Shown one piece after another: positions 1 through 64,000 of a DNA stretch of 64,000 bases. The stretch is from Clostridium sp. AM22-11AC. Lineage in GTDB: Bacteria > Bacillota > Clostridia > Lachnospirales > Lachnospiraceae. The notes under the pieces are model-generated. The model searched no databases and was not told the origin of the DNA. It saw nothing but the letters and a program-made list of their open reading frames with translations. The stretch covers positions 24,191-88,190 of the forward strand of contig NZ_QUCM01000011.1 of the NCBI RefSeq assembly GCF_003473545.1, in the 5' to 3' direction. The first letter of the stretch is position 1; each line of letters begins with the position of its first letter. A program made the position numbers and the translations under genes.

Positions 1-426
1 CTGACCAATGATCACAAACATAAGGATCGGGAATACCCAGGTGGTCAGGAAGTTAAGTAATGGGGATGCCTGAGTGGGGATCTCTCTGCTGTAATTCTGG
101 ACTCCTGCGCTTTCCAGACGGTTTACCAGGTCATCTGCAGTGGTCATGTTTCCTGTTTTATAGGTAACCGCAGACCACGGTTTGTTTTTATCCTCATTTA
201 ATGTATACAAAATTTCTGTATAGTCACTGTTGACGTAGACCTGTTCTACGTTTCCTGAACTTAACTGTGTGGTGAACTCATTGAACGGTACTTCTACGGA
301 ACGCTCCATGACAGATGGAAATACTAATGCGTTTAATACCATTACAATGAGAAGGACGATACAGTAGTAGTATAAATAGGGTTTTCTGTTATTGTTATTG
401 CTGCTGTTGTCGTTTTTTACGCCCAT
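1..426 (-). CDS. ftsH: FtsH ATP-dependent zinc metalloprotease, N-terminal part (cut by window edge)
   Basis: FtsH is a membrane-anchored AAA+ zinc protease that degrades misfolded membrane proteins and regulators. Only the first 142 codons lie in the window; the frame stays open to base 1. The start is ATG at 426, preceded by AGAAGGAG. Visible are a short Asn-rich N-terminus, a first membrane segment at about residues 16-34, an extracytoplasmic FtsH_ext domain (EVPFNEFTTQL, VEQVYVNSDYTEI) and the start of the second membrane segment near residue 125. The AAA+ and protease domains, including HEXXH, would lie outside the window. Identification rests on the N-terminal architecture. It is divergent from the marR-type gene and has its own consensus promoter at 506-534. 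Confidence 0.88.
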   Translation of the reverse strand, partial: MGVKNDNSSNNNNRKPYLYYYCIVLLIVMVLNALVFPSVMERSVEVPFNEFTTQLSSGNVEQVYVNSDYTEILYTLNEDKNKPWSAVTYKTGNMTTADDLVNRLESAGVQNYSREIPTQASPLLNFLTTWVFPILMFVIIGQ

Positions 427-505
427 TGTGTTTTCTCCTTCTATTTTGTTTTATTTTGATTTTGATCTTTTCGCGATTACCTGTGTTTTTCGCTTTCTTG
501 ATGAT

Positions 506-534
506 AAAATAAACCCGCTTCCAGGTTTTGTCAA
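506..534 (-). promoter_or_regulatory. Vegetative promoter of ftsH
   Basis: Minus-strand -35 TTGACA (529-534) and -10 TATTTT (506-511) are separated by exactly 17 bases. They sit about 80 bases upstream of the ftsH start. Assignment is by match to the sigma-A consensus. Confidence 0.7.
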
Positions 535-603
535 TAGAAAATAGTAAATTTTTATTTACTTTTAATAATTATTGACATTTCATATTTGTTGTGGTACCGT
601 TTG

Positions 604-621
604 TTATATGGAACCATATAA
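604..621. promoter_or_regulatory. Perfect inverted repeat, candidate MarR operator
   Basis: TTATATGG-AA-CCATATAA has 8-base arms and a 2-base spacer. It lies 33 bases upstream of the MarR-type start codon and downstream of a TTGACA element at 572-577. An AT-rich dyad of about 18 bases in this position is typical of autoregulatory MarR sites. A weaker partial copy (GTGGTACC, 591-598) lies just upstream. Binding is inferred. Confidence 0.55.
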
Positions 622-653
622 AAAACACATCAGGACAGGAAGGAGACTTTTTT

Positions 654-1115
654 ATGGTTGATCAGCAGGAGCTTTCTTCTGCGGGCTTAAAGTTTATGGA
701 TTTTGCCATCCGTTTTTTTAATATGGCCAAATGCCAGTACCAGCAACAGAACCAGGTGAAAGCGAATAAAGCGGGATTTCAGGTCCTTTTTATTTTAAGT
801 ATGCCCGAATATACGCAGCCTACTATGAGTTTTCTGGCTGATGAAATGGGAATTACAAAGCAGCAGCTGACAAAGCTGGTGAATGATCTGGAAGCCATGG
901 GGCTGGTGAAGAGGATCCATGATGAGAGGAACCGGCGGCAGGTTTATGTGACTTTGACGGATGATGGCAGGAATGAATTTGAGGAAATAAAGCAGGCGAT
1001 GTTAGAGTGTACGGTGGCTGGGCTTAAGGACTTTTCGGAGGATGAGCTGGAGCAGCTGGGGGATTGCCTTGAAAGGCTGATCCCGTTGTTGGAGAAATTC
1101 AGAGGAAACTGCTAA
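654..1115 (+). CDS. MarR-family transcriptional regulator
   Basis: A 153-residue winged-helix regulator of the MarR family, which act as dimeric repressors released by small ligands or oxidants. The ATG at 654 was chosen because GGACAGGAAGGAG lies 8-20 bases upstream; an in-frame GTG at 591 lacks a ribosome site and would read through the operator dyad. The DNA-binding core covers roughly residues 45-110 (PTMSFLADEMGITKQQLTKL, then wing residues RNRRQVYVTLTDDG), flanked by dimerisation helices. It is divergent from ftsH. The target genes and ligand cannot be read from the sequence; autoregulation is inferred from the dyad at 604-621. Confidence 0.85.
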   Translation: MVDQQELSSAGLKFMDFAIRFFNMAKCQYQQQNQVKANKAGFQVLFILSMPEYTQPTMSFLADEMGITKQQLTKLVNDLEAMGLVKRIHDERNRRQVYVTLTDDGRNEFEEIKQAMLECTVAGLKDFSEDELEQLGDCLERLIPLLEKFRGNC

Positions 1116-1212
1116 TTTAAGCTGGGCTACAGATATATATAACCACCTCAAAATTGCAACCAATTTACCTTTTTGAGCATGTGATTTTATTTTTATAATG
1201 TGCCTTGCACCC

Positions 1213-1232
1213 ACCGCGCCGCCAGGCGCGGT
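1213..1232. repeat. GC-rich perfect palindrome
   Basis: ACCGCGCC-GCCA-GGCGCGGT has 8-base arms and a 4-base loop. It sits downstream of the MarR gene and just before the bidirectional terminator. It is much more GC-rich than its surroundings and may be a REP-like element. Confidence 0.5.
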
Positions 1233-1244
1233 TCAATCATACAT

Positions 1245-1292
1245 AAAAAAAATGAGTGTCAACAAAGCTTCATCTGTTGACACTCATTTTTT
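1245..1292. terminator. Bidirectional rho-independent terminator
   Basis: A perfect stem (AATGAGTGTCAACA with TGTTGACACTCATT) is flanked by A-runs on the left and T-runs on the right. It can therefore end the MarR transcript on the plus strand and the amino acid ABC operon on the minus strand. Its right edge overlaps the stop codon of the ATPase gene at 1291. Confidence 0.85.
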
Positions 1293-2040
1293 ACAGCACC
1301 TTACTTAAGAAAGACTTCAGGCGCTCATTTTTAGGATTTGAGAAGAACTCTTCCGGTGCGGCTTCTTCCATGAAGTAACCGCCGTCCATGAACATGACTC
1401 TGGTAGCAACTTCTCTTGCGAAGCCCATTTCGTGGGTTACCACTACCATGGTCATTTTTTCAGCGGCCAGGTCACGCATTACGTTTAATACCTCGCCTAC
1501 CATTTCCGGGTCGAGAGCGGAAGTCGGCTCATCGAAGAGCATTACGTCTGGCTTCATGCAGAGGGCTCTTACAATGGCGATACGCTGTTTCTGACCACCG
1601 GAAAGCTGGCTTGGATATGCATGGGCTCTGTCAGCAAGGCCGACACGCTCTAAAAGGCGCATAGCCTCTGCTTCTGCCTCCTGCTGGCTCTTGCCCTGAA
1701 GCTTCATAGGCGCCAGTGTCAGGTTTTTCATGATATCCATATGCGGGAACAGGTTGAACTGCTGGAATACCATTCCCATTTTCTGACGGTGTTTATCAAT
1801 ATCGGTTTTCGGATCTGTAATATCGGTACCTTCAAAATAGATATGGCCTTTTGTAGGCTCTTCCAGACGGTTTAAGCAGCGTAAGAAGGTACTTTTACCG
1901 GAACCGGATGGTCCTACTACAAATACTACATCACCTTTGTAGATATCCACTGTGATATCTTTTAATACTTCGATGTTTCCAAAGCTCTTTCCAAGGTTCT
2001 GCACCTGGATCAGAGGCTCTCTTTTTTCATTACCGCTCAC
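1291..2040 (-). CDS. Polar amino acid ABC transporter, ATP-binding protein
   Basis: A 249-residue ATPase of the GlnQ/HisP/ArtM type that powers import of a polar amino acid. Visible motifs are Walker A GPSGSGKS (about residues 43-50), Q-loop QQFNLF, signature LSGGQ, Walker B VMLFDEP and H-loop VTHEMGFA. The start is GTG at 2040 with GGAGG about 10 bases upstream. The gene overlaps the permease gene by 11 bases, so the two are translationally coupled. It is the last gene of a three-gene operon (binding protein, permease, ATPase) ending at the terminator at 1245-1292. Substrate is not decided by the sequence. Confidence 0.93.
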
Positions 2041-2722
2041 TCTGACGCAGCCTCCTTTCCAGAATCTGGATCAGTTTTGTGAAGATCATAACAATAACCA
2101 GATAAACCAGTGCAACTGCGATCAATGGCATAAACGCACTGTAGGTTCTGCTTCGGATGATATCGCCGCCTTTGGTAAGATCCTGGATTGCGATGTAACC
2201 GGAAACAGAGGTCTCTTTTAACAGAGAAATGAACTCGTTACACAGAGTTGGCAGTACGGTTTTGAATGCCTGAGGCATGATCACGTACCACATGGTCTGA
2301 GCGTAGTTAAAGCCAAGGCTTCGTCCTGCTTCCATCTGTCCCGGATCAATTGACATGATACCGCTTCGGAAAATTTCTGCCACATAAGCGCCGGAGTTGA
2401 TGCCGAATGCCATGATCGCTACCGGTACTTTATCAATACGTGTGCTTCCAAATACAACAAAATAGATGATCAGCAGCTGAACAACTACAGGTGTACCGCG
2501 GATAACTGTCAGATAGATCTTGCACAGAATATTCAGCAGTTTTAAGTTTCCTGTTTTATCGTGGGTAGAACGGATCATACCTACGATAAATCCCAGAACA
2601 ATGCCCATCATGCAGGCAAAGAAGGTTATGATCAGTGTGGTCTTAAGACCATCTGCAATATAATGCCACCGATCATCTGAAATAAAATTCAGATAAAATG
2701 CATCTGTAAAATTTTTCCACAT
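2030..2722 (-). CDS. Polar amino acid ABC transporter, permease
   Basis: A 230-residue inner-membrane permease of the HisM/GlnP family. An N-terminal segment ([21 protein letters not shown]) opens a five-helix core. The EAA-type loop ([28 protein letters not shown]) that docks on the ATPase is clear. The start is set at ATG 2722 because AAAGGA lies 8 bases upstream; an in-frame ATG at 2731 is too close to that site. The single permease gene implies a homodimeric channel. It is followed by an overlapping ATPase gene and preceded by the binding-protein gene after 47 bases. Confidence 0.92.
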
Positions 2723-2769
2723 GCCGATCATCCTTTTCTCTCTAAATACTTGTTTCTAATGACTATTGA

Positions 2770-3609
2770 TTACTCTGCCTTGATGTACTTAGCTACGATC
2801 TCGTCCAGAGTTCCGTTGTCCTTTAAGGTCTCTAATGCGCCGTTTACTTTGTCAAGCAGCTCGGTGTTGCCCTTCTTTACAGCAATTGCATACTCTTCTA
2901 CAGTAAATGCTTCGTCTAAGATCTTTAAGCCTTCTGTTTCAGATACGAAAGTCTTTGCTGGCTCACCATCGATAACAACTGCATCGATCTTGCCCTGGCT
3001 TAATGCCTGAACAGCTTCAAATCCCTTGTTGTAACGCTCTACAGTGGTTCCGTCTGCTTCCAGATCAGATACATAAATGTCACCGGTAGTTCCTAACTGA
3101 ACACCAACGGTAACTCCCTTTAAGTCATCTGGACCAGCGATCTCGCTGTCTTCCTTAACGATGATCATCTGGGAAGCAGTTGCATAAGTATCAGAGAAAT
3201 CTACAGATGCCTTACGGTCTTCAGTTACAGTCATACCAGCTAAAGCCATATCAGCCTTACCGGATACGATCTCTGGGATAATGGAGTCAAATGCGATATC
3301 TTCAATCTCTAATTCCATACCAAGCTCATCAGCAATAGCCTGTGCGATCTCAGCGTCGATACCTACGATCTTGTCTCCGTCATGGAACTCGTATGGTGGG
3401 AACTCAGCGTTGGTTGCCATAACCAGTTTGCCGCCTGCTGCTTCCTTTGACTCAGCTGCTGTACTCTCTGCTGCAGTGGATTCTTCTTTTGCTGCTGCAG
3501 TTGTATCTGCTGCTGCAGCTGCTGTTGTCTCTTTTGCGGAACCGCCGCATGCGGTTAAGGATGCTGCCATAAGAGCAGCCATTGTCAGTGCGATTACTCT
3601 TTTTTTCAT
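2770..3609 (-). CDS. Polar amino acid ABC transporter, substrate-binding lipoprotein
   Basis: A 279-residue family 3 solute-binding lipoprotein. It starts at ATG 3609 behind AGAGGAG (an in-frame ATG at 3639 has no such site). The signal peptide ends in lipobox LTAC followed by GGS. A low-complexity Ala/Thr/Glu linker (residues about 24-62) precedes the two-lobed domain (KLVMATNAEFPPYEFHDGDKIVGIDAEIAQAIA, and the hinge region GTTGDIYVSDL). Families with this fold bind His, Gln, Arg, Lys or cystine; specificity cannot be assigned. It is the first gene of the importer operon. Confidence 0.92.
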   Translation of the reverse strand: MKKRVIALTMAALMAASLTACGGSAKETTAAAAADTTAAAKEESTAAESTAAESKEAAGGKLVMATNAEFPPYEFHDGDKIVGIDAEIAQAIADELGMELEIEDIAFDSIIPEIVSGKADMALAGMTVTEDRKASVDFSDTYATASQMIIVKEDSEIAGPDDLKGVTVGVQLGTTGDIYVSDLEADGTTVERYNKGFEAVQALSQGKIDAVVIDGEPAKTFVSETEGLKILDEAFTVEEYAIAVKKGNTELLDKVNGALETLKDNGTLDEIVAKYIKAE

Positions 3610-3683
3610 AATGTTTTCTCCTCTTGCATGTTTATGCATATTATTATGTTTGCTCCCTCTATGGTGGGAAAGCTGTCTGTTCT

Positions 3684-3728
3684 ATTATAATGCTTTTTTT
3701 CTTTTTAGCAAGAGTAAATTTATACATA
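3684..3728 (-). promoter_or_regulatory. Promoter of the amino acid importer, with possible ARG-box-like site
   Basis: Minus-strand -35 TTGCTA (3706-3711), 16-base spacer and -10 TATAAT (3684-3689). Directly upstream, TATGTATAAATTTACTC (about 3712-3728, minus strand) partly fits the ArgR box pattern TNTGNATWWWWATNCA. The promoter is well supported; the ArgR site is only suggestive. Confidence 0.6.
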
Positions 3729-3763
3729 GGGTTTATGGGGTTTATGCAACTCTATATATAATT

Positions 3764-4600
3764 TTACTTTCTGAGAGCCGCCTGTACCAGGTGTTTGGCA
3801 AGAACGGCAGTGGTAACTGCGCCTACGCCTCCCGGAACAGGTGTAAGTTTTCCAGATTTTTCCTCTAAAGTTTCAGCAGCTACATCACCGCAAAGTTTTC
3901 CATTTTCATCTACGTTAATGCCTACATCGATCACAGTAGTATTTTCACCTACATAGGAGGCATCTAACATTTTTGCCTTTCCTGCAGCTGCTACCAGGAT
4001 CTCAGCCTGTTTGCAGGTGCCTGGAAGGTCTTTGGTGCGGGTGTGGCAGATGGTGACTGTGGCATTTTCTTTTAAAAGGAGCATGGACAGAGGACGGCCT
4101 ACAACCATGCTGCGGCCTACGATCGCTGCTCTTTTTCCTTCCATAGAAATGTCATATGCCTTTAATACTTCGATCACTGCCTCTGCTGTACATGGTGCAA
4201 ATCCGGTAGAGTCTCCGGAGAATACTTTTGCAATATTTACCGGTGAAATGCCATCCAGGTCCTTTTTCGGGTCGATCATGGCTTCAATGTCTTTTTCACA
4301 GATCTGCTTTGGAAGAGGACGAAGGAGAAGGATACCGCTTACATCCGGGTCTTCGTTGATAGCGGTAAATTCTTTTTTGAATGCTTCGTCTGTGATGTCA
4401 GCAGGAAATGTATAGCACTGGGAGCGGAGTCCGAATGCATCCATTTTCTTTACAGCTCCTCTTTCGTAGGACATATCATCTGGATTTTCTCCTACGCGGA
4501 CGATAGCCAGCTTTGGTGCCGGTCCGTTTATTTTTTCAAGCATTGCCCCTACTTCTTCTTTGATCTTTGCGGAAACAGGTGCGCCTTTGATTAATTCCAT
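3764..4600 (-). CDS. folD: Methylenetetrahydrofolate dehydrogenase/cyclohydrolase FolD
   Basis: A 278-residue cytoplasmic enzyme that interconverts 5,10-methylene-, 5,10-methenyl- and 10-formyl-tetrahydrofolate. Family motifs are present: the catalytic Tyr and Lys region SYERGAVKKMDAFG (residues about 44-57), the substrate segment GILLLRPLPKQI, DKDL-like PKKDLDGISPVN, the NADP-binding GRSMVVGRP and the C-terminal PVPGGVGAVTTAVL. The start ATG at 4600 has AAGGAG upstream. It follows fchA after 21 bases on the same strand, so one-carbon folate steps are encoded together. Confidence 0.95.
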   Translation of the reverse strand: MELIKGAPVSAKIKEEVGAMLEKINGPAPKLAIVRVGENPDDMSYERGAVKKMDAFGLRSQCYTFPADITDEAFKKEFTAINEDPDVSGILLLRPLPKQICEKDIEAMIDPKKDLDGISPVNIAKVFSGDSTGFAPCTAEAVIEVLKAYDISMEGKRAAIVGRSMVVGRPLSMLLLKENATVTICHTRTKDLPGTCKQAEILVAAAGKAKMLDASYVGENTTVIDVGINVDENGKLCGDVAAETLEEKSGKLTPVPGGVGAVTTAVLAKHLVQAALRK

Positions 4601-4621
4601 ATTAATTTTCTCCTTTTATGA

Positions 4622-5248
4622 TCATATAAGCTGTGCCAGGACTTTTTCGTAGATCTCATCTGCCTGGGAAGTGCCGATCTTGATCATGCGTTTTGCCTTC
4701 TGGTTGATCTCTTCTGCTTTTTCACGATTTTTCATGGATTTCGTGTTTATATATACATTCATGACAGCTCCAAGAAGCGCTGTACGGGTAAACTGTACCG
4801 CTACGCCCACATCGCTGACTGCCATGCGGCTTCCTTTATCTGCCAGGACGTCTAAAATTTCTAAGAGTTCCAGTGATTTTTCCATGATCTCTACTGGAAC
4901 CATGCTGGCATCTAACAGCTTTTCTTCCATAACGGCATCTTTATGCTCTTTTTCTTCCGGGGTGGCGGATGGCAGGCGGTAACATTCTGCAAGAGGTGCA
5001 AATACTTCTGCGTCACGGTCGGAGAAGTGCAGGAATTCCTGCTGCATGTTCTTTAAATCAGTCAGGTATTTCTGCATTTCGTCTTCTACTTCTGCATATT
5101 TTTTCTTTCCTACAGTCAGATTTACCACCATCTGTCCCAGGGCATTTCCCAGTGCTCCTGCTAAAGCGGATGCTCCGCCGCCTCCCGGAACCGGCGCCTT
5201 AGATGAAAGGACCTCCAGGTACTCACTTATCTTTTTCTCTTCTGTCAT
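4622..5248 (-). CDS. fchA: FchA-type methenyltetrahydrofolate cyclohydrolase (cyclodeaminase/cyclohydrolase family)
   Basis: A 208-residue all-helical protein of the FTCD-C/FchA family, which performs formiminotetrahydrofolate cyclodeamination and/or methenyl-THF hydrolysis. The N-terminal SSKAPVPGGGGASALAGALG is the family hallmark, followed by VVNLTVGKKKY. The start ATG at 5248 has GAGGAG upstream. It sits immediately upstream of folD, as in clostridia and acetogens where both feed the methyl branch of one-carbon metabolism. Cyclodeaminase versus cyclohydrolase activity cannot be separated by sequence alone. Confidence 0.88.
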   Translation of the reverse strand: MTEEKKISEYLEVLSSKAPVPGGGGASALAGALGNALGQMVVNLTVGKKKYAEVEDEMQKYLTDLKNMQQEFLHFSDRDAEVFAPLAECYRLPSATPEEKEHKDAVMEEKLLDASMVPVEIMEKSLELLEILDVLADKGSRMAVSDVGVAVQFTRTALLGAVMNVYINTKSMKNREKAEEINQKAKRMIKIGTSQADEIYEKVLAQLI

Positions 5249-5348
5249 TCTTTCTCCTCAATAATCTCTGTGTGCTGTCTGCACAGCAGACATGCTGAAA
5301 CCACCTGTGAAAAACACGGGATGCGTATTTTGTTTCCTACGTTTTACC

Positions 5349-6125
5349 TTATTCCTCAGCCTTGACAATCACGTCTTTTGTCAGATCCTTGATCACTTCT
5401 CCTGCAATGATCAGGCCTACCACGGACGGCACAAATGCAGTACTTCCCGGAATATCCCGGCGTTCAGTACATTTATGAGCTGCACCTGGCGGGCAGATGC
5501 AGTGGTTTCTGCAACTGATGGCCATATCGTTGATCGGTCTTGTAGGCTGCTCCTCGGAGTAAACCACCTTTAATTTCTTTACGCCTCTTTTTTTCAGCTC
5601 CCGGCGCATAACTTTTGCCAACGGGCAGACTTTTGTTTTGTAAATGTCAGCTACACGGAACATGGTAGGATCTAATTTATTTCCGGCGCCCATGGAGCTG
5701 ATGATGGGAACTCCTTTTTCTTTTGCTTTCATTACCAGTTCCAGCTTGGCTGTAACGGTATCTACTGCGTCTACGATATAGTCGTAATCTTCAAATGGAA
5801 ATTCGTCTGCGTTTTCCGGCAGGAAGAAGCATTTGTGGATCTCTACCTTTACGTCCGGGTTGATCTCCAGCATACGTTCTTTCATCACTTCTGCCTTGTA
5901 TTTTCCTACAGTTTTGCGGGTTGCAATGATCTGGCGGTTTAAGTTGGTCAGGCATACTTTATCGTCATCGATCAGGTCGAATGCGCCTACTCCGCTTCGC
6001 ACCAGTGCTTCACAGGTATAACCGCCTACTCCGCCGATGCCAAATACTGCTACACGGGAAGAAGCCAGCTTTTCCATTGCCGCTTTGCCAAATAATAATT
6101 CTGTTCTTGAAAACTGATTTAACAT
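5349..6125 (-). CDS. tcdA: tRNA threonylcarbamoyladenosine dehydratase-like protein (TcdA/CsdL family)
   Basis: A 258-residue E1-like (ThiF/MoeB fold) ATP-dependent enzyme. TcdA cyclises t6A at position 37 of ANN-decoding tRNAs. Seen are the nucleotide-binding GIGGVGGYTCEALVRSG (residues about 29-45), LIDDDKVCLTNLNRQ, the adenylation segment DYDYIVDAVDTVTAK, and a C-terminal Cys-bearing segment. Start ATG 6125 is preceded by AGAGGA; an upstream in-frame ATG at 6149 lacks one. It lies 100 bases upstream of fchA on the same strand and may share its transcript. Confidence 0.85.
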   Translation of the reverse strand: MLNQFSRTELLFGKAAMEKLASSRVAVFGIGGVGGYTCEALVRSGVGAFDLIDDDKVCLTNLNRQIIATRKTVGKYKAEVMKERMLEINPDVKVEIHKCFFLPENADEFPFEDYDYIVDAVDTVTAKLELVMKAKEKGVPIISSMGAGNKLDPTMFRVADIYKTKVCPLAKVMRRELKKRGVKKLKVVYSEEQPTRPINDMAISCRNHCICPPGAAHKCTERRDIPGSTAFVPSVVGLIIAGEVIKDLTKDVIVKAEE

Positions 6126-6235
6126 GCATTTTTCCTCTTTATCTGTCACTCACTTGTCAGTAGTATCATGCTGTTGGTCATATAGTGCACAGACCATAAC
6201 TATTACTTAAAAAATGATACTTCATACCCGCTGTC

Positions 6236-6264
6236 TTGTCAATTGGCAAACCTTTGGGTATAAT
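6236..6264 (+). promoter_or_regulatory. Strong vegetative promoter
   Basis: -35 TTGTCA (6236-6241), a 17-base spacer and a perfect -10 TATAAT (6259-6264). It lies about 47 bases upstream of the small gene at 6311. Confidence 0.78.
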
Positions 6265-6310
6265 AGTCATAACTAACTGCAGATCAAATCCAAAAGAGGT
6301 GTATACAAAC

Positions 6311-6544
6311 ATGAATCCAATGAATTTTCTTGCTTTAAAACCATCCTGGGAAAAATTTCGGACCAATCACCCGAAAATGATCTCCTTTGTGAAAACAGCT
6401 TCCAGGGAAAGCTTTTTAGATGAAGGCAGTCTGATCGAGATCAAGGTCACCAACAGCAGCGGAAAAACCATGGCTGCCAATATCCGTGTGAAAAAAGATG
6501 ATATTGAGTTTTTAGGAGGCTTAAAAAATGCGCTGGAGAAGTAA
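6311..6544 (+). CDS. Small conserved-looking protein of unknown function (77 aa)
   Basis: I do not recognise this protein. It starts at ATG 6311, with AGAGGTG 11-17 bases upstream and a strong promoter at 6236-6264, so it is likely expressed. The 77 residues are soluble, Lys-rich and lack a signal peptide or membrane segment. The pattern EGSLIEIKVTNSSGKTMAANIRVKKDDIEFL suggests a short beta-rich domain after an N-terminal helical part. It stands alone upstream of the flotillin gene, separated by 159 bases. Confidence 0.72.
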   Translation: MNPMNFLALKPSWEKFRTNHPKMISFVKTASRESFLDEGSLIEIKVTNSSGKTMAANIRVKKDDIEFLGGLKNALEK

Positions 6545-6703
6545 TTTCCCCGGCGTATTTTTTAATATTTTTTCTTACATTTTTTTACATTTTAATGAAA
6601 TGTATATATTCTTTGATTTTTATATGGTAAAATTCAGATACAAAATATTATTTTACTTGAAGCTGCCAGTTGGATATCACGGCAGTGTCAGAAAGGAGTT
6701 CCT

Positions 6704-8269
6704 ATGTTAGAACTGATCCTCTATTTTGGTCCTGTTATCCTGGTTGTCCTTCTGGTGCTTCTTATTATAACCCAGGGATACGTAAAAGCTCCACCGGATC
6801 ACGCCTATATTATCTCCGGTCTCAGAAAAGAGCCCCGGGTGCTGGTAGGCCGCGCCGGTCTGAAACTGCCTTTCTTTGAGCAGCTTGATAAGCTTTATCT
6901 TGGCCAGATCACCGTTGACATTAAAACAGATGAGTACATTCCTACTAATGATTTTATCAATGTTATGGTGGACGCTGTTGCAAAGGTACGCGTGGCAGAT
7001 GACCCGGCCATGTTAAAACTGGCTATGCGAAATTTCTTAAATAAGAATTCTGCCAAGATCGCCGCTGATCTGCAGGACTCTCTTCAGGGTAATATGCGAG
7101 AGATCATCGGTACGTTGACTCTGCGTGCGATCAATACAGACCGTGACTCTTTCTCAGATCAGGTTATGGCAAAGGCTTCTAAGGATATGGAGAAGCTGGG
7201 AATTGAGATCCTTTCCTGCAATATCCAGAATGTAACAGATGAACATGGCCTGATCCAGGATCTTGGTATGGATAATACTTCTAAGATCCGCAAGGACGCT
7301 TCCATTGCAAAGGCGGAGGCAGAACGTGATATTGCCATTGCCCAGGCTGCTGCAGATAAGGCTTCCAATGAGGCAAGAGTTCTTGCAGAAACAGAGATCG
7401 CCCAGAAAAATAATGAACTGGCTATTAAAAAGGCTGAATTGCAGAAAGCTTCTGACACGAAAAAGGCTGAAGCAGATGCTGCTTACGAGATCCAGAAACA
7501 GGAACAGCAAAAGACCATCCAGGCAGCTACTGTAAATGCCCAGATTGCCAAAGCTGAACGTGAAGCTGAACTGCGCAAACAGGAAGTTGCTGTACAGCAG
7601 CAGGCATTGGAAGCTGAGATCAATAAGAAAGCGGATGCTGACCGTTATGCCATTGAGCAGGCTGCTGCCGCTGACCTGACCCGCCGCCAGAGAGAAGCAG
7701 AAGCAAAGAAATACGAACAGGAAAAGGAAGCAGAAGCACGAAAGGCCCAGGCGGAAGCACAGAAATACGCTATGCTCCAGGAAGCAGAAGGTATCCGGGC
7801 GAGAGGTGAAGCAGAAGCTGCCGCTATCCAGGCAAAGGCTTTAGCAGAAGCAGAAGGTATGGAAAAGAAAGCCCAGGCTTACCAGAAGTACAACCACGCT
7901 GCTATGGCAGAAATGATGATGAAAGTCCTTCCTGAAATTGCCGGAAAGATCGCAGAACCATTATCCCAGATCGACAAGATCACCATTATCGGCGGTGGAA
8001 ATGGGTCTGATGACGGTGTTGGCAACGTTGCAGGCAATGTGCCTGTGGTTATGGCAAAGCTGTTTGAGTCCATGAAAGAGGCTACAGGCGTTGACCTGGC
8101 TGAGATCATGAAAGCAGATACATATGATGCCAAGGTGACCAGGAATATTAACCTGAACGGGGCAGAGGATGCCTTGAAGCAGGTGATCGCTGCTGATACA
8201 GCTCCCGCTGACAAACCTGTTGCTGAAACAGATCCTGAGATTGCTAAGACTTCTGAGATTACTGAATAA
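6704..8269 (+). CDS. Flotillin-family membrane scaffold protein (SPFH domain)
   Basis: A 521-residue flotillin (YuaG/FloT/YqiK type) that organises membrane microdomains. One N-terminal membrane segment (ILYFGPVILVVLLVLLII, residues about 4-21) is followed by an SPFH/band 7 domain (about 30-200) and a long Ala/Glu/Lys/Gln-rich coiled coil (about 200-400) with many EAEAKKAE-like heptads. A Gly/Ala-rich oligomerisation region and an Ala/Pro/Glu tail follow. Start ATG 6704 is preceded by GAAAGGAG. It appears monocistronic, ending at a strong terminator at 8277-8314. No NfeD partner gene is visible. Confidence 0.92.
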   Translation: MLELILYFGPVILVVLLVLLIITQGYVKAPPDHAYIISGLRKEPRVLVGRAGLKLPFFEQLDKLYLGQITVDIKTDEYIPTNDFINVMVDAVAKVRVADDPAMLKLAMRNFLNKNSAKIAADLQDSLQGNMREIIGTLTLRAINTDRDSFSDQVMAKASKDMEKLGIEILSCNIQNVTDEHGLIQDLGMDNTSKIRKDASIAKAEAERDIAIAQAAADKASNEARVLAETEIAQKNNELAIKKAELQKASDTKKAEADAAYEIQKQEQQKTIQAATVNAQIAKAEREAELRKQEVAVQQQALEAEINKKADADRYAIEQAAAADLTRRQREAEAKKYEQEKEAEARKAQAEAQKYAMLQEAEGIRARGEAEAAAIQAKALAEAEGMEKKAQAYQKYNHAAMAEMMMKVLPEIAGKIAEPLSQIDKITIIGGGNGSDDGVGNVAGNVPVVMAKLFESMKEATGVDLAEIMKADTYDAKVTRNINLNGAEDALKQVIAADTAPADKPVAETDPEIAKTSEITE

Positions 8270-8276
8270 AATATAC

Positions 8277-8314
8277 GGGCGGCTGCACTTTATAATGCGG
8301 CCGCCCATTTTTTA
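8277..8314 (+). terminator. Rho-independent terminator of the flotillin gene
   Basis: Stem GGGCGGCTGCA with TGCGGCCGCCC, followed by ATTTTTT. It begins 7 bases past the stop codon. Confidence 0.9.
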
Positions 8315-8330
8315 TGCCTGCTTTTATAAA

Positions 8331-10952
8331 TTATTTTTCCTCATATTCTTCGGAGTCCTCAGGATCATGTTCTTCTGAGCTGACCGGTTCCGGCTCTTTT
8401 CGAAATTCTTCGTCTGACTCTTCCTGAATATTTTCTTTAAAAGCTTCATCTTCCTGATCTGATCTTAACTTCCATCGAAGGATCACCCTGAACAGGTCTC
8501 CTTCTACCTCTATCTTCATGGTGCCGCCCTGGACTTCGGTAAAGCTTCTTGCAATGGCAAGACCAAGACCGGAGCCTTCTGTATTTCTGGACGCATCCCC
8601 TCTTACAAAACGTTCTGTCAGCTCTTCCGGTGAAATCTTCAGTTCTTCTGCGGAGATGTTTCGCAATGTTACCTGTACATATTCTCCGTCTTTTTCTGCC
8701 TTAATATAGGCTCTGGTGCCTTTCATGCCGTACTCGGTAATGTTCACCAGAAGGTTTTCAAAGATACGGCAGGTCTTCTGGCCGTCTAAGGATGCCGCCA
8801 GACGCTCATTTGGCAGGTCAAAGTGGAACTGGATGCCGCTGGCTTCTATTTTATCGGAAAGTTCAAAGCGTACCTGCTTTAACAGGCTGACTACATCTAC
8901 TTCTTCCGGGTGAAGGACCACGGTACCGTTTGCCGCCTTGCTTACCTCAAACAGGTCCTCGATCAGCTCTTTTAAGCGCATGGATTTCTGGTCTAAGATC
9001 TGGATGTAGGAGTTTCGTTCTTCTTCGGTAATATTTTCCTGCTTTAACAGGTTTACATAAGTAATAATGGCAGTCAATGGTGTTTTTAAGTCGTGGGAAA
9101 CATTGGTGATCAGCTCTGTTTTGGTCCGCTCACTTTTCACCTCTTTTTCCACTGCCTTTTTGAAGCCGTCCTGTACCTTAAACAGCTGGTTTTTAAATGG
9201 CTCAAAAATCCCTAAATCTTCCTCTTCTTTTACATCCAGGTTGCCCTCTGCCATTTCCTGAATACAGTTAAGGAGCTTGTGGTATTTTTCCTGTACTTTT
9301 CCCCAATATTTCTTTAAAAGGAAGAACAGTACCAGAGAATACAGTACTAATGCACCGATACCCCAGAACCACAGCAGTGAAATGCACGCAAGGATCACAA
9401 AGTTTGCAAGCACTGCCTTTCCTATGATCTTGCTGGAATTGCTTTCCCAGTCTGTCTGTGAAAACAGGTCCAGGCCAGTGCATACCCAGTGTTTGCAGAA
9501 ACGTAAGAATTTTCCAAGCCAGGTGCGCTCTTTAAAGTAACACCATGGTCCCAAACTGAAGAAGGAACGGAAACTGGTGACTCCCCAGTAAAACATTCCG
9601 TAAATGACCACCCAGAACAGGAAATTGGCTGCAACGGCCAGGGCATTGGCCATAACCGGTAAAAAGCCTGCTTTTGCCAGCTCTGCCTGGAGAGTTCCCG
9701 CCATAAAGCTGCGTACTATATCTAACGGGATCTCCATATTTAAGAAAAGCAGCAGCCAGCCCACTCCGATAACGCAAAGAGGCTCAAGTGACCAGCTGAA
9801 TATTTTCATTTTGACCACTTCCATTCCCGGGATAAAAGGGATAAGAAGTGCTGCCACCAGGACTGCCATGCTTACATATGCAACAACGGTGATAAATCCA
9901 TGACCGCTTTGATAATCATAATTATCATAAGCATATGCATTCCGTGGCTTTTCCTCATTCCAGCTTCCAAGCTGAGTCGGCTGACACCGGAATTTAATGG
10001 TCATATTTTTCGGACCACTGAATTCCAGACCAGATCTGCGGTAGCTGTTATTAAGTCTTGCAGCCAGGGGATCATAAAACTCAAAACGGCCAATGGAACG
10101 GATCAGGCCTGAACAGTTGCTTTCAAGACCTGTTACACCTGACACAGTCAGTCTGCCATTTTCATCAAAATGTACGGTAAACTGAAGTTCATTGTCTGCT
10201 ACTGTCCGGGAAAATATTTCCTCAGGAGCACTTACATTGCTGCGCAGGTAGCCGCCCTGTGGGTCCATGACCGCATAGGAGATACGTTCATTGTACTGGT
10301 TATAAAGATTATTCCAGCTGGTTCCCAGTTCATCGATCAGATCTGTTATTTCTTTTCTGAGAGCCGGAATGTCTTCTTCTGTTTCTGTAACATCTGCACC
10401 ATAAACTTCTTCGTCTGTAACTTCTGCGTTCTCACTTTCATCTGTCTGCTGTTCTGAAAGGGATGGATCGGCTGCAGCCCCATCGGTCACTGCATCTGTA
10501 TTTTCTGTGGCATCTGCACCGGCTGCTGTATGGTCCGTGTCCGGTGTTTCCGGCACATTCTGCGCATCTGTCGTATCCAGAATAGCCCCGGCCCCATCTC
10601 CTGTGAGAAATGTCTGGGAATAAGTAAGGATACCACCATTTTCTTCCTGTTTCTGCTGATGCCAGAGAACGTAGCTGAAATTCATCACCTGGGTGGTCAG
10701 ATTTCCGAACCCGCCTGCTGCTTCTGTTTCCTGCCTGCGGTTCCTGCTGTTGAATTCTGCAGCTTTCTCTTCCATATAGGGATATAGCCCCACCGTAGCA
10801 CCTGCCGCAATAAAAACCGTCAGTATCATGGCTATAATTCCCAGAATTTTCCAATTATGATTTTTCTTTACAACATTTCCGTTTGTAACATTTTCATTTC
10901 CAGCATTTTTCATTTCCAGATCATCATTGTTTTTCAAGTTTGTATCCAACAC
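8331..10952 (-). CDS. Membrane sensor histidine kinase with large extracytoplasmic domain
   Basis: An 873-residue kinase. After a cytoplasmic Asn-rich start there is a membrane segment at about 34-55, a large external region (about 56-350) with an acidic Thr/Asp/Ala-rich stretch, several further membrane segments (about 350-560) and a HAMP-like linker. HisKA follows with NVSHDLKTPLTAI, then HATPase with N-, G1- and G2-type boxes (ENLLVNITEYG, GSGLGLAIARS) and an acidic tail. The start is GTG 10952 behind AAAGGTGG. It overlaps the response regulator gene by 29 bases, so the two form a translationally coupled pair. The ligand is unknown. Confidence 0.9.
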   Translation of the reverse strand: MLDTNLKNNDDLEMKNAGNENVTNGNVVKKNHNWKILGIIAMILTVFIAAGATVGLYPYMEEKAAEFNSRNRRQETEAAGGFGNLTTQVMNFSYVLWHQQKQEENGGILTYSQTFLTGDGAGAILDTTDAQNVPETPDTDHTAAGADATENTDAVTDGAAADPSLSEQQTDESENAEVTDEEVYGADVTETEEDIPALRKEITDLIDELGTSWNNLYNQYNERISYAVMDPQGGYLRSNVSAPEEIFSRTVADNELQFTVHFDENGRLTVSGVTGLESNCSGLIRSIGRFEFYDPLAARLNNSYRRSGLEFSGPKNMTIKFRCQPTQLGSWNEEKPRNAYAYDNYDYQSGHGFITVVAYVSMAVLVAALLIPFIPGMEVVKMKIFSWSLEPLCVIGVGWLLLFLNMEIPLDIVRSFMAGTLQAELAKAGFLPVMANALAVAANFLFWVVIYGMFYWGVTSFRSFFSLGPWCYFKERTWLGKFLRFCKHWVCTGLDLFSQTDWESNSSKIIGKAVLANFVILACISLLWFWGIGALVLYSLVLFFLLKKYWGKVQEKYHKLLNCIQEMAEGNLDVKEEEDLGIFEPFKNQLFKVQDGFKKAVEKEVKSERTKTELITNVSHDLKTPLTAIITYVNLLKQENITEEERNSYIQILDQKSMRLKELIEDLFEVSKAANGTVVLHPEEVDVVSLLKQVRFELSDKIEASGIQFHFDLPNERLAASLDGQKTCRIFENLLVNITEYGMKGTRAYIKAEKDGEYVQVTLRNISAEELKISPEELTERFVRGDASRNTEGSGLGLAIARSFTEVQGGTMKIEVEGDLFRVILRWKLRSDQEDEAFKENIQEESDEEFRKEPEPVSSEEHDPEDSEEYEEK

Positions 10953-11631
10953 CCCACACCACCTTTATGTATTTCGGATCTTTTGGATCCACTTCGATTT
11001 TTTCACGGAGGTTGCGTATATGGACCATGACAGTATCTGTGTTGATGGCACGTTCGTTCCATACTCTTTCGTAGATCTCTTCTGCCGGGAAAACTCTTCC
11101 CGGATTGCGGATGAGAAGGAGAAGGATCTTGAATTCAATGGGAGTCACTTTTACATTTTTACCGTCTGCATTGACTTCCACTGTTTCCTCATTGACTTCC
11201 AGTCCGCCCACCTGGTGGATCTTTGGATTTTCCTTCTGCCCGGAATTTAACCGGTCTAAGAAACGGTGATATCTGCGCAGCTGGGAGTTGACTCTTGCCA
11301 TCAGTTCCATGGGGGTAAATGGCTTTGTCACATAGTCATCTGCTCCTATGTTGAGTCCCAGGATCTTATCTACCTCTTCTGTCTTTGCCGAAAGGAAGAT
11401 CACCGGAAAGTCATATTTTTCCCGCAGTTTCGCAGTCATGGTGATACCGTCCATTACCGGCATCATCACATCTACGATTGCCAGGTCGATAGGCCTTTCT
11501 TCCAGGATCTTTAAGCCTTCAAGGCCGTTTTCTGCCTGAAATACCTGGTATCCCTGGCTGCGCAGGAAAATTTCCACTCCCTGGCGTATTTCTTTGTCAT
11601 CCTCTACTAAAAGGATACTGTCTCCGTTCAT
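10924..11631 (-). CDS. OmpR/PhoB-type response regulator
   Basis: A 235-residue two-domain regulator partnered with the downstream kinase. The receiver domain (residues about 4-118) has the acidic pocket VEDD, phospho-Asp in LAIVDVMMPVMDG, and the switch residues LSAKT and the KPF motif DDYVTKPFTPMEL. A winged-helix DNA-binding domain (about 135-233) ends in the typical HIRNLREKIE and YIKVVWGVGYKLE. Start ATG 11631 is preceded by GGAGG. The upstream 226-base gap holds a hairpin at 11733-11757 (TTCTCCCGCC/GGCGGGGAGAA). Confidence 0.95.
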   Translation of the reverse strand: MNGDSILLVEDDKEIRQGVEIFLRSQGYQVFQAENGLEGLKILEERPIDLAIVDVMMPVMDGITMTAKLREKYDFPVIFLSAKTEEVDKILGLNIGADDYVTKPFTPMELMARVNSQLRRYHRFLDRLNSGQKENPKIHQVGGLEVNEETVEVNADGKNVKVTPIEFKILLLLIRNPGRVFPAEEIYERVWNERAINTDTVMVHIRNLREKIEVDPKDPKYIKVVWGVGYKLEKQ

Positions 11632-11760
11632 ATACTCATTTCCTCCTTACGGTTTATATAGTAGCAATGAATTTGAAAGAGGCGCTTCATAAAAAATGAA
11701 AGTTTTTCTAAAGAATTATATCACAGTAGGGCTTCTCCCGCCAGTAGGCGGGGAGAATGC

Positions 11761-11809
11761 AAAAAAAGGACCACCCGGCGCGGCCCGCAGGCCACACCAG
11801 AGCAGTCCC
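11761..11809 (-). terminator. Terminator of the peptide-use operon
   Basis: Minus-strand GC-rich hairpin (GGGACTGCTCTGG with CCGGGTGGTCC, plus an inner GTGGCC/GGCCGC stem) followed by seven T. It lies about 50 bases past the M42 stop codon. Confidence 0.72.
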
Positions 11810-11857
11810 TTTTTCACATTTTCCCAGATTTTTCCAAAATCCTGTTTTTAGAAACTC

Positions 11858-12955
11858 TTACAGGATATCCTGATGCATCAGATGCTTAATTCTCTCCTCA
11901 TTCAGTCCCTTGATAACCTCAACTGCCATGCGGACGGTGCTTTCTACATCTTCGATAGCACAGAAATTATAGTGGCTGTGTACATAACGGCTTGGAATGC
12001 CAAGTACCAGGGTTGGTACGGCTTTTCCTGCAAGGCTGATCTTGCCTGCGTTGGTGCTGCCGCCTCTTCTTACTGCGTCCTGGTAGGTGATACCCATGGT
12101 ATCGCCCAGTTCATGTGCATACTCTAAGAATGCAGGATTGGTAATATAACTCTTATCCATGCAGCGGATCTGTACGCCTTTATGCATGCCGCCCTGGGAT
12201 TTTTCAGGGCTGTAGTAGAAGTCGTCTGCAGGAGAGCCCTCAAATACGATAGCCAGATCCGGCTGTACCTGTGCAGAGGTAACGGTCGCGCCTCTCATAC
12301 CAACCTCTTCCTGGGAAGCGAATGCACCTACTACTTCTACTGCCAGGTCATCTTTTACTGCCTGTAATGCTCTTAATGTGTGGATGATGCAGGCACAGCC
12401 CATACGGTTGTCAAAGGCCTTGCCAAAGCATAATCCATGCTCTTCATCATACTCGAATGCAACTTCCGGAGCAGCCGGATCACCGATATTGATACCGAAG
12501 CTTTCCATTGCCTCTTTTTTGCTGCATGCGCCTACATCTAAGAACATTTCACGGATGTCAAGCGGTGCGCTCTTTTCTTTATCCGTCATAAAATGCACCG
12601 GACGGGAGGTGGTGATGCCCTTTACCAGCTTTCCGGCTCTGGTGCGTACCAGTAAGGTATGTGCCGGGATACTTGGCAAGTCCATTCCACCTAACATGAT
12701 CAGGCTTAACAGACCATTTTCCATGATCCCCTGTACCATAAATCCGCACTCATCTGTATGGGCATCCAGCATCAGCACCGGCTTTTTTCCATTTGCATTT
12801 CCGCCGATTCTTGCGTATACATTATTCATGGCATCGTTGGTCAGGCTCATGCCTGTGCAGTGGTCCCTTACCGCCCTTACTACATCTTCCTCAAATCCGC
12901 TTGGGCCAAAGGCATTGGTCAGGTCCTTTAATACATTGATATCAATCATGTTCAT
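11858..12955 (-). CDS. M42-family metallopeptidase (glutamyl/aspartyl aminopeptidase type)
   Basis: A 365-residue cytoplasmic dinuclear-metal aminopeptidase of the PepA/FrvX/YsdC group. These form tetrahedral dodecamers and trim N-terminal residues from short peptides. Metal ligands and catalytic residues are in place: DAHTDECGFM, bridging Asp in FDNRMGCA, catalytic Glu pair in SQEEVGMRG, Asp/Glu in FEGSPADD and the final His in PSRYVHSHYN. The start is ATG 12955 (or ATG 12949, better spaced from AGAGGA). It overlaps the iadA stop by 14 bases and is the last gene of the operon. Confidence 0.92.
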   Translation of the reverse strand: MNMIDINVLKDLTNAFGPSGFEEDVVRAVRDHCTGMSLTNDAMNNVYARIGGNANGKKPVLMLDAHTDECGFMVQGIMENGLLSLIMLGGMDLPSIPAHTLLVRTRAGKLVKGITTSRPVHFMTDKEKSAPLDIREMFLDVGACSKKEAMESFGINIGDPAAPEVAFEYDEEHGLCFGKAFDNRMGCACIIHTLRALQAVKDDLAVEVVGAFASQEEVGMRGATVTSAQVQPDLAIVFEGSPADDFYYSPEKSQGGMHKGVQIRCMDKSYITNPAFLEYAHELGDTMGITYQDAVRRGGSTNAGKISLAGKAVPTLVLGIPSRYVHSHYNFCAIEDVESTVRMAVEVIKGLNEERIKHLMHQDIL

Positions 12956-14108
12956 ATGTTCCTCTTACAAGAAGAGTTCCTCCTTCCATCATCTTACGGC
13001 CGCCTGCAATGACGGTATCTAAGGTTAAGTCATCTTTGATCAGCAGGATGTCTGCGTCAGCACCTGCCACGATATGCCCCTTTTTCTTCTCGATCTCCAG
13101 CGCTTTGGCAACATTGGATGTAAAATAGGTCAGTGCCTCAGCAAAGTCAAAGCCGCCTCTGGTAACTAAAGAACACATCTGTGCATACATATTTCCCACA
13201 TCCGTAACACCGATCTCTTTTAACATGCCTGCTTCATCGTAGCTGGACCAGCTTCCCTGACCGTCAGAGCTGAAGGTAATGTGATCCATAGGAACATCTG
13301 CTGCCTTTGCCTCTTCAAGAAGTGCAGGCATTGGATCATGTCCGATGACCGGCTCGCCATTTACAAAGTCTTCACAGGTAATGTCAATATAACCGCCCAT
13401 TTTTGCCAGCTTCAGTCCATCCAGATACAGTTCATGGTTGCGGCTCATATGAGTAGGCTGGAAGGTCTTTACAGGGATATCAGTTTCAGCCAGCGCCTCA
13501 AATACAGGCCCTAATTTTTTCTTTCCGCTTCCCATATGTAAAACGATAAATCCAGGCTTTCCGCCGATCATGCCTGCAGTACGCACATCACTTCCTAAAC
13601 GGATCAGCTCATCTACTGAAATATTTGGCGCCCTGTGGTCAGAAAGCGCCAGCTTTAAGCCCATGATCTCGTCTACAAAGGCAATATCCTTCTTTACGCT
13701 TCCTGTTAAGGTCACCGGCGGATAGCCATAGGCACCGCAGAGAGCATAGGCAGTAATGCCTTCTTCCTTTAATGCCTTTACCTTTGCTAACAAATCCTCT
13801 ACACTGCGGGACATATCATCGGTTCCAAGCAGTCCTAACACAGTGGTGATACCTGCCTTTAAAATAGAAGAAAGTTCGATCTGAGGTGTTCTTGTGTGGA
13901 AGCTTCCTTCTCCGCCGCCTCCTGTTACATGTACATGGCGGTCAATAAGACCAGGTGTTAAGCGCATTCCCTTTGCGTCGATGACCTGACAGCCGGTACC
14001 TCCTTCCAGGTTATCTCCTACTGCCTCGATCTTTCCTCCGCACACTAAAACATCCTTGATCCCAAGGTGTTCCGGTGCGTATACATCAGCCTGTTTCAAT
14101 AATATCAT
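12942..14108 (-). CDS. iadA: Isoaspartyl (beta-aspartyl) dipeptidase
   Basis: A 388-residue amidohydrolase that cleaves beta-aspartyl dipeptides arising from Asn/Asp isomerisation. All metal and catalytic positions of the E. coli IadA family are recognisable: RHVH (residues 57-60), the carboxylated Lys in GLKLALSDHR, His in VLHMGSG, His in FQPTHMSRNHELY and Asp in FSSDGQGSW. Start ATG 14108 follows AGGAG by 12 bases and gives the usual family length. The frame stays open for another 300 bases upstream, but that stretch is a palindromic intergenic repeat and not protein. It lies between M20 and M42 peptidase genes. Confidence 0.95.
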   Translation of the reverse strand: MILLKQADVYAPEHLGIKDVLVCGGKIEAVGDNLEGGTGCQVIDAKGMRLTPGLIDRHVHVTGGGGEGSFHTRTPQIELSSILKAGITTVLGLLGTDDMSRSVEDLLAKVKALKEEGITAYALCGAYGYPPVTLTGSVKKDIAFVDEIMGLKLALSDHRAPNISVDELIRLGSDVRTAGMIGGKPGFIVLHMGSGKKKLGPVFEALAETDIPVKTFQPTHMSRNHELYLDGLKLAKMGGYIDITCEDFVNGEPVIGHDPMPALLEEAKAADVPMDHITFSSDGQGSWSSYDEAGMLKEIGVTDVGNMYAQMCSLVTRGGFDFAEALTYFTSNVAKALEIEKKKGHIVAGADADILLIKDDLTLDTVIAGGRKMMEGGTLLVRGTYEHD

Positions 14109-14189
14109 GGTTATATTTTCTCCTAAATATATTATATGTTCTCTCGGAATCTTTCTGTACCTGATTTTGTGAGAAGATTTTTTGTCAGT

Positions 14190-14330
14190 TGTACCCAAAT
14201 TTCTGAGGCGTACGCGGTGCGTACGTTGATGAAATTCGGGTGCGACTGGCGGAAAATCGGCCACAAAGGCAGGTGCAGGAAAGACTCCGAGAGGACATCC
14301 AAATTTTCCAGACGCAGCTGCGTCCGGACC
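14190..14330. repeat. Palindrome-rich intergenic element upstream of iadA
   Basis: The 235-base gap between the M20 and iadA genes contains nested inverted repeats: CCCAAATTTC/GAAATTCGGG (14194-14203, 14231-14240) around CGTACGC-GGT-GCGTACG (14209-14225), then a perfect 14-base palindrome GACGCAGCTGCGTC (14311-14324). A 22-base block (14254-14275, minus strand) matches 19609-19630 (plus strand) at 19 positions. It looks like a dispersed REP-like repeat inside the operon. Confidence 0.6.
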
Positions 14331-14343
14331 GGATATCCATCTT

Positions 14344-15573
14344 TTACTTTTCTTTGTAGAAGTCCGGTACGACTTTTTCATGGTACTCTGCTGCCGCCTG
14401 ACGAAGGCTTTCATCTAACAGCAGGTCAAGACCGGTCATTGCCAGTCCCTGTGCCCCCTTGATGCAGATCTCATCTGCAGCCGGTTCTGCTGCTGCTTTG
14501 GCATATTCTTTGGAATGTGCCGGGATTTCTTCATCTGTAATAGACAGATAATCATGGATCGCCGGGATCTTAATGGACACATTTCCAATGTCAGAAGAAC
14601 CAAACAGCAGTTTCGGATCCGGCAGACACATGCCAACGCCTACGCGGGCCATATTTTCCTTAAAGTCTTCACAGATCGGCAGACATGGATAACGCTCTGC
14701 ATAAATGGGTTCTGACTCGATCCGGACCTTTGCCCCTGTAAGGCTTTCTGCACGTTTTGCACAGCCGATGATCATGTTCTGAAGCTCATCAATACGCTTC
14801 ATGGTAGCCGCACGGATACAGAACTCCGATTTGGAAAATCCCGGAATTACGTTAGAAGCAGTTCCGCCCTCTAAAATAACACCGTTTACATTGTCCTCTG
14901 TTTCAAATAACGGACGCAGCATATCGATCTGGTTAAACACGCTGATAGCCGCTGTCAGGGCATTGATGCCAGTTGCCGGTGCAGAGGAATGGGCAGACTG
15001 TCCTGTAAAGGAAATGGTAAGACTTCCGGAAGCTCTTCCGTTCCGGTTAATATAGTTCCTGCTTTCACCGCCACAGGTGGGATGGATCATCAGTGCAAAA
15101 TCCACTCCATCAAAGCCGCCCCGTTCCAGCATAATAGCCTTTCCGGCACCTCCTTCTTCTGCAGGAGTTCCAATGATCCTTACTTCTCCTGCAATTCCCA
15201 TTTCCACAAATATTTTTGCCAGAGAAGCAAATGCACCGGAAGCACAGGTGGCGATCACATTGTGGCCGCAGCCATGTCCTACGCCTCTTAAAGCATCATA
15301 TTCTGCCAAAAACGCCACTACCGGGCCTTTTCCTGTTCCTTTTTTCACTGCCTTAAAGGATGTTGGAAGGTCACAATAATCTCTTTCTGTTTCAAATCCC
15401 TGTTTTTCCAGAAAATCACATATTTTAGCAGATGATTTAAACTCCTGAAAACCGATCTCCGGTTCATCATGGATGCTATGGGAAAGTTCGATCAGCTGCG
15501 GTCTTAACCGTTCTGCTTCCTCACAGATCTTTTTCTTCCATTCATCCACAGAAATCCCTTTTATTTCTGTCAT
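14344..15573 (-). CDS. M20-family metallopeptidase/amidohydrolase (M20D type)
   Basis: A 409-residue di-metal hydrolase of the M20 family, which includes aminoacylases, AbgB-type amidohydrolases and dipeptidases. Start ATG 15573 is preceded by GGAGGTG. Motifs: SHSIHDEPEIGFQEFKS near the N-terminus, metal site EYDALRGVGHGCGHN, catalytic GTPAEEGGAGK, and the dimerisation-lid residues SFTGQSAHSSAPATGINAL. It is encoded just after the peptide importer and before iadA, so it probably acts on an imported peptide or N-acyl-amino acid. Exact substrate unknown. Confidence 0.9.
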   Translation of the reverse strand: MTEIKGISVDEWKKKICEEAERLRPQLIELSHSIHDEPEIGFQEFKSSAKICDFLEKQGFETERDYCDLPTSFKAVKKGTGKGPVVAFLAEYDALRGVGHGCGHNVIATCASGAFASLAKIFVEMGIAGEVRIIGTPAEEGGAGKAIMLERGGFDGVDFALMIHPTCGGESRNYINRNGRASGSLTISFTGQSAHSSAPATGINALTAAISVFNQIDMLRPLFETEDNVNGVILEGGTASNVIPGFSKSEFCIRAATMKRIDELQNMIIGCAKRAESLTGAKVRIESEPIYAERYPCLPICEDFKENMARVGVGMCLPDPKLLFGSSDIGNVSIKIPAIHDYLSITDEEIPAHSKEYAKAAAEPAADEICIKGAQGLAMTGLDLLLDESLRQAAAEYHEKVVPDFYKEK

Positions 15574-15658
15574 GATCCACACCTCCAAAAAATAAAATGT
15601 GTATACAAAAAGCTGCAGACGTATCCAAATGGCGCCTGCAGCCTTACTTAATTACAGC

Positions 15659-16663
15659 TTAAAGCAGATGACAAGCAGCCATATGTCCTGGTTCTACTTC
15701 ACGCAGCACCGGCTTTTCCTGACGGCAGCGGTCGGTAGCATATGGGCATCGGTCGCTGAAATAACAGCCCTTTGGAAGGTTTACAGGGCTTGGGATCTCT
15801 CCCTTTGCATCAATTCCCTGAACCAGCGGCTTTTCGCCTACAGTAGGAACTGCTGCAAACAGCACCTTGGTATACGGATGTACCGGATTGGTGAAAAGGG
15901 TGTGTTTATCTCCCATTTCCACAATACTTCCCAGATACATAACGCCCAGTCTGTCACTGATGTGGCGTACAACTGATAAGTCATGTGCAATAAACAGATA
16001 AGAGAAATTAAATTCATCTTTCAGATCCATTAACAGGTTTAAGATCTGGGCCTGAATGGATACGTCCAGAGCGGATACCGGCTCATCGGCAATGATGAAC
16101 TCCGGATTTACAGCTAAGGCTCTTGCAATACCAATACGCTGTCTCTGTCCGCCGGAGAACTGATGAGGATATCTTCCAGCCTGCTCCGGTCTTAAACCAA
16201 CACGGGCTAAAATACTCATGCAGCGTTCTCTTGCTTCTTCTTTGGTCTTTGCAATGCCATGGAACAGAAGAGGTTCCATAATGATGTCAGCAACTCTCTG
16301 TCTCGGATTTAAGGATGCATAAGGATCCTGGAAGATCATCTGCATGCTCTTGCGGTAAGGAAGAAGCTCATTTGGTCCTAAGTGGCTGATATCTTTTCCT
16401 TTATAGAGTACCTGTCCGGAGGTTGGCTCCAGGAGGCGAATAACGGTTCTTGCTGTAGTAGATTTACCGCAGCCGCTTTCTCCTACCAGACTGAAAACTT
16501 CCCCTTTTTTAATCTCAAAGCTTACATCATTTACAGCGTGAACTACTTTATCTTCTTTTACAAGCTTTCCCTTTTCAAAACGAAGGGACTGCAGGAGGCC
16601 TTTTGTAAGGTGGAACTCCTGACATACATTTTTTACTTCAATGAGAGTCTTGGATGTTTCCAT
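15659..16663 (-). CDS. dppF: Oligo/dipeptide ABC transporter ATP-binding protein (DppF/OppF type)
   Basis: A 334-residue ATPase. Walker A GESGCGKST, Q-loop FQDPYASLNPRQ, signature FSGGQRQR, Walker B FIIADEPVSALDVS and the C-terminal Cys cluster (GCYFSDRCPYATDRC) that binds an iron-sulfur cluster or zinc in this family. The stop codon of the preceding ATPase gene directly abuts this ATG. It forms the heterodimeric engine with DppD for the permeases encoded upstream. Confidence 0.94.
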   Translation of the reverse strand: METSKTLIEVKNVCQEFHLTKGLLQSLRFEKGKLVKEDKVVHAVNDVSFEIKKGEVFSLVGESGCGKSTTARTVIRLLEPTSGQVLYKGKDISHLGPNELLPYRKSMQMIFQDPYASLNPRQRVADIIMEPLLFHGIAKTKEEARERCMSILARVGLRPEQAGRYPHQFSGGQRQRIGIARALAVNPEFIIADEPVSALDVSIQAQILNLLMDLKDEFNFSYLFIAHDLSVVRHISDRLGVMYLGSIVEMGDKHTLFTNPVHPYTKVLFAAVPTVGEKPLVQGIDAKGEIPSPVNLPKGCYFSDRCPYATDRCRQEKPVLREVEPGHMAACHLL

Positions 16664-17662
16664 TTATGCTTCCTCCTGTTCTTTTTTCTTTAACAGTGGG
16701 AAGTGACATGCAGCCATATGGCCCGGTCCCACTTCCTGCATCTGCGGCTTTTCATGGCGGCAGATCTCCTGGCAGTATTTACATCTTGGTGCAAAATAAC
16801 AGCCTTCCGGCAGCTCAAACATATTTGGAACCATACCAGGAATATAGTCCAGACGGTCTCTGTCCTCATACAGCTTTGGAATAGAATTTAAAAGTCCCTC
16901 AGTGTATGGATGTGCATTATGATAAATAATATCCTCTGTTTTTCCGGTCTCTACCAGTTTTCCACAGTACATAACATTGATCTTGTCAACCATCTGGGAT
17001 ACAACTGCCAGGTCATGAGTGATCAGCATCAGAGAGGTATTATGCTCCTTCACCAGCTTTTTCATAAGCTTTAATATCTGTTCCTGAATGGTAACATCCA
17101 GGGCAGTAGTAGGCTCATCTGCGATCAGCAGCTTCGGATTAGTAGCCAGTGCAATGGCAATGATAACACGCTGGCGCATACCACCGGAAAACTGGTTTGG
17201 ATATTCTTTTAAGCGTTCTTCCGGATTTGGGATGCCTACTGCATGGAGCAGCTCAATACAGCGCTCTCTTCTCTGCGCCTTGTTCATCTGTGGCTCATGA
17301 AGGATCAGCACTTCTTCCATCTGTCTCTGGATGGTATAAAGAGGATTTAAAGATGTCATAGGATCCTGGAATACCATGGAAATGTCTTTTCCACGGATCT
17401 TTGACATATCTCTTTCACTGATCTTTGCCAGGTCTTTTCCATCAAACATGATATGGTCTGCATCTACCACACCTGGATCTTCTACCAGCTTTAAGATAGA
17501 GAAACTGGTAACAGACTTTCCGCTTCCGGACTCACCTACGATACCTAAGATCTCACCTTCTTTTAAGCTGAAGCTTACATTATCTACTGCTTTTACCACG
17601 CCCTTGAAGGTGTGGAAATATGTTTTTAATCCCTGTACGTCTAATAATACTTTATCTTCCAT
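16664..17662 (-). CDS. dppD: Oligo/dipeptide ABC transporter ATP-binding protein (DppD/OppD type)
   Basis: A 332-residue ATPase. Walker [10 protein letters not shown]-loop [10 protein letters not shown], signature FSGGMRQR, Walker [15 protein letters not shown]-loop LITHDLAVV, and the C-terminal [14 protein letters not shown] cluster common to Opp/Dpp ATPases. Start ATG 17662 has GGAGGTGCGGT upstream. Third cytoplasmic-side gene of the operon order A-B-C-D-F. Confidence 0.94.
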
Positions 17663-17672
17663 ACCGCACCTC

Positions 17673-18581
17673 CTATTTCAGATTCGGGTTCAGCTCATCT
17701 CTTAAGAAGTCACCTAAAAGATTGATACCGAATACGATCAGCATGATATACAGACCTGGGAACACAGATGCCCACCACAGGCCTGAGAACAATACATCAA
17801 AACCAGTTTTTACAAGCAGTCCCAAAGAAGGCTGTGTGATCGGCACACCAACACCTAAAAAGCTTAAGGTTGCCTCTGTCAGGATAAAGCTTCCGATCTG
17901 GATAGTTGCTAAAACGATAATGGAATTGATAACGTTTGGAAGTACATGTTTTATAATGATAATGCGGTTTGGAAGGCCGATGGTACGTGCTGCTTCCACA
18001 TATTCCATTTTTTTAACGGAAAGTGTTTCACCGCGGACTGTTCTTGCATAAGTTACCCAGCCTACCATAGTCAGGGCGATGAGCAGTTTTCCCACGCCCC
18101 GTCCAAATACGGACATGATGAATAATGCGATCAGCATTGATGGGAAAGACAGCTGTACATCTGCAATACGCATGATAACAGCATCTACTTTGCCGCCAAA
18201 ATATCCTGCTAACAGTCCCAGTGTGGTACCTATGGCACAGGAGCAGATCATGCCTACCAGACCGATCATAATGGAACTTGCACTACCATAGATAATGGCA
18301 CTTAAAATATCACGGCCCTGTTCATCACTTCCCAGAAAAAATCCGGCTTTTCCGCCGTCTAACCATACAGGTGGAAGATAAGAATCTGCCAGACTGATGG
18401 CAGTCAGGTCGTATGGGTTCTGCGGAGCCAGGAAACGTCCAAATACTGCAACCAGGATTGCAACTACCACCAGGATACTTCCGATGATGGCTGGAATATT
18501 GTGTTTATAGTGATAGAAAAACTCAGACTTTAAAAAGTTTTTCCACCATCCTGTTTTTTCAATGGTTACTTTCTCTTCCAT
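17673..18581 (-). CDS. dppC: Peptide ABC transporter permease (DppC/OppC type)
   Basis: A 302-residue permease. An N-terminal cytoplasmic segment and first membrane helix (IPAIIGSILVVVAILVAVFG) are followed by the BPD_transp domain. The EAA loop (EYVEAARTIGLPNRIIIIKHVLPNV) is conserved, as is the C-terminal PGLYIMLIVFGINLLGDFLRDELNP. Start ATG 18581 was chosen because GAGGTG lies 6 bases upstream; earlier in-frame starts overlap that site. It follows dppB after 5 bases. Confidence 0.93.
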   Translation of the reverse strand: MEEKVTIEKTGWWKNFLKSEFFYHYKHNIPAIIGSILVVVAILVAVFGRFLAPQNPYDLTAISLADSYLPPVWLDGGKAGFFLGSDEQGRDILSAIIYGSASSIMIGLVGMICSCAIGTTLGLLAGYFGGKVDAVIMRIADVQLSFPSMLIALFIMSVFGRGVGKLLIALTMVGWVTYARTVRGETLSVKKMEYVEAARTIGLPNRIIIIKHVLPNVINSIIVLATIQIGSFILTEATLSFLGVGVPITQPSLGLLVKTGFDVLFSGLWWASVFPGLYIMLIVFGINLLGDFLRDELNPNLK

Positions 18582-18586
18582 GTTCA

Positions 18587-19552
18587 TCACCTCAATTCAA
18601 TTCTAGGATCAATGAGTGTATATAAAATATCAACAATAAAGTTCAGCACCACAAACATGCAGGCTGCTGCCATCAGATAAGCCACGATAATAGGTCTGTC
18701 TGATTTATTAATAGCATCAATAAGCAGCTTGCCCATGCCAGGCCATGCAAAAATGGTCTCTGTAATGGTGGTGAACGCGATCATATTTCCCAGATCCATA
18801 CCAAAAATAGTAACAACCGGGATCAGCGCATTCTTTAAAGCATGTCCAAAAAGAATGGACTTGGCAGGAACACCTTTTGCTCTTGCAAACTTAATATAAT
18901 CCTGACGCATATTTTCCAGGATACCGGAACGGGTCAGTCGAAGCATGGTAGCCACATTGGTCAGAGCCAGTGTTATTGCCGGAAGAATGACATAACGGAT
19001 ACCACCGGGAGCAAAAATGCTTAAAGCTACATTTCCCACCATTACCGTATTTCCACGGCCAGAAGCCGGAAGCAGTCTTAAAACAACTGCAAAAATGTAG
19101 ATCATCATCATGCCAACCCAGAAGGAAGGAAGAGAAATACCTAAAATAGAACCTGACATAATGAGCTTGCTGCTGGCTCTCTTAGGATAAGCACCTGCAT
19201 ATACACCTAAAGGAATGGCAATACACAGTACAAGACAGGCTGCAACAGCAACTAATTCAAGAGTCGCTGGCATACGTTCAAAGATCAGATCCATGGCAGG
19301 TTTTCCATATATATAAGATTTACCAAAATTGCCGTGAAGCACATCTCTGATAAAAATACCATACTGAACGGGAAGGGGCTTATCAAGTCCCAATCTGGCT
19401 CTTGCAGATTCGATCTGTTCAAGGGTTGCATTTTCCGGTACCAGCATATCAACTGGGTCACCGATAAAGTTGGTCAGCAGAAATACGAGAAGAGATACTA
19501 TAAAAAGTACCACGATCATCTGCGCAAACCGTTTTACAACATACTTTATCAT
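18587..19552 (-). CDS. dppB: Peptide ABC transporter permease (DppB/OppB type)
   Basis: A 321-residue permease beginning with the family signature MIKYVVKRFAQMIVVLFIVS. Typical elements include the LGLDKPLPVQYGIFI segment, the EAA-like loop YIKFARAKGVPAKSILFGHALKNALIPV and the C-terminal IVDILYTLIDPRI. Start ATG 19552 is preceded by ACAGGAGG. It is separated from dppA by 207 bases that contain a terminator, so it may be expressed at a lower level than the binding protein. Confidence 0.93.
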   Translation of the reverse strand: MIKYVVKRFAQMIVVLFIVSLLVFLLTNFIGDPVDMLVPENATLEQIESARARLGLDKPLPVQYGIFIRDVLHGNFGKSYIYGKPAMDLIFERMPATLELVAVAACLVLCIAIPLGVYAGAYPKRASSKLIMSGSILGISLPSFWVGMMMIYIFAVVLRLLPASGRGNTVMVGNVALSIFAPGGIRYVILPAITLALTNVATMLRLTRSGILENMRQDYIKFARAKGVPAKSILFGHALKNALIPVVTIFGMDLGNMIAFTTITETIFAWPGMGKLLIDAINKSDRPIIVAYLMAAACMFVVLNFIVDILYTLIDPRIELR

Positions 19553-19709
19553 AAAATCTTACCTCCTGTTATCATCAGAGTATCTAATATTCCTTTTATC
19601 CTCATCTTCACCTGCCTTTGCGGCTGGTTTGGATCATCACCGTCAGCTGCACACGCAGGTACAGAGAGGATGTTTGGGCTCCGGCGGATCCCGGGAGCAT
19701 ATTTTAATG

Positions 19710-19742
19710 AAAAGGAGCCGTTAAATTTTACACGGCCCCTTT
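19710..19742 (-). terminator. Intra-operon terminator after dppA
   Basis: Minus-strand stem AGGGGCCGT with ACGGCTCCT followed by TTTC, 18 bases past the dppA stop. A partial terminator here would favour high dppA over dppBCDF expression, as is usual for binding proteins. Confidence 0.7.
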
Positions 19743-19759
19743 ACTTTGTTACCTAACTT

Positions 19760-21394
19760 TTATTTGTAAGAGAACTCCCATGCATATACATATTTGTTCA
19801 TTCTTGGGGTGTAATTTAAAGTATCCTTGATCGCATATGTATCCTGCTCAAAGTGAAGCGGGATGTATGCATAATCTTCTCTTGCGATCTTGTCAGCCTC
19901 TGCTACCAGTTCACCTCTCTTGGTATCATCCATCTCAGTGAATGCCTGATCGATCAGGGCATCTACCTGTGCATTGGAGTAATGTCCTCTGTTGACACCG
20001 CCATTACCTGCCTCACGGTCATAGGTGTAAAGCATATCGTGCATAAGAGAAAGTCCATCACCAGAAGCATCAGACCATCCGGTCATTAAGAACATGGATT
20101 TATTCTCAAGTGGTTTAATGTAGCTGAAGAAGTTAGCCTTTGGCATCAGGTTTAAATTAACCTTGATACCTACTTTTTCAAGATAACCTGCTACTGCCTG
20201 GGCGATCTGCTCATCGTTCATGTAACGGTCATTTGGAGCATCTAAAGTTACTTCAAAACCATCTGGATATCCAGCTTCTGCTAACAGCTCTTTTGCCTTT
20301 TCAGGATCATATGCTTCACGGGTAACTTCGGTGTAGCCTACATAATCTTCCGGAACAACAGAGTTCATTTCAAATGCGCATCCATTCATGATGTTCTTGA
20401 TAATGGTTCCTTCATCAATTGCCAGATACATAGCCTGTCTTACTTTGACATCAGACATTGGATTTTTCTGTCCAGGGAACAGAGGAGAATCCTCACGGCT
20501 GTCCAGGTTCAGGTAGATCTCACGAAGACCCTTCTGCTTGATCACGCTGATACCCTCAGTTGCGTCCAGACGGTCAATATCTCTTGCAGATACGTCAATA
20601 GTAAAATCAACATCGCCAGTCAGCATGGTAGCGGTTCTGGTTGCTTCATTTGTAATAGGACGGAAACGTACATTCTTAATAGCCGGAACTTCGCCCCAGT
20701 AATCTTCGTTTGCTGCCAGGTCGATATGGTCTTCCTTAACCTGCTCTACGAATTTGTAACGGCCGGTACCGATTACATTGTCAGCAACCTGCTCTTCTGT
20801 GCCAACTTCTGCAATTTCCTGTTTTAATACATACAGCTGGGCAACGTCAAACAGCATTAAAGGGTTTGGTCTTTCAGTCTTAATAACAACGGTATTTGCA
20901 TCAGGCGCTTCCACAGACTCAAAGCTGGATGTGTAGCTGCTGTATGCAGATGGGGAATCAGGATTGGAAGCCAGTTTGATGGATGCAACAACGTCGCCGG
21001 AATCCATTACATCACCATCATGGAACTTAACGCCTTCTCTTAAATGGAAGGTCCAGGTTAAACCATCCTCAGAGGTCTCCCAGCTTTCTGCCAGACAAGG
21101 ATCAAAGGACATATCTGCATTCTGGGCAACCATTGCCTCATAGATATGAAGCATGATCTGGTTTGTAGGTCCCTCATCATATCTGTATGGGTCCATAGAC
21201 AGTACATCAGATGATGTAACAATAACCAGGCTGTCCTTTCCAGAAGCGTCTGCTGCAGTCTCTCCTGCTGCTTCACTGCCTTCCGCTGCGCTGCCAGCTG
21301 CTGCTGTAGTGCTGGATGCAGAAGATCCGCCGCAGCCTGCAAGGCTTGCTGCCATTGCTGCTGCAAGTGCTACTAATAAAGCTCTTTTCTTCAT
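19760..21394 (-). CDS. dppA: Peptide-binding lipoprotein of the ABC importer (DppA/OppA, SBP family 5)
   Basis: A 544-residue lipoprotein. Signal peptide with lipobox LAGC (MKKRALLVALAAAMAASLAGC), an Ala/Ser/Glu-rich linker to about residue 53, then a family 5 binding domain (SMDPYRYDEGPTNQIMLHIYEAMV, WTFHLREGVKFHDGD, YPDGFEVTLDAPNDRYMND). These bind di- to oligopeptides, nickel or glutathione. The downstream isoaspartyl dipeptidase and two further peptidases favour peptides, possibly beta-aspartyl ones. First gene of the operon, behind the promoter at 21532-21559. Confidence 0.93.
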   Translation of the reverse strand: MKKRALLVALAAAMAASLAGCGGSSASSTTAAAGSAAEGSEAAGETAADASGKDSLVIVTSSDVLSMDPYRYDEGPTNQIMLHIYEAMVAQNADMSFDPCLAESWETSEDGLTWTFHLREGVKFHDGDVMDSGDVVASIKLASNPDSPSAYSSYTSSFESVEAPDANTVVIKTERPNPLMLFDVAQLYVLKQEIAEVGTEEQVADNVIGTGRYKFVEQVKEDHIDLAANEDYWGEVPAIKNVRFRPITNEATRTATMLTGDVDFTIDVSARDIDRLDATEGISVIKQKGLREIYLNLDSREDSPLFPGQKNPMSDVKVRQAMYLAIDEGTIIKNIMNGCAFEMNSVVPEDYVGYTEVTREAYDPEKAKELLAEAGYPDGFEVTLDAPNDRYMNDEQIAQAVAGYLEKVGIKVNLNLMPKANFFSYIKPLENKSMFLMTGWSDASGDGLSLMHDMLYTYDREAGNGGVNRGHYSNAQVDALIDQAFTEMDDTKRGELVAEADKIAREDYAYIPLHFEQDTYAIKDTLNYTPRMNKYVYAWEFSYK

Positions 21395-21531
21395 TTTTCA
21401 TATCCTCCTCTATCTTACTTACTTTTTCCGCCAGCCTTCCTCACTGAAAGACTATATAGAAAAAGCAGGGCACACTTCTCGCATGCACAGTTCCCTGACT
21501 GTTTTCAAAGCGCCCTTGCTTTAGTGACCAT

Positions 21532-21559
21532 TTTATACGATTCTTTATATCGCTGTCAA
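21532..21559 (-). promoter_or_regulatory. Promoter of the peptide-use operon
   Basis: Minus-strand perfect -35 TTGACA (21554-21559), 16-base spacer, -10 TATAAA (21532-21537). The predicted leader to the dppA start is about 130 bases. Confidence 0.75.
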
Positions 21560-21614
21560 ATGTCCGTACAGAAAATACAACACTTTTTTTACTAAAATTA
21601 ATTTTTTATTGTAT

Positions 21615-21656
21615 TTAGGTTGTTTTATTTGTTTTATTGATATATAATCAACCTAA
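21615..21656 (+). promoter_or_regulatory. Regulator promoter bracketed by an 8-base inverted repeat
   Basis: -35 TTGTTT (21620-21625), 17-base spacer, -10 TATAAT (21643-21648). The arms TTAGGTTG (21615-21622) and CAACCTAA (21649-21656) are a perfect inverted repeat that flanks the core promoter. This arrangement suggests autoregulation by the gene product. Confidence 0.6.
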
Positions 21657-21673
21657 TAAGGAGGATTACTTAC

Positions 21674-23647
21674 ATGAAGCACAAACTATTGATCCTTACC
21701 CGGAATCCGGTGGCAAAAGTAGGGATCGCCTCTTACCTTTCTTCCCTTTTTGGACAATACCTCACCATTGTGTCTACCAGAATTGCTGACCTGACGCCAG
21801 AAGATATGGAAGATGCAGGCTGTATCCTGTATACAGCAGGTGAATTAAAAGAGCAGATGCCTTTTTCCATTCCGGATTCTGTAAAACAGCTTGTATGTAT
21901 GCGTACATTTAATCACACTTATCTCCAGCGCATCCTTCAGATTCCGCCGGGATCTTTTGTATACCTTGTCAATGATACAGTGGACACCACCTATGAGATC
22001 ATGGACCAGTTAAAAGAATATGGCTTTTCCCAGTATCATTTTCTTCCCTATCTTCCGGGGATTGAAGAGGTGCGGAAAGATATCCAGTATTGCGTAACTC
22101 CCGGAGAGGTACACTTAGTCCCTTCTTTTATCCGCCAGGTAGTAGATATCGGCAACCGTATTGTAGACATTTCCACCATCAATGAACTGATCGCCGTATT
22201 TAAACTTCCCGCCAGTCTGGCTGATGAGGTTACAAAAAATTACTTAAACCATATTATCCAGATACAGAAACTTTCCAACCAGCAGTTAAGCCAGGCTCTG
22301 GATATGAAAGAGATCACCCGGGGAATTTTGGAGAATGCCTCAGAAGGCCTGTGCCTGCTAAACCAGTCCGGCAAAATAGAGCTGTGTAATTCCCTTTTTC
22401 TGCAAATGACCGGGATCAAAGAACGGGATATTCAGGAAAAAGATTTTTCAAGATTGTTAAAAGAGGCTGGGATTATTTACGATTATCCCAGCCAGAATGA
22501 CGGAATTGCAGTACACAATGGAGAGGAAGCTTTCCGCATGTGGTTTCAGGACTTCAGCATTGCAGACAGCCGTCAGGTGCGCCTGATCCATACAAACCCG
22601 CTCCAGGATGATCAGTTTCCTACCCGTATTACGAAATTATGCGATTTCAGTTACTTTTCTACTGTAAACCCGCTGCAGCTGCATATGTTAGACACAGCAC
22701 GAAGAGTATCTGTCAATGATTTTCCTATTATTATAGAAGGGGAAAGCGGCACAGAAAAGGAACTTTTGGCCCAGGCCATCCATTTAAATTCCCGCCGTCA
22801 CGACGGACCATTTATTTCCTTAAATATTTCTTCCCTGAAGTCAGAGTCCGCTGAAGCAGCCCTCATTGGCAGCTGTGAACAGCAGGAAAATGGTGTCCGT
22901 AAAAAAATCGGTGTACTGGAAGCTGCAAAAGGCGGTACACTGCTGATCAATAATCTTCAGTATGCAGATTCAGAACTGCAGCGCCTTCTTTTAAGTATCT
23001 TAAAAAATGGCTTTTTTATCCCGCTGGGGAATAATTGCTCCCCCCAGCCCCTGGACCTGCGTCTGATCGTTACCTCTGTCAGTGATCTGTACTCCCGTGT
23101 ACTGGAAGGGAAATTCCTGGATGAACTGTTTTTCCTTTTAAGTACCGTATCTTTATATACCATTCCTTTAAGGCAGAGGCGAAATGATATCCCCCTGCTG
23201 TTGGAAACCTTCCTGAAACGCTCTTTCCATGAACCGGGGCTTTCTTCCCGTGAACTGCTGACAGAACCGGTATTAACCTTCTTAAACCAGTATGACTGGC
23301 CGGGAAATGTGCTGGAGCTTAAAAATGTTTGTACCTACTTTTCCTGTATCTATCACAGAGAACCTTTGTCATTAAGCGACCTGCCGGGATACATTTTAAA
23401 CCAGATCCGAAAGCATGAACAGCAGTTAGATATAACGGAACACCGGATCCTGTCCCTTATTGCTGCCAATCCCCGCAGCGGACGTTCTTTCCTGTGCAGC
23501 AGGCTGAAAGAAGAAGGGATCCAGCTTTCTGAAGCCAATATCCGCACCAGCCTGCAGCGACTGGCCAGTGCCGGATATATCAAAGTTCACAGGACCCGTG
23601 GCGGCTGTGAGATCACAGAACTGGGGGGGCTGGTGAACACGCAGTAA
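21674..23647 (+). CDS. PAS and degenerate sigma-54-activator-type AAA+ regulator with winged-helix C-terminus
   Basis: A 657-residue regulator. The N-terminal region (1-200) resembles the sensory part of PrpR-like activators, followed by a PAS-like domain (about 215-325). The AAA+ domain (about 335-560) is recognisable (LRQRRNDIPLLLETFL, DWPGNVLEL) but ruined as an ATPase. Walker A reads GESGTEKE (356-363) instead of GESGTGKE. The GAFTGA loop is absent (GSCEQQENG). Walker B reads LLINN instead of LFLDE, and arginine-finger positions are replaced (FLDELFFLL). The C-terminus is a winged helix and not a Fis-type helix-turn-helix. Divergent from the dpp operon, its likely target. RBS AAGGAGG. Confidence 0.82.
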   Translation: MKHKLLILTRNPVAKVGIASYLSSLFGQYLTIVSTRIADLTPEDMEDAGCILYTAGELKEQMPFSIPDSVKQLVCMRTFNHTYLQRILQIPPGSFVYLVNDTVDTTYEIMDQLKEYGFSQYHFLPYLPGIEEVRKDIQYCVTPGEVHLVPSFIRQVVDIGNRIVDISTINELIAVFKLPASLADEVTKNYLNHIIQIQKLSNQQLSQALDMKEITRGILENASEGLCLLNQSGKIELCNSLFLQMTGIKERDIQEKDFSRLLKEAGIIYDYPSQNDGIAVHNGEEAFRMWFQDFSIADSRQVRLIHTNPLQDDQFPTRITKLCDFSYFSTVNPLQLHMLDTARRVSVNDFPIIIEGESGTEKELLAQAIHLNSRRHDGPFISLNISSLKSESAEAALIGSCEQQENGVRKKIGVLEAAKGGTLLINNLQYADSELQRLLLSILKNGFFIPLGNNCSPQPLDLRLIVTSVSDLYSRVLEGKFLDELFFLLSTVSLYTIPLRQRRNDIPLLLETFLKRSFHEPGLSSRELLTEPVLTFLNQYDWPGNVLELKNVCTYFSCIYHREPLSLSDLPGYILNQIRKHEQQLDITEHRILSLIAANPRSGRSFLCSRLKEEGIQLSEANIRTSLQRLASAGYIKVHRTRGGCEITELGGLVNTQ

Positions 23648-23654
23648 ATCAAAC

Positions 23655-25682
23655 TTATATTTCGGAGCCGTCCGTTTTGGACGACTCTGTATCTTGCGGA
23701 ACAGATCCATCTGTGTCTGATGTTCCAGGATCCATGACTGGTTCCGGATGAGCCTCACACCAGATGTCATACCAGAAAAGACAGGCATCGGTCCAGGCAG
23801 ACTGGGCATTTTCGTATTGCTCTGTGAAAGCAGAAAGTTCCTCTTCTGCCTGTTTTTCCTGCTTTTCACCACAAGCCGCATCCTCGTTCTTATCAGCAAT
23901 TTCATTTAACCACTGATCCCAGTGCTCCAGCTCCCATTCTTCTCTTTTTCCATTTTTTTCCAAAATCTGCTGCCAGATCTCTTCCGTCTGCTCTGCAGCA
24001 TTCTCTATCGCCTCTGCTGCCAGCCGCAGTCTCCACTGGTCGTAGGCCTCTTCCTCCGGGATCTCCCGCAGCCTGTGACGCTCTGCCCTTGGCACTGCTT
24101 TTAAGCCTTCGATCAGCGCCTGCTCTTCTGCCTTTATCCTGGCTGCCAATGGCTCTCCGGAAGCTTCTTTTTCTTTCCGTTCCAGATAATGTTCATATCC
24201 AAAGGGATAATAAAAAGCAGCATTATTTTCAAAAATAAGCACAGACTTTGCCACCTGACGGATAAAATACCGGTCATGGGATACAAAAAGGATGGTGCCT
24301 TCATAAGCCTGAAAGGCGGACTCTAAGGTCTCTTTCGCCTGGATATCCATATGGTTGGTAGGCTCATCTAAGATCAGGAAGTTTGGCCGGCTTTGCAGCA
24401 GTTCTGCCAGCACCAGCCTTGCTTTTTCACCTCCGGACAGATCATCCACCCGTTTTGCCCCGTCCTTTCCTTTAAAAAGATAGGCCCCTAAAATCGTCCG
24501 CACTTCCTTGTCCGTCAGGGACGGAAACAAATCTGAAAAATGTTCTACTACTGTTTTTTCTGACTGGATCGCAGCGGAATACTGGTCAAAATAGCCGATA
24601 GTAATATTATTTCCCAATGCACAGTCCCCGGCTACAGCAGGTAAAAATCCGGCTACTGTCTTTAAAAAAGTAGTCTTGCCGGAACCATTTACACCTAAAA
24701 TACCAATCTTCTGTCCTTTCCGGATACGCAGGCTCAGTTCCAGTAATGGATGTTTGTCATAGCCGATCTTTAAATGTTCTGCCTCAAAGACCCATTTGCT
24801 TCCTGGGATCAGCGGGGTAATAGTCCCTGTAAAAATATGGGCCATATCCTCCCTTGGCTTTTCCACCGGATGCATCCGTTCTAATATTTTCTTTCTGGAA
24901 CGGGCAAATGCAGCCTTGGAAGGCTTATTTTTAAACCGTTTGATCAGTTCTTCCTGACGCTCGATCTCCTCCTGCTGGCGCAGATAGGATTTCATCTGGA
25001 TCTCATAGTTTTTTCGCTTCTGTTCCCGGTAATTCGTATAATTTCCCGGATAACGGGTCAATTTTCCCTGTTCCAGTTCATATACGATATCTGCAGTCCG
25101 GTCCATAAAGAAACGGTCGTGGCTGACCATGACCACAGCCCCCGGATACTGCCTTAAATAACCTTCCAACCAGCTGGCTGTTTCCATATCCAGATGATTA
25201 GTGGGCTCATCAAGAAGCAGCAGATCCGGCTTTTTAAGAAGAAGCTGGATCAGGGCGATCTTGGTCTTCTGACCTCCGGAAAAAGCTGCTACAGAACGTT
25301 TTTTATCTTCTTTCTGAAATCCCAGGCCTGTAAAAAGGGTGTCATATTCCCGCTCATATTCAAAACGTTCCCTGTCAAAAGGTCCCTTTGCAGGGCAGTT
25401 TAACATCACCAGCTCTTCTACGGTCCTTTCTTCCCCTGCCAGTGCCTGCTGTCCTAACATTTCCACTGTCAGCTGCCTGGAAGCTGTGATCCCCGGTCCC
25501 TGGCGCCTGTCATCCCGGTCCAGACTCAGCTCCCCTGCGATCAGACGCAGTAATGTAGTCTTTCCCGCGCCATTTCTTCCCACTACTGCAATTTTCTGGT
25601 TTCCCTGTATCTCAAAATCGATATGGGATAATATGGTTTCACCGCCTAAGGTAACGGTGCCGTCCTTTATCTGATATTTCAT
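23655..25682 (-). CDS. ABC-F family ATPase (tandem ATP-binding cassettes)
   Basis: A 675-residue soluble ABC-F protein, a class that acts on the ribosome in translation quality control or antibiotic protection. Two cassettes: Walker A GRNGAGKTT and GVNGSGKTT, signatures FSGGQKTK and LSGGEKAR, Walker B LLLLDEPTNHLD and FLILDEPTNHMD, with a charged linker between them (about residues 215-285). The final 160 residues form an acidic, Glu/Trp-rich extension with a Ser/Thr/Asp tail, longer than in minimal ABC-F proteins. It ends only 7 bases from the convergent regulator gene, leaving no room for a terminator. Housekeeping versus resistance role cannot be told. Confidence 0.88.
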   Translation of the reverse strand: MKYQIKDGTVTLGGETILSHIDFEIQGNQKIAVVGRNGAGKTTLLRLIAGELSLDRDDRRQGPGITASRQLTVEMLGQQALAGEERTVEELVMLNCPAKGPFDRERFEYEREYDTLFTGLGFQKEDKKRSVAAFSGGQKTKIALIQLLLKKPDLLLLDEPTNHLDMETASWLEGYLRQYPGAVVMVSHDRFFMDRTADIVYELEQGKLTRYPGNYTNYREQKRKNYEIQMKSYLRQQEEIERQEELIKRFKNKPSKAAFARSRKKILERMHPVEKPREDMAHIFTGTITPLIPGSKWVFEAEHLKIGYDKHPLLELSLRIRKGQKIGILGVNGSGKTTFLKTVAGFLPAVAGDCALGNNITIGYFDQYSAAIQSEKTVVEHFSDLFPSLTDKEVRTILGAYLFKGKDGAKRVDDLSGGEKARLVLAELLQSRPNFLILDEPTNHMDIQAKETLESAFQAYEGTILFVSHDRYFIRQVAKSVLIFENNAAFYYPFGYEHYLERKEKEASGEPLAARIKAEEQALIEGLKAVPRAERHRLREIPEEEAYDQWRLRLAAEAIENAAEQTEEIWQQILEKNGKREEWELEHWDQWLNEIADKNEDAACGEKQEKQAEEELSAFTEQYENAQSAWTDACLFWYDIWCEAHPEPVMDPGTSDTDGSVPQDTESSKTDGSEI

Positions 25683-25715
25683 GGTAGTAACCTCATACGT
25701 TTGTAAATAATCACA

Positions 25716-25935
25716 TAATTTGATACCAGGGTCAGGTCAAAAGGTCGGAAATCCGACGCAAGCTTGCTTGCAGAAGGATTTTTGAACTTGGGACCCGCAA
25801 AAAACATGAGTAAGTAGCCATTTTTTGAAGAAAAATGAGCGAATTACGAATGTTTTTAGAATTGCGAGAGTGCAAAGCACGTAGCAATTCGGTATCAGAG
25901 GGGGCAAAATACCTTTTGACCCCAACATCATAATT
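25716..25935. repeat. Palindrome-rich dispersed repeat (copy A)
   Basis: A roughly 220-base non-coding element upstream of the ABC-F gene. It is bounded by inverted GATACCAGGG and GGTCAAAAGGT versus ACCTTTTGACC and GGTATCAGAG blocks. Internal palindromes are GTCGGA-AA-TCCGAC (25744-25757), GCAAGCTTGC (25758-25767) and a hairpin built on GAATTGC/GCAATTC with GTGC-AAA-GCAC inside. Parts recur at 55.5 kb: GATACCAGGG, TCAAAAGGTC and CGCAAAAAACATG-like blocks in the same order. The rest of the 394-base gap holds the downstream terminator. Confidence 0.65.
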
Positions 25936-26016
25936 TACAGCTAGTATAGCCGAACAACCGCCCTGATGCAAGTGTGACACCGGTATCACAAATGTACTGC
26001 AAAGTTTCCTGCAACG

Positions 26017-26060
26017 CAAAAAATCCCCTCTCTGTAACAGAACCGCCACAGAAAGGGGAT
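26017..26060 (-). terminator. Terminator of the sugar isomerase operon
   Basis: Minus-strand stem ATCCCCTTTCTGT with ACAGAGAGGGGAT (one G-T pair) followed by TTTTTT, just beyond the stop codon at 26077. Confidence 0.88.
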
Positions 26061-26076
26061 AAATTTTTATGTGAAA

Positions 26077-27564
26077 TTATGCAAATGGATTTTCTGTCTT
26101 GTACAGCATTCCAGCCGGCTGATTAAAGCCGATCTCCTCTACATCTACACCGATGTACTTAAATACCTCATACAGGCTCTTTCCAAAGTGACCGAAAGCA
26201 ACAGCTCCGTGATGTGGAAAGCCCTTTTCGATCAGCACATGACGGTAGAAGCGGCCCATCTGAGGAATTGCAAAGATACCGATGGAACCAAAGGACCGGG
26301 TTGCCACTGGCAGTACCTCGCCCTGTGCTACATAAGCGCGCAGAATGTTGTCAGCTGTACTCTGTAAACGATAAAACGTAATATCACCCGGCATGATATC
26401 GCCTTCCAGAGTTCCCTGTGTAACTTCTTCCGGCAGAGAACGTGCCATGATGAACTGATACTTCATTTCACAGAATGCCAGCTTCTTGGAGTTGGTATTT
26501 CCGCAGTGGAAGCCCATGAAGGTTTCCTTTAAGTCATAGTTAAACTTGTCCTTAATGTCCTCATTGTACAGATCTTCCGGTACAGAGTTGTTGATATCCA
26601 GAAGGGTTACTGCATCCTGGCTGATGCAGGTTCCGATAAATTCACTTAATGCACCGTAAATATCTACTTCACAGGATACCGGGATGCCACGGCCAGTCAG
26701 ACGGCTGTTTACATAGCATGGAACAAAGCCAAACTGGGTCTGGAATGCAGGCCAGCATTTTCCTGCGATCGCAACATACTTGCGGTAGCCTCTGTGGTCA
26801 CGGATCCAGTCTAACAGAGTAATCTCATACTGAGCCAGCTTTGCAAGGATCTCCGGCTTCTTATTGCCTGCTCCTAACTCTGCTTCCATGTCTGCTGCTA
26901 CTTCTGCAATTCTTGGATCACCTGCATGCTTATTAAATGCCTCAAACAGGTCCAACTCAGAGTTTTCTTCAATCTCTACACCCAGGTTGTACAGCTGCTT
27001 GATAGGAGCGTTGCATGCTAAGAAGTTTAATGGTCTTGGGCCAAAGCTGATGATCTTCAGATCAGACAAACCGATCACAGTTCTTGCGATTGGCAGGAAA
27101 TCATGGATCATATCTGCACACTCTGCAGCGGTTCCTACCGGATATTCCGGGATATAAGCCTTGATATTTCTCAGCTGTAAGTTATAGCTTGCATTTAACA
27201 TACCGCAGTATGCATCGCCTCTGCCGGATACCAGGTTGTTTCCGGTCTCTTCAGCTGCTGCAACAAACATTTTCGGTCCGTCAAAGTGCTTTGCAAGAAG
27301 GGTCTCAGAAATTTCAGGTCCGAAGTTTCCAAGGTAAACAACTAAAGCGTTGCATCCCTCTTTCTTAATATCTTCTAAGGCCTGTACCATGTGGATCTCG
27401 CTCTCTACGATACAGACTGGGCACTCATAAATATCCTCTGGATCATATTTTGCCTTGTAAGCGTCTACCAGGGCTTTTCTGCGGTTTACAGATAAAGACT
27501 CCGGGAAACAGTCACGGCTGACTGCAACGATACCAACTTTTACTTTCGGGATATTCTCAAACAT
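26077..27564 (-). CDS. L-fucose/L-arabinose isomerase-family protein
   Basis: A 495-residue member of the fucose/arabinose isomerase superfamily, which interconvert aldoses and ketoses using a divalent metal. It starts at ATG 27564 behind GGAGGAAA. The N-terminal part (KVGIVAVSRDCFPESLSVNRRKALVDAY) and middle domain (SGRGDAYCGMLNASYNLQLRNIKAYIPEYPVG) fit the family's substrate-binding domains, and the C-terminus (GRFYRHVLIEKGFPHHGAVAFGHFGKSLYEVFKYIG) is typical. It is encoded last after xylulokinase and DUF4867 genes, so it probably supplies a ketose to the kinase. The sugar is not determined. Confidence 0.85.
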   Translation of the reverse strand: MFENIPKVKVGIVAVSRDCFPESLSVNRRKALVDAYKAKYDPEDIYECPVCIVESEIHMVQALEDIKKEGCNALVVYLGNFGPEISETLLAKHFDGPKMFVAAAEETGNNLVSGRGDAYCGMLNASYNLQLRNIKAYIPEYPVGTAAECADMIHDFLPIARTVIGLSDLKIISFGPRPLNFLACNAPIKQLYNLGVEIEENSELDLFEAFNKHAGDPRIAEVAADMEAELGAGNKKPEILAKLAQYEITLLDWIRDHRGYRKYVAIAGKCWPAFQTQFGFVPCYVNSRLTGRGIPVSCEVDIYGALSEFIGTCISQDAVTLLDINNSVPEDLYNEDIKDKFNYDLKETFMGFHCGNTNSKKLAFCEMKYQFIMARSLPEEVTQGTLEGDIMPGDITFYRLQSTADNILRAYVAQGEVLPVATRSFGSIGIFAIPQMGRFYRHVLIEKGFPHHGAVAFGHFGKSLYEVFKYIGVDVEEIGFNQPAGMLYKTENPFA

Positions 27565-27627
27565 GTTTTTTTCCTCCATATTTACAGGGCTGTTCCACCA
27601 CAGCCCTTATTTATACTTTTTTATGCT

Positions 27628-28251
27628 CTAAACTTCTGTATTTTCACCTTTCAGTCCGATAAAGCTGCCTTCCGGAAGTCCGCCTTCTGCATGACCGATG
27701 AGCCACTTATTGACAGCTGCCAAAAGTTTCTCTTCGCCGCTCTTATTTTCCGGCTTGTGGCTTAACTCCCCGTTAGTTCCCTCTGGAAGGACAACTACAC
27801 AGCGGAAACCTTTATCAGAGGTCTGGCATGGCGCATAGTGAAGAGTCGTTGCATACACTTCGATCATGGTGCCTGCAGGAACGAAAAATGCTTTTACCTT
27901 AGAGGTATCTAATGTATAGTCATCCTCTACTTCCTCTTCTTTTGCTAAAAGCAGTACCATATCGCTGACTGCAATATTGATCTCAGAGTCTCTGTGATAC
28001 TCTAACGCATTTAATTTACGGTTGTGTCCGTTGCAGTAACCGATCTGGATCGGCATCTGTCCGTAAACACCGTCTGCCAGTTCTTCTGCGATCTTTAAAT
28101 CTTCCAGTTCCTTTACAGAAGCCACATATACTACATCATCCGGGCATGGAGTTTCTTCCATTTTCTGTAAAATTTCTTTCAGGTCATAACCTCCGATGAC
28201 CTTGCCGTACTTTTTAAATTCCGGCTCCATTACACTTATCTGTTTGATCAT
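27628..28251 (-). CDS. DUF4867 family protein, probable sugar-metabolism enzyme
   Basis: A 207-residue soluble protein matching what I know as DUF4867, found with sugar kinases and isomerases in Firmicutes. Function is not established. Visible are a C-terminal beta-rich half resembling a cupin-like fold (ALEYHRDSEINIAVSDMVLLLA, VKAFFVPAGTMIEVYATTLHYAPCQ) with candidate metal ligands His and Glu. It overlaps the xylB stop by 4 bases (ATGA) and is followed by the isomerase gene after 63 bases, so all three are one operon. A cupin-fold isomerase or epimerase is a reasonable guess only. Confidence 0.75.
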   Translation of the reverse strand: MIKQISVMEPEFKKYGKVIGGYDLKEILQKMEETPCPDDVVYVASVKELEDLKIAEELADGVYGQMPIQIGYCNGHNRKLNALEYHRDSEINIAVSDMVLLLAKEEEVEDDYTLDTSKVKAFFVPAGTMIEVYATTLHYAPCQTSDKGFRCVVVLPEGTNGELSHKPENKSGEEKLLAAVNKWLIGHAEGGLPEGSFIGLKGENTEV

Positions 28252-29774
28252 GATAATTCTGCCAGCTCCTTATAATCATTTTTCAGGCTTGTATACAATT
28301 TCTGATACAGTCTGTGATATTTTTCATAAACAGCCACATCTTCTGCCTTTGGCTCTGTGCTGTCCCTGCGTGTGATCAACTGGTCACATGCTTTTTCCAC
28401 ACTTTCATAAAGACCGCAGGCAACTCCTGCTAAAATGGCAACGCCAAGTGCCGGACCTTCATCCTGTACCACACGCTCTACGGAGCAGTTGTACAGATCC
28501 GCTAACATCTGGCGCCATACAGGGCTCTTTCCGCCGCCTCCGCAGGCTTTCATACAGTCAACCTTAACGCCCATTTCCTGAAGGATCTCATTGCAGTCGC
28601 AGAGAGAATAAGCAACGCCTTCCATTACAGCCCGCAGCAGATGCTTTCTTGTGTGGATCGCAGACAGACCGAAAAATACGCCTCTGCAGTCCGGATCCAG
28701 ATGCGGGGTCCTTTCTCCCATTAAATAAGGAAGATACAGCAGACGGTCACTTCCAGGTGCTACAGACGCAACATCCTGATTGATCTGGTCATATACATCT
28801 ACTCCCTTGGCCTCTGCCTCTTTTACATAATCCTGGCAGAACTGGTCTTTAAACCATTTTAAGGAAAGTCCTGCAGCCTGGGTCACACCCATCATATGCC
28901 ATGCACCCGGTACTGCGCAGCAGCAGGTATGGATCCTTCCCTTCGGATCAATGGCAGGCTTGCTGGTATGTGCAAATACAACACCGGAAGTACCAATGGT
29001 AGTAAAGGCAGTTCCGTCTTTTACAACACCGGTTCCCACTGCAGCTGCAGCATTATCACCGGCACCGCCGGCTACGATACATTTTTCAGAAAGGCCTAAT
29101 TCCTTTGCTACATCCGGAAGCAGTGTTCCTGTTGCTTCGCAGGACTCATGTACCTTTCCTAAAAGGTTCTTGTCAATATTTAATGCTTTCAGCACTTCAT
29201 CAGACCAGCAGCGGCCCGGAACGTCTAAAAGCTGCATACCGCTTGCATCAGAAACTTCAGTTGCAAATACACCGGTAAGTATGTAGCGGATGTAATCCTT
29301 CGGCAGTAAGATATGACGGCAGCGGTTATAATTTTCCGGCTCATTTTTCCGTACCCAGAGGATCTTTGCTGCAGTCCAGCCTGTCAGTGGCGGGTTAGCT
29401 GTGATACGGATCCATTCTTCCCTTGGCATGATCTTTAACATGTCCTCTACTTCTGCGCCTGTTCTCTGGTCGCACCAGATAATAGAAGGACGGATCACCT
29501 CTCCGGCCTCATCTAACATGACCAGGCCATGCATCTGTCCGGAAATACCAATTCCCTTTACTGCGTCTTTGTCTACACCTGACTGTGAAACAACTTCCTT
29601 TATGGTCTTAAGAACTGCATCTCTCCAGTCCTCGGGCTTCTGCTCTGCCCAGCCATTTTCCGGCTGATACATTGGATATTCCTGTGAAGCAGAAGCGATC
29701 ACGGTTCCCTTTTCATCAAACAGGACCGTCTTTGTTGCGGAAGTTCCCACATCTATTCCCAAGAGATAATTCAT
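28248..29774 (-). CDS. xylB: Xylulokinase-like FGGY carbohydrate kinase
   Basis: A 508-residue FGGY-family kinase that phosphorylates a ketose, typically D-xylulose. The start ATG at 29774 follows GGAGAAGGGAG; the frame extends further upstream without a ribosome site. Motifs: phosphate-1 MNYLLGIDVGTSATKTVLFD, substrate segment QMHGLVMLDEAGEVIRPSIIWCDQRT, GAGDNAAAAVGTG, and adenosine motif ACGGGGKSPVWRQMLADLYN. First gene of the operon with DUF4867 and the isomerase. Divergent AraC gene nearby suggests regulation. L-xylulose or ribulose as substrate cannot be ruled out. Confidence 0.88.
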   Translation of the reverse strand: MNYLLGIDVGTSATKTVLFDEKGTVIASASQEYPMYQPENGWAEQKPEDWRDAVLKTIKEVVSQSGVDKDAVKGIGISGQMHGLVMLDEAGEVIRPSIIWCDQRTGAEVEDMLKIMPREEWIRITANPPLTGWTAAKILWVRKNEPENYNRCRHILLPKDYIRYILTGVFATEVSDASGMQLLDVPGRCWSDEVLKALNIDKNLLGKVHESCEATGTLLPDVAKELGLSEKCIVAGGAGDNAAAAVGTGVVKDGTAFTTIGTSGVVFAHTSKPAIDPKGRIHTCCCAVPGAWHMMGVTQAAGLSLKWFKDQFCQDYVKEAEAKGVDVYDQINQDVASVAPGSDRLLYLPYLMGERTPHLDPDCRGVFFGLSAIHTRKHLLRAVMEGVAYSLCDCNEILQEMGVKVDCMKACGGGGKSPVWRQMLADLYNCSVERVVQDEGPALGVAILAGVACGLYESVEKACDQLITRRDSTEPKAEDVAVYEKYHRLYQKLYTSLKNDYKELAELS

Positions 29775-30006
29775 GATATTCTCCCTTCTCCTCTTATGAC
29801 AGCCATTCCTGCCAAACATATTCTAAAATGATTATAACTTATCCTAAACCGTCATTCCAGAGCAGTTCTTATCTTTATAATAGCACTTTCTTATCCTTTT
29901 ACATCATTCTTATCATATGGTATACTTTATTGCAGGATCTGCGTGTTCTGACCGGCTTTTTAAGCCTTATGTACACCTGGAATTTTTACGGAAAGGAAGC
30001 TACAGG

Positions 30007-30846
30007 ATGGATTTTAAATATGAAATGGTCGTTCCAAACGAAGACCTGCCCTGTAAATTTTTCATTTTTGAAGGAAAAAACGGCAATTACCGCCGCGCCA
30101 ACCACTGGCACCAGTCTGTGGAGATCTTCCTGGTGCTGGAAGGGGAACTGAAATTTTACATTAACAACCAGTCCCAGCCCTTAAGTGCCGGGGAACTGAT
30201 CATTGTCAATTCCAATGAGATCCACTCCATTGAAGCGCCAAAACCCAATCTGACCCTGGTGCTCCAGATCCCGGTTTCTTATTTTACCCCTTATATGGGA
30301 AAAGAGGACTATGCCATATTTGTAAGCCAGTCCCAGGAGAAAAACCGCGCGCTGGCTGTTCTTATTGAAAAAATGTATCATGTATATACAAAAAAAGAAA
30401 AGGCCTATCTTTTAAAAATGCAAAGCCTCTTCTATGAACTTTTATACCAAATGGCAACGGAATTTATGAAAACAGAGGCAGATGAGGGAAATCTGCGGCA
30501 AAAACGGCACTTAGACCGTCTCTCCCAGATTACTTCTTATATGAAGAAACACTATGATCAGCCGATCACTTTGGAAAGTGTAGCTGAAACATTCGGCTTC
30601 TCACCCAACTATTTATCCCGCATGTTCCGCCTCTATGCAGGGATCAGTTACAAAACCTATCTTTTAAACCTGCGCACCGAATATGCATTCCGTGAAATGC
30701 TACACACAGACCGCAGTTTAAATGACATTGCCATTAATAATGGTTTTCCCAACAGCCGTGCCTTTGCAAAATCCTTTTTAAAGCGCTACGACTGTCTTCC
30801 CGGGGAATACAGAAAAAAAATACAGCTTACTGCTTCTGAGACTTAA
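30007..30846 (+). CDS. AraC-family transcriptional regulator with cupin sensor domain
   Basis: A 279-residue regulator. Start ATG 30007 was chosen for GGAAAGGAAG upstream and because it begins the sensor domain; an earlier in-frame start at 29917 has none. The N-terminal cupin (residues about 15-100: NHWHQSVEIFLVLEGELKFYI, SAGELIIVNSNEIHSIE) binds a ligand. Two helix-turn-helix motifs follow at about 180-275 (TLESVAETFGFSPNYLSRMFR, SLNDIAINNGFPNSRAFAKSFLKRY). It is divergent from the xylB operon, its likely target. Its 3' end overlaps the convergent cbiL-type gene by 20 bases. Confidence 0.88.
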   Translation: MDFKYEMVVPNEDLPCKFFIFEGKNGNYRRANHWHQSVEIFLVLEGELKFYINNQSQPLSAGELIIVNSNEIHSIEAPKPNLTLVLQIPVSYFTPYMGKEDYAIFVSQSQEKNRALAVLIEKMYHVYTKKEKAYLLKMQSLFYELLYQMATEFMKTEADEGNLRQKRHLDRLSQITSYMKKHYDQPITLESVAETFGFSPNYLSRMFRLYAGISYKTYLLNLRTEYAFREMLHTDRSLNDIAINNGFPNSRAFAKSFLKRYDCLPGEYRKKIQLTASET

Positions 30847-31534
30847 GGATCATCAGAGACAGATAGGGAACCGGCTCCTCTTTTAAGGTCTGATACTCCC
30901 GGATCAGACGCTGCTCTTTGGTTCCCGCCTTTTCTACCAGTACAAAAGAATTTTCCCTTCCACTTGCCTGAATAGCAGAAACCAGGGCTTCACTGTCTGT
31001 GGAAGGCTTCATAAGCACTACATTCTCATGTTCTGTAAGAAGCTTCTCCAGATCCGCTGCATTATTTTTCCGGACCGGTGCGATCACCAGATCTTCATCC
31101 CAGGCAGTAAGAGGGATTTTTGAAATAGCCGCTGCTGCACAGAAGGACGGAATTCCCGGAACTACCTCTGTCTCTGTGCCAAAAGCTTCTATATAAGGAA
31201 GGGTATACATAAAGGTACTGTATACAGAGGGATCGCCTAAAGTGATAAAAGCTCCTGTTTTATCTCCTTTTAAATATTCAGAGATCAGGCGTCCGTTTTC
31301 TTCCCACATTTTTTTCAGCTCGTCCCCTTTATAATGCATAGGATACTCCAGATTTACGATCTGGGCTTTACTGTCTTTTATATGTTCCTTTATAATATCA
31401 AAGGCAAAACCACCTGCTCCTTTTTTCTTTTCCGGACAGAAGATCACATCTGCCTGGTTAAGGATCTTATATGCTTTTAATGTAAGCAGTTCCGGATCTC
31501 CCGGTCCTACTCCAATTCCGTATAATTTTCCCAT
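30827..31534 (-). CDS. cbiL: Precorrin-2/cobalt-factor II C20-methyltransferase
   Basis: A 235-residue SAM-dependent methyltransferase of corrin biosynthesis (CobI/CbiL). Family signatures: GKLYGIGVGPGDPELLTLKAYKIL at the N-terminus, GAFITLGDPSVYSTFMY for SAM binding, and VVPGIPSFCAAAA. It is full length. No other cobalamin gene lies in the window, and it is divergent from a TauT-like importer across 125 bases. It could complete a pathway encoded elsewhere. The family assignment is firm; cobalt-loaded versus metal-free substrate is not resolved. Confidence 0.88.
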   Translation of the reverse strand: MGKLYGIGVGPGDPELLTLKAYKILNQADVIFCPEKKKGAGGFAFDIIKEHIKDSKAQIVNLEYPMHYKGDELKKMWEENGRLISEYLKGDKTGAFITLGDPSVYSTFMYTLPYIEAFGTETEVVPGIPSFCAAAAISKIPLTAWDEDLVIAPVRKNNAADLEKLLTEHENVVLMKPSTDSEALVSAIQASGRENSFVLVEKAGTKEQRLIREYQTLKEEPVPYLSLMILKSQKQ

Positions 31535-31659
31535 AATTTACCTTTCTTCTATCTATTTTTCTCAACAAATCCATTTTAACAGCACTTAACCACCACAGCA
31601 AGGAATTTTTATGGTAAGATAAGTCTATTACTATATTATTTAGGAAGGAATAATTTATT

Positions 31660-32763
31660 ATGAAAAAAACAATGAAATTGCTGGCGGCTGCTCTTGCAGG
31701 CACTTTAGTGTTAGGCGGCTGTGCAGGAAATAAGGAAAATACTGCTGCTTCTGCTGAAAGCGAGACTGTAAAAGAAACAGAAGCACAGAGCACAGAGGCT
31801 GAAAGCTCACAGGCAGAATCTGAAACTGAAAAGGAAGAAACTGAGACTTCTGACGCAGCCGGTTCAGGTACTGCGATCCGCATTGGCTCTTTAAAAGGAC
31901 CTACCTCTATGGGACTGGCTGAACTGATGGATCGCGCTGAAAAAGGCGAGACAGAAAATGACTATACCTTTACCATGGCAGGAAAAGCAGATGAACTGGT
32001 AGGTTCCATTGCAAGTGGAGATCTGGATATTGTTTTAGTCCCTGCCAATGTTGCAAGTATCCTGTATACAAAGACCCAGGGTAATGTAAATGTGATCGAC
32101 ATCAATACCTTGGGCGTTCTCTATGTAGTTGCCTCTGATGATTCCATTTCTTCTATGGAAGACCTGAAAGGAAAGACCGTTTACATGACCGGAAAAGGAA
32201 CTACCCCGGAATATGTAATGAATTATCTCCTTTCTGAAAATGGCCTTGCTGACGGGGATGTTACTCTGGAATTTAAGTCTGAGGCCACAGAGGTTGCTTC
32301 CGTATTAAAAGAAGATTCTTCTGCAGTAGGCGTTCTTCCTCAGCCTTTTGCAACTGCTGCCTGCATCCAGAACGAAGCTTTAAAGCCGGTTCTTGACCTG
32401 ACCGAACAGTGGAACCTTTTAAATAAGGAAAATGGAAGCCAGTTAGTTACAGGTGTTACCATTGTGCGCAGCGACTTCTTAAAGGAAAATGAAGAGGCAG
32501 TGAAACTGTTCATCGAAGATCACAAGGCATCTGCTGCCTATACAAGCGAACATCTGGATGAAGCTGCTGAAATGGTAGCTGCACTGGGCATCGTTGAAAA
32601 GGCACCCATTGCGAAAAAAGCTATGCCTGCCTGCAACATTGTATGCATCACAGGTGAGGAAATGAAGTCTGCTCTCTCAGGCTATTTATCTGTTCTGGAA
32701 GCTGCTGATGCAAAATCTGTAGGCGGACAGTTACCGGCTGATGACTTCTACTATCTTCCATAA
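31660..32763 (+). CDS. ABC transporter substrate-binding lipoprotein (SsuA/TauA/THI5-like)
   Basis: A 367-residue lipoprotein with lipobox LGGC (residue 24 region), a Ser/Thr/Glu-rich linker to about residue 70 and a type 2 periplasmic-binding domain (IRIGSLKGPTSMGLAELMDRAEKG, IASGDLDIVLVPANVASILY, LKGKTVYMTGKGTTPEYVMNYLL). The fold is that of nitrate/taurine/sulfonate/thiamine-precursor binding proteins. Start ATG 31660 follows TTAGGAAGGAAT. First gene of a three-gene importer; the substrate is unknown. No riboswitch is visible upstream. Confidence 0.9.
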   Translation: MKKTMKLLAAALAGTLVLGGCAGNKENTAASAESETVKETEAQSTEAESSQAESETEKEETETSDAAGSGTAIRIGSLKGPTSMGLAELMDRAEKGETENDYTFTMAGKADELVGSIASGDLDIVLVPANVASILYTKTQGNVNVIDINTLGVLYVVASDDSISSMEDLKGKTVYMTGKGTTPEYVMNYLLSENGLADGDVTLEFKSEATEVASVLKEDSSAVGVLPQPFATAACIQNEALKPVLDLTEQWNLLNKENGSQLVTGVTIVRSDFLKENEEAVKLFIEDHKASAAYTSEHLDEAAEMVAALGIVEKAPIAKKAMPACNIVCITGEEMKSALSGYLSVLEAADAKSVGGQLPADDFYYLP

Positions 32764-32795
32764 ATCACTTACAGGATCCTTTTCTTATTGCTTCA

Positions 32796-33539
32796 ATGAA
32801 AAATCTGATGAAAAAATATGGAAAAAACTGGGTCTGCTGGCTGATCTGGATCGGGATCTGGCAGCTGGCGGACCTTTTCATCCACAACAATATTATTTTT
32901 GCCGGGCCTTTTGACATGGCACTGACGCTGGTAGGACTGTTAAAAGACGGGGATTTCTGGCTGAGCCTGTTTCACTCTTCCCTTCGCATCTGCCTGGGAT
33001 TTTTAAGTGCTTTTTGCCTTGGGATCCTTCTTGGAAGCCTTGGTTGGGCCTTTCCCCTGGTGAAAGAATTTTTAAAACCGCCTATGTTGATGATCCGATC
33101 TGTACCGGTGGCTTCCTTTGTCATTCTGGCACTGATCTGGATCGGGTCAGAAAATCTGTCTGTTTTTATCTCTTTTCTGGTGGTAGTTCCCATGATCTAT
33201 GGCGCTACGCTGGCAGGACTTGAAAATATGGATCAAAAGCTTTTGGAAATGTCCCAGGTCTTTTCCATGCCATTCTTAAAAAAAGTGCGCTACCTCTTCA
33301 TCCCGGCTGTCCACCCTTATCTGGTAAGCAGCTGCAGGACTGCCCTGGGAATGAGCTGGAAATCAGGAGTTGCTGCAGAAGTGATCGGTATCCCGAAAAC
33401 TTCTATTGGCGAGCAACTATATTACACAAAACTGTATCTGGATACTTCCGGGCTTTTTGCCTGGACCTTTTCCATTATCCTTATAAGCGCAGTTTTTGAG
33501 TTTGTTTTTCTTACATTATTAAAGAAGGTACGTCACTGA
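32796..33539 (+). CDS. ABC transporter permease (SsuC/TauC type)
   Basis: A 247-residue permease with about six membrane segments. An N-terminal WLIWIGIWQLADLFI helix precedes the core, and the EAA-like loop DQKLLEMSQVFSMPFLKKVRYLFIPAVHPYLV lies near residue 145-180, as in TauC/SsuC. It starts 32 bases after the binding-protein gene. The ribosome site is weak (ATTGCTTCA), so translation may depend on coupling. Confidence 0.9.
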   Translation: MKNLMKKYGKNWVCWLIWIGIWQLADLFIHNNIIFAGPFDMALTLVGLLKDGDFWLSLFHSSLRICLGFLSAFCLGILLGSLGWAFPLVKEFLKPPMLMIRSVPVASFVILALIWIGSENLSVFISFLVVVPMIYGATLAGLENMDQKLLEMSQVFSMPFLKKVRYLFIPAVHPYLVSSCRTALGMSWKSGVAAEVIGIPKTSIGEQLYYTKLYLDTSGLFAWTFSIILISAVFEFVFLTLLKKVRH

Positions 33540-33540
33540 T

Positions 33541-34176
33541 ATGGAACAGATCATAATTAAAAACCTGTCAAAATCTTATGGTACACTGACCGTCTTAAAA
33601 AATGTGGATCTGACTTTAGACCGGTATAAGACCTACTGCCTGATGAGTCCTTCCGGAACAGGAAAAACCACTTTATTCCGTATTCTTATGGGACTGGAAA
33701 AGGCAGATGAAGGGGATATTATCTGGAATGTGGGGTCCGGAGCCGGGACTGAAACTGATACAGATGCTTCCCGTTCTCTGCGCATTTCCGCTGTTTTCCA
33801 GGAAGACCGGCTCTGTCCTTCTTTTTCCCCTTTGGAAAATGTGATGATGGTGCAGAAAAAACATACTTCTGAAATTTCCGGGATTTCCAGGGATGAGATC
33901 CTCACAGCTATGTGCCGTCTTCTGCCGGAAGAATGTTTAAACCGGCCGGTATCTACCTTAAGCGGCGGTATGAAACGGCGGACTGCCATCCTGCGGGCTC
34001 TTCTTACCAGGTCGGATCTGCTTTTAATGGATGAACCCTTTACAGGTCTGGATGAGGGAACAAAAGATGAGGTCATAAAATTTTTAAAGGAATACAGACA
34101 GGATCGTTTCCTTCTGATCTCCACCCATCAGAAGGAAGATGTGGAGAAACTTGGTGGAATATTGCTTACTCTGTAA
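33541..34176 (+). CDS. ABC transporter ATP-binding protein (SsuB/TauB type)
   Basis: A 211-residue ATPase, somewhat shorter than typical SsuB (about 250). Walker A SPSGTGKTT, Q-loop FQEDRLCPSFSPLENVM, signature LSGGMKRR, Walker B LLLMDEPFTGLDEG and H-loop ISTHQKEDVEKLGG are present. Its ATG starts one base after the permease stop region (33541), so the genes are coupled. A terminator follows at 34190-34217. Confidence 0.92.
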   Translation: MEQIIIKNLSKSYGTLTVLKNVDLTLDRYKTYCLMSPSGTGKTTLFRILMGLEKADEGDIIWNVGSGAGTETDTDASRSLRISAVFQEDRLCPSFSPLENVMMVQKKHTSEISGISRDEILTAMCRLLPEECLNRPVSTLSGGMKRRTAILRALLTRSDLLLMDEPFTGLDEGTKDEVIKFLKEYRQDRFLLISTHQKEDVEKLGGILLTL

Positions 34177-34189
34177 TATTTTTCTGTTT

Positions 34190-34217
34190 AAAAGCCCGGT
34201 TTTGCCGGGCTTTTTAT
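34190..34217. terminator. Terminator between the importer and cotJC
   Basis: AAAAGCCCGG-TTTTG-CCGGGCTTTT followed by TATA. The A/T flanks on both sides allow it to serve the plus-strand importer and the minus-strand cotJ operon. Confidence 0.9.
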
Positions 34218-34255
34218 ATACCGTTGGATTTTACTGCGGGATTTTTGTGATCCCC

Positions 34256-34879
34256 TTAATTTCTCGGCTGGATCACACTTTTTCCATTGTCAAAAGACGG
34301 ATTAAACGCATAGAAATTCTTGCTGTCTAACTTCTCCTGGGTGATGCGCAGGGCTTCACCGAATCTCTGATAATGAACGATCTCCCGCTCTCTTAAATAT
34401 TTGATAGGCTCACATACGTCATAATCTGTGACTACACGGAGTATATTGTCGTATGTGGAGCGGGCTTTCTGTTCCGCAGCCATATCTTCATGAAGATCGG
34501 TGATAATATCTCCCTTGCTCTGGAATTCACAGGCATTAAACGGTACACCGCCTGCAGCCTGAGGCCAGATCCCGGTAGTATGGTCAATATAATAAGGACC
34601 AAAGCCCTGTTCTACCAGCTGTTCGGCTGTTAAATTCCGGGTAAGCTGGTGGACGATGGCCGCCACGATCTCCAAGTGGGCCAACTCTTCCGTGCCAATG
34701 TCTGTAAGGACTGCCTTGCACTCCTTGTATGGCATGGAATAGCGCTGGGAAAGATAACGCATGGAAGCACCCATTTCCCCGTCGGGACCTCCATACTGAC
34801 TCATGATAAACATGGCCATCTTCGCATTTGGTTCTTTAATATTTACAGGAAATTCCAGTCTCTTTTCATAGATCCACAT
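34256..34879 (-). CDS. cotJC: Spore coat protein CotJC (manganese-catalase family)
   Basis: A 207-residue coat protein of the manganese-catalase-like family made in the mother cell during sporulation. The ATG at 34879 (MWIYEKRLEFPVNI, the family N-terminus) overlaps the cotJB stop by one base and has GGAAGGAGG upstream. The ferritin-like bundle carries candidate metal ligands in GTEELAHLEIVAAIVHQL, HEDMAAEQKARSTYDNIL and REREIVHYQRFGEAL. Last gene of cotJA-B-C. Confidence 0.94.
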   Translation of the reverse strand: MWIYEKRLEFPVNIKEPNAKMAMFIMSQYGGPDGEMGASMRYLSQRYSMPYKECKAVLTDIGTEELAHLEIVAAIVHQLTRNLTAEQLVEQGFGPYYIDHTTGIWPQAAGGVPFNACEFQSKGDIITDLHEDMAAEQKARSTYDNILRVVTDYDVCEPIKYLREREIVHYQRFGEALRITQEKLDSKNFYAFNPSFDNGKSVIQPRN

Positions 34880-35184
34880 TAATAACCGCCTCCTTCCCAT
34901 GGCCACGGGTCGTCTGTCCAGGACCAGTAGACTGTATCTCTGGCATTTTCAGCACGAAGGGGACCATACTGGGCTTCGTAAGCATTTCTTGCATCTGCAT
35001 ATGCCTGGGACATCTGTTTCAGATAAGCAATCGCCTGAGAGTCGCAGGGATGTGTATCCAGATAAAGATTTGCCTCTGTTACCGCAAAACCTGCCTGATT
35101 GACAGCCATGAGCAGGGCATCTTTTGAAGTACCACCCATTCTGTTCATGCTGCCGTTCATACTGTTATTCATGTTTCCCATCAT
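34879..35184 (-). CDS. cotJB: Spore coat protein CotJB
   Basis: A 101-residue coat protein. The Met/Asn/Gly-rich first 18 residues lead into the conserved CotJB domain (LLMAVNQAGFAVTEANLYLDTHPCDSQAIAYL, AYEAQYGPL), ending WPWEGGGY as is typical. Start ATG 35184 follows GGAGGTG. It lies directly after the cotJA-like gene. Confidence 0.93.
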   Translation of the reverse strand: MMGNMNNSMNGSMNRMGGTSKDALLMAVNQAGFAVTEANLYLDTHPCDSQAIAYLKQMSQAYADARNAYEAQYGPLRAENARDTVYWSWTDDPWPWEGGGY

Positions 35185-35607
35185 CTAGCTGCACCTCCCT
35201 TTATCAAAGGCCAGGTCCAGCTCTGAAAAGATGGTTCCTTGGGCTAAGCCACGCTCTGGTCCATAAGGCGTCTGCCACTGCTGCCATGGTACATAGGCCA
35301 TTGCCAAAGGATAATCTTTTTCTAACATCCCCGGCATACTTCCCGGACAGAAGGCATTGCCCTCCAGCCCCGGCATGCGGTTCCAGCCGAAATTTCCGTT
35401 ATTTTCCCAATTATTTCCAGTTTCCGGTATCATCTGGGGCATCCCGTCATTCATCTGGTTCCCCATCTGTGGATACCTGACTCCGCTTCCTGCCTGCATC
35501 GCCGGATCCAGACAGCTTCGTACAGACTGGTTCCGGTTACCGGATACCTTGCGGCACCGGCCACTGCAGCCGCAGTCACTATATTTCATATCTGTATATG
35601 ACTCCAT
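35185..35607 (-). CDS. cotJA: CotJA-like spore coat protein with Met/Asn/Gly-rich N-terminal extension
   Basis: A 140-residue protein. The last 45 residues match CotJA (LAMAYVPWQQWQTPYGPERGLAQGTIFSELDLAF). The N-terminal 90 residues are an unusual extension with a Cys/Arg patch (DCGCSGRCRK) and Met/Asn/Pro/Gly-rich low complexity; typical CotJA is about 80 residues. ATG 35607 is preferred, 12 bases from AAAGGAG; an in-frame TTG at 35616 is too close to it. First gene of the coat operon. Confidence 0.82.
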   Translation of the reverse strand: MESYTDMKYSDCGCSGRCRKVSGNRNQSVRSCLDPAMQAGSGVRYPQMGNQMNDGMPQMIPETGNNWENNGNFGWNRMPGLEGNAFCPGSMPGMLEKDYPLAMAYVPWQQWQTPYGPERGLAQGTIFSELDLAFDKGRCS

Positions 35608-35639
35608 ATAAATCAATAGCTCCTTTTCTTTTCCCTATT

Positions 35640-35669
35640 AATTTATGTAGCCCGGTTAATAGCTGTTAC
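35640..35669 (-). promoter_or_regulatory. Possible sigma-E-type promoter of cotJABC
   Basis: Minus-strand CATAAATT (35640-35647) resembles the sigma-E -10 (CATACAAT); 15 bases upstream GTAACAG (35663-35669) is a weak -35 match. cotJ is sigma-E controlled in Bacillus. Weak support. Confidence 0.3.
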
Positions 35670-35737
35670 AACGGCTGCTGTCCTTTCTTACGTTCCCTTA
35701 TTCTTTCCCGCACTCCATTTTCCCTTCCCGTATCTGC

Positions 35738-35765
35738 ACACATTGTCCCTCTGTCCCATATCTTA
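35738..35765 (+). promoter_or_regulatory. Sigma-K-like promoter of the Cys/Gly-rich gene
   Basis: AC (35738-35739), 17 bases, then CATATCTTA (35757-35765), fitting the sigma-K pattern AC-N16/17-CATANNNTA. It would give a leader of about 90 bases. Confidence 0.4.
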
Positions 35766-35859
35766 TAGTACAAACGTATCAAAGACAGCACTTACCGGTG
35801 CTTCTTTCCTTCGTTTAGCAAATGGTCAACAACTCAACAACGAAAAGGAGCGTAGATCT

Positions 35860-36177
35860 ATGTGTTGGTTTGGATGTAATAATCGTTGGAATAATGGATG
35901 CAATGGCTGGAACAACGGCTGTGGCGGTGGATGCGGACGTTGTAATAACAACGGATGCGGTGGAAGAAATTCCTTCCGTGAAGGCTTCCGCCAGGGATAC
36001 TGGCAGGGCTACAATGATGCACTGTGGAACCGCGGCGGCTGCGGCGGTGGATGCGGTGGTAGTCGTGATGGCGGCGGTTGCGGCGGTCCTGGCGGCGGTT
36101 GCGGCGGCAGTGGTTGTGGCGGTGGTCGCGATGGTGGCTGTGGCGGTCCTGATGGCGGATGCGGTGGATGCAATTAG
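35860..36177 (+). CDS. Cys/Gly-rich small protein, probable spore-surface component
   Basis: A 105-residue protein with 15 cysteines and glycine as the dominant residue. Start ATG 35860 follows AAAAGGAG. The N-terminal 35 residues have CNN/WNNGC units. A middle segment (36-57, RNSFREGFRQGYWQGYNDAL) is probably helical. The C-terminal half is repeats such as CGGGCGG and RDGGCGGPDGG. It is divergent from the cotJ operon and has a sigma-K-like promoter, so a cross-linked coat or exosporium protein is likely. No cyclodehydratase lies nearby, which speaks against a thiazole-modified peptide precursor. I do not recognise a named family. Confidence 0.7.
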   Translation: MCWFGCNNRWNNGCNGWNNGCGGGCGRCNNNGCGGRNSFREGFRQGYWQGYNDALWNRGGCGGGCGGSRDGGGCGGPGGGCGGSGCGGGRDGGCGGPDGGCGGCN

Positions 36178-36267
36178 CCCATATACTCTCATGCCTCTCC
36201 CGGTATGACCGAGCACTTTCCAGTACAGATCTGCATAGACAGGTATAAATAAGAATGTGCCTTTTTG

Positions 36268-36302
36268 TGTACTAGGGAGTTCCAACGGAATTTCCTAGTA
36301 CA
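36268..36302. repeat. Long near-perfect hairpin
   Basis: TGTACTAGGGAGTTCC (36268-36283), AAC loop, GGAATTTCCTAGTACA (36287-36302). As plus-strand RNA all 16 pairs form, two of them G-U. It is followed by no T-run on this strand and may stabilise or process the 3' end of the Cys/Gly-rich transcript. Confidence 0.6.
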
Positions 36303-36303
36303 T

Positions 36304-36333
36304 GAAAAATGGCGGCTGAGAAATTCAGCCGCC
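36304..36333 (-). terminator. Terminator of the zinc-ribbon/patatin operon
   Basis: Minus-strand GGCGGCTGA-ATTTC-TCAGCCGCC followed by ATTTTTC, 43 bases past the patatin stop codon. Confidence 0.82.
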
Positions 36334-36376
36334 CTGCTTAAAAGCCCAGATCATTTAAGTCCAAACATTATTCCAA

Positions 36377-37231
36377 TTATTCAATTCCTAAAAAAACCTT
36401 CATATCTTCGATCTGTCTCCTGGCATCATCACGCCCCAGCTCATAAACTTCTTTAATCTTCTTCGGGTCTGCCTCCATCCGTCCGATGGTTAAAGGAACG
36501 CTTGGCCGGATCACAAAGATTTTTCCTTCTTCTTCCCATTTTTCGATTTCATCCAGTGTATGATTATACACACTTGGACGTCTGTATACAGCTTTTACAA
36601 ATTCCGGATATTTTCTGTATACAAGTTTTGTCAGACCAGTACCTTCTATTTCTTTCCGGTAGCCTTTATGACGGGTCAGAACTACAACATCCTTTGTATA
36701 TCCCATTTTCGCAAAAGCCTTAACCGGGATACTGTCTGTACAGCCGCCATCCAACAGCTTCAATCCTGCTGTCTTTACGATCTTAGACACAAGGGGTAAG
36801 GAAGCGGAAGCTCTCATCCGGTCGATCTGCTCCTTCATATCTGTAATAGGAAGATACTCTGCCTTTCCAGTCTCCACATTGCTGCAGCCTACATAAAATT
36901 TTGTAGGGCTTTTCTTAAATGCCTCATAATCATATGGATCCAGCTTTTCAGGCAGTGTGTGATAGCAGAATTTCTCTCCTGCAATGTTACCAGTTAAAAG
37001 AAGGCTGCGAAAGCTCATAAACTGCCAGTTGCGGCAATACTTCATGTAATACCGGATACTTCTGCCTTTCTGTCCGGATACAAAGGAACATCCATGGATC
37101 GCACCTGCGGATACACCGATCACACCATCAAAGGTAATGCCGTTTTCCATAAACACATCCAGAACTCCTGCTGTATAAATACCTCTCATGCCGCCGCCTT
37201 CAAGCACCAGCCCTGTCTTTTTTTCTCTCAT
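36377..37231 (-). CDS. Patatin-like phospholipase
   Basis: A 284-residue cytoplasmic Ser/Asp-dyad lipid acyl hydrolase of the RssA/YjjU type. It has oxyanion motif EGGGMRGIYTAGVLDVF (residues about 11-27), nucleophile elbow GVSAGA (about 39-44) and the catalytic Asp in LLDGGCTDSIP. Typical length for the family. It starts 3 bases after the zinc-ribbon gene stop and is cotranscribed with it. The lipid substrate is unknown. Confidence 0.9.
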   Translation of the reverse strand: MREKKTGLVLEGGGMRGIYTAGVLDVFMENGITFDGVIGVSAGAIHGCSFVSGQKGRSIRYYMKYCRNWQFMSFRSLLLTGNIAGEKFCYHTLPEKLDPYDYEAFKKSPTKFYVGCSNVETGKAEYLPITDMKEQIDRMRASASLPLVSKIVKTAGLKLLDGGCTDSIPVKAFAKMGYTKDVVVLTRHKGYRKEIEGTGLTKLVYRKYPEFVKAVYRRPSVYNHTLDEIEKWEEEGKIFVIRPSVPLTIGRMEADPKKIKEVYELGRDDARRQIEDMKVFLGIE

Positions 37232-37234
37232 GCT

Positions 37235-37780
37235 TCATTCTTCCGGCTCTGAAACCGGCTCCTCTTCCTGCTTTGTCTCTTCTTCTGTCGTATTTTCAGT
37301 CATTTCACCTGACTCTTCCACCAAGTCTTCTTTCTGGTCTTTTACCGGCTCTTCTGCAGCCTCTTCCGGGACAAAATCATCCTCAGTTACAACATCTGCA
37401 TTATCTTTCTCTGCTGTCTCCTCTTCCTGATGAAGAGCTGCTCCACATTTGCTGCAGAAAGCGTCCCCTTTTCTTACCAGTGCATTACAGCAGGGGCATT
37501 TTTCTGTATTATCCAGCTGTTTTAACTTTTCTTCCAGTTCTGCAATGTGCTCCATTGCGTTTTCGATCTCAGGGAAGAACATTTTGTACTCATCCTCAGA
37601 CTCGTCTCTGTGATTTTTAAAATACACAGCACCAATAGCTGCATACAGCTCATTGATCTTCTGTTTTTCTCCGCGGATCTCAGCTTTTAACTGAAAGATC
37701 TCAGCTGTATCTTTCGCCTTTTTTGCAGCTTCTTTTCCGTAACCTGCAAGATTTTTACTGATCTGATCTAAAAATGCCAT
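37235..37780 (-). CDS. Zinc-ribbon protein with coiled coil and acidic tail
   Basis: A 181-residue protein of unknown role. Start ATG 37780 follows AAGGAGG; an in-frame start at 37828 lacks a site. Residues 1-80 are helical with a probable coiled coil (GKEAAKKAKDTAEIFQLKAEIRGEKQKINELY). A four-Cys zinc ribbon (CPCCNALVRKGDAFCSKCG) lies near 98-116, followed by a 65-residue Glu/Asp/Val-rich disordered tail. It is encoded immediately upstream of the patatin gene behind its own promoter. Confidence 0.82.
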   Translation of the reverse strand: MAFLDQISKNLAGYGKEAAKKAKDTAEIFQLKAEIRGEKQKINELYAAIGAVYFKNHRDESEDEYKMFFPEIENAMEHIAELEEKLKQLDNTEKCPCCNALVRKGDAFCSKCGAALHQEEETAEKDNADVVTEDDFVPEEAAEEPVKDQKEDLVEESGEMTENTTEEETKQEEEPVSEPEE

Positions 37781-37847
37781 ATGGATCATCCTCCTTATGT
37801 TTGATGCACTTACCAGTGTCCTGTACATATCATGTACTTATCCTCAT

Positions 37848-37877
37848 ATTATAGGCTTTTTCTTATAAAAATGTCAA
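37848..37877 (-). promoter_or_regulatory. Promoter of the zinc-ribbon/patatin operon
   Basis: Minus-strand perfect TTGACA (37872-37877), 18-base spacer, perfect TATAAT (37848-37853). Confidence 0.8.
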
Positions 37878-37891
37878 CGTCCAGACCATGC

Positions 37892-37920
37892 TTGTGAACC
37901 CATTGCTGCTATGGTAAAAT
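37892..37920 (+). promoter_or_regulatory. Promoter of glpK
   Basis: TTGTGA (37892-37897), 17-base spacer, TAAAAT (37915-37920), back to back with the zinc-ribbon promoter. Confidence 0.65.
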
Positions 37921-37933
37921 GATATTAAAATAA

Positions 37934-39469
<1,536 letters not shown>

Positions 39470-39497
39470 CACAAAATCTTAACAGACACATGACAAC

Positions 39498-39545
39498 AAA
39501 AAATGGCAGATATGAGAGTTCAAATCCCATATCCGCCATTTTTTA
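39498..39545. terminator. Bidirectional terminator between glpK and cstA
   Basis: AAAAATGGCAGATAT with ATATCCGCCATTTTT (one mismatch), A-run on the left and T-run on the right, so it can serve both convergent genes. Confidence 0.88.
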
Positions 39546-39587
39546 TTTCATATCTTAATCCAAAACCCTTTTTATTCCTGAACCAGC

Positions 39588-41303
39588 TTATGCAAGCTTA
39601 CCTTCCTTGCTGTGCTTTACTTCAGCTTTCTTATTAAACAGTTCCTTACCAGATGTGTATACAATGATCACACCAAGGACCATTAACAGGATGGCAATGA
39701 TCAGCTGCAGTCCCTCTACCATAAATACAGCAGTTCCTGCGCCAAATGCATTTACCAGGGCAATGGTTCTTTCAACCAGTGCAGTAAAGGTTACGCAGAG
39801 CATGATGATCAGTGGTGGGAACAGAGTCTTGTTCTCTCTTCCGGTTACTTTTAAGAATACGCACAGAGTGATCAGAACCAGTGCGCTTAACAGCTGGTTT
39901 GCGCTTCCGAACAGAGGCCAGATGTTGGAATATCCAATCTTTGTTAAGATAAAGCCACATGCCAGAGTGATAACAGTTGAGAAATACTTGTTGCAGAATA
40001 ACTTTCTCCAGCCTTCTGCATGTTCCATATCATCTACACTGAACAGTTCCTGGAAAGACATACGTCCGATACGTGCTACAGAGTCAAGGCTTGTAAGAGC
40101 CAGAGCAGATACACACATGGTCATAAAGCACTGTGCTACATAAACCGGGATACCAAACATTTCCAGGAAACCTGCAACACCTGCAGAGAAGATCTGGAAT
40201 GGGGTTCCTGTTGCAGCAGTTCCGTCAGCAGCTGCAGCAGCACCTGCTACGCAGAGAGCCAGAACAGCTAATAAGCTTTCCAGTACCATTGCACCGTATC
40301 CAACTTTTAACATATCCTTTTCATTGGAAACGGTCTTGGAAGAGGTACCGGAGGAAACCAGGCTGTGGAAACCGGAAACAGCACCACATGCAACAGTTAC
40401 AAACAGGATTGGGAACATATCTCCCATTTTTGCATTCTTAAATCCAGTATAAACCGGAAGGTTCATGGTTGGATGAGCTACTAACAGACCTACAACAGCA
40501 CCGATGATCATTCCTGCAAACATGAAAGTTGTCATGTAATCACGAGGCTGCATTAAAAGCCACATTGGCATTACAGCTGCCATAAAGATATAAGCAAAGG
40601 TCAGATAAGACCAGGTATCTTTTCCGGCTACTAACGGGAAAGCCATACCGATTGCCAGTGCTGCAACGGTGCAGGCAAGTCCGGCAACTGTTTCTTTCCA
40701 ACCTGTAAGATGTAAATGCTTCTGCATTACGCCAAATACCATTGCAAATACGATGAACAGCAGGGAAATGGAACCGGCTGCGCCGTTTGTCTGTGCTGCT
40801 GCGGACAGTTCTGTTACACCGTCCTTTACGGTATACGCGTTAAATGTACCTGCTACCATGTCGGCAAATGCTGCGATAACGATCAGTGTAAACAGCCAGC
40901 AGAATAATAAGAACAGCTTACGTCCGGTCTTTCCGATGTACTTTTCGATCAGAAGTCCCATGGACTTTCCTTCGTTCTTAACACTGGCATACAGAGCACC
41001 AAAGTCTGTAACAGCGCCGAAGAAGATACCACCGATGATGACCCATAACAGAACTGGAAGCCAGCCAAATGCTGCTGCCTGGATGGCACCGGTTACAGGG
41101 CCTGCGCCTGCGATGGATGAAAACTGATGTGCGAAAACGGTCCAGCCGTCTGTAGGAACGTAGTCCTGTCCGTCTTCCATAGCAACTGCCGGTGTCTTGG
41201 CCTTAGGATCAATGCCCCATTTATTAGCCAGCCAGCGGCCATATAATGTGTAGCCTGCAAAGAGGCATACAGCTGCGATCAAAACAATTACAAGTGTATT
41301 CAT
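39588..41303 (-). CDS. cstA: CstA-family peptide/pyruvate transporter (carbon starvation protein A)
   Basis: A 571-residue polytopic membrane protein with about 15 predicted segments. It opens with VIVLIAAVCLFAGYTLYGRWLANKWGID and carries conserved DGQDYVPT, VFAHQFSSIAGAGPVTGAIQAAAFGWLP and the FHSLVSSGTSSK motif. It is shorter than E. coli CstA (701) and matches the compact Firmicutes type with a cytoplasmic Lys-rich C-terminus. CstA proteins import peptides or pyruvate. It is controlled by an upstream T-box leader, implying response to an uncharged tRNA and thus a role in amino acid supply. Confidence 0.93.
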   Translation of the reverse strand: MNTLVIVLIAAVCLFAGYTLYGRWLANKWGIDPKAKTPAVAMEDGQDYVPTDGWTVFAHQFSSIAGAGPVTGAIQAAAFGWLPVLLWVIIGGIFFGAVTDFGALYASVKNEGKSMGLLIEKYIGKTGRKLFLLFCWLFTLIVIAAFADMVAGTFNAYTVKDGVTELSAAAQTNGAAGSISLLFIVFAMVFGVMQKHLHLTGWKETVAGLACTVAALAIGMAFPLVAGKDTWSYLTFAYIFMAAVMPMWLLMQPRDYMTTFMFAGMIIGAVVGLLVAHPTMNLPVYTGFKNAKMGDMFPILFVTVACGAVSGFHSLVSSGTSSKTVSNEKDMLKVGYGAMVLESLLAVLALCVAGAAAAADGTAATGTPFQIFSAGVAGFLEMFGIPVYVAQCFMTMCVSALALTSLDSVARIGRMSFQELFSVDDMEHAEGWRKLFCNKYFSTVITLACGFILTKIGYSNIWPLFGSANQLLSALVLITLCVFLKVTGRENKTLFPPLIIMLCVTFTALVERTIALVNAFGAGTAVFMVEGLQLIIAILLMVLGVIIVYTSGKELFNKKAEVKHSKEGKLA

Positions 41304-41410
41304 AATCTTTACTCTCCTCTCATGTAATCTGTGATCTATTGTCTGTTGTTAATTCAATGTAAAACATCCAACTGCCATTTTCTATAAGCGGATCGTCACC
41401 AATTGAAAGT

Positions 41411-41444
41411 CAGTTGTTCCGTGCCTACGGCACTCTCACAACTG
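41411..41444. repeat. Hairpin between T-box leader and cstA
   Basis: CAGTTGT...ACAACTG outer stem with an inner GTGCC-TAC-GGCAC stem. It lies after the T-box terminator, within the about 160-base stretch upstream of cstA that otherwise shows only the cstA ribosome site. Confidence 0.5.
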
Positions 41445-41467
41445 CCGCTTGGCGATACTTTCACAGT

Positions 41468-41797
41468 AAAAAAAGAACCCCATCTTCCCGAATACCCCAA
41501 ATGGATACTCACCAAGAAGACGAAGTTCCAAACTCCGCGTTACCACTTCTTATTGCCGGTTTGCACCGACCACTCTGTCCTATCCTCCGACTCTCTGTCC
41601 GGACGAATACGCTCCCTTTTAACGGCGGGACCCCGGTCTGTCTTACTTACAGTTTCCTGTTTTCATACAGACTGCTTGCAGGTGATATCTTTTCTGTCGC
41701 GCTGCTTTCTCTCACCAACCGAAAGCTCTCTGCCATGCGTAGATACTCAGAAAAGCATTGTCCTGTTCTTCGCATTTGAATGTCTAACTCTTGAATA
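41468..41797 (-). promoter_or_regulatory. T-box leader of cstA (specifier reads AUC, isoleucine)
   Basis: Minus-strand leader with the T-box elements in order. The stem I distal part has an AGAGAG bulge and GGTTGGTGAGAG loop (about 41704-41734). The specifier candidate AUC (41684-41686) is followed by the usual ACC. The T-box GAAGTGGTAACGCGG (41535-41549) has UGGU to pair with a tRNA ACCA end (discriminator A, as in tRNA-Ile). The antiterminator stem GAAGT/ACTTC competes with a terminator stem (GAACTTCGTCTTC with GAAGATGGGGTTC, G-U pairs) followed by seven T (41468-41474). Uncharged tRNA would allow read-through into cstA. Confidence 0.85.
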
Positions 41798-41803
41798 GTT
41801 GTC

Positions 41804-41831
41804 ATTATAGTCCTTTTTTTCCATTTGTCAA
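41804..41831 (-). promoter_or_regulatory. Promoter of the T-box leader/cstA transcript
   Basis: Minus-strand perfect TTGACA (41826-41831), 16-base A-rich spacer, perfect TATAAT (41804-41809). Confidence 0.82.
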
Positions 41832-42049
41832 TTCCCTCTTTTTATATTTTCTTTATAATTTCTATATCTAATTTTTATAAAATATATTCCTGCAGGTTCT
41901 AATATCCTATCAAAAGCCTATGTTTTTAAGTTTTCACTGCGAATTTAACTAGGAATTTTCTTCTATATGAATTATAATAACTACAGATTTTTTAAGTGGA
42001 TTTTCCCAAAAATTTTCAATGAAAACTTAAAGAGAGGATTTAAACCATT

Positions 42050-44866
42050 ATGAAAGACTTACGTAAGCAGACACACAAAAAAATGGCCCATGGATCCGGT
42101 CACCCCATAGCAACCTGTTTTGGTATCCTGGGCTGGCTTTTCCATGGCATACTGTCTGTGATCACAGCCGGTCTTATCATCATGGCGATCGTTGGCCTTC
42201 TGATCTATGCAAAGGTAAAACCGGAATTAGACCAGTGCCGTGAGATCGCCTATGACAAACTGGCACAGATGGAACGGTCCGATTTTTCCATGCTCTCTGA
42301 TACCGTTGTCTATGACAAGGCCGGAAAGCAGATCGGACTTATTAACGCAGGTCATTATCAGTATGTAGATATAAGTAAGATAAGCATGAACCTGCAAAAC
42401 GGCTACATTGCCCAGGAGGACCGTCGTTTCAAGAGTCACGGCGGCGTAGACTGGATTGCCACCTTCCGGGCCGGTCTGGCTCTTGTCAAACACGGCGGCC
42501 ATGTGACCCAGGGCGGCAGCACTATTACCCAGCAGGTGATCAAAAATACATATCTCACCCAGGAACGTACCTTTACAAGGAAGATCGTGGAGATTCTTCT
42601 TGCTCCTGAGATCGAGAAAAAATACTCCAAAGCTGACATTATGGAGTTTTACTGCAATACCAATTTCTACGGTCATCAGTGCTATGGCGTAGAAGCTGCC
42701 AGCCTGTATTATTTTGGAAAACACGCAAGCGATCTTGCCCCGGAAGAAGCGGCGATCCTCATCGGTATCAGCAACAGCCCTTCTGCCTATGACCCGGTAG
42801 CTCATCCGGACGCTTCCAAAGAAAAGCGTAATGATGTCCTTAACAGTATGAAAGAAGTAGGCTATCTCTCCCCAGAAGATTACGAAAAAGCAGTAAACTC
42901 CCCACTTAAGATCGTACAGCAGGAGTCTGAGGGAACGGATGAAAATTATCAGAGCAGCTATGCCATCCACTGCGCAGCCCTGGAATTAATGAAGAAAGAC
43001 AACTTCCAGTTCCAGTACATTTTTAAAGATAAAGAAGATTATACCCAGTACATGGACCGGTATACAGCCGCTTATTCTGAAAAATCAGACCTGATCCGAA
43101 GCGGTGGCTTTAAGCTCTATACTTCCATAGACAGTACCATCCAGAGCCAGCTCCAGGCGCAGATTGACCAGTCTCTTTCCGGCTTTACAGAGCTGCAGGA
43201 AAATGGAAAATATGCTCTTCAGGGAGCCGGTGTCATCGTTGATAATAAGACCAACTATGTAGTTGCTATTGTAGGCGGCCGCGGCACAGAAGACAAATTT
43301 AACAGAGCTTATTTAAGTGCCAGACAGCCGGGAAGTACCATTAAGCCGCTCATCGACTATGGTCCGGCTTTTGATACCGGTGAATATTACCCTACACGCA
43401 TGGTAGATGACCACAAATGGACCGACGGACCTTCCAACAGCGGCGGACGTTATTTTGGAAATGTAACAGTCCGTGAAGCTTTAAACCGAAGCTTAAACAC
43501 CGTTGCATGGCAGATCTTAGAGGACATTGGCATTGATTATGGTCTGGATTACTTAGGAGAAATGCAGTTCCAGAAACTGACTTATGTGGATAATAATGTT
43601 CCTTCCTTAAGTATCGGCGGTTTTACCAACGGCGTCCGGGTCGTGGATATGGCAAAAGGCTACAGCACCCTTGCAAACGGCGGTGTATACAATGACCGTA
43701 CCTGCATTATTAAGATCGAACATGAACATGACGGGGAACTGACCAAAGATTTAAAACCATCTGCCCATCAGGTGTACAGAGATGACTCTGCCTTTATGCT
43801 TACAGATGTTTTAAAAGGCACATTTACTGCAGCCTACGGCACTGGCCAGGGACTTGGACTGGACAATGATATGCCTGCAGCCGGAAAGACCGGTACTACC
43901 AACAGCAGTAAGGATACCTGGTTCTGCGGCTATACACGTTATTACACTACTGCGATCTGGGTAGGTTATGATATACCAAGAAATATGCCTGGTATCTATG
44001 GTGCCACCTATGCAGGAAGGATCTGGAAATCCGTTATGGATCAGATCCATGAGGGCTTAGAACCCTGGGATTGGATACAGCCGGAAACAGTCGAGCGCAA
44101 AGTAGACTCCAAGACCGGTATGGAAGATTATTTCAGCACCACTGCCCAGTTCCGCGCAGAACAGAGTCTTCATGAAAAAGAGCAGGAACAGTTAGAGACT
44201 ACTCTTCAGGCTTCTGTAGATGCCTTTATGGAAAAGGAGATCGGATCTGTAGAAGATACTTATACTGTAAAAGACGAATACAACAGTATTACCTCCAAGC
44301 TGCCGCTGTTAGATGACGGCGAACTTCGCGCCAGTCTTTTAGAGAAGGTGGAAAGCCGGTATGACTACTTTAAGGAGATCATTGCCGGTATGAGCGATGA
44401 GATCAGCCGGTATGAAGCGGTTCAGGCAGAGGAAAAGAAACAGGCACAGGAACAGGCTGCAAAAGACGCAGAAGCCAAACGTGCCCAGGAAGAAAAGGCA
44501 GTAAAGAAACAGACCTTTATGCAGGCCTTAGAGCGGATCGAAAATCTGGAATACCAGGAAACAGATGCCGAAGATCTGGTATCTGATGCTATCGACAAAC
44601 TTTCCCTTGTTGCAGGTGATGATGAGGAAGCCTCCCTTTCTGCAAGGCTCCAGGCTGCCATCTCCCGTATCACCACTCTTCCAACGGAAAGTGAGTGGAA
44701 TGCTGCCCAGGCTGAAAAAGAGGCGGAAGAAGCCCAGAAAGAAAGCCAGGCTCAAGTGCAGGTACAATCCCAGCAGCGTCAGCTGCGCTCCGCTTTAAGT
44801 AAGGAACAGTATAAGTGGAACAATGCAGAAATCTATGGACCAGGAGGCAGAGGCGATGAAAACTAA
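42050..44866 (+). CDS. Class A penicillin-binding protein (bifunctional transglycosylase/transpeptidase)
   Basis: A 938-residue PBP1A-type enzyme that polymerises and cross-links peptidoglycan. One N-terminal membrane helix (about 29-52) is followed by a GT51 domain (EDRRFKSHGGVDWIATFRA, GGSTITQQVIKN, RKIVEILLAPEIEKKYSK). The transpeptidase domain has the active-site Ser in RQPGSTIKPL, SxN RSLNTV and KTGT in AGKTGTTNSS. After about residue 690 comes a roughly 240-residue Gln/Glu/Ala-rich coiled-coil extension not typical of the core family. RBS AGAGAGGA. It overlaps a small membrane protein gene at the 3' end. Confidence 0.94.
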   Translation: MKDLRKQTHKKMAHGSGHPIATCFGILGWLFHGILSVITAGLIIMAIVGLLIYAKVKPELDQCREIAYDKLAQMERSDFSMLSDTVVYDKAGKQIGLINAGHYQYVDISKISMNLQNGYIAQEDRRFKSHGGVDWIATFRAGLALVKHGGHVTQGGSTITQQVIKNTYLTQERTFTRKIVEILLAPEIEKKYSKADIMEFYCNTNFYGHQCYGVEAASLYYFGKHASDLAPEEAAILIGISNSPSAYDPVAHPDASKEKRNDVLNSMKEVGYLSPEDYEKAVNSPLKIVQQESEGTDENYQSSYAIHCAALELMKKDNFQFQYIFKDKEDYTQYMDRYTAAYSEKSDLIRSGGFKLYTSIDSTIQSQLQAQIDQSLSGFTELQENGKYALQGAGVIVDNKTNYVVAIVGGRGTEDKFNRAYLSARQPGSTIKPLIDYGPAFDTGEYYPTRMVDDHKWTDGPSNSGGRYFGNVTVREALNRSLNTVAWQILEDIGIDYGLDYLGEMQFQKLTYVDNNVPSLSIGGFTNGVRVVDMAKGYSTLANGGVYNDRTCIIKIEHEHDGELTKDLKPSAHQVYRDDSAFMLTDVLKGTFTAAYGTGQGLGLDNDMPAAGKTGTTNSSKDTWFCGYTRYYTTAIWVGYDIPRNMPGIYGATYAGRIWKSVMDQIHEGLEPWDWIQPETVERKVDSKTGMEDYFSTTAQFRAEQSLHEKEQEQLETTLQASVDAFMEKEIGSVEDTYTVKDEYNSITSKLPLLDDGELRASLLEKVESRYDYFKEIIAGMSDEISRYEAVQAEEKKQAQEQAAKDAEAKRAQEEKAVKKQTFMQALERIENLEYQETDAEDLVSDAIDKLSLVAGDDEEASLSARLQAAISRITTLPTESEWNAAQAEKEAEEAQKESQAQVQVQSQQRQLRSALSKEQYKWNNAEIYGPGGRGDEN

Positions 44867-45251
44867 GAAAATACTGTGGCCTTGGGCAGAACGCCAGATA
44901 AAAGGTAAAAAGAAGACTTCTGGACAGCCTGTCTTCGGGTCTGCAAATATGGTACAGGACAACACAGGGAATGAAGTTTTTGACAATACAGAAATCCCCT
45001 ATGACTCCCGTCCCATTGAGATCAGTGAATGGTTCCACACCTTCATGTGCATGAACATTCCCATTTACGGCTGGTTCTACCTGAAAAAACTGGCCCGCCA
45101 GCCAGAACACAACAAAATGCAGGACTTTGCAAGAGCTTATCTTTACTATAAAATGGTCTTTCTTGCCGTGTCACTGGTGATCGTGATCCTGCTTCTGATC
45201 GTGGGAATTATTGGGATCAATAAATTATTTGCGTATATGGAATTGCTATAG
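44856..45251 (+). CDS. Small single-pass membrane protein, possible PBP partner
   Basis: A 131-residue protein I cannot name. The ATG at 44856 overlaps the PBP stop by 11 bases and follows GGAGG by 8 bases, so it is translationally coupled. The N-terminal 55 residues are basic and soluble. An amphipathic segment (ISEWFHTFMCMNIPIYGWFYLKKLAR) lies near 60-85, and one strong C-terminal membrane helix (MVFLAVSLVIVILLLIVGIIGI) near 103-124. The coupling suggests a role with the PBP in cell-wall synthesis, an inference from position only. Confidence 0.8.
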   Translation: MKTKKILWPWAERQIKGKKKTSGQPVFGSANMVQDNTGNEVFDNTEIPYDSRPIEISEWFHTFMCMNIPIYGWFYLKKLARQPEHNKMQDFARAYLYYKMVFLAVSLVIVILLLIVGIIGINKLFAYMELL

Positions 45252-45262
45252 TGTTATAGGAT

Positions 45263-45333
45263 TTAAAAAAATAAGGGCTGCCGTTTAATCATCCAAAATA
45301 GATGATCAAGCGGCAGCCCCTATCTGTATTTTT
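45263..45333. terminator. Bidirectional terminator
   Basis: Core stem GGGCTGCCG (45275-45283) with CGGCAGCCC (45311-45319), inner AATCATC/GATGATC pairing, A-run at 45264-45271 and TATTTTTT after 45326. It serves the PBP operon and the convergent minus-strand genes. Confidence 0.88.
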
Positions 45334-45359
45334 TCCTCATAGATGGGAAACTTATTACT

Positions 45360-45995
45360 TTACTTTCCTTCCAGTTGCGCGATCCGCGCTTTCAGCTGAC
45401 GGATCTCTTCATCCTTCTCACTTAACAGCCGGTCTCTTTCTTCCAGTTTGCGCTTCTGCTCATCGATGAACATCTGGATCATCTTCTGGTCCATCATGCC
45501 CTCGATGATATTTCTAAGTTCATCAACGGTCTCACCGGCATTTTTTCCTTCTTCATCGATGACGATATCCGCATATTTCTCATAATAAGGAACTCGCTCA
45601 TTGTACAGGTCACGTAAGGTAAAGCCCGGTTTTAAAGCAACACCACGGTCTACTACGTTTCCGATACGCTTTTCCATTTCCTCATAACTCATTTTCAGGT
45701 AAACGATCTCACTGATCTCCTTTAAATGAGCCATCGCTTCTTCCCCGTAAATAACGCTGCCGCCAGGAGCGATCACAGACATTTTCGCTTCCAGACCTGC
45801 ATTAATGCGGTTCTCTACTTCCAGAAAGCCGTCCATGCCCTCGTCAGCGATAATTTCCTTTAACAGTCTTCCTTCTTTTTCCTGGATCACAATGTCCACA
45901 TCAATAAAAGAAAATCCCAGTCTCTTTGCAAGAAGCACACCTACGGTACTTTTACCGGATGAAGGCATGCCGATCATAGTAATATTCGGCTTCAT
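45360..45995 (-). CDS. Shikimate-kinase-like P-loop kinase with coiled-coil C-terminus
   Basis: A 211-residue protein whose first 170 residues follow the shikimate kinase fold. It has Walker A GMPSSGKST (9-17), DVD at 32-34, and the lid/Arg segment LYNERVPYYEKYADIVID. Key shikimate-binding features differ. The FR of the canonical DGFRxxE is FL here (57-58), and the GGG glycine motif is APGGSV. The C-terminal 40 residues are a charged coiled coil (DEQKRKLEERDRLLSEKDEEIRQLK). No other aromatic-pathway gene is adjacent. It may be a divergent kinase with another substrate. Confidence 0.72.
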   Translation of the reverse strand: MKPNITMIGMPSSGKSTVGVLLAKRLGFSFIDVDIVIQEKEGRLLKEIIADEGMDGFLEVENRINAGLEAKMSVIAPGGSVIYGEEAMAHLKEISEIVYLKMSYEEMEKRIGNVVDRGVALKPGFTLRDLYNERVPYYEKYADIVIDEEGKNAGETVDELRNIIEGMMDQKMIQMFIDEQKRKLEERDRLLSEKDEEIRQLKARIAQLEGK

Positions 45996-46029
45996 TTTTT
46001 CGTTTCCTCCTTATGAGCAATGGCGCGAA

Positions 46030-46614
46030 CTAACGTTTTTTCTTCTTTTTGGCAGGTTTGCGTACAGAATATCCGAAACTTCCAAGCTTCTTACCCAGTT
46101 CAAAATATTCTCCGTGGGAATAAGCAGTCAGTCCGGAAGCATTCAGGTTAAACTTGCCGCGGTCATCCATATACTGATTGTCAATGGTCACACCTACAAC
46201 CTTTGCCAGGAACATATCATGGCTTCCCAGCTCTTTTACCTCTGTTACCTTGCACTCAATATTTACAGGGCTTTCCTCAATACCAGGTGCTTTTACATAA
46301 CGGGATGCCTGAGGCGTCAGACGGGTCTCGGCAAATTTATCCACATCACGGCCGGATTTTACGCCACAGTAGTCGGTAGCCCGAACCAATCTCTTATTTA
46401 CCAGATTGATGACAAATTCCCCTGTCTCTTTGATGATATCATGGGAATAACGCTCTTTCCGCACAGAAATAGAAACCATAGCCGGGTCAGAGCAGATGGT
46501 TCCGGCCCAGGCAACGGTAATGATATTCGGTTTTTCCCCTTCTCTTCCACAGCTTACCATAACAGCGGGAACGGGATACAGCATGTTTCCCGGCTTCCAG
46601 TATTCTTTACTCAT
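46030..46614 (-). CDS. Flavin reductase-like protein (FMN-binding split barrel)
   Basis: A 194-residue flavoprotein of the FlaRed/DIM6-NTAB family. Recognisable segments are YPVPAVMVSCGREGEKPNIITVAWAG, SDPAMVSISVRKERYSHDII, TGEFVINLVNKRLVRATDYCG and IECKVTEVKELGSHDMFLAKVVGV. Members use FMN as cofactor or substrate in NAD(P)H-dependent reductions. The basic C-terminal tail KPAKKKKKR is unusual and may bind nucleic acid or membrane. Start ATG 46614 has GAAAGGAT upstream. It lies between the shikimate-kinase-like and pyrophosphatase genes on one strand. Confidence 0.86.
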   Translation of the reverse strand: MSKEYWKPGNMLYPVPAVMVSCGREGEKPNIITVAWAGTICSDPAMVSISVRKERYSHDIIKETGEFVINLVNKRLVRATDYCGVKSGRDVDKFAETRLTPQASRYVKAPGIEESPVNIECKVTEVKELGSHDMFLAKVVGVTIDNQYMDDRGKFNLNASGLTAYSHGEYFELGKKLGSFGYSVRKPAKKKKKR

Positions 46615-46641
46615 TTTTTCTATCCTTTCTTGATCTGATCC

Positions 46642-48318
46642 CTATTCCTGCTCTGCTAACATCAGTTCCGGGATCAGCTGCTTCTTTCTGGAAACAACTC
46701 CCGGCAGACGCAGTACCGGCTCCTTTAAGCCTTCCTCTTCTAACAGTTCAATATCCTGGTGGAATGCCTTTCCTGCCAGCTGCAGGGCTCCCTGTCCTTC
46801 ACAGATCAGTTCGGTTGTCTCTGTCAATATATTCGTCAGCATAAAGAATATCATATTCAGGCCATTGTTTTCCAGTGCTTTTTCCATAAATGCTTCCATA
46901 CGACCCTTTAACTTATCCAGTTCCCCACCATTTAAGGAAGTAATCTGTCCAACACCAATGGTCACCTTGCCGGAAGTAAAGCGCTTGAAATCCTGATAGA
47001 AGATCTCTTCGTCACTCTTATCCTTTAAATTGCTTCCTGCACTGAACATTTCCATTGCATATTTTTCAATATCAATGCCTGCAATATCAGCCAGCGCTCT
47101 TGCTGCCATCTCATCCACCGGAGTACAGGTTGGAGAACGGAACAGCAATGTATCAGATACAATGGCACTGCATAACAGTCCCGCAATCTTCGGCTCTACT
47201 TTAATACCGGCCTCCTGATACATCTGATAGATAATGGTAGCAGTACAGCCTAAAGGCTGGTTGCGGAAAAATACCGGTGACATAGTCTGGATGGTTCCCA
47301 GACGGTGATGATCGATGATCTCCAGGATCTCAGCATTTTCAATACCAGCCACTGCCTGATTCTTCTCATTGTGGTCTACTAAAATAACCTGTTTTCCTTT
47401 TGCGCCAAGTAAGTTTCTGCGGGAGATCATCCCCAGATAATAGCCATCCTTGTCAAGGATCGGGAAATCACGGTGACGTTTACTTGCCATCACTTCACGG
47501 ATCTCATCAATATAATCATCACTGTTAAATGTGATCAGATGCTCTCTTGTCATAAAGTAGCTGATCGGCATGCTCTGGTTGATGAGACGGGCTGCTGTAT
47601 AAGTATCATAAGTAGTTGCAATGATCGTACAGCCTCTTTCCTGGGCGATCTTTTTAATGGTCATGGAAACAGCTGCGCCTTCGCACACGATAATGCAGTC
47701 CGCTCCCATTTCAATGGCACAAAGCTGGGACTCATAACGGTTTCCTAAAATAACCAGGTCATGTGGTTCAATGTAAAATTCCATCAGATCCGGGTTTGCA
47801 GCTGCGATCAGTACTTTTCCCTGGTCGAAATAAGCTTCTGCGCTTCCGATGATCAGTTCTGCTTCCAGTGTCTCAATAATATTAGAATACTGTGTATTTG
47901 CCTTTGACAGAATGCTGCTGTCATAAATATTCATGTAGGTCTTGGTGATGTCTCCTACTGTGATCAGGCCTTCCAGTGTACCATCTTCCCTTACAGAAGG
48001 AATGGTCACAACATTATTCTCCTGCATGATATTCCATGCTCTCTTTAATGAAATATTGTCTGCCACACCTTTGGTCTTGCGGATCTCAATATCTCTTACC
48101 TGGGTACGCACATCTTCCACAAGCTGCGGTTCCTCTGCCCCAAAGTAATCCAGTACAAACTGTGTCTCTCCATTTACATGTCCGGCTCTTGCAGGCATAT
48201 ATTCTTCCCCAGTAACTGCCTGCTTCAGATTTGCATAACAAATGGCGGAACAGATCGAGTCCGTATCCGGATTTCTATGTCCGATCACCATGGTTTTTCT
48301 GTTTAATTCCTGTTCCAT
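46642..48318 (-). CDS. ppaC: Manganese-dependent inorganic pyrophosphatase with CBS/DRTGG regulatory insert
   Basis: A 558-residue family II pyrophosphatase. The DHH domain is split: MVIGHRNPDTDSICSAICYANLK at the N-terminus and LVDHNEKNQAV, EILEIIDHHRLG after the insert. Between them (about 70-300) lie a CBS domain pair (VVTIPSVREDGTLEGLITVGDITK, FPILDKDGYYLGMISRRNLL) and a DRTGG domain (ELIIGSAEAYFDQGKVLIAANPD). The DHHA2 domain closes the protein. Such enzymes are regulated by adenine nucleotides through CBS and hydrolyse pyrophosphate in the cytoplasm. RBS GGGAGGGAG. Confidence 0.92.
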   Translation of the reverse strand: MEQELNRKTMVIGHRNPDTDSICSAICYANLKQAVTGEEYMPARAGHVNGETQFVLDYFGAEEPQLVEDVRTQVRDIEIRKTKGVADNISLKRAWNIMQENNVVTIPSVREDGTLEGLITVGDITKTYMNIYDSSILSKANTQYSNIIETLEAELIIGSAEAYFDQGKVLIAAANPDLMEFYIEPHDLVILGNRYESQLCAIEMGADCIIVCEGAAVSMTIKKIAQERGCTIIATTYDTYTAARLINQSMPISYFMTREHLITFNSDDYIDEIREVMASKRHRDFPILDKDGYYLGMISRRNLLGAKGKQVILVDHNEKNQAVAGIENAEILEIIDHHRLGTIQTMSPVFFRNQPLGCTATIIYQMYQEAGIKVEPKIAGLLCSAIVSDTLLFRSPTCTPVDEMAARALADIAGIDIEKYAMEMFSAGSNLKDKSDEEIFYQDFKRFTSGKVTIGVGQITSLNGGELDKLKGRMEAFMEKALENNGLNMIFFMLTNILTETTELICEGQGALQLAGKAFHQDIELLEEEGLKEPVLRLPGVVSRKKQLIPELMLAEQE

Positions 48319-48522
48319 TTCTCCCTCCCTGAGATGCTTATCGCGCTCATTCTTTTGTCTTTTGATTTACACATATTGTTTCTTTTTCCTGTACAATGTT
48401 TTATAATCTGTTTACAATATGTTCACATTTCGTTCACATTTATTTTTTATACTATTTTCATAAGAAAGAGGTAATAAAAAAACAGGTTATTAGTCAAATT
48501 GCACATAGATTTTTCATAATTG

Positions 48523-48544
48523 CCCCGGTTGGAAACGACCGGGG
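48523..48544 (-). promoter_or_regulatory. Stable hairpin in the ppaC leader
   Basis: CCCCGGT/ACCGGGG stem with an 8-base loop in the about 250-base leader of the pyrophosphatase gene. A second small hairpin (ACGAA-AAAC-TTCGT) lies just 5' of it. I cannot match it to a known riboswitch. The rest of the leader (48319-48522) is AT-rich with no gene. Confidence 0.45.
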
Positions 48545-48576
48545 TCTCCTCATTTTACGAAGTTTTTCGTTAGTCA

Positions 48577-48605
48577 AGTATAGCAGACCGCCATTTTTTT
48601 TTCAA
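48577..48605 (-). promoter_or_regulatory. Promoter of ppaC
   Basis: Minus-strand TTGAAA (48600-48605), 17-base spacer, TATACT (48577-48582). Confidence 0.65.
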
Positions 48606-48632
48606 GTATTCCCATGTATACAGTGAAGTGCA

Positions 48633-48668
48633 AAAATGCTGCAGGATCCGATGTCCCTGCAGCATTTT
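48633..48668 (-). terminator. Terminator of the wall-binding protein transcript
   Basis: AAAATGCTGCAGG (48633-48645) with CCTGCAGCATTTT (48656-48668), 10-base loop. On the minus strand the stem ends in ATTTTTG. It follows the cloverleaf element. Confidence 0.75.
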
Positions 48669-48670
48669 GT

Positions 48671-48825
48671 GTTACAGTTCAGCCATGCGCTGGTTTGAAT
48701 GAGAAAATGTGTTGCAAGCTTGCTTGCATAAGCGCTTTCTTGTTCAAATCAGCATATGGTGGAACCATCAGGCTTCTTGTTTTCATGAATATGGAAACAA
48801 GAAGATGTTATGTCTGAACTGTAAC
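48671..48825. repeat. Cloverleaf-like structured element
   Basis: A 155-base sequence closed by a perfect 12-base stem (GTTACAGTTCAG / CTGAACTGTAAC). It encloses three hairpins: GCTGGTTTGAA/TTCAAATCAGC (48689-48699, 48743-48753) extended by AGAAA/TTTCT and tipped by GCAAGC-TT-GCTTGC; ATGGT/ACCAT (48756-48768); and CTTCTTGTTT/AAACAAGAAG (48773-48782, 48795-48804). It is non-coding and lies in the 3' region of the wall-binding gene. It could be a structured RNA or a MITE-like repeat. Confidence 0.7.
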
Positions 48826-48861
48826 CATTTTTATATCTATGTTTGTTTCCTCTATTCACTT

Positions 48862-50349
48862 CTATCTCTGATACTGGATCTTCCAACTTGCATACGGAAG
48901 GCTTAAACCTGTGGCCGCGCTCTTTTTCTCACCATTTTCATCTAAAGTAAATACTTTTCCATTTTCAATAGTGTATGCAGCATTTCCATCAGAAGAATAC
49001 TTCTTTTCCTCTGTCTGCACCTTTCCTGCCTCATTTACCAGGTAAACCTGACCGGAAACCTTAAAAGGCTCATAGGAGCTGCCCTCTTTGGCACTGACTA
49101 AAAGGCCATTATAATACAAAAATCCATCCTTCACGCCGTTAATGCCGCAACCCTTTTCAGAGCCGGAAGTACCGGAACAGAAAGTGTAAACCTTGTCTCT
49201 CTTATCAACTACATTGGTATTGCGTCCAATACTCAGGGCGCCGCCTGCTTCCGGATCAAAGTAAGCGGTCTCTGTCTTACCGCCGGAAGTAAATTTGATC
49301 ATTCCGGACTGGCAGACACCGTAAGAGTCAAAGAAATAATATCTTCCGTCTAATTTTACAGCCCCGTCTTTTAATCCTGTTGCATCCGCAGATAAAAACA
49401 GGGGAGTTCCATCATTTTCCAGATAGAACCATCGGGATCCGTCTTTCTTCATAAGAGCTGTCTCGTCTGTGTTGTTCTTTCTCACTGCCTGGGTATTAAG
49501 AGCTGTACTCCATGCCTTTGTATCCCATGGCTTTTCAGTTGTCTCAAACCACTGGCCCTTTAACATGCCTTTTTCTTTTCCGCCCAGATATACAAAACGG
49601 CTGATGCCTGTCCCGTCTCCCGGCTCTGCCTTTTCCTTTACACACTGCCAGCCGGTAAGCATAACACCATTTTCGTCAAAATAATATTTCTTTCCATCAA
49701 TGGTTGTTTCCTTTGGAGCACCATTTTCACCTTTTCTGGCTTTGCCGTTGGACTGGAAATAATACCATCTTCCATTTTCAGACTCCCCGGAAAGATCCTT
49801 TGAAACACTTCCCTCTGCCGGACGTTTCTTTCCATCACTTTCCAGAAAATACCAGCCACTTCTGGTATAACCTTCCGAACCATTTCCCAGATAATAAATA
49901 TCTCCGTTCTCATAATGCCAGCCGGTACGCATCCGTCCATCGCTGTCAAAACAATACTTGCCTTTTCCTATGGTCTTCCAGTCATTCTTCTCCACTTTTC
50001 CATTCCGGTTCAGATAATACCAGCCGGATTTCATGGATCCATCATTTTCATCCACATAGATCCAGGCATCCTTTGTCATACTGCCATCTTCTCCGGCATA
50101 GTAAGTACCGTCAACCCATACATTCTTCGCCAGATCTCCGTTTTCATCCAGATAATAGGAAACTCCCTGGGAAGTTTTCCACTGATTTTTTACATAAGAG
50201 CCATTGCTGTCCACATAATGGGCCGCACCGTCCTCATTGACCCAGCCTTTTTCTGCTGCCATAACAGAAATGGGAACCGCTGCGGTGATCATCGTTCCCA
50301 CAGCCAATGCCCTGATCCAGTTTTTCATCCAACGTTTCTGATCTCTCAT
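48862..50349 (-). CDS. Secreted cell-wall-binding repeat protein
   Basis: A 495-residue secreted protein. Signal peptide (residues 1-31, cleavage near VMAAEKG). The rest is mostly choline-binding-type wall repeats of about 20 residues with the Trp/Tyr/Gly pattern (SGWYYLNRNGKVEKNDW, TGWHYENGDIYYLGN, RSGWYFLESDGKK, NGRWYYFQSNGKARKGENG, KKYYFDENGVMLTGWQC). No catalytic domain is visible. It probably attaches to wall teichoic acid or similar polymers. Start ATG 50349 follows AGGAGGGG and a good promoter. Confidence 0.87.
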   Translation of the reverse strand: MRDQKRWMKNWIRALAVGTMITAAVPISVMAAEKGWVNEDGAAHYVDSNGSYVKNQWKTSQGVSYYLDENGDLAKNVWVDGTYYAGEDGSMTKDAWIYVDENDGSMKSGWYYLNRNGKVEKNDWKTIGKGKYCFDSDGRMRTGWHYENGDIYYLGNGSEGYTRSGWYFLESDGKKRPAEGSVSKDLSGESENGRWYYFQSNGKARKGENGAPKETTIDGKKYYFDENGVMLTGWQCVKEKAEPGDGTGISRFVYLGGKEKGMLKGQWFETTEKPWDTKAWSTALNTQAVRKNNTDETALMKKDGSRWFYLENDGTPLFLSADATGLKDGAVKLDGRYYFFDSYGVCQSGMIKFTSGGKTETAYFDPEAGGALSIGRNTNVVDKRDKVYTFCSGTSGSEKGCGINGVKDGFLYYNGLLVSAKEGSSYEPFKVSGQVYLVNEAGKVQTEEKKYSSDGNAAYTIENGKVFTLDENGEKKSAATGLSLPYASWKIQYQR

Positions 50350-50393
50350 ATCTACCCCTCCTGAAAATCGGATATAGTTCTATCCTTCGGATG

Positions 50394-50421
50394 ATTATAT
50401 TTTATCAGATAATTAATGCAA
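50394..50421 (-). promoter_or_regulatory. Promoter of the wall-binding protein gene
   Basis: Minus-strand TTGCAT (50416-50421), 16-base spacer, perfect TATAAT (50394-50399). Confidence 0.68.
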
Positions 50422-50468
50422 ATACATGAATTAATTTTGAATATTTACATAACAATTCCTTAAACATA

Positions 50469-51974
50469 TTACATATTTATGTCTGACACTGTTTCCGGAA
50501 GGCGTCCGTACAATTTTGCCATTCTCCGGCACTGTTTCAAAACATCCCCGGTTATTTCTCCCGGTAGCAGTCTCCATTTCCAGTTTTTTCCAAGTGTGGA
50601 AGGCTCATTGATCCGGGCCTCTGCCCCAAGTCCCAGATAATCCTGAACCGGTATCACTGCCAGCTTTGCCGGACTTGCCATAGCCAGGCGGATGAACTCC
50701 CAGTGCATCTCCTTCTTTGGTGTATGGCGACAGCCCATGTATTCCCTTGCAAAGGACTTATTTCTACGGTTCATGTTCTCATACCAGCCCACCAGTGTCT
50801 CATTATCATGGGTTCCTGTATACACAATACAGTTTTCCTGGTATTTATGAGGCAGGTAATCGCTGTTTTCTGAATCATCAAAGGCAAATTCCAGTACCTT
50901 CATTCCCGGGAAGCCGCTTTCTTTTAACATCTCATGGACTTCCGGTGTCAGAAATCCCAGATCTTCCGCAATGATCGGCAGTTCTTCTTTTTTCAGACTC
51001 TTTTTCAACCGGGCAAACAGATCCAGTCCCGGTCCCTTTTCCCAATGTCCAAACTCAGCGGTAGGATCTCCATAAGGAATGGAATAATAAGCCTCAAAAC
51101 CTCTGAAATGATCCACACGCACCACATCATACAGCTTCAGGCTGTATTCCATACGCTTGATCCACCAGCTGTAATGATCTTTCTTATGATATCCCCAGTC
51201 ATACAACGGATTTCCCCAAAGCTGGCCTGTTGCTGAAAATGCATCCGGTGGGCAGCCGGCCACTGCCTTTGGCAGACATTCCTCATCAAACTGGAACAAC
51301 TCCGGATGAGCCCAGCTGTCAGCCCCGTCAAAAGCTACATAGATGGGGATATCCCCGATAATACGGATACCATTTTCATTGGCATAAGCCTTTAAGCGGC
51401 TCCACTGCTCATTAAATTCAATCTGCTGGAATTCATAAAATCCGATCTCATCTGCCAGCATTTTTTTATATTTCTCTACTGCCGCAGGCTTACGCAGGCG
51501 GATATCTTTATCCCATTTGTTCCAACTGGCACTTTTAAAATGATCTTTTACTGCCATATAAAAGCAGTATTCTATGGTTTCAGGATCCAGCTTAGACTTA
51601 AGGAACTGATGATGGTCTTTTTTCCACCGTTCATAAGCTTTTTTCAGGACCTTAAACCGCGCTTTGTATATTTTATCGTAAGCAATATACCGGTCATCAT
51701 CACCAAAATCAGCCTCTTCACACTCATCTTCTGTAAGAAGACCTTCTCCGACCAGCTGCTCCAGATCAATAAAATAAGGATTTCCAGCAAATGCAGAAAA
51801 CGCCTGATAAGGCGAATCCCCAAAACCCGTAGGGCCCAATGGAAGGATCTGCCAGAAGCTCTGTCCGCCTTCCTTTAACTGATCTACAAATTCATAAGCT
51901 TCTTTTGAAAAACAGCCAATGCCATACTTAGATGGCAGACTGGCGATTGGAAGAAGCATGCCGCATTCTCTCAT
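50469..51974 (-). CDS. malQ: 4-alpha-glucanotransferase (amylomaltase)
   Basis: A 501-residue GH77 enzyme that transfers alpha-1,4-glucan segments in maltodextrin and glycogen metabolism. Family motifs: GMLLPIASLPSKYGIGCF, WQILPLGPTGFGDSPYQAFSAFAGNPYFI, GDIPIYVAFDGADSWAHPELF, catalytic nucleophile in VVRVDHFRGFEAYY, acid/base Glu in IIAEDLGFLTPEV and HDNETLVGW. Start ATG 51974 with AAAGGGGA upstream. Lies near glgP, consistent with joint glucan use. Confidence 0.95.
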   Translation of the reverse strand: MRECGMLLPIASLPSKYGIGCFSKEAYEFVDQLKEGGQSFWQILPLGPTGFGDSPYQAFSAFAGNPYFIDLEQLVGEGLLTEDECEEADFGDDDRYIAYDKIYKARFKVLKKAYERWKKDHHQFLKSKLDPETIEYCFYMAVKDHFKSASWNKWDKDIRLRKPAAVEKYKKMLADEIGFYEFQQIEFNEQWSRLKAYANENGIRIIGDIPIYVAFDGADSWAHPELFQFDEECLPKAVAGCPPDAFSATGQLWGNPLYDWGYHKKDHYSWWIKRMEYSLKLYDVVRVDHFRGFEAYYSIPYGDPTAEFGHWEKGPGLDLFARLKKSLKKEELPIIAEDLGFLTPEVHEMLKESGFPGMKVLEFAFDDSENSDYLPHKYQENCIVYTGTHDNETLVGWYENMNRRNKSFAREYMGCRHTPKKEMHWEFIRLAMASPAKLAVIPVQDYLGLGAEARINEPSTLGKNWKWRLLPGEITGDVLKQCRRMAKLYGRLPETVSDINM

Positions 51975-52078
51975 ATTATTTATCCCCTTTTGCTTAAAAG
52001 TACATGTACCCGTAAAATCTTTCCTGTACTTGCCTTTTATTTATACTTATACCTTAGTGTAGCACATTTCCCCTTCTC

Positions 52079-52981
52079 CTACAACAAAGGCGAAGACTCT
52101 CCTGACACCCCTGCTGCAGCTTCCTGATCTTCCCGGTACTGCCTGGGCGTCACACCAAACTTCCGGCGAAACAACCGGTTAAAATAAGACAAATTTTCAA
52201 ACCCGCATTTTAATGCGATCTGGGTCACATTTTCCTCTGTCATTTTCAGATATTCCCCGGCTCTTGTCAGCCGGTAATCATTGAGATACTGGATAAATGG
52301 CATCCCCGCATACTGCTTAAAATACTTCATAAAGTGGGACTCACTGTAAAAGCACAGCTCTGCCGCCTGCCTGATCGTAATCTCTTCCCCAAAATGTTCC
52401 CGGATGTACTCCAGTATCCCCTTGATTTTCTCTCTTGCATGTCCCGGCTTCTTCTCTGTAAACAAGATGCCTCTGCCATAAGCATAATACAAAAACAAAA
52501 ATAACTGACCCTTGACCGCCAGCTGATACCCATTACCACGTATCTCCGAAAAACGGTCCAGCTCCTGTATCACCTTTCCAAACACTTCATGATCCGGCTG
52601 ATTTCTTTGTATCAGGACCGGATTTTTCGCCTGCCCTTCCTGAAGCGGTTTCAAAAAATGTACGGTACAGCCGTCTCCATTATCCCCCATCAGCATAGAA
52701 AGGCGGAAAATGATATTTTCGTACTCCATTCTCTCACCATTCCCACAGGAGATCGCATGAAGTTGTCCCGGAAAAACAGCCAGAATGTCTCCTTCCTCCA
52801 CAGGATAAGACACTGTATCCACTGTGATCCGCCCCTTTCCCTTCTTCACAGCAATAATTTCCATTTCTTCATGCCAGTGAAGAGCCACATGGGAGAAATC
52901 TACCGGGATCGAGCAGGGATAAATATTAAACGGAAATTCTCTTTTTCCATGTTCCTTTATTTCATGGTACCCCCGGTTCAT
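52079..52981 (-). CDS. AraC-family transcriptional regulator
   Basis: A 300-residue regulator with an N-terminal cupin (VALHWHEEMEIIAVKKGKGRITVD, EEGDILAVFPGQLHAI) and C-terminal double helix-turn-helix (TIRQAAELCFYSESHFMKYFKQYAG, VTQIALKCGFENLSYFNRLFRRKFGVTPRQYR). Start ATG 52981 follows GGAAGGAGGAG. It is divergent from glgP and upstream of malQ on the same strand, so control of glucan genes is likely though unproven. Confidence 0.9.
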   Translation of the reverse strand: MNRGYHEIKEHGKREFPFNIYPCSIPVDFSHVALHWHEEMEIIAVKKGKGRITVDTVSYPVEEGDILAVFPGQLHAISCGNGERMEYENIIFRLSMLMGDNGDGCTVHFLKPLQEGQAKNPVLIQRNQPDHEVFGKVIQELDRFSEIRGNGYQLAVKGQLFLFLYYAYGRGILFTEKKPGHAREKIKGILEYIREHFGEEITIRQAAELCFYSESHFMKYFKQYAGMPFIQYLNDYRLTRAGEYLKMTEENVTQIALKCGFENLSYFNRLFRRKFGVTPRQYREDQEAAAGVSGESSPLL

Positions 52982-53052
52982 TTTTCTCTCCTCCTTCCGT
53001 TATCCTGTATTTTTTTATTTATTTTCCATTTCTTTATCATGTTTCTATATTT

Positions 53053-53082
53053 TTTACATTTTTGATAGTATTGTACTATAAT
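53053..53082 (+). promoter_or_regulatory. Candidate promoter of glgP
   Basis: TTTACA (53053-53058), 18-base spacer, perfect TATAAT (53077-53082), about 115 bases upstream of the glgP start. Confidence 0.55.
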
Positions 53083-53197
53083 ATACTGGCATTCTACAAG
53101 ACGGAAAAAGATTTATTTTCTATAATAAACACATAAAAACACAGAAAATGAAACGGGCCAGATATTGGCATATCACCACAGAAAGGAAATGGATTTC

Positions 53198-55486
53198 ATG
53201 GTTGAACATACAATGACAAAAGAAACATTAGAAAACAGACTAACTGCCCTTTGCGGCAAAGAGATCTCTGCCTGCTCTGAAAAAGAGCTTTATACCGGAC
53301 TTTTATCTCTGGTCCAGGAAATGGCAAAGGACAAAGAGTCCAATCAGGGAAAGAAAAAACTGTATTATATCTCCGCTGAGTTTCTGATCGGCAAACTGCT
53401 TTCCAATAACATGATCAATCTTGGGATCTATGATACAGTAAAGAACCTTCTGGAAGAAAATGGAAAATCCTTAAGTGCAGTAGAAGAAACAGAACCAGAG
53501 CCATCTCTTGGAAACGGCGGTCTGGGACGTCTGGCTGCCTGCTTCTTAGACTCCATTGCTACTCTGGGCTTAAACGGTGACGGAGTTGGTTTAAATTACC
53601 ATTTCGGTCTTTTCAAACAGCTGTTTAAAGACAACAAACAGGCAGAAGAACCAAATCCTTGGATCGAGAATACTTCCTGGCTGACAAAAACAGATGTAAC
53701 CTATAAAATTCCATACAAAAACTTCACCCTTACATCCCGTATGTACGATATTGAAGTTACCGGCTACAACAACCGCACCAATAAGCTCCACCTGTTTGAT
53801 ATGGAAACTGTAGATGAAAGCATTGTAGAGGACGGCATTTCCTTTGATAAGACCGACATTGCAAAGAACCTGACTCTCTTCCTCTATCCAGACGACAGCG
53901 ACAAAGAAGGACGCATCCTGCGTATCTACCAGCAGTATTTCATGGTAAGCAATGCCGCAAGACTGATTTTAGACGAAGCCATTACCAAAGGTTCTACCCT
54001 TTATGACCTGGCTGACTATGCCGTGATCCAGATCAACGACACCCATCCAACTATGGTCATCCCGGAACTGATCCGCCTGCTGACTACTGAGCACGGTATG
54101 GAAATGGACGATGCCATTGAGATCGTAAGCCACTGCTGCGCATACACCAACCATACGATACTGGCAGAAGCACTGGAAAAGTGGCCGGTAGAATTCTTCA
54201 AAGAGGCAGTTCCACAGCTTCTTCCTATTATGGAAGTTTTAGATGATAAGGTACGCCGCAAATTCGATGATCCATCTGTATATATTATCGATAAAAACGA
54301 CCTGGTACACATGGCCCACATTGATATCCACTATGGTTTCAGCGTAAACGGTGTTGCAGCTCTTCATACCGATATTTTAAAAGAGACAGAATTAAACAAC
54401 TTCTACAAGCTTTATCCTAAGAAGTTCAATAACAAGACCAATGGTATTACCTTCCGCCGCTGGTTGCTGCACAGCAATCCGGAACTGACTGATTTCATCA
54501 CCGGTTTTATTGGGGACGGATTTAAAAAAGATGCAGAAGAATTAAAGAAATTAGATACACCAGTTATCACCAAAAATTTAAAACAGCTTTACCGCCTGTT
54601 AGACATTAAGGCACAGAAAAAAGCAGAGCTGGCTAAATATCTGGAAGAGACCCAGGGCATTACTATCAACCCGGACTCCATTTTCGATATCCAGATCAAA
54701 CGTCTCCATGAGTACAAGAGACAGCAGATGAACGCCCTGTATCTCATCCACAAATATTTAGAGATCAAAAAAGGCAAAAAGCCAACTACACCGATCACTG
54801 CCATCTTCGGGGCAAAGGCAGCACCTGCCTACATCATTGCCAAGGACATTATCCATATGATCCTCTGCCTGCAGCAGATCATTGACAAAGATCCTGAGGT
54901 AAAACCATACTTAAATGTAGTTATGGTAAACAATTACAATGTCACTCTGGCAGAAAAACTGATCCCGGCCTGCGACATTTCCGAGCAGATCTCCCTTGCT
55001 TCCAAAGAAGCCAGCGGAACCGGAAACATGAAATTCATGTTAAATGGTGCCGTAACCCTTGGAACTGATGACGGCGCCAACGTAGAGATCCACGAACTGG
55101 TAGGCGATGACAATATCTACATTTTCGGTGATTCCAGCGAAACAGTCATCGAGCGCTACAAGAAAGCCAACTACTGCTCCAAAGACTACTACGATGCAGA
55201 CCCGGCTATCAAAGAAGCTGTTGATTTCATCATCAGCAAGAAAATGTTAGCCGTAGGCGACAAAGAAAACCTGGAACGTCTGTACAAAGAACTGTTAACC
55301 AAAGACTGGTTCATGACCTTCCCAGACTTCAAATCCTACTGCGAAGCAAAAGAAAAGGCCTTCGCCGACTACGAAGACCGCACCTTATGGGCGAGAAAAA
55401 TGTTAGTCAACATCAGCCAGGCCGGATATTTCTCCTCTGACAGAACGATCGGGGAGTATGACCGGGATATATGGAAATTAAGATGA
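53198..55486 (+). CDS. glgP: Glycogen/starch/alpha-glucan phosphorylase
   Basis: A 762-residue PLP enzyme that releases glucose 1-phosphate from alpha-glucans. Start ATG 53198 lies 10 bases after AAAGGA; in-frame ATGs at 53189 and 53165 are too close or lack a site. Motifs: [19 protein letters not shown] near the N-terminus, [34 protein letters not shown], and the PLP-lysine region [19 protein letters not shown] followed by [12 protein letters not shown]. Full length, monocistronic, terminated at 55569-55604. Confidence 0.96.
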
Positions 55487-55489
55487 TCC

Positions 55490-55650
55490 TGGATTTTATG
55501 ATACCAGGGCCAAAGATACTATGTTCAAAAAATATTATGTTCAAAAATACTATGTTCAAAAGGTCAGAAAAACCTCCTGCAAGCAAGTTTGCAGGAGGTT
55601 TTTTAGACTTTAGCCCCGCCAAAAAACATGGGTAAATGGCTGTGATCTGG
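55490..55650. repeat. Dispersed repeat related to copy A, with a triple tandem repeat
   Basis: Downstream of glgP. It has GATACCAGGG, three tandem copies of ATAYTATGTTCAAAA (55516-55531, 55532-55546, 55547-55561), TCAAAAGGTC and CCCGCCAAAAAACATG, in the same order as in the element at 25716-25935. The glgP terminator is embedded in it. Confidence 0.6.
55569..55604. terminator. Terminator of glgP, usable on both strands
   Basis: AAAACCTCCTGCAA (55569-55582) with TTGCAGGAGGTTTT (55589-55602), followed by TT; A-run on the other side. Confidence 0.88.
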
Positions 55651-55651
55651 C

Positions 55652-58600
55652 TCATTTCATATTATTTTGCAATTCACGGATCAATTCTTCCATTACGATC
55701 GGCTTGGACATAAATCCATCCATACCACATTTCAGCGCTTTCTTTCTGTCTTCGTCAAAAGCATTGGCAGTCATTGCAAGGATCCTGATCTTTGCCAGTG
55801 CCGGATCCTCCAGTGCCCGGATCTGCTCCGTGGCCTCATATCCGTTCATTACAGGCATCTGAATATCCATAAGCACCAGATCATAAGTGCCTGGTGCTGA
55901 ATTCTTCACTTTCTCCACTGCCACTGCTCCATTTTCCGCTATATCAACCAGGAATCCATATTGTTTAAGAATCTCCTCAGCAATTTCACGGTTTAACTCA
56001 TTGTCTTCCACAAGCAGTATACATCTGCCTCTGAAATCGGAACCTGTTTCCGGAAGGATACAGTTCTCTGCCCCGGTCTGCTTCTGGCCGATAGCAGTCA
56101 TCAGTGTCTCTCTGATATCTGACATAAACAGCGGTTTTGCGCAAAATGCATTTACTCCTGCTGCTCTGGCTTCTACTTCAATATCTGACCAGTCATAAGC
56201 AGTCAGGATAATGATCGGCGTATCATCGCCCAGACTGCGGATCTGACGGGTGACTTCAATGCCATTCATATCCGGCAGACGCCAGTCAATGATATAAGCA
56301 TGGAATGCATCCCCCAGTTCCATAGACTGCCGCGCACGAAGAACGGCCTCCTTACCGGAAAGTGTCCATTCTGAACGCATTCCAACCTTTACAAGCATCT
56401 TTGTCACACTGTCACAGGTATTAAAATCATCATCTACAACCAATGCCTTAAGGTCTTCCAGCTCTGCGATCTTCTCTATGCTGCGCTGCTCTGACTGGAT
56501 CCGCAATGGCAGACGGACTATGAATTCAGTTCCTTTGCCCTGCTCTGTCCGAACTTCAATCGTTCCCCCCATCATATCCACAATATTCTTGGTAATTGCC
56601 ATGCCAAGTCCTGTCCCCTGAGTCCTGCTGACTGTGGAAGTCCGCTCCCGTTCAAAAGGAGAAAAGATCCTCTGTATAAATTCCTGGCTCATACCGATCC
56701 CGCTATCCTTTACCCGGATCTCATACAGCCCACTGCCCTTTTTCGTCCCTGGAAACTGCTTCAGCCGGACAGAAACGGTTCCCCCTGCAGGCGTAAATTT
56801 GATCGCATTAGACAAAAGATTCAGCAGCACCTGGTTCAGTCTGGTTTTATCACAATAAACATCCTCATCTGTAACATCCATGGCATCCATATAAAGCTCC
56901 AGCTGCTTCGCATAGATATGTCCACTGATGATCGTCTTCAGATCATGAAGCATATCAGACAGACTGACCTCGGTTTCTTCCAGATGGATCTTTCCGCTCT
57001 CAATACGGCTCATATCCAGTACATCATTGATCAGTGAAAGCAGATGGTTGCTGGATGAAAGGATCTTTCCCAGATAATCCCTGACTTTTTCCTTATTATC
57101 AATGTTGCTTACAGCCAGTGTAGTAAAACCGATAACAGCATTCATTGGCGTACGGATATCATGGGACATGTTGGAAAGGAATGTACTCTTTGCCCGGTTG
57201 GCAGTTTCCGCAGCGCGGACTGCCTCATAAAGGGCCTGGTTCATTTTCTTATCAACGGTACGGTCAGACATAACTAGGATATATTTCTTTTTTCCGTTTA
57301 CCTCACTGCCCATTGCAATAATATGAAACCAGCGTTGTTCCCCTGTTTTCTGGTGAACATATTCAAAATCCCATTCCTGCTGCTCATTTACCTGGATCTC
57401 TTTCAGATAATTCTTCTTTGGATCTTCACAATCTTCGGAATGCAGTTTTCCCAAGACGCTAATATCCTTTTGGATCTGTTCTACTGTAATGCCCAGCAGT
57501 TTTTCCACATTGGGACTTACATAATCTGCCTTATATGTTTTTGCATCCAGCATCAGAAAAACGTCATCTACACTCATGGACAGCTTTTGAAACAGCTCAT
57601 CCCTATAGAGGATCTCAACATCCCTTCTTTTCAGGCTTATCCTGTTCTTTTGGAGGATCAGTTCAATAATAAAGACAGCAAAACCGAACACTATGGTTCC
57701 TCCAAGGAGCATAGTCCGAAGCTGCAGGGAATTCATGCTGGCATTGACTATATCAGCCTGGACAAGTCCCAGAAATATCCAGTCCTGGCATTCCGAGCTT
57801 CCATAAACCAGATAGTAATTACTTCCATCCAGATTTACCAGCATCGTATCTGTACGTCTCTCTTTAAATTTCTCTGAAAGTTCAAGGATCTCCTTTTCGG
57901 AAATATTAGAATGCTCTCTTAAAACACCAAAGAAATTATACACGGTTCCCCATGCCTCAAAGGAATGATCGATGACAACACGGCCATCTGGATGAACCAC
58001 ATAACTCTTGGCATTTCCATTAAAAGCAGAGATATCCAATACATCTACTATATCAGCGTTTTCATATGCAATGGCAATTGCATCATATTCAAAACCCTGA
58101 TAGCTTCCATGAGACTGGGGGCTGGCAAATACAAGCATCTGTTGTTTTCCGGGAACTACTGCATTTGTTATGATATCCTCCCCCAGCGTGATCTTATCTT
58201 CAAGATTTTCCTGTAATCCAAGATACCCGGCTTCACCTGTTAACATCTTATAGTTGCCGTCAGCTGACAGAAAATAGAAATATAAAAAACCGGCCTCTTC
58301 CTGGGCTTTATCTATATAATCACGGATCTCGCTTTCATCAGAAACCTTCTTCAGATACTCCCCCCACATATGAAGATAGGTCAGATTTTTATTTGCCAGT
58401 TCATTTAACACATTATTTGACTGATGAAAAACCTCCGTCAAATGGGAAGCACTTTCCTCATAAACCGTTTTCGACACAAACTTAAAATACCGGAAAGCAG
58501 TCAAAACGATCCCAATGAAGAAAACAATAAAGACAGCTATCCTTAATCGTTTTCCCATGAAAAAGTTCTCTCTGCCTGTATTACGATTTCCAATATTCAT
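55652..58600 (-). CDS. Hybrid sensor histidine kinase with PAS and two receiver domains
   Basis: A 982-residue kinase. Two membrane segments (about 15-40 and 300-325) flank an extracytoplasmic PDC/Cache-like domain. PAS (about 335-460) is followed by HisKA with NMSHDIRTPMNAVIGF, HATPase (NLLSNAIKFTPAGG, GTGLGMAITKNIVDMMGG) and two receivers. REC1 is YIIDWRLPDMNG with TAYDW; REC2 is LLVEDNELN, VLMDIQMPVMNG and MTANAFDEDRKK. No DNA-binding output. ATG 58600 is chosen behind GAGGTGAGAA; a GTG at 58609 overlaps that site. Last gene of the sensory operon. Confidence 0.92.
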   Translation of the reverse strand: MNIGNRNTGRENFFMGKRLRIAVFIVFFIGIVLTAFRYFKFVSKTVYEESASHLTEVFHQSNNVLNELANKNLTYLHMWGEYLKKVSDESEIRDYIDKAQEEAGFLYFYFLSADGNYKMLTGEAGYLGLQENLEDKITLGEDIITNAVVPGKQQMLVFASPQSHGSYQGFEYDAIAIAYENADIVDVLDISAFNGNAKSYVVHPDGRVVIDHSFEAWGTVYNFFGVLREHSNISEKEILELSEKFKERRTDTMLVNLDGSNYYLVYGSSECQDWIFLGLVQADIVNASMNSLQLRTMLLGGTIVFGFAVFIIELILQKNRISLKRRDVEILYRDELFQKLSMSVDDVFLMLDAKTYKADYVSPNVEKLLGITVEQIQKDISVLGKLHSEDCEDPKKNYLKEIQVNEQQEWDFEYVHQKTGEQRWFHIIAMGSEVNGKKKYILVMSDRTVDKKMNQALYEAVRAAETANRAKSTFLSNMSHDIRTPMNAVIGFTTLAVSNIDNKEKVRDYLGKILSSSNHLLSLINDVLDMSRIESGKIHLEETEVSLSDMLHDLKTIISGHIYAKQLELYMDAMDVTDEDVYCDKTRLNQVLLNLLSNAIKFTPAGGTVSVRLKQFPGTKKGSGLYEIRVKDSGIGMSQEFIQRIFSPFERERTSTVSRTQGTGLGMAITKNIVDMMGGTIEVRTEQGKGTEFIVRLPLRIQSEQRSIEKIAELEDLKALVVDDDFNTCDSVTKMLVKVGMRSEWTLSGKEAVLRARQSMELGDAFHAYIIDWRLPDMNGIEVTRQIRSLGDDTPIIILTAYDWSDIEVEARAAGVNAFCAKPLFMSDIRETLMTAIGQKQTGAENCILPETGSDFRGRCILLVEDNELNREIAEEILKQYGFLVDIAENGAVAVEKVKNSAPGTYDLVLMDIQMPVMNGYEATEQIRALEDPALAKIRILAMTANAFDEDRKKALKCGMDGFMSKPIVMEELIRELQNNMK

Positions 58601-58605
58601 TCTTC

Positions 58606-60456
58606 TCACCTCAGAGTAATGTAGTCTTCAGGCTCTGCAAGAATAACATTACCCTCCGAAATATGTCCTGTCCAGGTATCTTTCACAGAAATATCTTCAC
58701 TGTCAAATACAATATTTTTACCTGCAGGATCAGCTTCCATGTGTCGCGGTATTGCCAGACAGGTTACAGTAAACCTGTCATTGTCCCCAACTGCTTTTCC
58801 ATTCTTTGTAACTTTATCCAGCGTATAGCCATCGTCATTTTCCCTAACCTTCACAGAAATGCCGCTGACCACAGGCAGAGAGCCCCTGTTAAAGGGAATG
58901 AGACCTCCCTCATAGCCTTCTACAAAGTTTCTGACTGTTTCTTTCAGTTCAGACCCGCTCATTGTACATTTGTAAGCCCAAAGACCATTTGGCATGATCA
59001 TTCTGCCTGCCATTTTTTCACTGTATTTTGCCTTCAGTACATTTCCTGTAAAGCTGTTTCCTGATGCGATCAGCACATCTGTGCCATAAATACCTCGCAA
59101 AGTGTTTGCCATAACAGAATACGCTTCATTCCCCCCGTTGGTATGAAAGATATTGGAATATGTTTTCTGTGGCTCCAGCACTATATTTTCAGAAATAGGG
59201 CTTTCCTCAAGAAGCTGGGTATTAAATGACTGATAAGCCTGCACTGCATTGTATTCTCCTGATATCATTTTGGAAACCACGTCCTTAGAAATGGCAAAAA
59301 AGTCATTTGACGCAATACGGATATACATATGGTTTTCTTCGATCACAGGCTTTACATCCTTCAGATATTCTGTAAGATGGATATCCACATCCTGACTGTA
59401 GCTTAATATATCCTGGCCCTCATAAACGATCTGGTTCTGAGCATCCTCTGAAAGCATTGTATTCAACACCTTCATTGCCTTCTGCCGGCGTGTTTCATCC
59501 TGTGTCAGATCACGGTTTAATGCCACCTGGAAATAGGGTGTAGTCATCAGCCACTTTTCGCCGTTCTGTTGAAAAAATGGCAGAAATGTTGTGTTGATGC
59601 CCTGATCCTGAAATATCTTTACACCGGAAGAGCTGCCAAAATACATGGCAACCTTACCGTTTTTGTACAGTTCAATCACATCATCATAATTCATATCCAG
59701 ATCATCCCGGCTCAATCCTGTATCCTTTATGAATCGCTCCATACGTTCAAAAGCCTCCGGCCAGACTGTACTGTCCAGGCCTTCTCTCTTTGTATTTTCC
59801 GGATTACTGTAGATGGTACGCCATTTGCGTCCGGCTGCAGAAGAAAGCTCTGATGCAGACAGTCCCTGCAGCGTTTCCATACATGTATAATCATAATAAT
59901 AGTCTGCCGCAAAACCACGGATACCTGCTTTTTTAAATTCCCTGCAAGCAGAAACAAAGCTTTCGTAATCCGTTGGCAAAGGAATATCATACTTTTCAAA
60001 AAGATCCCTGTTCACTACAAAGCCATGGGCATCTGCACACACAGGAAGCCAGTTTACGCTGCCATCCTGGTTCGTAAAACTGTTAATGTATGTATTATAG
60101 ACAGCACCTGCCTCATTGGTTGTGGAAAGATCCATCAGGCTGTCTTTAAGTGGGCTTGCATCATGGAGTGAAAACCGGCAGCAGGTTATAATATCCGGCA
60201 ATCCACCGTTTTCCTTCAGAAACCGGTAGAAATCCAGGTCATTATTACCTACCACAAATTCAATATTAATATCCGGAAGCTGTTTCTGGATGTATGGTGC
60301 ATATTTTTCATACAGCTGCGTGGACCACAAATATACTGTGATCGTTTCTGCATCTTCTTTTTCTGCACTCTTTCTGCCACAGCCTGACAGAAGTGATATA
60401 ACTGTCACCATCACAAAAAGTACAGAAAACAACCTATTCCATTTTTTCTTTTTCAT
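58606..60456 (-). CDS. Solute-binding lipoprotein fused to a 5'-nucleotidase C-terminal-like domain
   Basis: A 616-residue lipoprotein (lipobox LLSGC). Residues about 35-425 are a family 1 (sugar/oligosaccharide type) binding domain: ITVYLWSTQLYEKYAPYIQKQLP, LPVCADAHGFVVNRDLFEKYDIPLPTDYESF, YKNGKVAMYFGSSS. Residues about 432-616 resemble the 5'-nucleotidase C-terminal domain: NEAYSVMANTLRGIYGTDVL, the MSGSELKETVRNFVEG segment equivalent to the TGxxL motif, and VVSGISVKVRENDDGYTL. The metallophosphatase domain is absent. It overlaps the upstream kinase gene by 23 bases and lies 5 bases before the next kinase gene. No permease or ATPase is present. Confidence 0.82.
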   Translation of the reverse strand: MKKKKWNRLFSVLFVMVTVISLLSGCGRKSAEKEDAETITVYLWSTQLYEKYAPYIQKQLPDINIEFVVGNNDLDFYRFLKENGGLPDIITCCRFSLHDASPLKDSLMDLSTTNEAGAVYNTYINSFTNQDGSVNWLPVCADAHGFVVNRDLFEKYDIPLPTDYESFVSACREFKKAGIRGFAADYYYDYTCMETLQGLSASELSSAAGRKWRTIYSNPENTKREGLDSTVWPEAFERMERFIKDTGLSRDDLDMNYDDVIELYKNGKVAMYFGSSSGVKIFQDQGINTTFLPFFQQNGEKWLMTTPYFQVALNRDLTQDETRRQKAMKVLNTMLSEDAQNQIVYEGQDILSYSQDVDIHLTEYLKDVKPVIEENHMYIRIASNDFFAISKDVVSKMISGEYNAVQAYQSFNTQLLEESPISENIVLEPQKTYSNIFHTNGGNEAYSVMANTLRGIYGTDVLIASGNSFTGNVLKAKYSEKMAGRMIMPNGLWAYKCTMSGSELKETVRNFVEGYEGGLIPFNRGSLPVVSGISVKVRENDDGYTLDKVTKNGKAVGDNDRFTVTCLAIPRHMEADPAGKNIVFDSEDISVKDTWTGHISEGNVILAEPEDYITLR

Positions 60457-62644
60457 TACGGATCCCCCAAAAACTATTTTCCACCAATCTGCTGATCACT
60501 TTTACCAGTAATTTTACATCAACGGGTTTTGCAATATGTTCATCCATCCCTGCTTCTTTTGCTTTCAGCCTATCCTCGGTAAAGGCATTTGCTGTCATTG
60601 CGATGATGGGGACCACCTTTGCATCTTTCCTGTCCAGAGACCGGATCATCTTTGCTGCTTCATAGCCATTCATGACCGGCATCATAATATCCATAAGAAT
60701 GACATCAAATTCACCGGATCTGCTTTTTTCGAATATCTCAACTGCTTCCTGTCCATTCCATGCTTTCGTCACCTGGGCGCCCTCATTCTGGAGCAAAAAT
60801 TCAGCAATTTCCATATTCAGCTCATTATCTTCTACCAGAAGGATATTCAGATCCTTTATGGATCTTTCCGATACATTCTTCTGTTCTTTATGTTTATCCG
60901 CATCCAGGTCTATTTTAAATGGGACCCGGAGCACAAAGGTCGTACCTTTGTCCCTCTCACTTTCAAAGGTGATCGTTCCACCCATTTTTTCTGCCAGGTT
61001 CTTGGTGATGGTCATCCCTAAACCTGTTCCCCCAAATTTAGAAGCTCCGCCCTTTTGCTCCCTGGCAAAAGATTCAAAAACATGCTCTTTAAATCCGCTG
61101 CTCATGCCAATACCTGTATCACGGCATGTAAATTCCAGCATTGTACTTTCTGTACTGTGTGACGGGATTTCTTTACAGCTTAGATCTATGTTTCCATAAT
61201 CCTTATTGTATTTCACAGCATTACTCAGGATATTCATCAGCATGCGCTTCAGATAAAGGGAGCTTCCCAGTAATTTCCGGTGCTCGATCTCTATTGTCTG
61301 TTCAACCTTTATTCCCCTTTCATCTGCCTGTCTGCTAACCAGGTCCATCACATCATTTATTGTCTTATAAACATCAAAAGGCTTTTCTTCCAGCAAAATT
61401 TCTCCTGATTCCAGCTTGCTCATATCAAGAACTTCATTGATCAGCTCTAAAAGAATATTTGAAGCTTCACGGATCTTTTTCCTGCAATCTGCCTGTTTCT
61501 GCAGATCATTGCTGTAATGATCCCCTACATCGACCATTCCGCAAATCCCATTGATCGGTGTACGGATATCATGACTCATCCTCTGGAGAAATTCTGTCTT
61601 CGCCCGATTGGCCGCCTCTGCCTTTTTAGCTTCTTCCAGAAGTTTTCTCTGGTACTCCTGTTCTCTTTCCATTTCTATTTTAATGCTGTTTGCCCTGGAT
61701 TTTTTAAGAAGCAGCCATACCAGTGTCACCACCACCATATAAATAAACATGACCATTATCACATTTTGCGGCAACGTATGAAACACAGTACGCTCCGGAA
61801 TATATGCATAAATATAATAATCCCTTTGTTTCAGCATCAGTCCATAATAGAAATCGTCACCCACATTCAAATGCATTAAATGTCTGCTGTCTGCATTTTT
61901 CTTTAAAGCCTGGATCACCTCCTGTTTTTTCGCATCCTGACCAATAAGGCTGGTATCATTGGAAGCAATGACCACACCATTATCCACGATCATGATCGTT
62001 CCGTCACTAAAGGTCTGATATCCATTTAACAGGCTCTGTATGGTAAGCTTATAATTTTGCAAAAACTCAGCAGATGTATAATAATAAGTAATTACAATAC
62101 CAGGTTCATCTCTCCTGGCACATGCAGCTACATCTATATGCCCTCCATCATCACAGCTGATCTGCTGGGAATATACCTTTTCCTCATGATCTGCAATATC
62201 CAGTATTGTTTCTTTATTAACATGTTCCTGTATTTTTGCAAAACGGCTTCTATCCACACTCCCGCTCTCACTATATTCACCTACAATATTTCCATTTGCA
62301 TCCAGTACCATAGCACCTGTCAGCCATAATTGGTCTGTACATTCTTCTAAGAGCTGATTGTTAAATTCTTTTCCGTCCTGTGTTTTTGCATCTATGACAA
62401 CACTGACCTGTCTTGCACTGTCGATCGCACGTATCAGGCATTTACATTCTGACACCTCATTATAACGTGTATACACAGAACATTGTACCTTCACATAATT
62501 TACTATATTCAAAAGCCGGGATTCCTCATAGGCTTTACTAAAATAGAAAAAATACAGAACTGTAAAACAGGTCAGACACATACCCAGGACTGCACTGACA
62601 GTCCAGAATTTCATTTTTATCCATTCCTGTTTATTCTTCTCCAA
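60434..62644 (-). CDS. Hybrid sensor histidine kinase with one receiver domain
   Basis: A 736-residue kinase. Membrane segments at about 15-35 and 292-316 enclose a Cache-like external domain (VVIDAKTQDGKEFNNQLLEECTDQLWLTGAMVLDANG). A coiled-coil linker, HisKA with RMSHDIRTPINGICGM, HATPase (NILSNAVKYNKDYG, GTGLGMTITKNLAEKMGG) and a receiver (LLVEDNELN, VILMDIMMPVMNG, MTANAF, KPVDV) follow. The start is TTG 62644, 9 bases after GGAGGT; ATG 62614 is the alternative. It overlaps the preceding binding-protein gene by 14 bases and the next by 23. No DNA-binding output domain. Confidence 0.9.
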   Translation of the reverse strand: MEKNKQEWIKMKFWTVSAVLGMCLTCFTVLYFFYFSKAYEESRLLNIVNYVKVQCSVYTRYNEVSECKCLIRAIDSARQVSVVIDAKTQDGKEFNNQLLEECTDQLWLTGAMVLDANGNIVGEYSESGSVDRSRFAKIQEHVNKETILDIADHEEKVYSQQISCDDGGHIDVAACARRDEPGIVITYYYTSAEFLQNYKLTIQSLLNGYQTFSDGTIMIVDNGVVIASNDTSLIGQDAKKQEVIQALKKNADSRHLMHLNVGDDFYYGLMLKQRDYYIYAYIPERTVFHTLPQNVIMVMFIYMVVVTLVWLLLKKSRANSIKIEMEREQEYQRKLLEEAKKAEAANRAKTEFLQRMSHDIRTPINGICGMVDVGDHYSNDLQKQADCRKKIREASNILLELINEVLDMSKLESGEILLEEKPFDVYKTINDVMDLVSRQADERGIKVEQTIEIEHRKLLGSSLYLKRMLMNILSNAVKYNKDYGNIDLSCKEIPSHSTESTMLEFTCRDTGIGMSSGFKEHVFESFAREQKGGASKFGGTGLGMTITKNLAEKMGGTITFESERDKGTTFVLRVPFKIDLDADKHKEQKNVSERSIKDLNILLVEDNELNMEIAEFLLQNEGAQVTKAWNGQEAVEIFEKSRSGEFDVILMDIMMPVMNGYEAAKMIRSLDRKDAKVVPIIAMTANAFTEDRLKAKEAGMDEHIAKPVDVKLLVKVISRLVENSFWGIRNEKEKME

Positions 62645-63461
62645 TTTTATCTACCTCCAGATATTTCTCCGGATCATCAAGATACTTCCCAATGATTTTT
62701 GCAGCTGTTCCATCTTCTTTCATGTCAGCTAATGTCTGTTCTAATTTCTGGCAAATACCTCTGGTGTCATCCTTTGCAAATGCAACTCCGAGCCCCACTG
62801 TCATAAGTGGTTCATCCAGGATACGCAGTTCCATATTATAATCCTTCATATATTGGATAATGGATTCCTCATGGGCTCCCACTGCATCAACATAGCCTTT
62901 TCCTAAAAAAGTATAGATCAATTCCCTGTTTTCCAGACTGATCAGATTCCCCAGCTTAGGAATCCTTTCATCCGTCCGGCGCAGAAATATCTCTTCCGGT
63001 TTTGTTGTTGACTGGACAGCAAGTTTTTTTCCCTCCAGATCACTTAATTTATAGATATCACTGTTAGGATTGACTGCAACAACCTGCCTGCTTATCATAT
63101 ACGGACCTGCCCACTGATAATCATCCAGTCGTCCTTTCATGGAAAAACAGCCCATAATACAGTCTATTTCTCCATTTTCTAACAGTTTCTTTTTCTGTTC
63201 CCAGCTTATGGGAATGATCTCTATCTTATATCCCATTCTTCCAAATGCTTCCGTCGCCAGATCAACATCTATTCCCGTCGGCATACCATCCTCATTTAGA
63301 AAATTATAGGGAGGATAATTATCACTTCCGATTTTTATAACAGGATTTTCCGTTGTGTCAGTTATTTTATCTGTCTTATTGCATCCTGTGAGAGCTGTCA
63401 TTAATACTGTCATTAATATAAGAAATATCAATCCAGCCGTAATTTTTTTCCCTTTTTTCAC
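62631..63461 (-). CDS. Family 3 solute-binding lipoprotein (polar amino acid type), sensory operon
   Basis: A 276-residue lipoprotein. It starts at GTG 63461, 8 bases after GAGG; an in-frame TTG at 63572 lacks a site and would begin inside the leader. Signal peptide with lipobox LTGC (Cys 27), then a family 3 binding domain (VIKIGSDNYPPYNFLNEDGMPTGIDVDLATEAFGRMGY, IDCIMGCFSMKGRLDDYQWAGPYM, LEGKKLAVQSTTKPEE). First gene of the operon with two hybrid kinases. Without transporter genes nearby, it probably presents an amino-acid-like ligand to a kinase. Confidence 0.86.
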   Translation of the reverse strand: MKKGKKITAGLIFLILMTVLMTALTGCNKTDKITDTTENPVIKIGSDNYPPYNFLNEDGMPTGIDVDLATEAFGRMGYKIEIIPISWEQKKKLLENGEIDCIMGCFSMKGRLDDYQWAGPYMISRQVVAVNPNSDIYKLSDLEGKKLAVQSTTKPEEIFLRRTDERIPKLGNLISLENRELIYTFLGKGYVDAVGAHEESIIQYMKDYNMELRILDEPLMTVGLGVAFAKDDTRGICQKLEQTLADMKEDGTAAKIIGKYLDDPEKYLEVDKIGEE

Positions 63462-63591
63462 CTTACAAACCTCATTTCCATATCCTGTCGGTACAATTTT
63501 CCTGAAAAACAGCCTCTGTAGTAGTTGTAATAATTTCCGGTTTTCTTCTGCTGACCATTGAAGTTGTCTCAAAATTCAGAAAACTGATTTT

Positions 63592-63620
63592 ATTATACGC
63601 CCACGCCCCTCCGTACACAA
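63592..63620 (-). promoter_or_regulatory. Promoter of the sensory operon
   Basis: Minus-strand TTGTGT (63615-63620), 17-base spacer, perfect TATAAT (63592-63597), giving a leader of about 125 bases. Confidence 0.6.
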
Positions 63621-63643
63621 GAACAATATCTCTTCTTTACTGC

Positions 63644-63811
63644 TTAAAATTCTTTAAGATTGCAAAAAACTCCTGCCATTATCCAGTGGTTCAGTGCTTT
63701 TTGAGGTATAAGATCCAGAAAAGGACACTTATCTTCCAGAAATTCTGAAAATAAGTGTCCTTTCGGGGCATCTACCGTTCTGTCTTTCTTGGAATATATC
63801 AATGCATTCAC
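63644..63811 (-). CDS. Possible small ORF (55 aa) of unknown function
   Basis: A GTG-start frame (63811) of 55 codons (VNALIYSKKDRTVDAPKGHL..., ending VFCNLKEF). AAAGGAG lies just upstream; its spacing fits an in-frame TTG at 63802 better. A 13-base inverted repeat (AAAGGACACTTAT / ATAAGTGTCCTTT, 63720-63763) lies inside it, and a 10-base direct repeat AGTGTGGCAA occurs at 63820-63829 and 63852-63861. It may be a remnant of a longer gene. The remaining bases to 64000 hold no gene I can support. Confidence 0.3.
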   Translation of the reverse strand: MNALIYSKKDRTVDAPKGHLFSEFLEDKCPFLDLIPQKALNHWIMAGVFCNLKEF

Positions 63812-64000
63812 TCTCCTTTAGTGTGGCAAAATCAAAGTCTGATTTTTTAACAGTGTGGCAATAACTGGGGCATATTTAGATTTAATCGACTAAGGTCCAA
63901 AAGATTTCCGAAGGGTCCGAAAACCGCCGATGCGCATGACAGATGCACATTTGGGAGAAAATCCTTTGTTCGTGGGCTTGCGTCGCCTATTGTCAGAACT

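Follow-up and report, generated by a model that had tools for sequence, protein, structure and literature searches.

Four genes lie head to tail on the minus strand (63461-55652) of the window, by which we mean the whole 64,000 nt stretch of Clostridium sp. AM22-11AC DNA analyzed here: a family 3 binding lipoprotein (SBP3), a hybrid histidine kinase (HK1), a family 1 binding lipoprotein (SBP1) and a second hybrid kinase (HK2) (Table 1). Gene linkage and sequence divergence speak for two cognate pairs of the known kind, one binding protein with one kinase, and not for one receptor with two inputs. We hold it to be rather probable that these separable pairs signal through a shared stand-alone HPt to HD-GYP enzymes, and so to c-di-GMP turnover.

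Table 1. Features of the sensory operon and its flanks in the window
Feature	Position	Strand	Description
SBP3	62631..63461	-	family 3 (amino-acid type) binding lipoprotein; GTG start 63461; lipobox LTGC
HK1	60434..62644	-	hybrid histidine kinase; TTG start 62644; two TM, HisKA-HATPase, one receiver
SBP1	58606..60456	-	family 1 (sugar type) binding lipoprotein with putative C-terminal 5'-nucleotidase-C domain
HK2	55652..58609	-	hybrid histidine kinase; GTG 58609, alternative ATG 58600; PAS, HisKA-HATPase, two receivers
Candidate sigma-70 type promoter	63592..63620	-	TTGTGT-17-TATAAT, poor -35
Terminator-like hairpin	55568..55604		A run and T run at its sides; HK2 and the glycogen phosphorylase gene converge on it

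The preliminary description of this DNA gave the four genes with overlaps of 14 bases (SBP3/HK1) and 23 bases (HK1/SBP1), and we recovered four minus-strand open reading frames with exactly these positions and overlaps. Its 5-base gap between SBP1 and HK2 is correct if HK2 starts at the ATG, but the GTG start, which creates a 4-base overlap, is likelier because the longest SBP1 and HK2 reading frames overlap by 4 bases in all ten orthologous loci. Both sensors are probably co-transcribed. The single shared promoter that had been claimed is unproven: a promoter motif scan of the window's upstream region returned one candidate, with a poor -35, and a matching site was found in none of the ten orthologous upstream regions, four of which have other promoter candidates and six none. 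The hairpin and T run downstream, read by eye from the sequence and absent from the scan output for the window, could mark the end of the operon.

Each lipoprotein has a signal segment and a lipobox cysteine. SBP3 matches PF00497 (SBP_bac_3, E 1e-25), and the solved chains closest to it are mostly amino-acid binding proteins. The domain order is HisKA-HATPase-REC in HK1 and PAS-HisKA-HATPase-REC-REC in HK2. Each kinase has two hydrophobic segments enclosing about 250 residues and retains the phosphorylatable His and Asp, and a domain profile search found no Hpt domain in either. Cache_WalK was detected in all ten HK1 sensor regions at E values up to 0.1 (best 3.6e-4), the window's HK1 being a weak match (20.7 bits, under the cut-off of 27). 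At E values up to 0.1, dCache_1 was detected in 8 of 13 HK2-type outside domains (best 2.7e-10), including that of the window, which is again a weak match (17.2 bits, under the cut-off of 45). Profile searches of solved structures with the outside domains of HK1 and HK2 gave nothing credible.

The N-terminal part of SBP1 matches PF01547/PF13416 (SBP_bac_1/8). Its structure model is poor (mean pLDDT 51.9); the top hit of a Foldseek search with that model was a family 1 binding protein. Judged by profile matches, the extra C-terminal domain is of 5'-nucleotidase origin: PF02872 (5_nucleotid_C) was found in 23 of 24 homologous C-terminal domains at E values up to 0.01 (best 5.8e-12), with the window's SBP1 a weak match (18.2 bits, under the gathering cut-off of 23.6). 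In 5'-nucleotidases of the UshA family the C domain carries a GGIR motif, and in SBP1, as aligned by profile to 3ivd with a weak E of 0.0054, this stretch is replaced. We rejected SBP1 as a nucleotidase because the domain profile search found no metallophosphatase (catalytic) domain in it. The nucleotide-like ligand suggested earlier is not supported: the extra domain derives from 5'-nucleotidases, but this origin does not in itself show nucleotide binding. Lacking its catalytic partner, the 5'-nucleotidase-C domain is probably an additional binding or kinase-docking domain. If we read the fusion correctly, it would represent a 5'-nucleotidase C domain used as a sensory module. We found no earlier description of this fusion, of the four-gene operon or of the HPt family considered below among the top-ranked, mostly non-subscription results of a literature search.

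To what extent the genes travel in pairs was assessed in 299 genomes, for which the best few candidates per genome were scored (4 for SBP1 and 3 to 15 for the others, with 7 or 8 for the HK1 sensor and SBP3). An SBP3 homologue lies immediately upstream of all 12 HK1-sensor matches found, down to 27% identity, and of 30 places with an SBP1-type gene, 28 have a kinase gene adjoining it, which argues for two separable pairs. Viewed from SBP3, 12 of its 18 places adjoin an HK1-type sensor and 6 have no adjoining match. HK2-type kinases are also found next to SBP1 homologues that lack the extra domain (L097, L106). As far as gene order goes, both pairs show the conserved adjacency of binding-protein-dependent (three-component) sensor kinases. 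The idea of a dedicated sensory operon, which had been put forward at the outset, therefore gains from the co-occurrence of binding proteins and kinases across genomes and from the absence of a linked ABC transporter.

The four-gene order, which the preliminary description had proposed to seek in other genomes, is unbroken in seven of the ten orthologous loci and broken by one gene in an eighth; because of this conservation the arrangement is, on the evidence of gene order, more than chance. That order would also suit one two-input receptor complex in which both lipoproteins feed both kinases, as would a locus with two SBP1-type genes ahead of one kinase (L096). We nevertheless rejected the earlier suggestion that two ligand classes meet in a novel receptor with two binding proteins, and consider such a complex very improbable, because the pairs occur apart and diverge separately. 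SBP1-HK2 is present without SBP3-HK1 in L006 and L092, three of the 12 HK1-sensor matches (G026, G182, G196) are in genomes without an SBP1 match, and the pairs are rearranged in L005. The SBP3 of the window is 75% identical to its nine orthologues, which are 92% identical among themselves, and for the HK1 outside domain the values are 52% and 85%. The corresponding values are 87% and 91% for the SBP1 binding domain, and 77% and 85% for the HK2 outside domain. By these identities, SBP3 and the HK1 outside domain of the window are both outliers, SBP1 and the HK2 outside domain much less so. The outside domains of HK1 and HK2 also show no profile similarity to each other. Mirror-tree comparisons without the window were uninformative for SBP3 versus the HK1 outside domain (r 0.09) and gave r 0.72, a weak result with nine loci, for the SBP1 extra domain versus the HK2 outside domain. 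With two cognate pairs, any integration of the two inputs would take place downstream, at the HPt.

There is no permease, ATPase or output regulator in the operon, and ABC-ATPase motifs occur in no reading frame of the ten orthologous loci (L001-L010), so we rejected a transporter operon. The original claim of a system with no transporter thus withstood the search for linked permease and ATPase genes. Of the further loci, L104 has one reading frame with ABC-ATPase motifs, 2 kb past the kinase. The 20 flanking genes scanned include a PF06541 membrane protein ('putative ABC-transporter type IV') directly after HK2 in L001, a Mem_trans permease in L010 and a ZIP protein in L009. The lipoproteins could instead scavenge for ABC transporters whose genes lie at other sites, with the kinases sensing something else directly via their Cache-like domains. 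In favor of this, most of the solved structures nearest to the lipoproteins belong to transporter binding proteins, and it is common for a Cache domain to bind a ligand on its own. A transporter whose ATPase is encoded elsewhere has a precedent in CuaABC, as described in PMC10384115. We regard scavenging as quite unlikely, given the linkage of the binding-protein genes to kinases, the lack of ABC-ATPase motifs noted above and the fact that SBP3 and the HK1 outside domain have diverged together.

We propose that membrane-anchored SBP3 would capture an amino-acid-like nutrient and present it to the outside domain of HK1, while membrane-anchored SBP1 would capture a sugar- or oligosaccharide-like nutrient and present it to the double-Cache-like domain of HK2. 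Each kinase would pass phosphate from its His to its own receiver and then, most likely, via a stand-alone HPt encoded elsewhere to REC-HD-GYP and GGDEF-REC-HD-GYP enzymes. A separate HPt is proposed because HK1 and HK2 have none and the operon has no output regulator. Nutrient signals from several hybrid kinases would in this way converge on c-di-GMP turnover.

A profile search found no HPt or HD-GYP gene in the 64-kb window, and we infer that both are encoded elsewhere in the same genome. A stand-alone HPt and a REC-HD-GYP relative are present in all nine orthologue genomes, with 1-3 HPt matches per genome; 5 of the 12 HPt genes have no recognised relay gene as a neighbour. A REC-HD-GYP gene with intact HDIGK and HHE..GYP motifs, presumably encoding an active enzyme, lies inside or beside the operon in two of the ten orthologous loci (L003, L005), and none is beside it in the other eight. 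In some genomes an HPt gene stands in a row with sensor genes. A. hallii has the gene row fusion kinase, fusion kinase, HPt, REC-HD-GYP, and C. fessum the row SBP1-type gene, kinase, fusion kinase, HPt. The C. fessum row recurs in B. schinkii, but with a broken HPt. Among the matches listed for the 299 genomes, 150 places each for HPt and REC-HD-GYP, a REC-HD-GYP match lies within 3 kb of 60 of the HPt places and none within that distance of the other 90. HPt and REC-HD-GYP are found together in 111 of the 299 genomes (Fisher 6e-25), and HPt in 19 of 19 genomes with SBP1 versus 146 of 280 others (Fisher 7.6e-6), both tests treating genomes as independent of kinship. Being so common without SBP1, the HPt is, by its distribution, not specific to these sensors; 4 of the 19 SBP1 genomes have no REC-HD-GYP match at E 1e-60. 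The guess of an HPt or c-di-GMP output, made before any of these searches, gains support from the linked genes in relatives.

The same two pairs could, directly or via an HPt, deliver phosphate to a DNA-binding regulator with its gene at another site (Spo0A, or an orphan of the AraC or LytTR type), the output then being transcription or sporulation. The orphan receivers that the preliminary description had suggested looking for do exist in a relative. A Blautia genome (G003) has 11 hybrid kinases, in an inventory that leaves out two HATPase matches below the cut-off, 1 HPt and 6 orphan receivers: two HD-GYP enzymes, three DNA-binding proteins (Spo0A, AraC type, LytTR type) and one receiver-only protein. 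Its sole HPt is, however, beside a GGDEF-REC-HD-GYP gene and >1 Mb from Spo0A on the contig. This position, the HPt clustering with REC-HD-GYP genes and the presence in two genomes of a REC-HD-GYP gene within the operon or adjoining it make a DNA-binding output unlikely, though less so than scavenging. Verified sporulation kinases of Firmicutes, according to PMC6136694, are not located with other two-component genes, whereas HK1 and HK2 adjoin each other.

On balance we favor the relay to HD-GYP enzymes. Whether it extends to a many-to-one relay in gut Lachnospiraceae, in which about a dozen hybrid kinases, several of them served by dedicated lipoprotein receptors (including the sugar-type SBP1 fusion with its re-used 5'-nucleotidase domain), would feed one HPt and through it (GGDEF-)REC-HD-GYP enzymes and c-di-GMP, seems to us evenly balanced. 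Among gut commensals, Blautia and its relatives are common, and such a relay, if true, would link nutrients outside the cell to c-di-GMP by a defined path open to testing, in which one HPt is the node.

Several known systems resemble parts of this scheme. EvgS/BvgS-type kinases have SBP_3 domains fused to a hybrid kinase, so that the same sensor fold feeds a hybrid kinase, although the binding protein of the window is a separate lipoprotein. In five loci (L002, L003, L005, L009, L092), fused SBP3-kinase genes come directly after those of the operon. In LuxP-LuxQ-LuxU, a binding protein is paired with a hybrid kinase that has a Cache/PAS-like outside domain and no HPt; LuxU is one stand-alone HPt common to several hybrid kinases, and the output is the sigma-54 regulator LuxO. 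HK1 and HK2 are likewise hybrid kinases without HPt, and their relatives have few stand-alone HPts. Unlike the Lux system, the operon has two pairs, its lipoproteins are SBP_bac_1 and SBP_bac_3 types in a Gram-positive family and not of the LuxP family, and the output linked in relatives is REC-HD-GYP. Three receptors feed one cascade in Vibrio harveyi quorum sensing, according to the account in PMC5394107. The proposed route behind the sensors resembles that of RpfC-RpfG in Xanthomonas, where a hybrid kinase feeds an HD-GYP phosphodiesterase (PMC5391125); RpfC includes an HPt domain and a fatty acid activates it, whereas here the HPt would be separate and sensing would rely on binding proteins. 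The Borrelia pair Hk1-Rrp1 combines a hybrid kinase, SBP_3-type sensing and c-di-GMP output (PMC4013479); Hk1 itself carries the sensor domains and the HPt, and the cyclase Rrp1 is encoded next door. A parallel for the proposed lipoprotein and kinase contact is CuaD-CuaS-CuaR of Ruminiclostridium (PMC10384115), in which a lipoprotein binds the outside domain of the kinase encoded beside it, and the same paper cites XylFII-LytS of Clostridium as a comparable pair. CuaS differs from HK1 and HK2 in not being hybrid, and it shares its locus with the gene of a DNA-binding regulator, next to transporter genes.

The two binding lipoproteins and two hybrid histidine kinases of the operon form two pairs and not one quartet: the family 3 lipoprotein (SBP3) goes with the one-receiver kinase (HK1), and the family 1 lipoprotein with an extra C-terminal domain (SBP1) goes with the two-receiver kinase (HK2). 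By hydropathy, each lipoprotein has one signal segment and each kinase two hydrophobic segments. The phosphorylatable histidine and aspartate are retained throughout, in the two kinases as in the three receivers. No stand-alone phosphotransfer protein (HPt), DNA-binding or other output gene lies within the operon. The preliminary description had the genes overlapping or nearly abutting, and the overlaps are as it gave them, except at the SBP1/HK2 junction; there a 4-base overlap is probable, because the longest ORFs overlap likewise in all ten orthologous loci. The window holds a single weak promoter candidate, and no matching site occurs in the ten orthologous upstream regions.

Features of the window (operon genes from window ORFs, domains from Pfam)
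Feature	Position	Strand	Content
Operon	63461 to 55652	minus	SBP3, HK1, SBP1, HK2
SBP3		minus	SBP_bac_3
HK1		minus	HisKA-HATPase-REC
SBP1		minus	SBP_bac_1/8, weak C-terminal 5_nucleotid_C match
HK2		minus	PAS-HisKA-HATPase-REC-REC
Promoter candidate	63620-63592		
Transporter-like genes	1291-3639		linked ABC-ATPase, permease-like and SBP3 genes

Scanning genome contigs with SBP1 gave ten orthologous loci (L001-L010) in nine Lachnospiraceae genomes: three Blautia, Coprococcus, Eubacterium ramulus, Fusicatenibacter (two loci), Clostridium fessum, Anaerobutyricum and Hominifimenecus. Their SBP1 proteins are 80-84% identical across the whole protein, and HK2 directly follows SBP1 in all ten. The four-gene order, which was to be sought in other genomes, is uninterrupted in seven of the ten. 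Elsewhere one gene separates HK1 from SBP1 (L003), the two pairs are in reversed order (L005), or SBP1-HK2 stands alone (L006). Two more orthologous loci have all four genes (L093) or lack SBP3-HK1 (L092). Homologues in the protein database run into the thousands (at least 7983 scored; one listed cluster represents 9159 sequences). In L002, L003, L005, L009 and L092, the operon genes are immediately followed by genes for SBP3-kinase fusions. Upstream of the lone pair of L006 are a TOTE conflict-system primase/helicase gene and a serine-recombinase gene (L006:3442-8167); this pair was possibly moved by a mobile element.

The pairing extends beyond the orthologues. When the HK1 outside domain was searched in 299 genomes of the family (E 1e-20), an SBP3 homologue was immediately upstream at all 12 matches, down to 27% identity, and three genomes (G026, G182 and G196) have this sensor and an SBP3 homologue yet no SBP1 match. 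Conversely, an HK1-type sensor is beside 12 of the 18 SBP3 places found at E 1e-50 in the same genomes; the other six are five homologues at 35-47% identity and one 74% fragment. SBP1 homologues occur at 30 places in 19 of the 299 genomes (E 1e-40), and a histidine kinase gene adjoins 28 of them (two of these kinases are frame-broken). Of the remaining places, L103 is at a contig end; at L095 (6879-13634), the SBP1, which includes the extra domain, adjoins no kinase, and a HisKA_7TM-GAF-GGDEF-HD protein is encoded two ORFs on, a further hint of c-di-GMP output. The members of a pair also diverge together. Both SBP3 (74.6% to nine orthologues vs 92.2% among the nine) and the HK1 outside domain (51.7% vs 85.0%) are outliers in the window, the SBP1 binding domain (87.0% vs 91.2%) and HK2 outside domain (76.6% vs 85.0%) far less so. 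Two loci (L096:4550-8333 and L100:6363-10079) have tandem SBP1-like lipoprotein genes ahead of one hybrid kinase, possibly a receptor duplication serving one kinase.

Profile comparison found no similarity between the two kinase outside domains. That of HK2 looks like a double Cache domain by sequence: with an E limit of 0.1, dCache_1 matched eight of the 13 homologous regions (best 2.7e-10), the window match being below cut-off. HK1 gave weak Cache matches only. The last 190 residues of SBP1 correspond to PF02872 (5_nucleotid_C), which matched all but one of 24 homologous domains with E no higher than 0.01 (best 5.8e-12); the window protein scored 18.2 bits, under the gathering score of 23.6 bits. 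Pfam found no metallophosphatase domain in SBP1, and its alignment to the nucleotidase 3ivd, a weak one, shows the GGIR motif of the 5'-nucleotidase C domain replaced. We take the extra domain as a putative re-used specificity domain without catalysis. Two SBP1 homologues (L097 and L106) lack it, yet have an adjoining HK2-type kinase. Among metagenome SBP1 proteins, the C-terminal half (P0001, P0005 and P0014) or N-terminal half (P0028) is near-identical to that of the window and the other half divergent, reflecting either within-gene recombination or chimeric assembly.

The claim that the operon has no transporter held up: a search for ABC-ATPase motifs gave no ORF in any of the loci L001-L010 and a single one in L104, lying 2 kb beyond the kinase. 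The gene that follows HK2 in L001 encodes a membrane protein of a family named 'putative ABC-transporter type IV'. The window's transporter-like genes, which look like an ordinary amino-acid-type transporter, contrast with the sensory SBP3.

The relatives point to candidate outputs. The gene inserted in L003 and that preceding SBP1 in L005 encode REC-HD-GYP proteins (putative c-di-GMP enzymes) with intact HDIGK and HHE..GYP motifs. A stand-alone HPt is encoded in each of the nine orthologue genomes, as is a REC-HD-GYP relative (one or more, E 1e-118 or better). The HPts belong to a single family; across 11 aligned proteins the histidine of HTxKG is invariant. In nine enzymes, about 650-725 aa long, REC and HD-GYP occur together with an intact GGDEF motif (Pfam run on three). 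Among 12 HPt genes of the nine genomes (leaving out a thirteenth match, 24.9 bits), four adjoin a GGDEF-REC-HD-GYP gene and three lie downstream of hybrid kinases that are either fused or linked to SBP1: in A. hallii, where REC-HD-GYP comes after HPt, in C. fessum, and in B. schinkii, where HPt is broken and REC-HD-GYP reduced to a remnant. No recognised relay gene is beside the other five (one judged on 1.5 kb flanks alone). At L073 (G002:C42:78400-79006), downstream of an SBP1-type sensor set, an HPt with internal stops is next to a REC-HD-GYP remnant; the same genome has another HPt without stops.

Across the 299 genomes, with few best candidates scored per genome for HPt, enzyme and SBP1, HPt occurs in 165 (E 1e-10), the REC-HD-GYP enzyme in 125 (E 1e-60) and both in 111 (Fisher 6e-25, kinship ignored). 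Of the HPt places listed (150, the limit for each list), 60 have a listed enzyme match within 3 kb (41 of them within 300 bases), and 90 have none among the matches listed. HPt is present in 19 of 19 SBP1 genomes vs 146 of 280 others at E 1e-10 (7.6e-6, kinship ignored), and in 16 of 19 vs 46 of 280 at E 1e-30 (1.2e-9, kinship ignored); the enzyme is in 15 of 19 (E 1e-60).

One genome was inventoried, that of L003 (G003, Blautia sp. Marseille-P3087, main contig 3.3 Mb). Besides one HPt gene it has 11 hybrid kinases, in none of which the domain scan showed an HPt. Of its 30 free receivers, 24 (one a fragment) are within 4 kb of a same-strand non-hybrid kinase; the six orphans are REC-HD-GYP, GGDEF-REC-HD-GYP (which adjoins the HPt), Spo0A, AraC-type, LytTR-type and receiver-only proteins. 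In this one genome, the layout is the many-to-one arrangement expected with a shared HPt, and it narrows the targets and picks no single one. L113 (G003:C2:1644000-1657000) has three successive hybrid kinases; a GGDEF domain lies inside one of them, and CHASE is present in one.

We conclude that the operon encodes two tandem binding-protein-dependent hybrid kinases, whose signal most likely reaches c-di-GMP enzymes by way of a shared HPt; for the window, the putative unlinked half (HPt and enzymes) is argued from relatives alone. The front half would work like LuxP-LuxQ-LuxU and the back half like RpfG. The operon nevertheless belongs to neither group: it differs from Lux both in its binding-protein family and in its linked output, and its kinases lack the HPt that RpfC carries. 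Among characterised clostridial systems, CuaDSR comes nearest to the sensor half; for binding-protein sensing that leads to c-di-GMP, the nearest is Borrelia Hk1-Rrp1.
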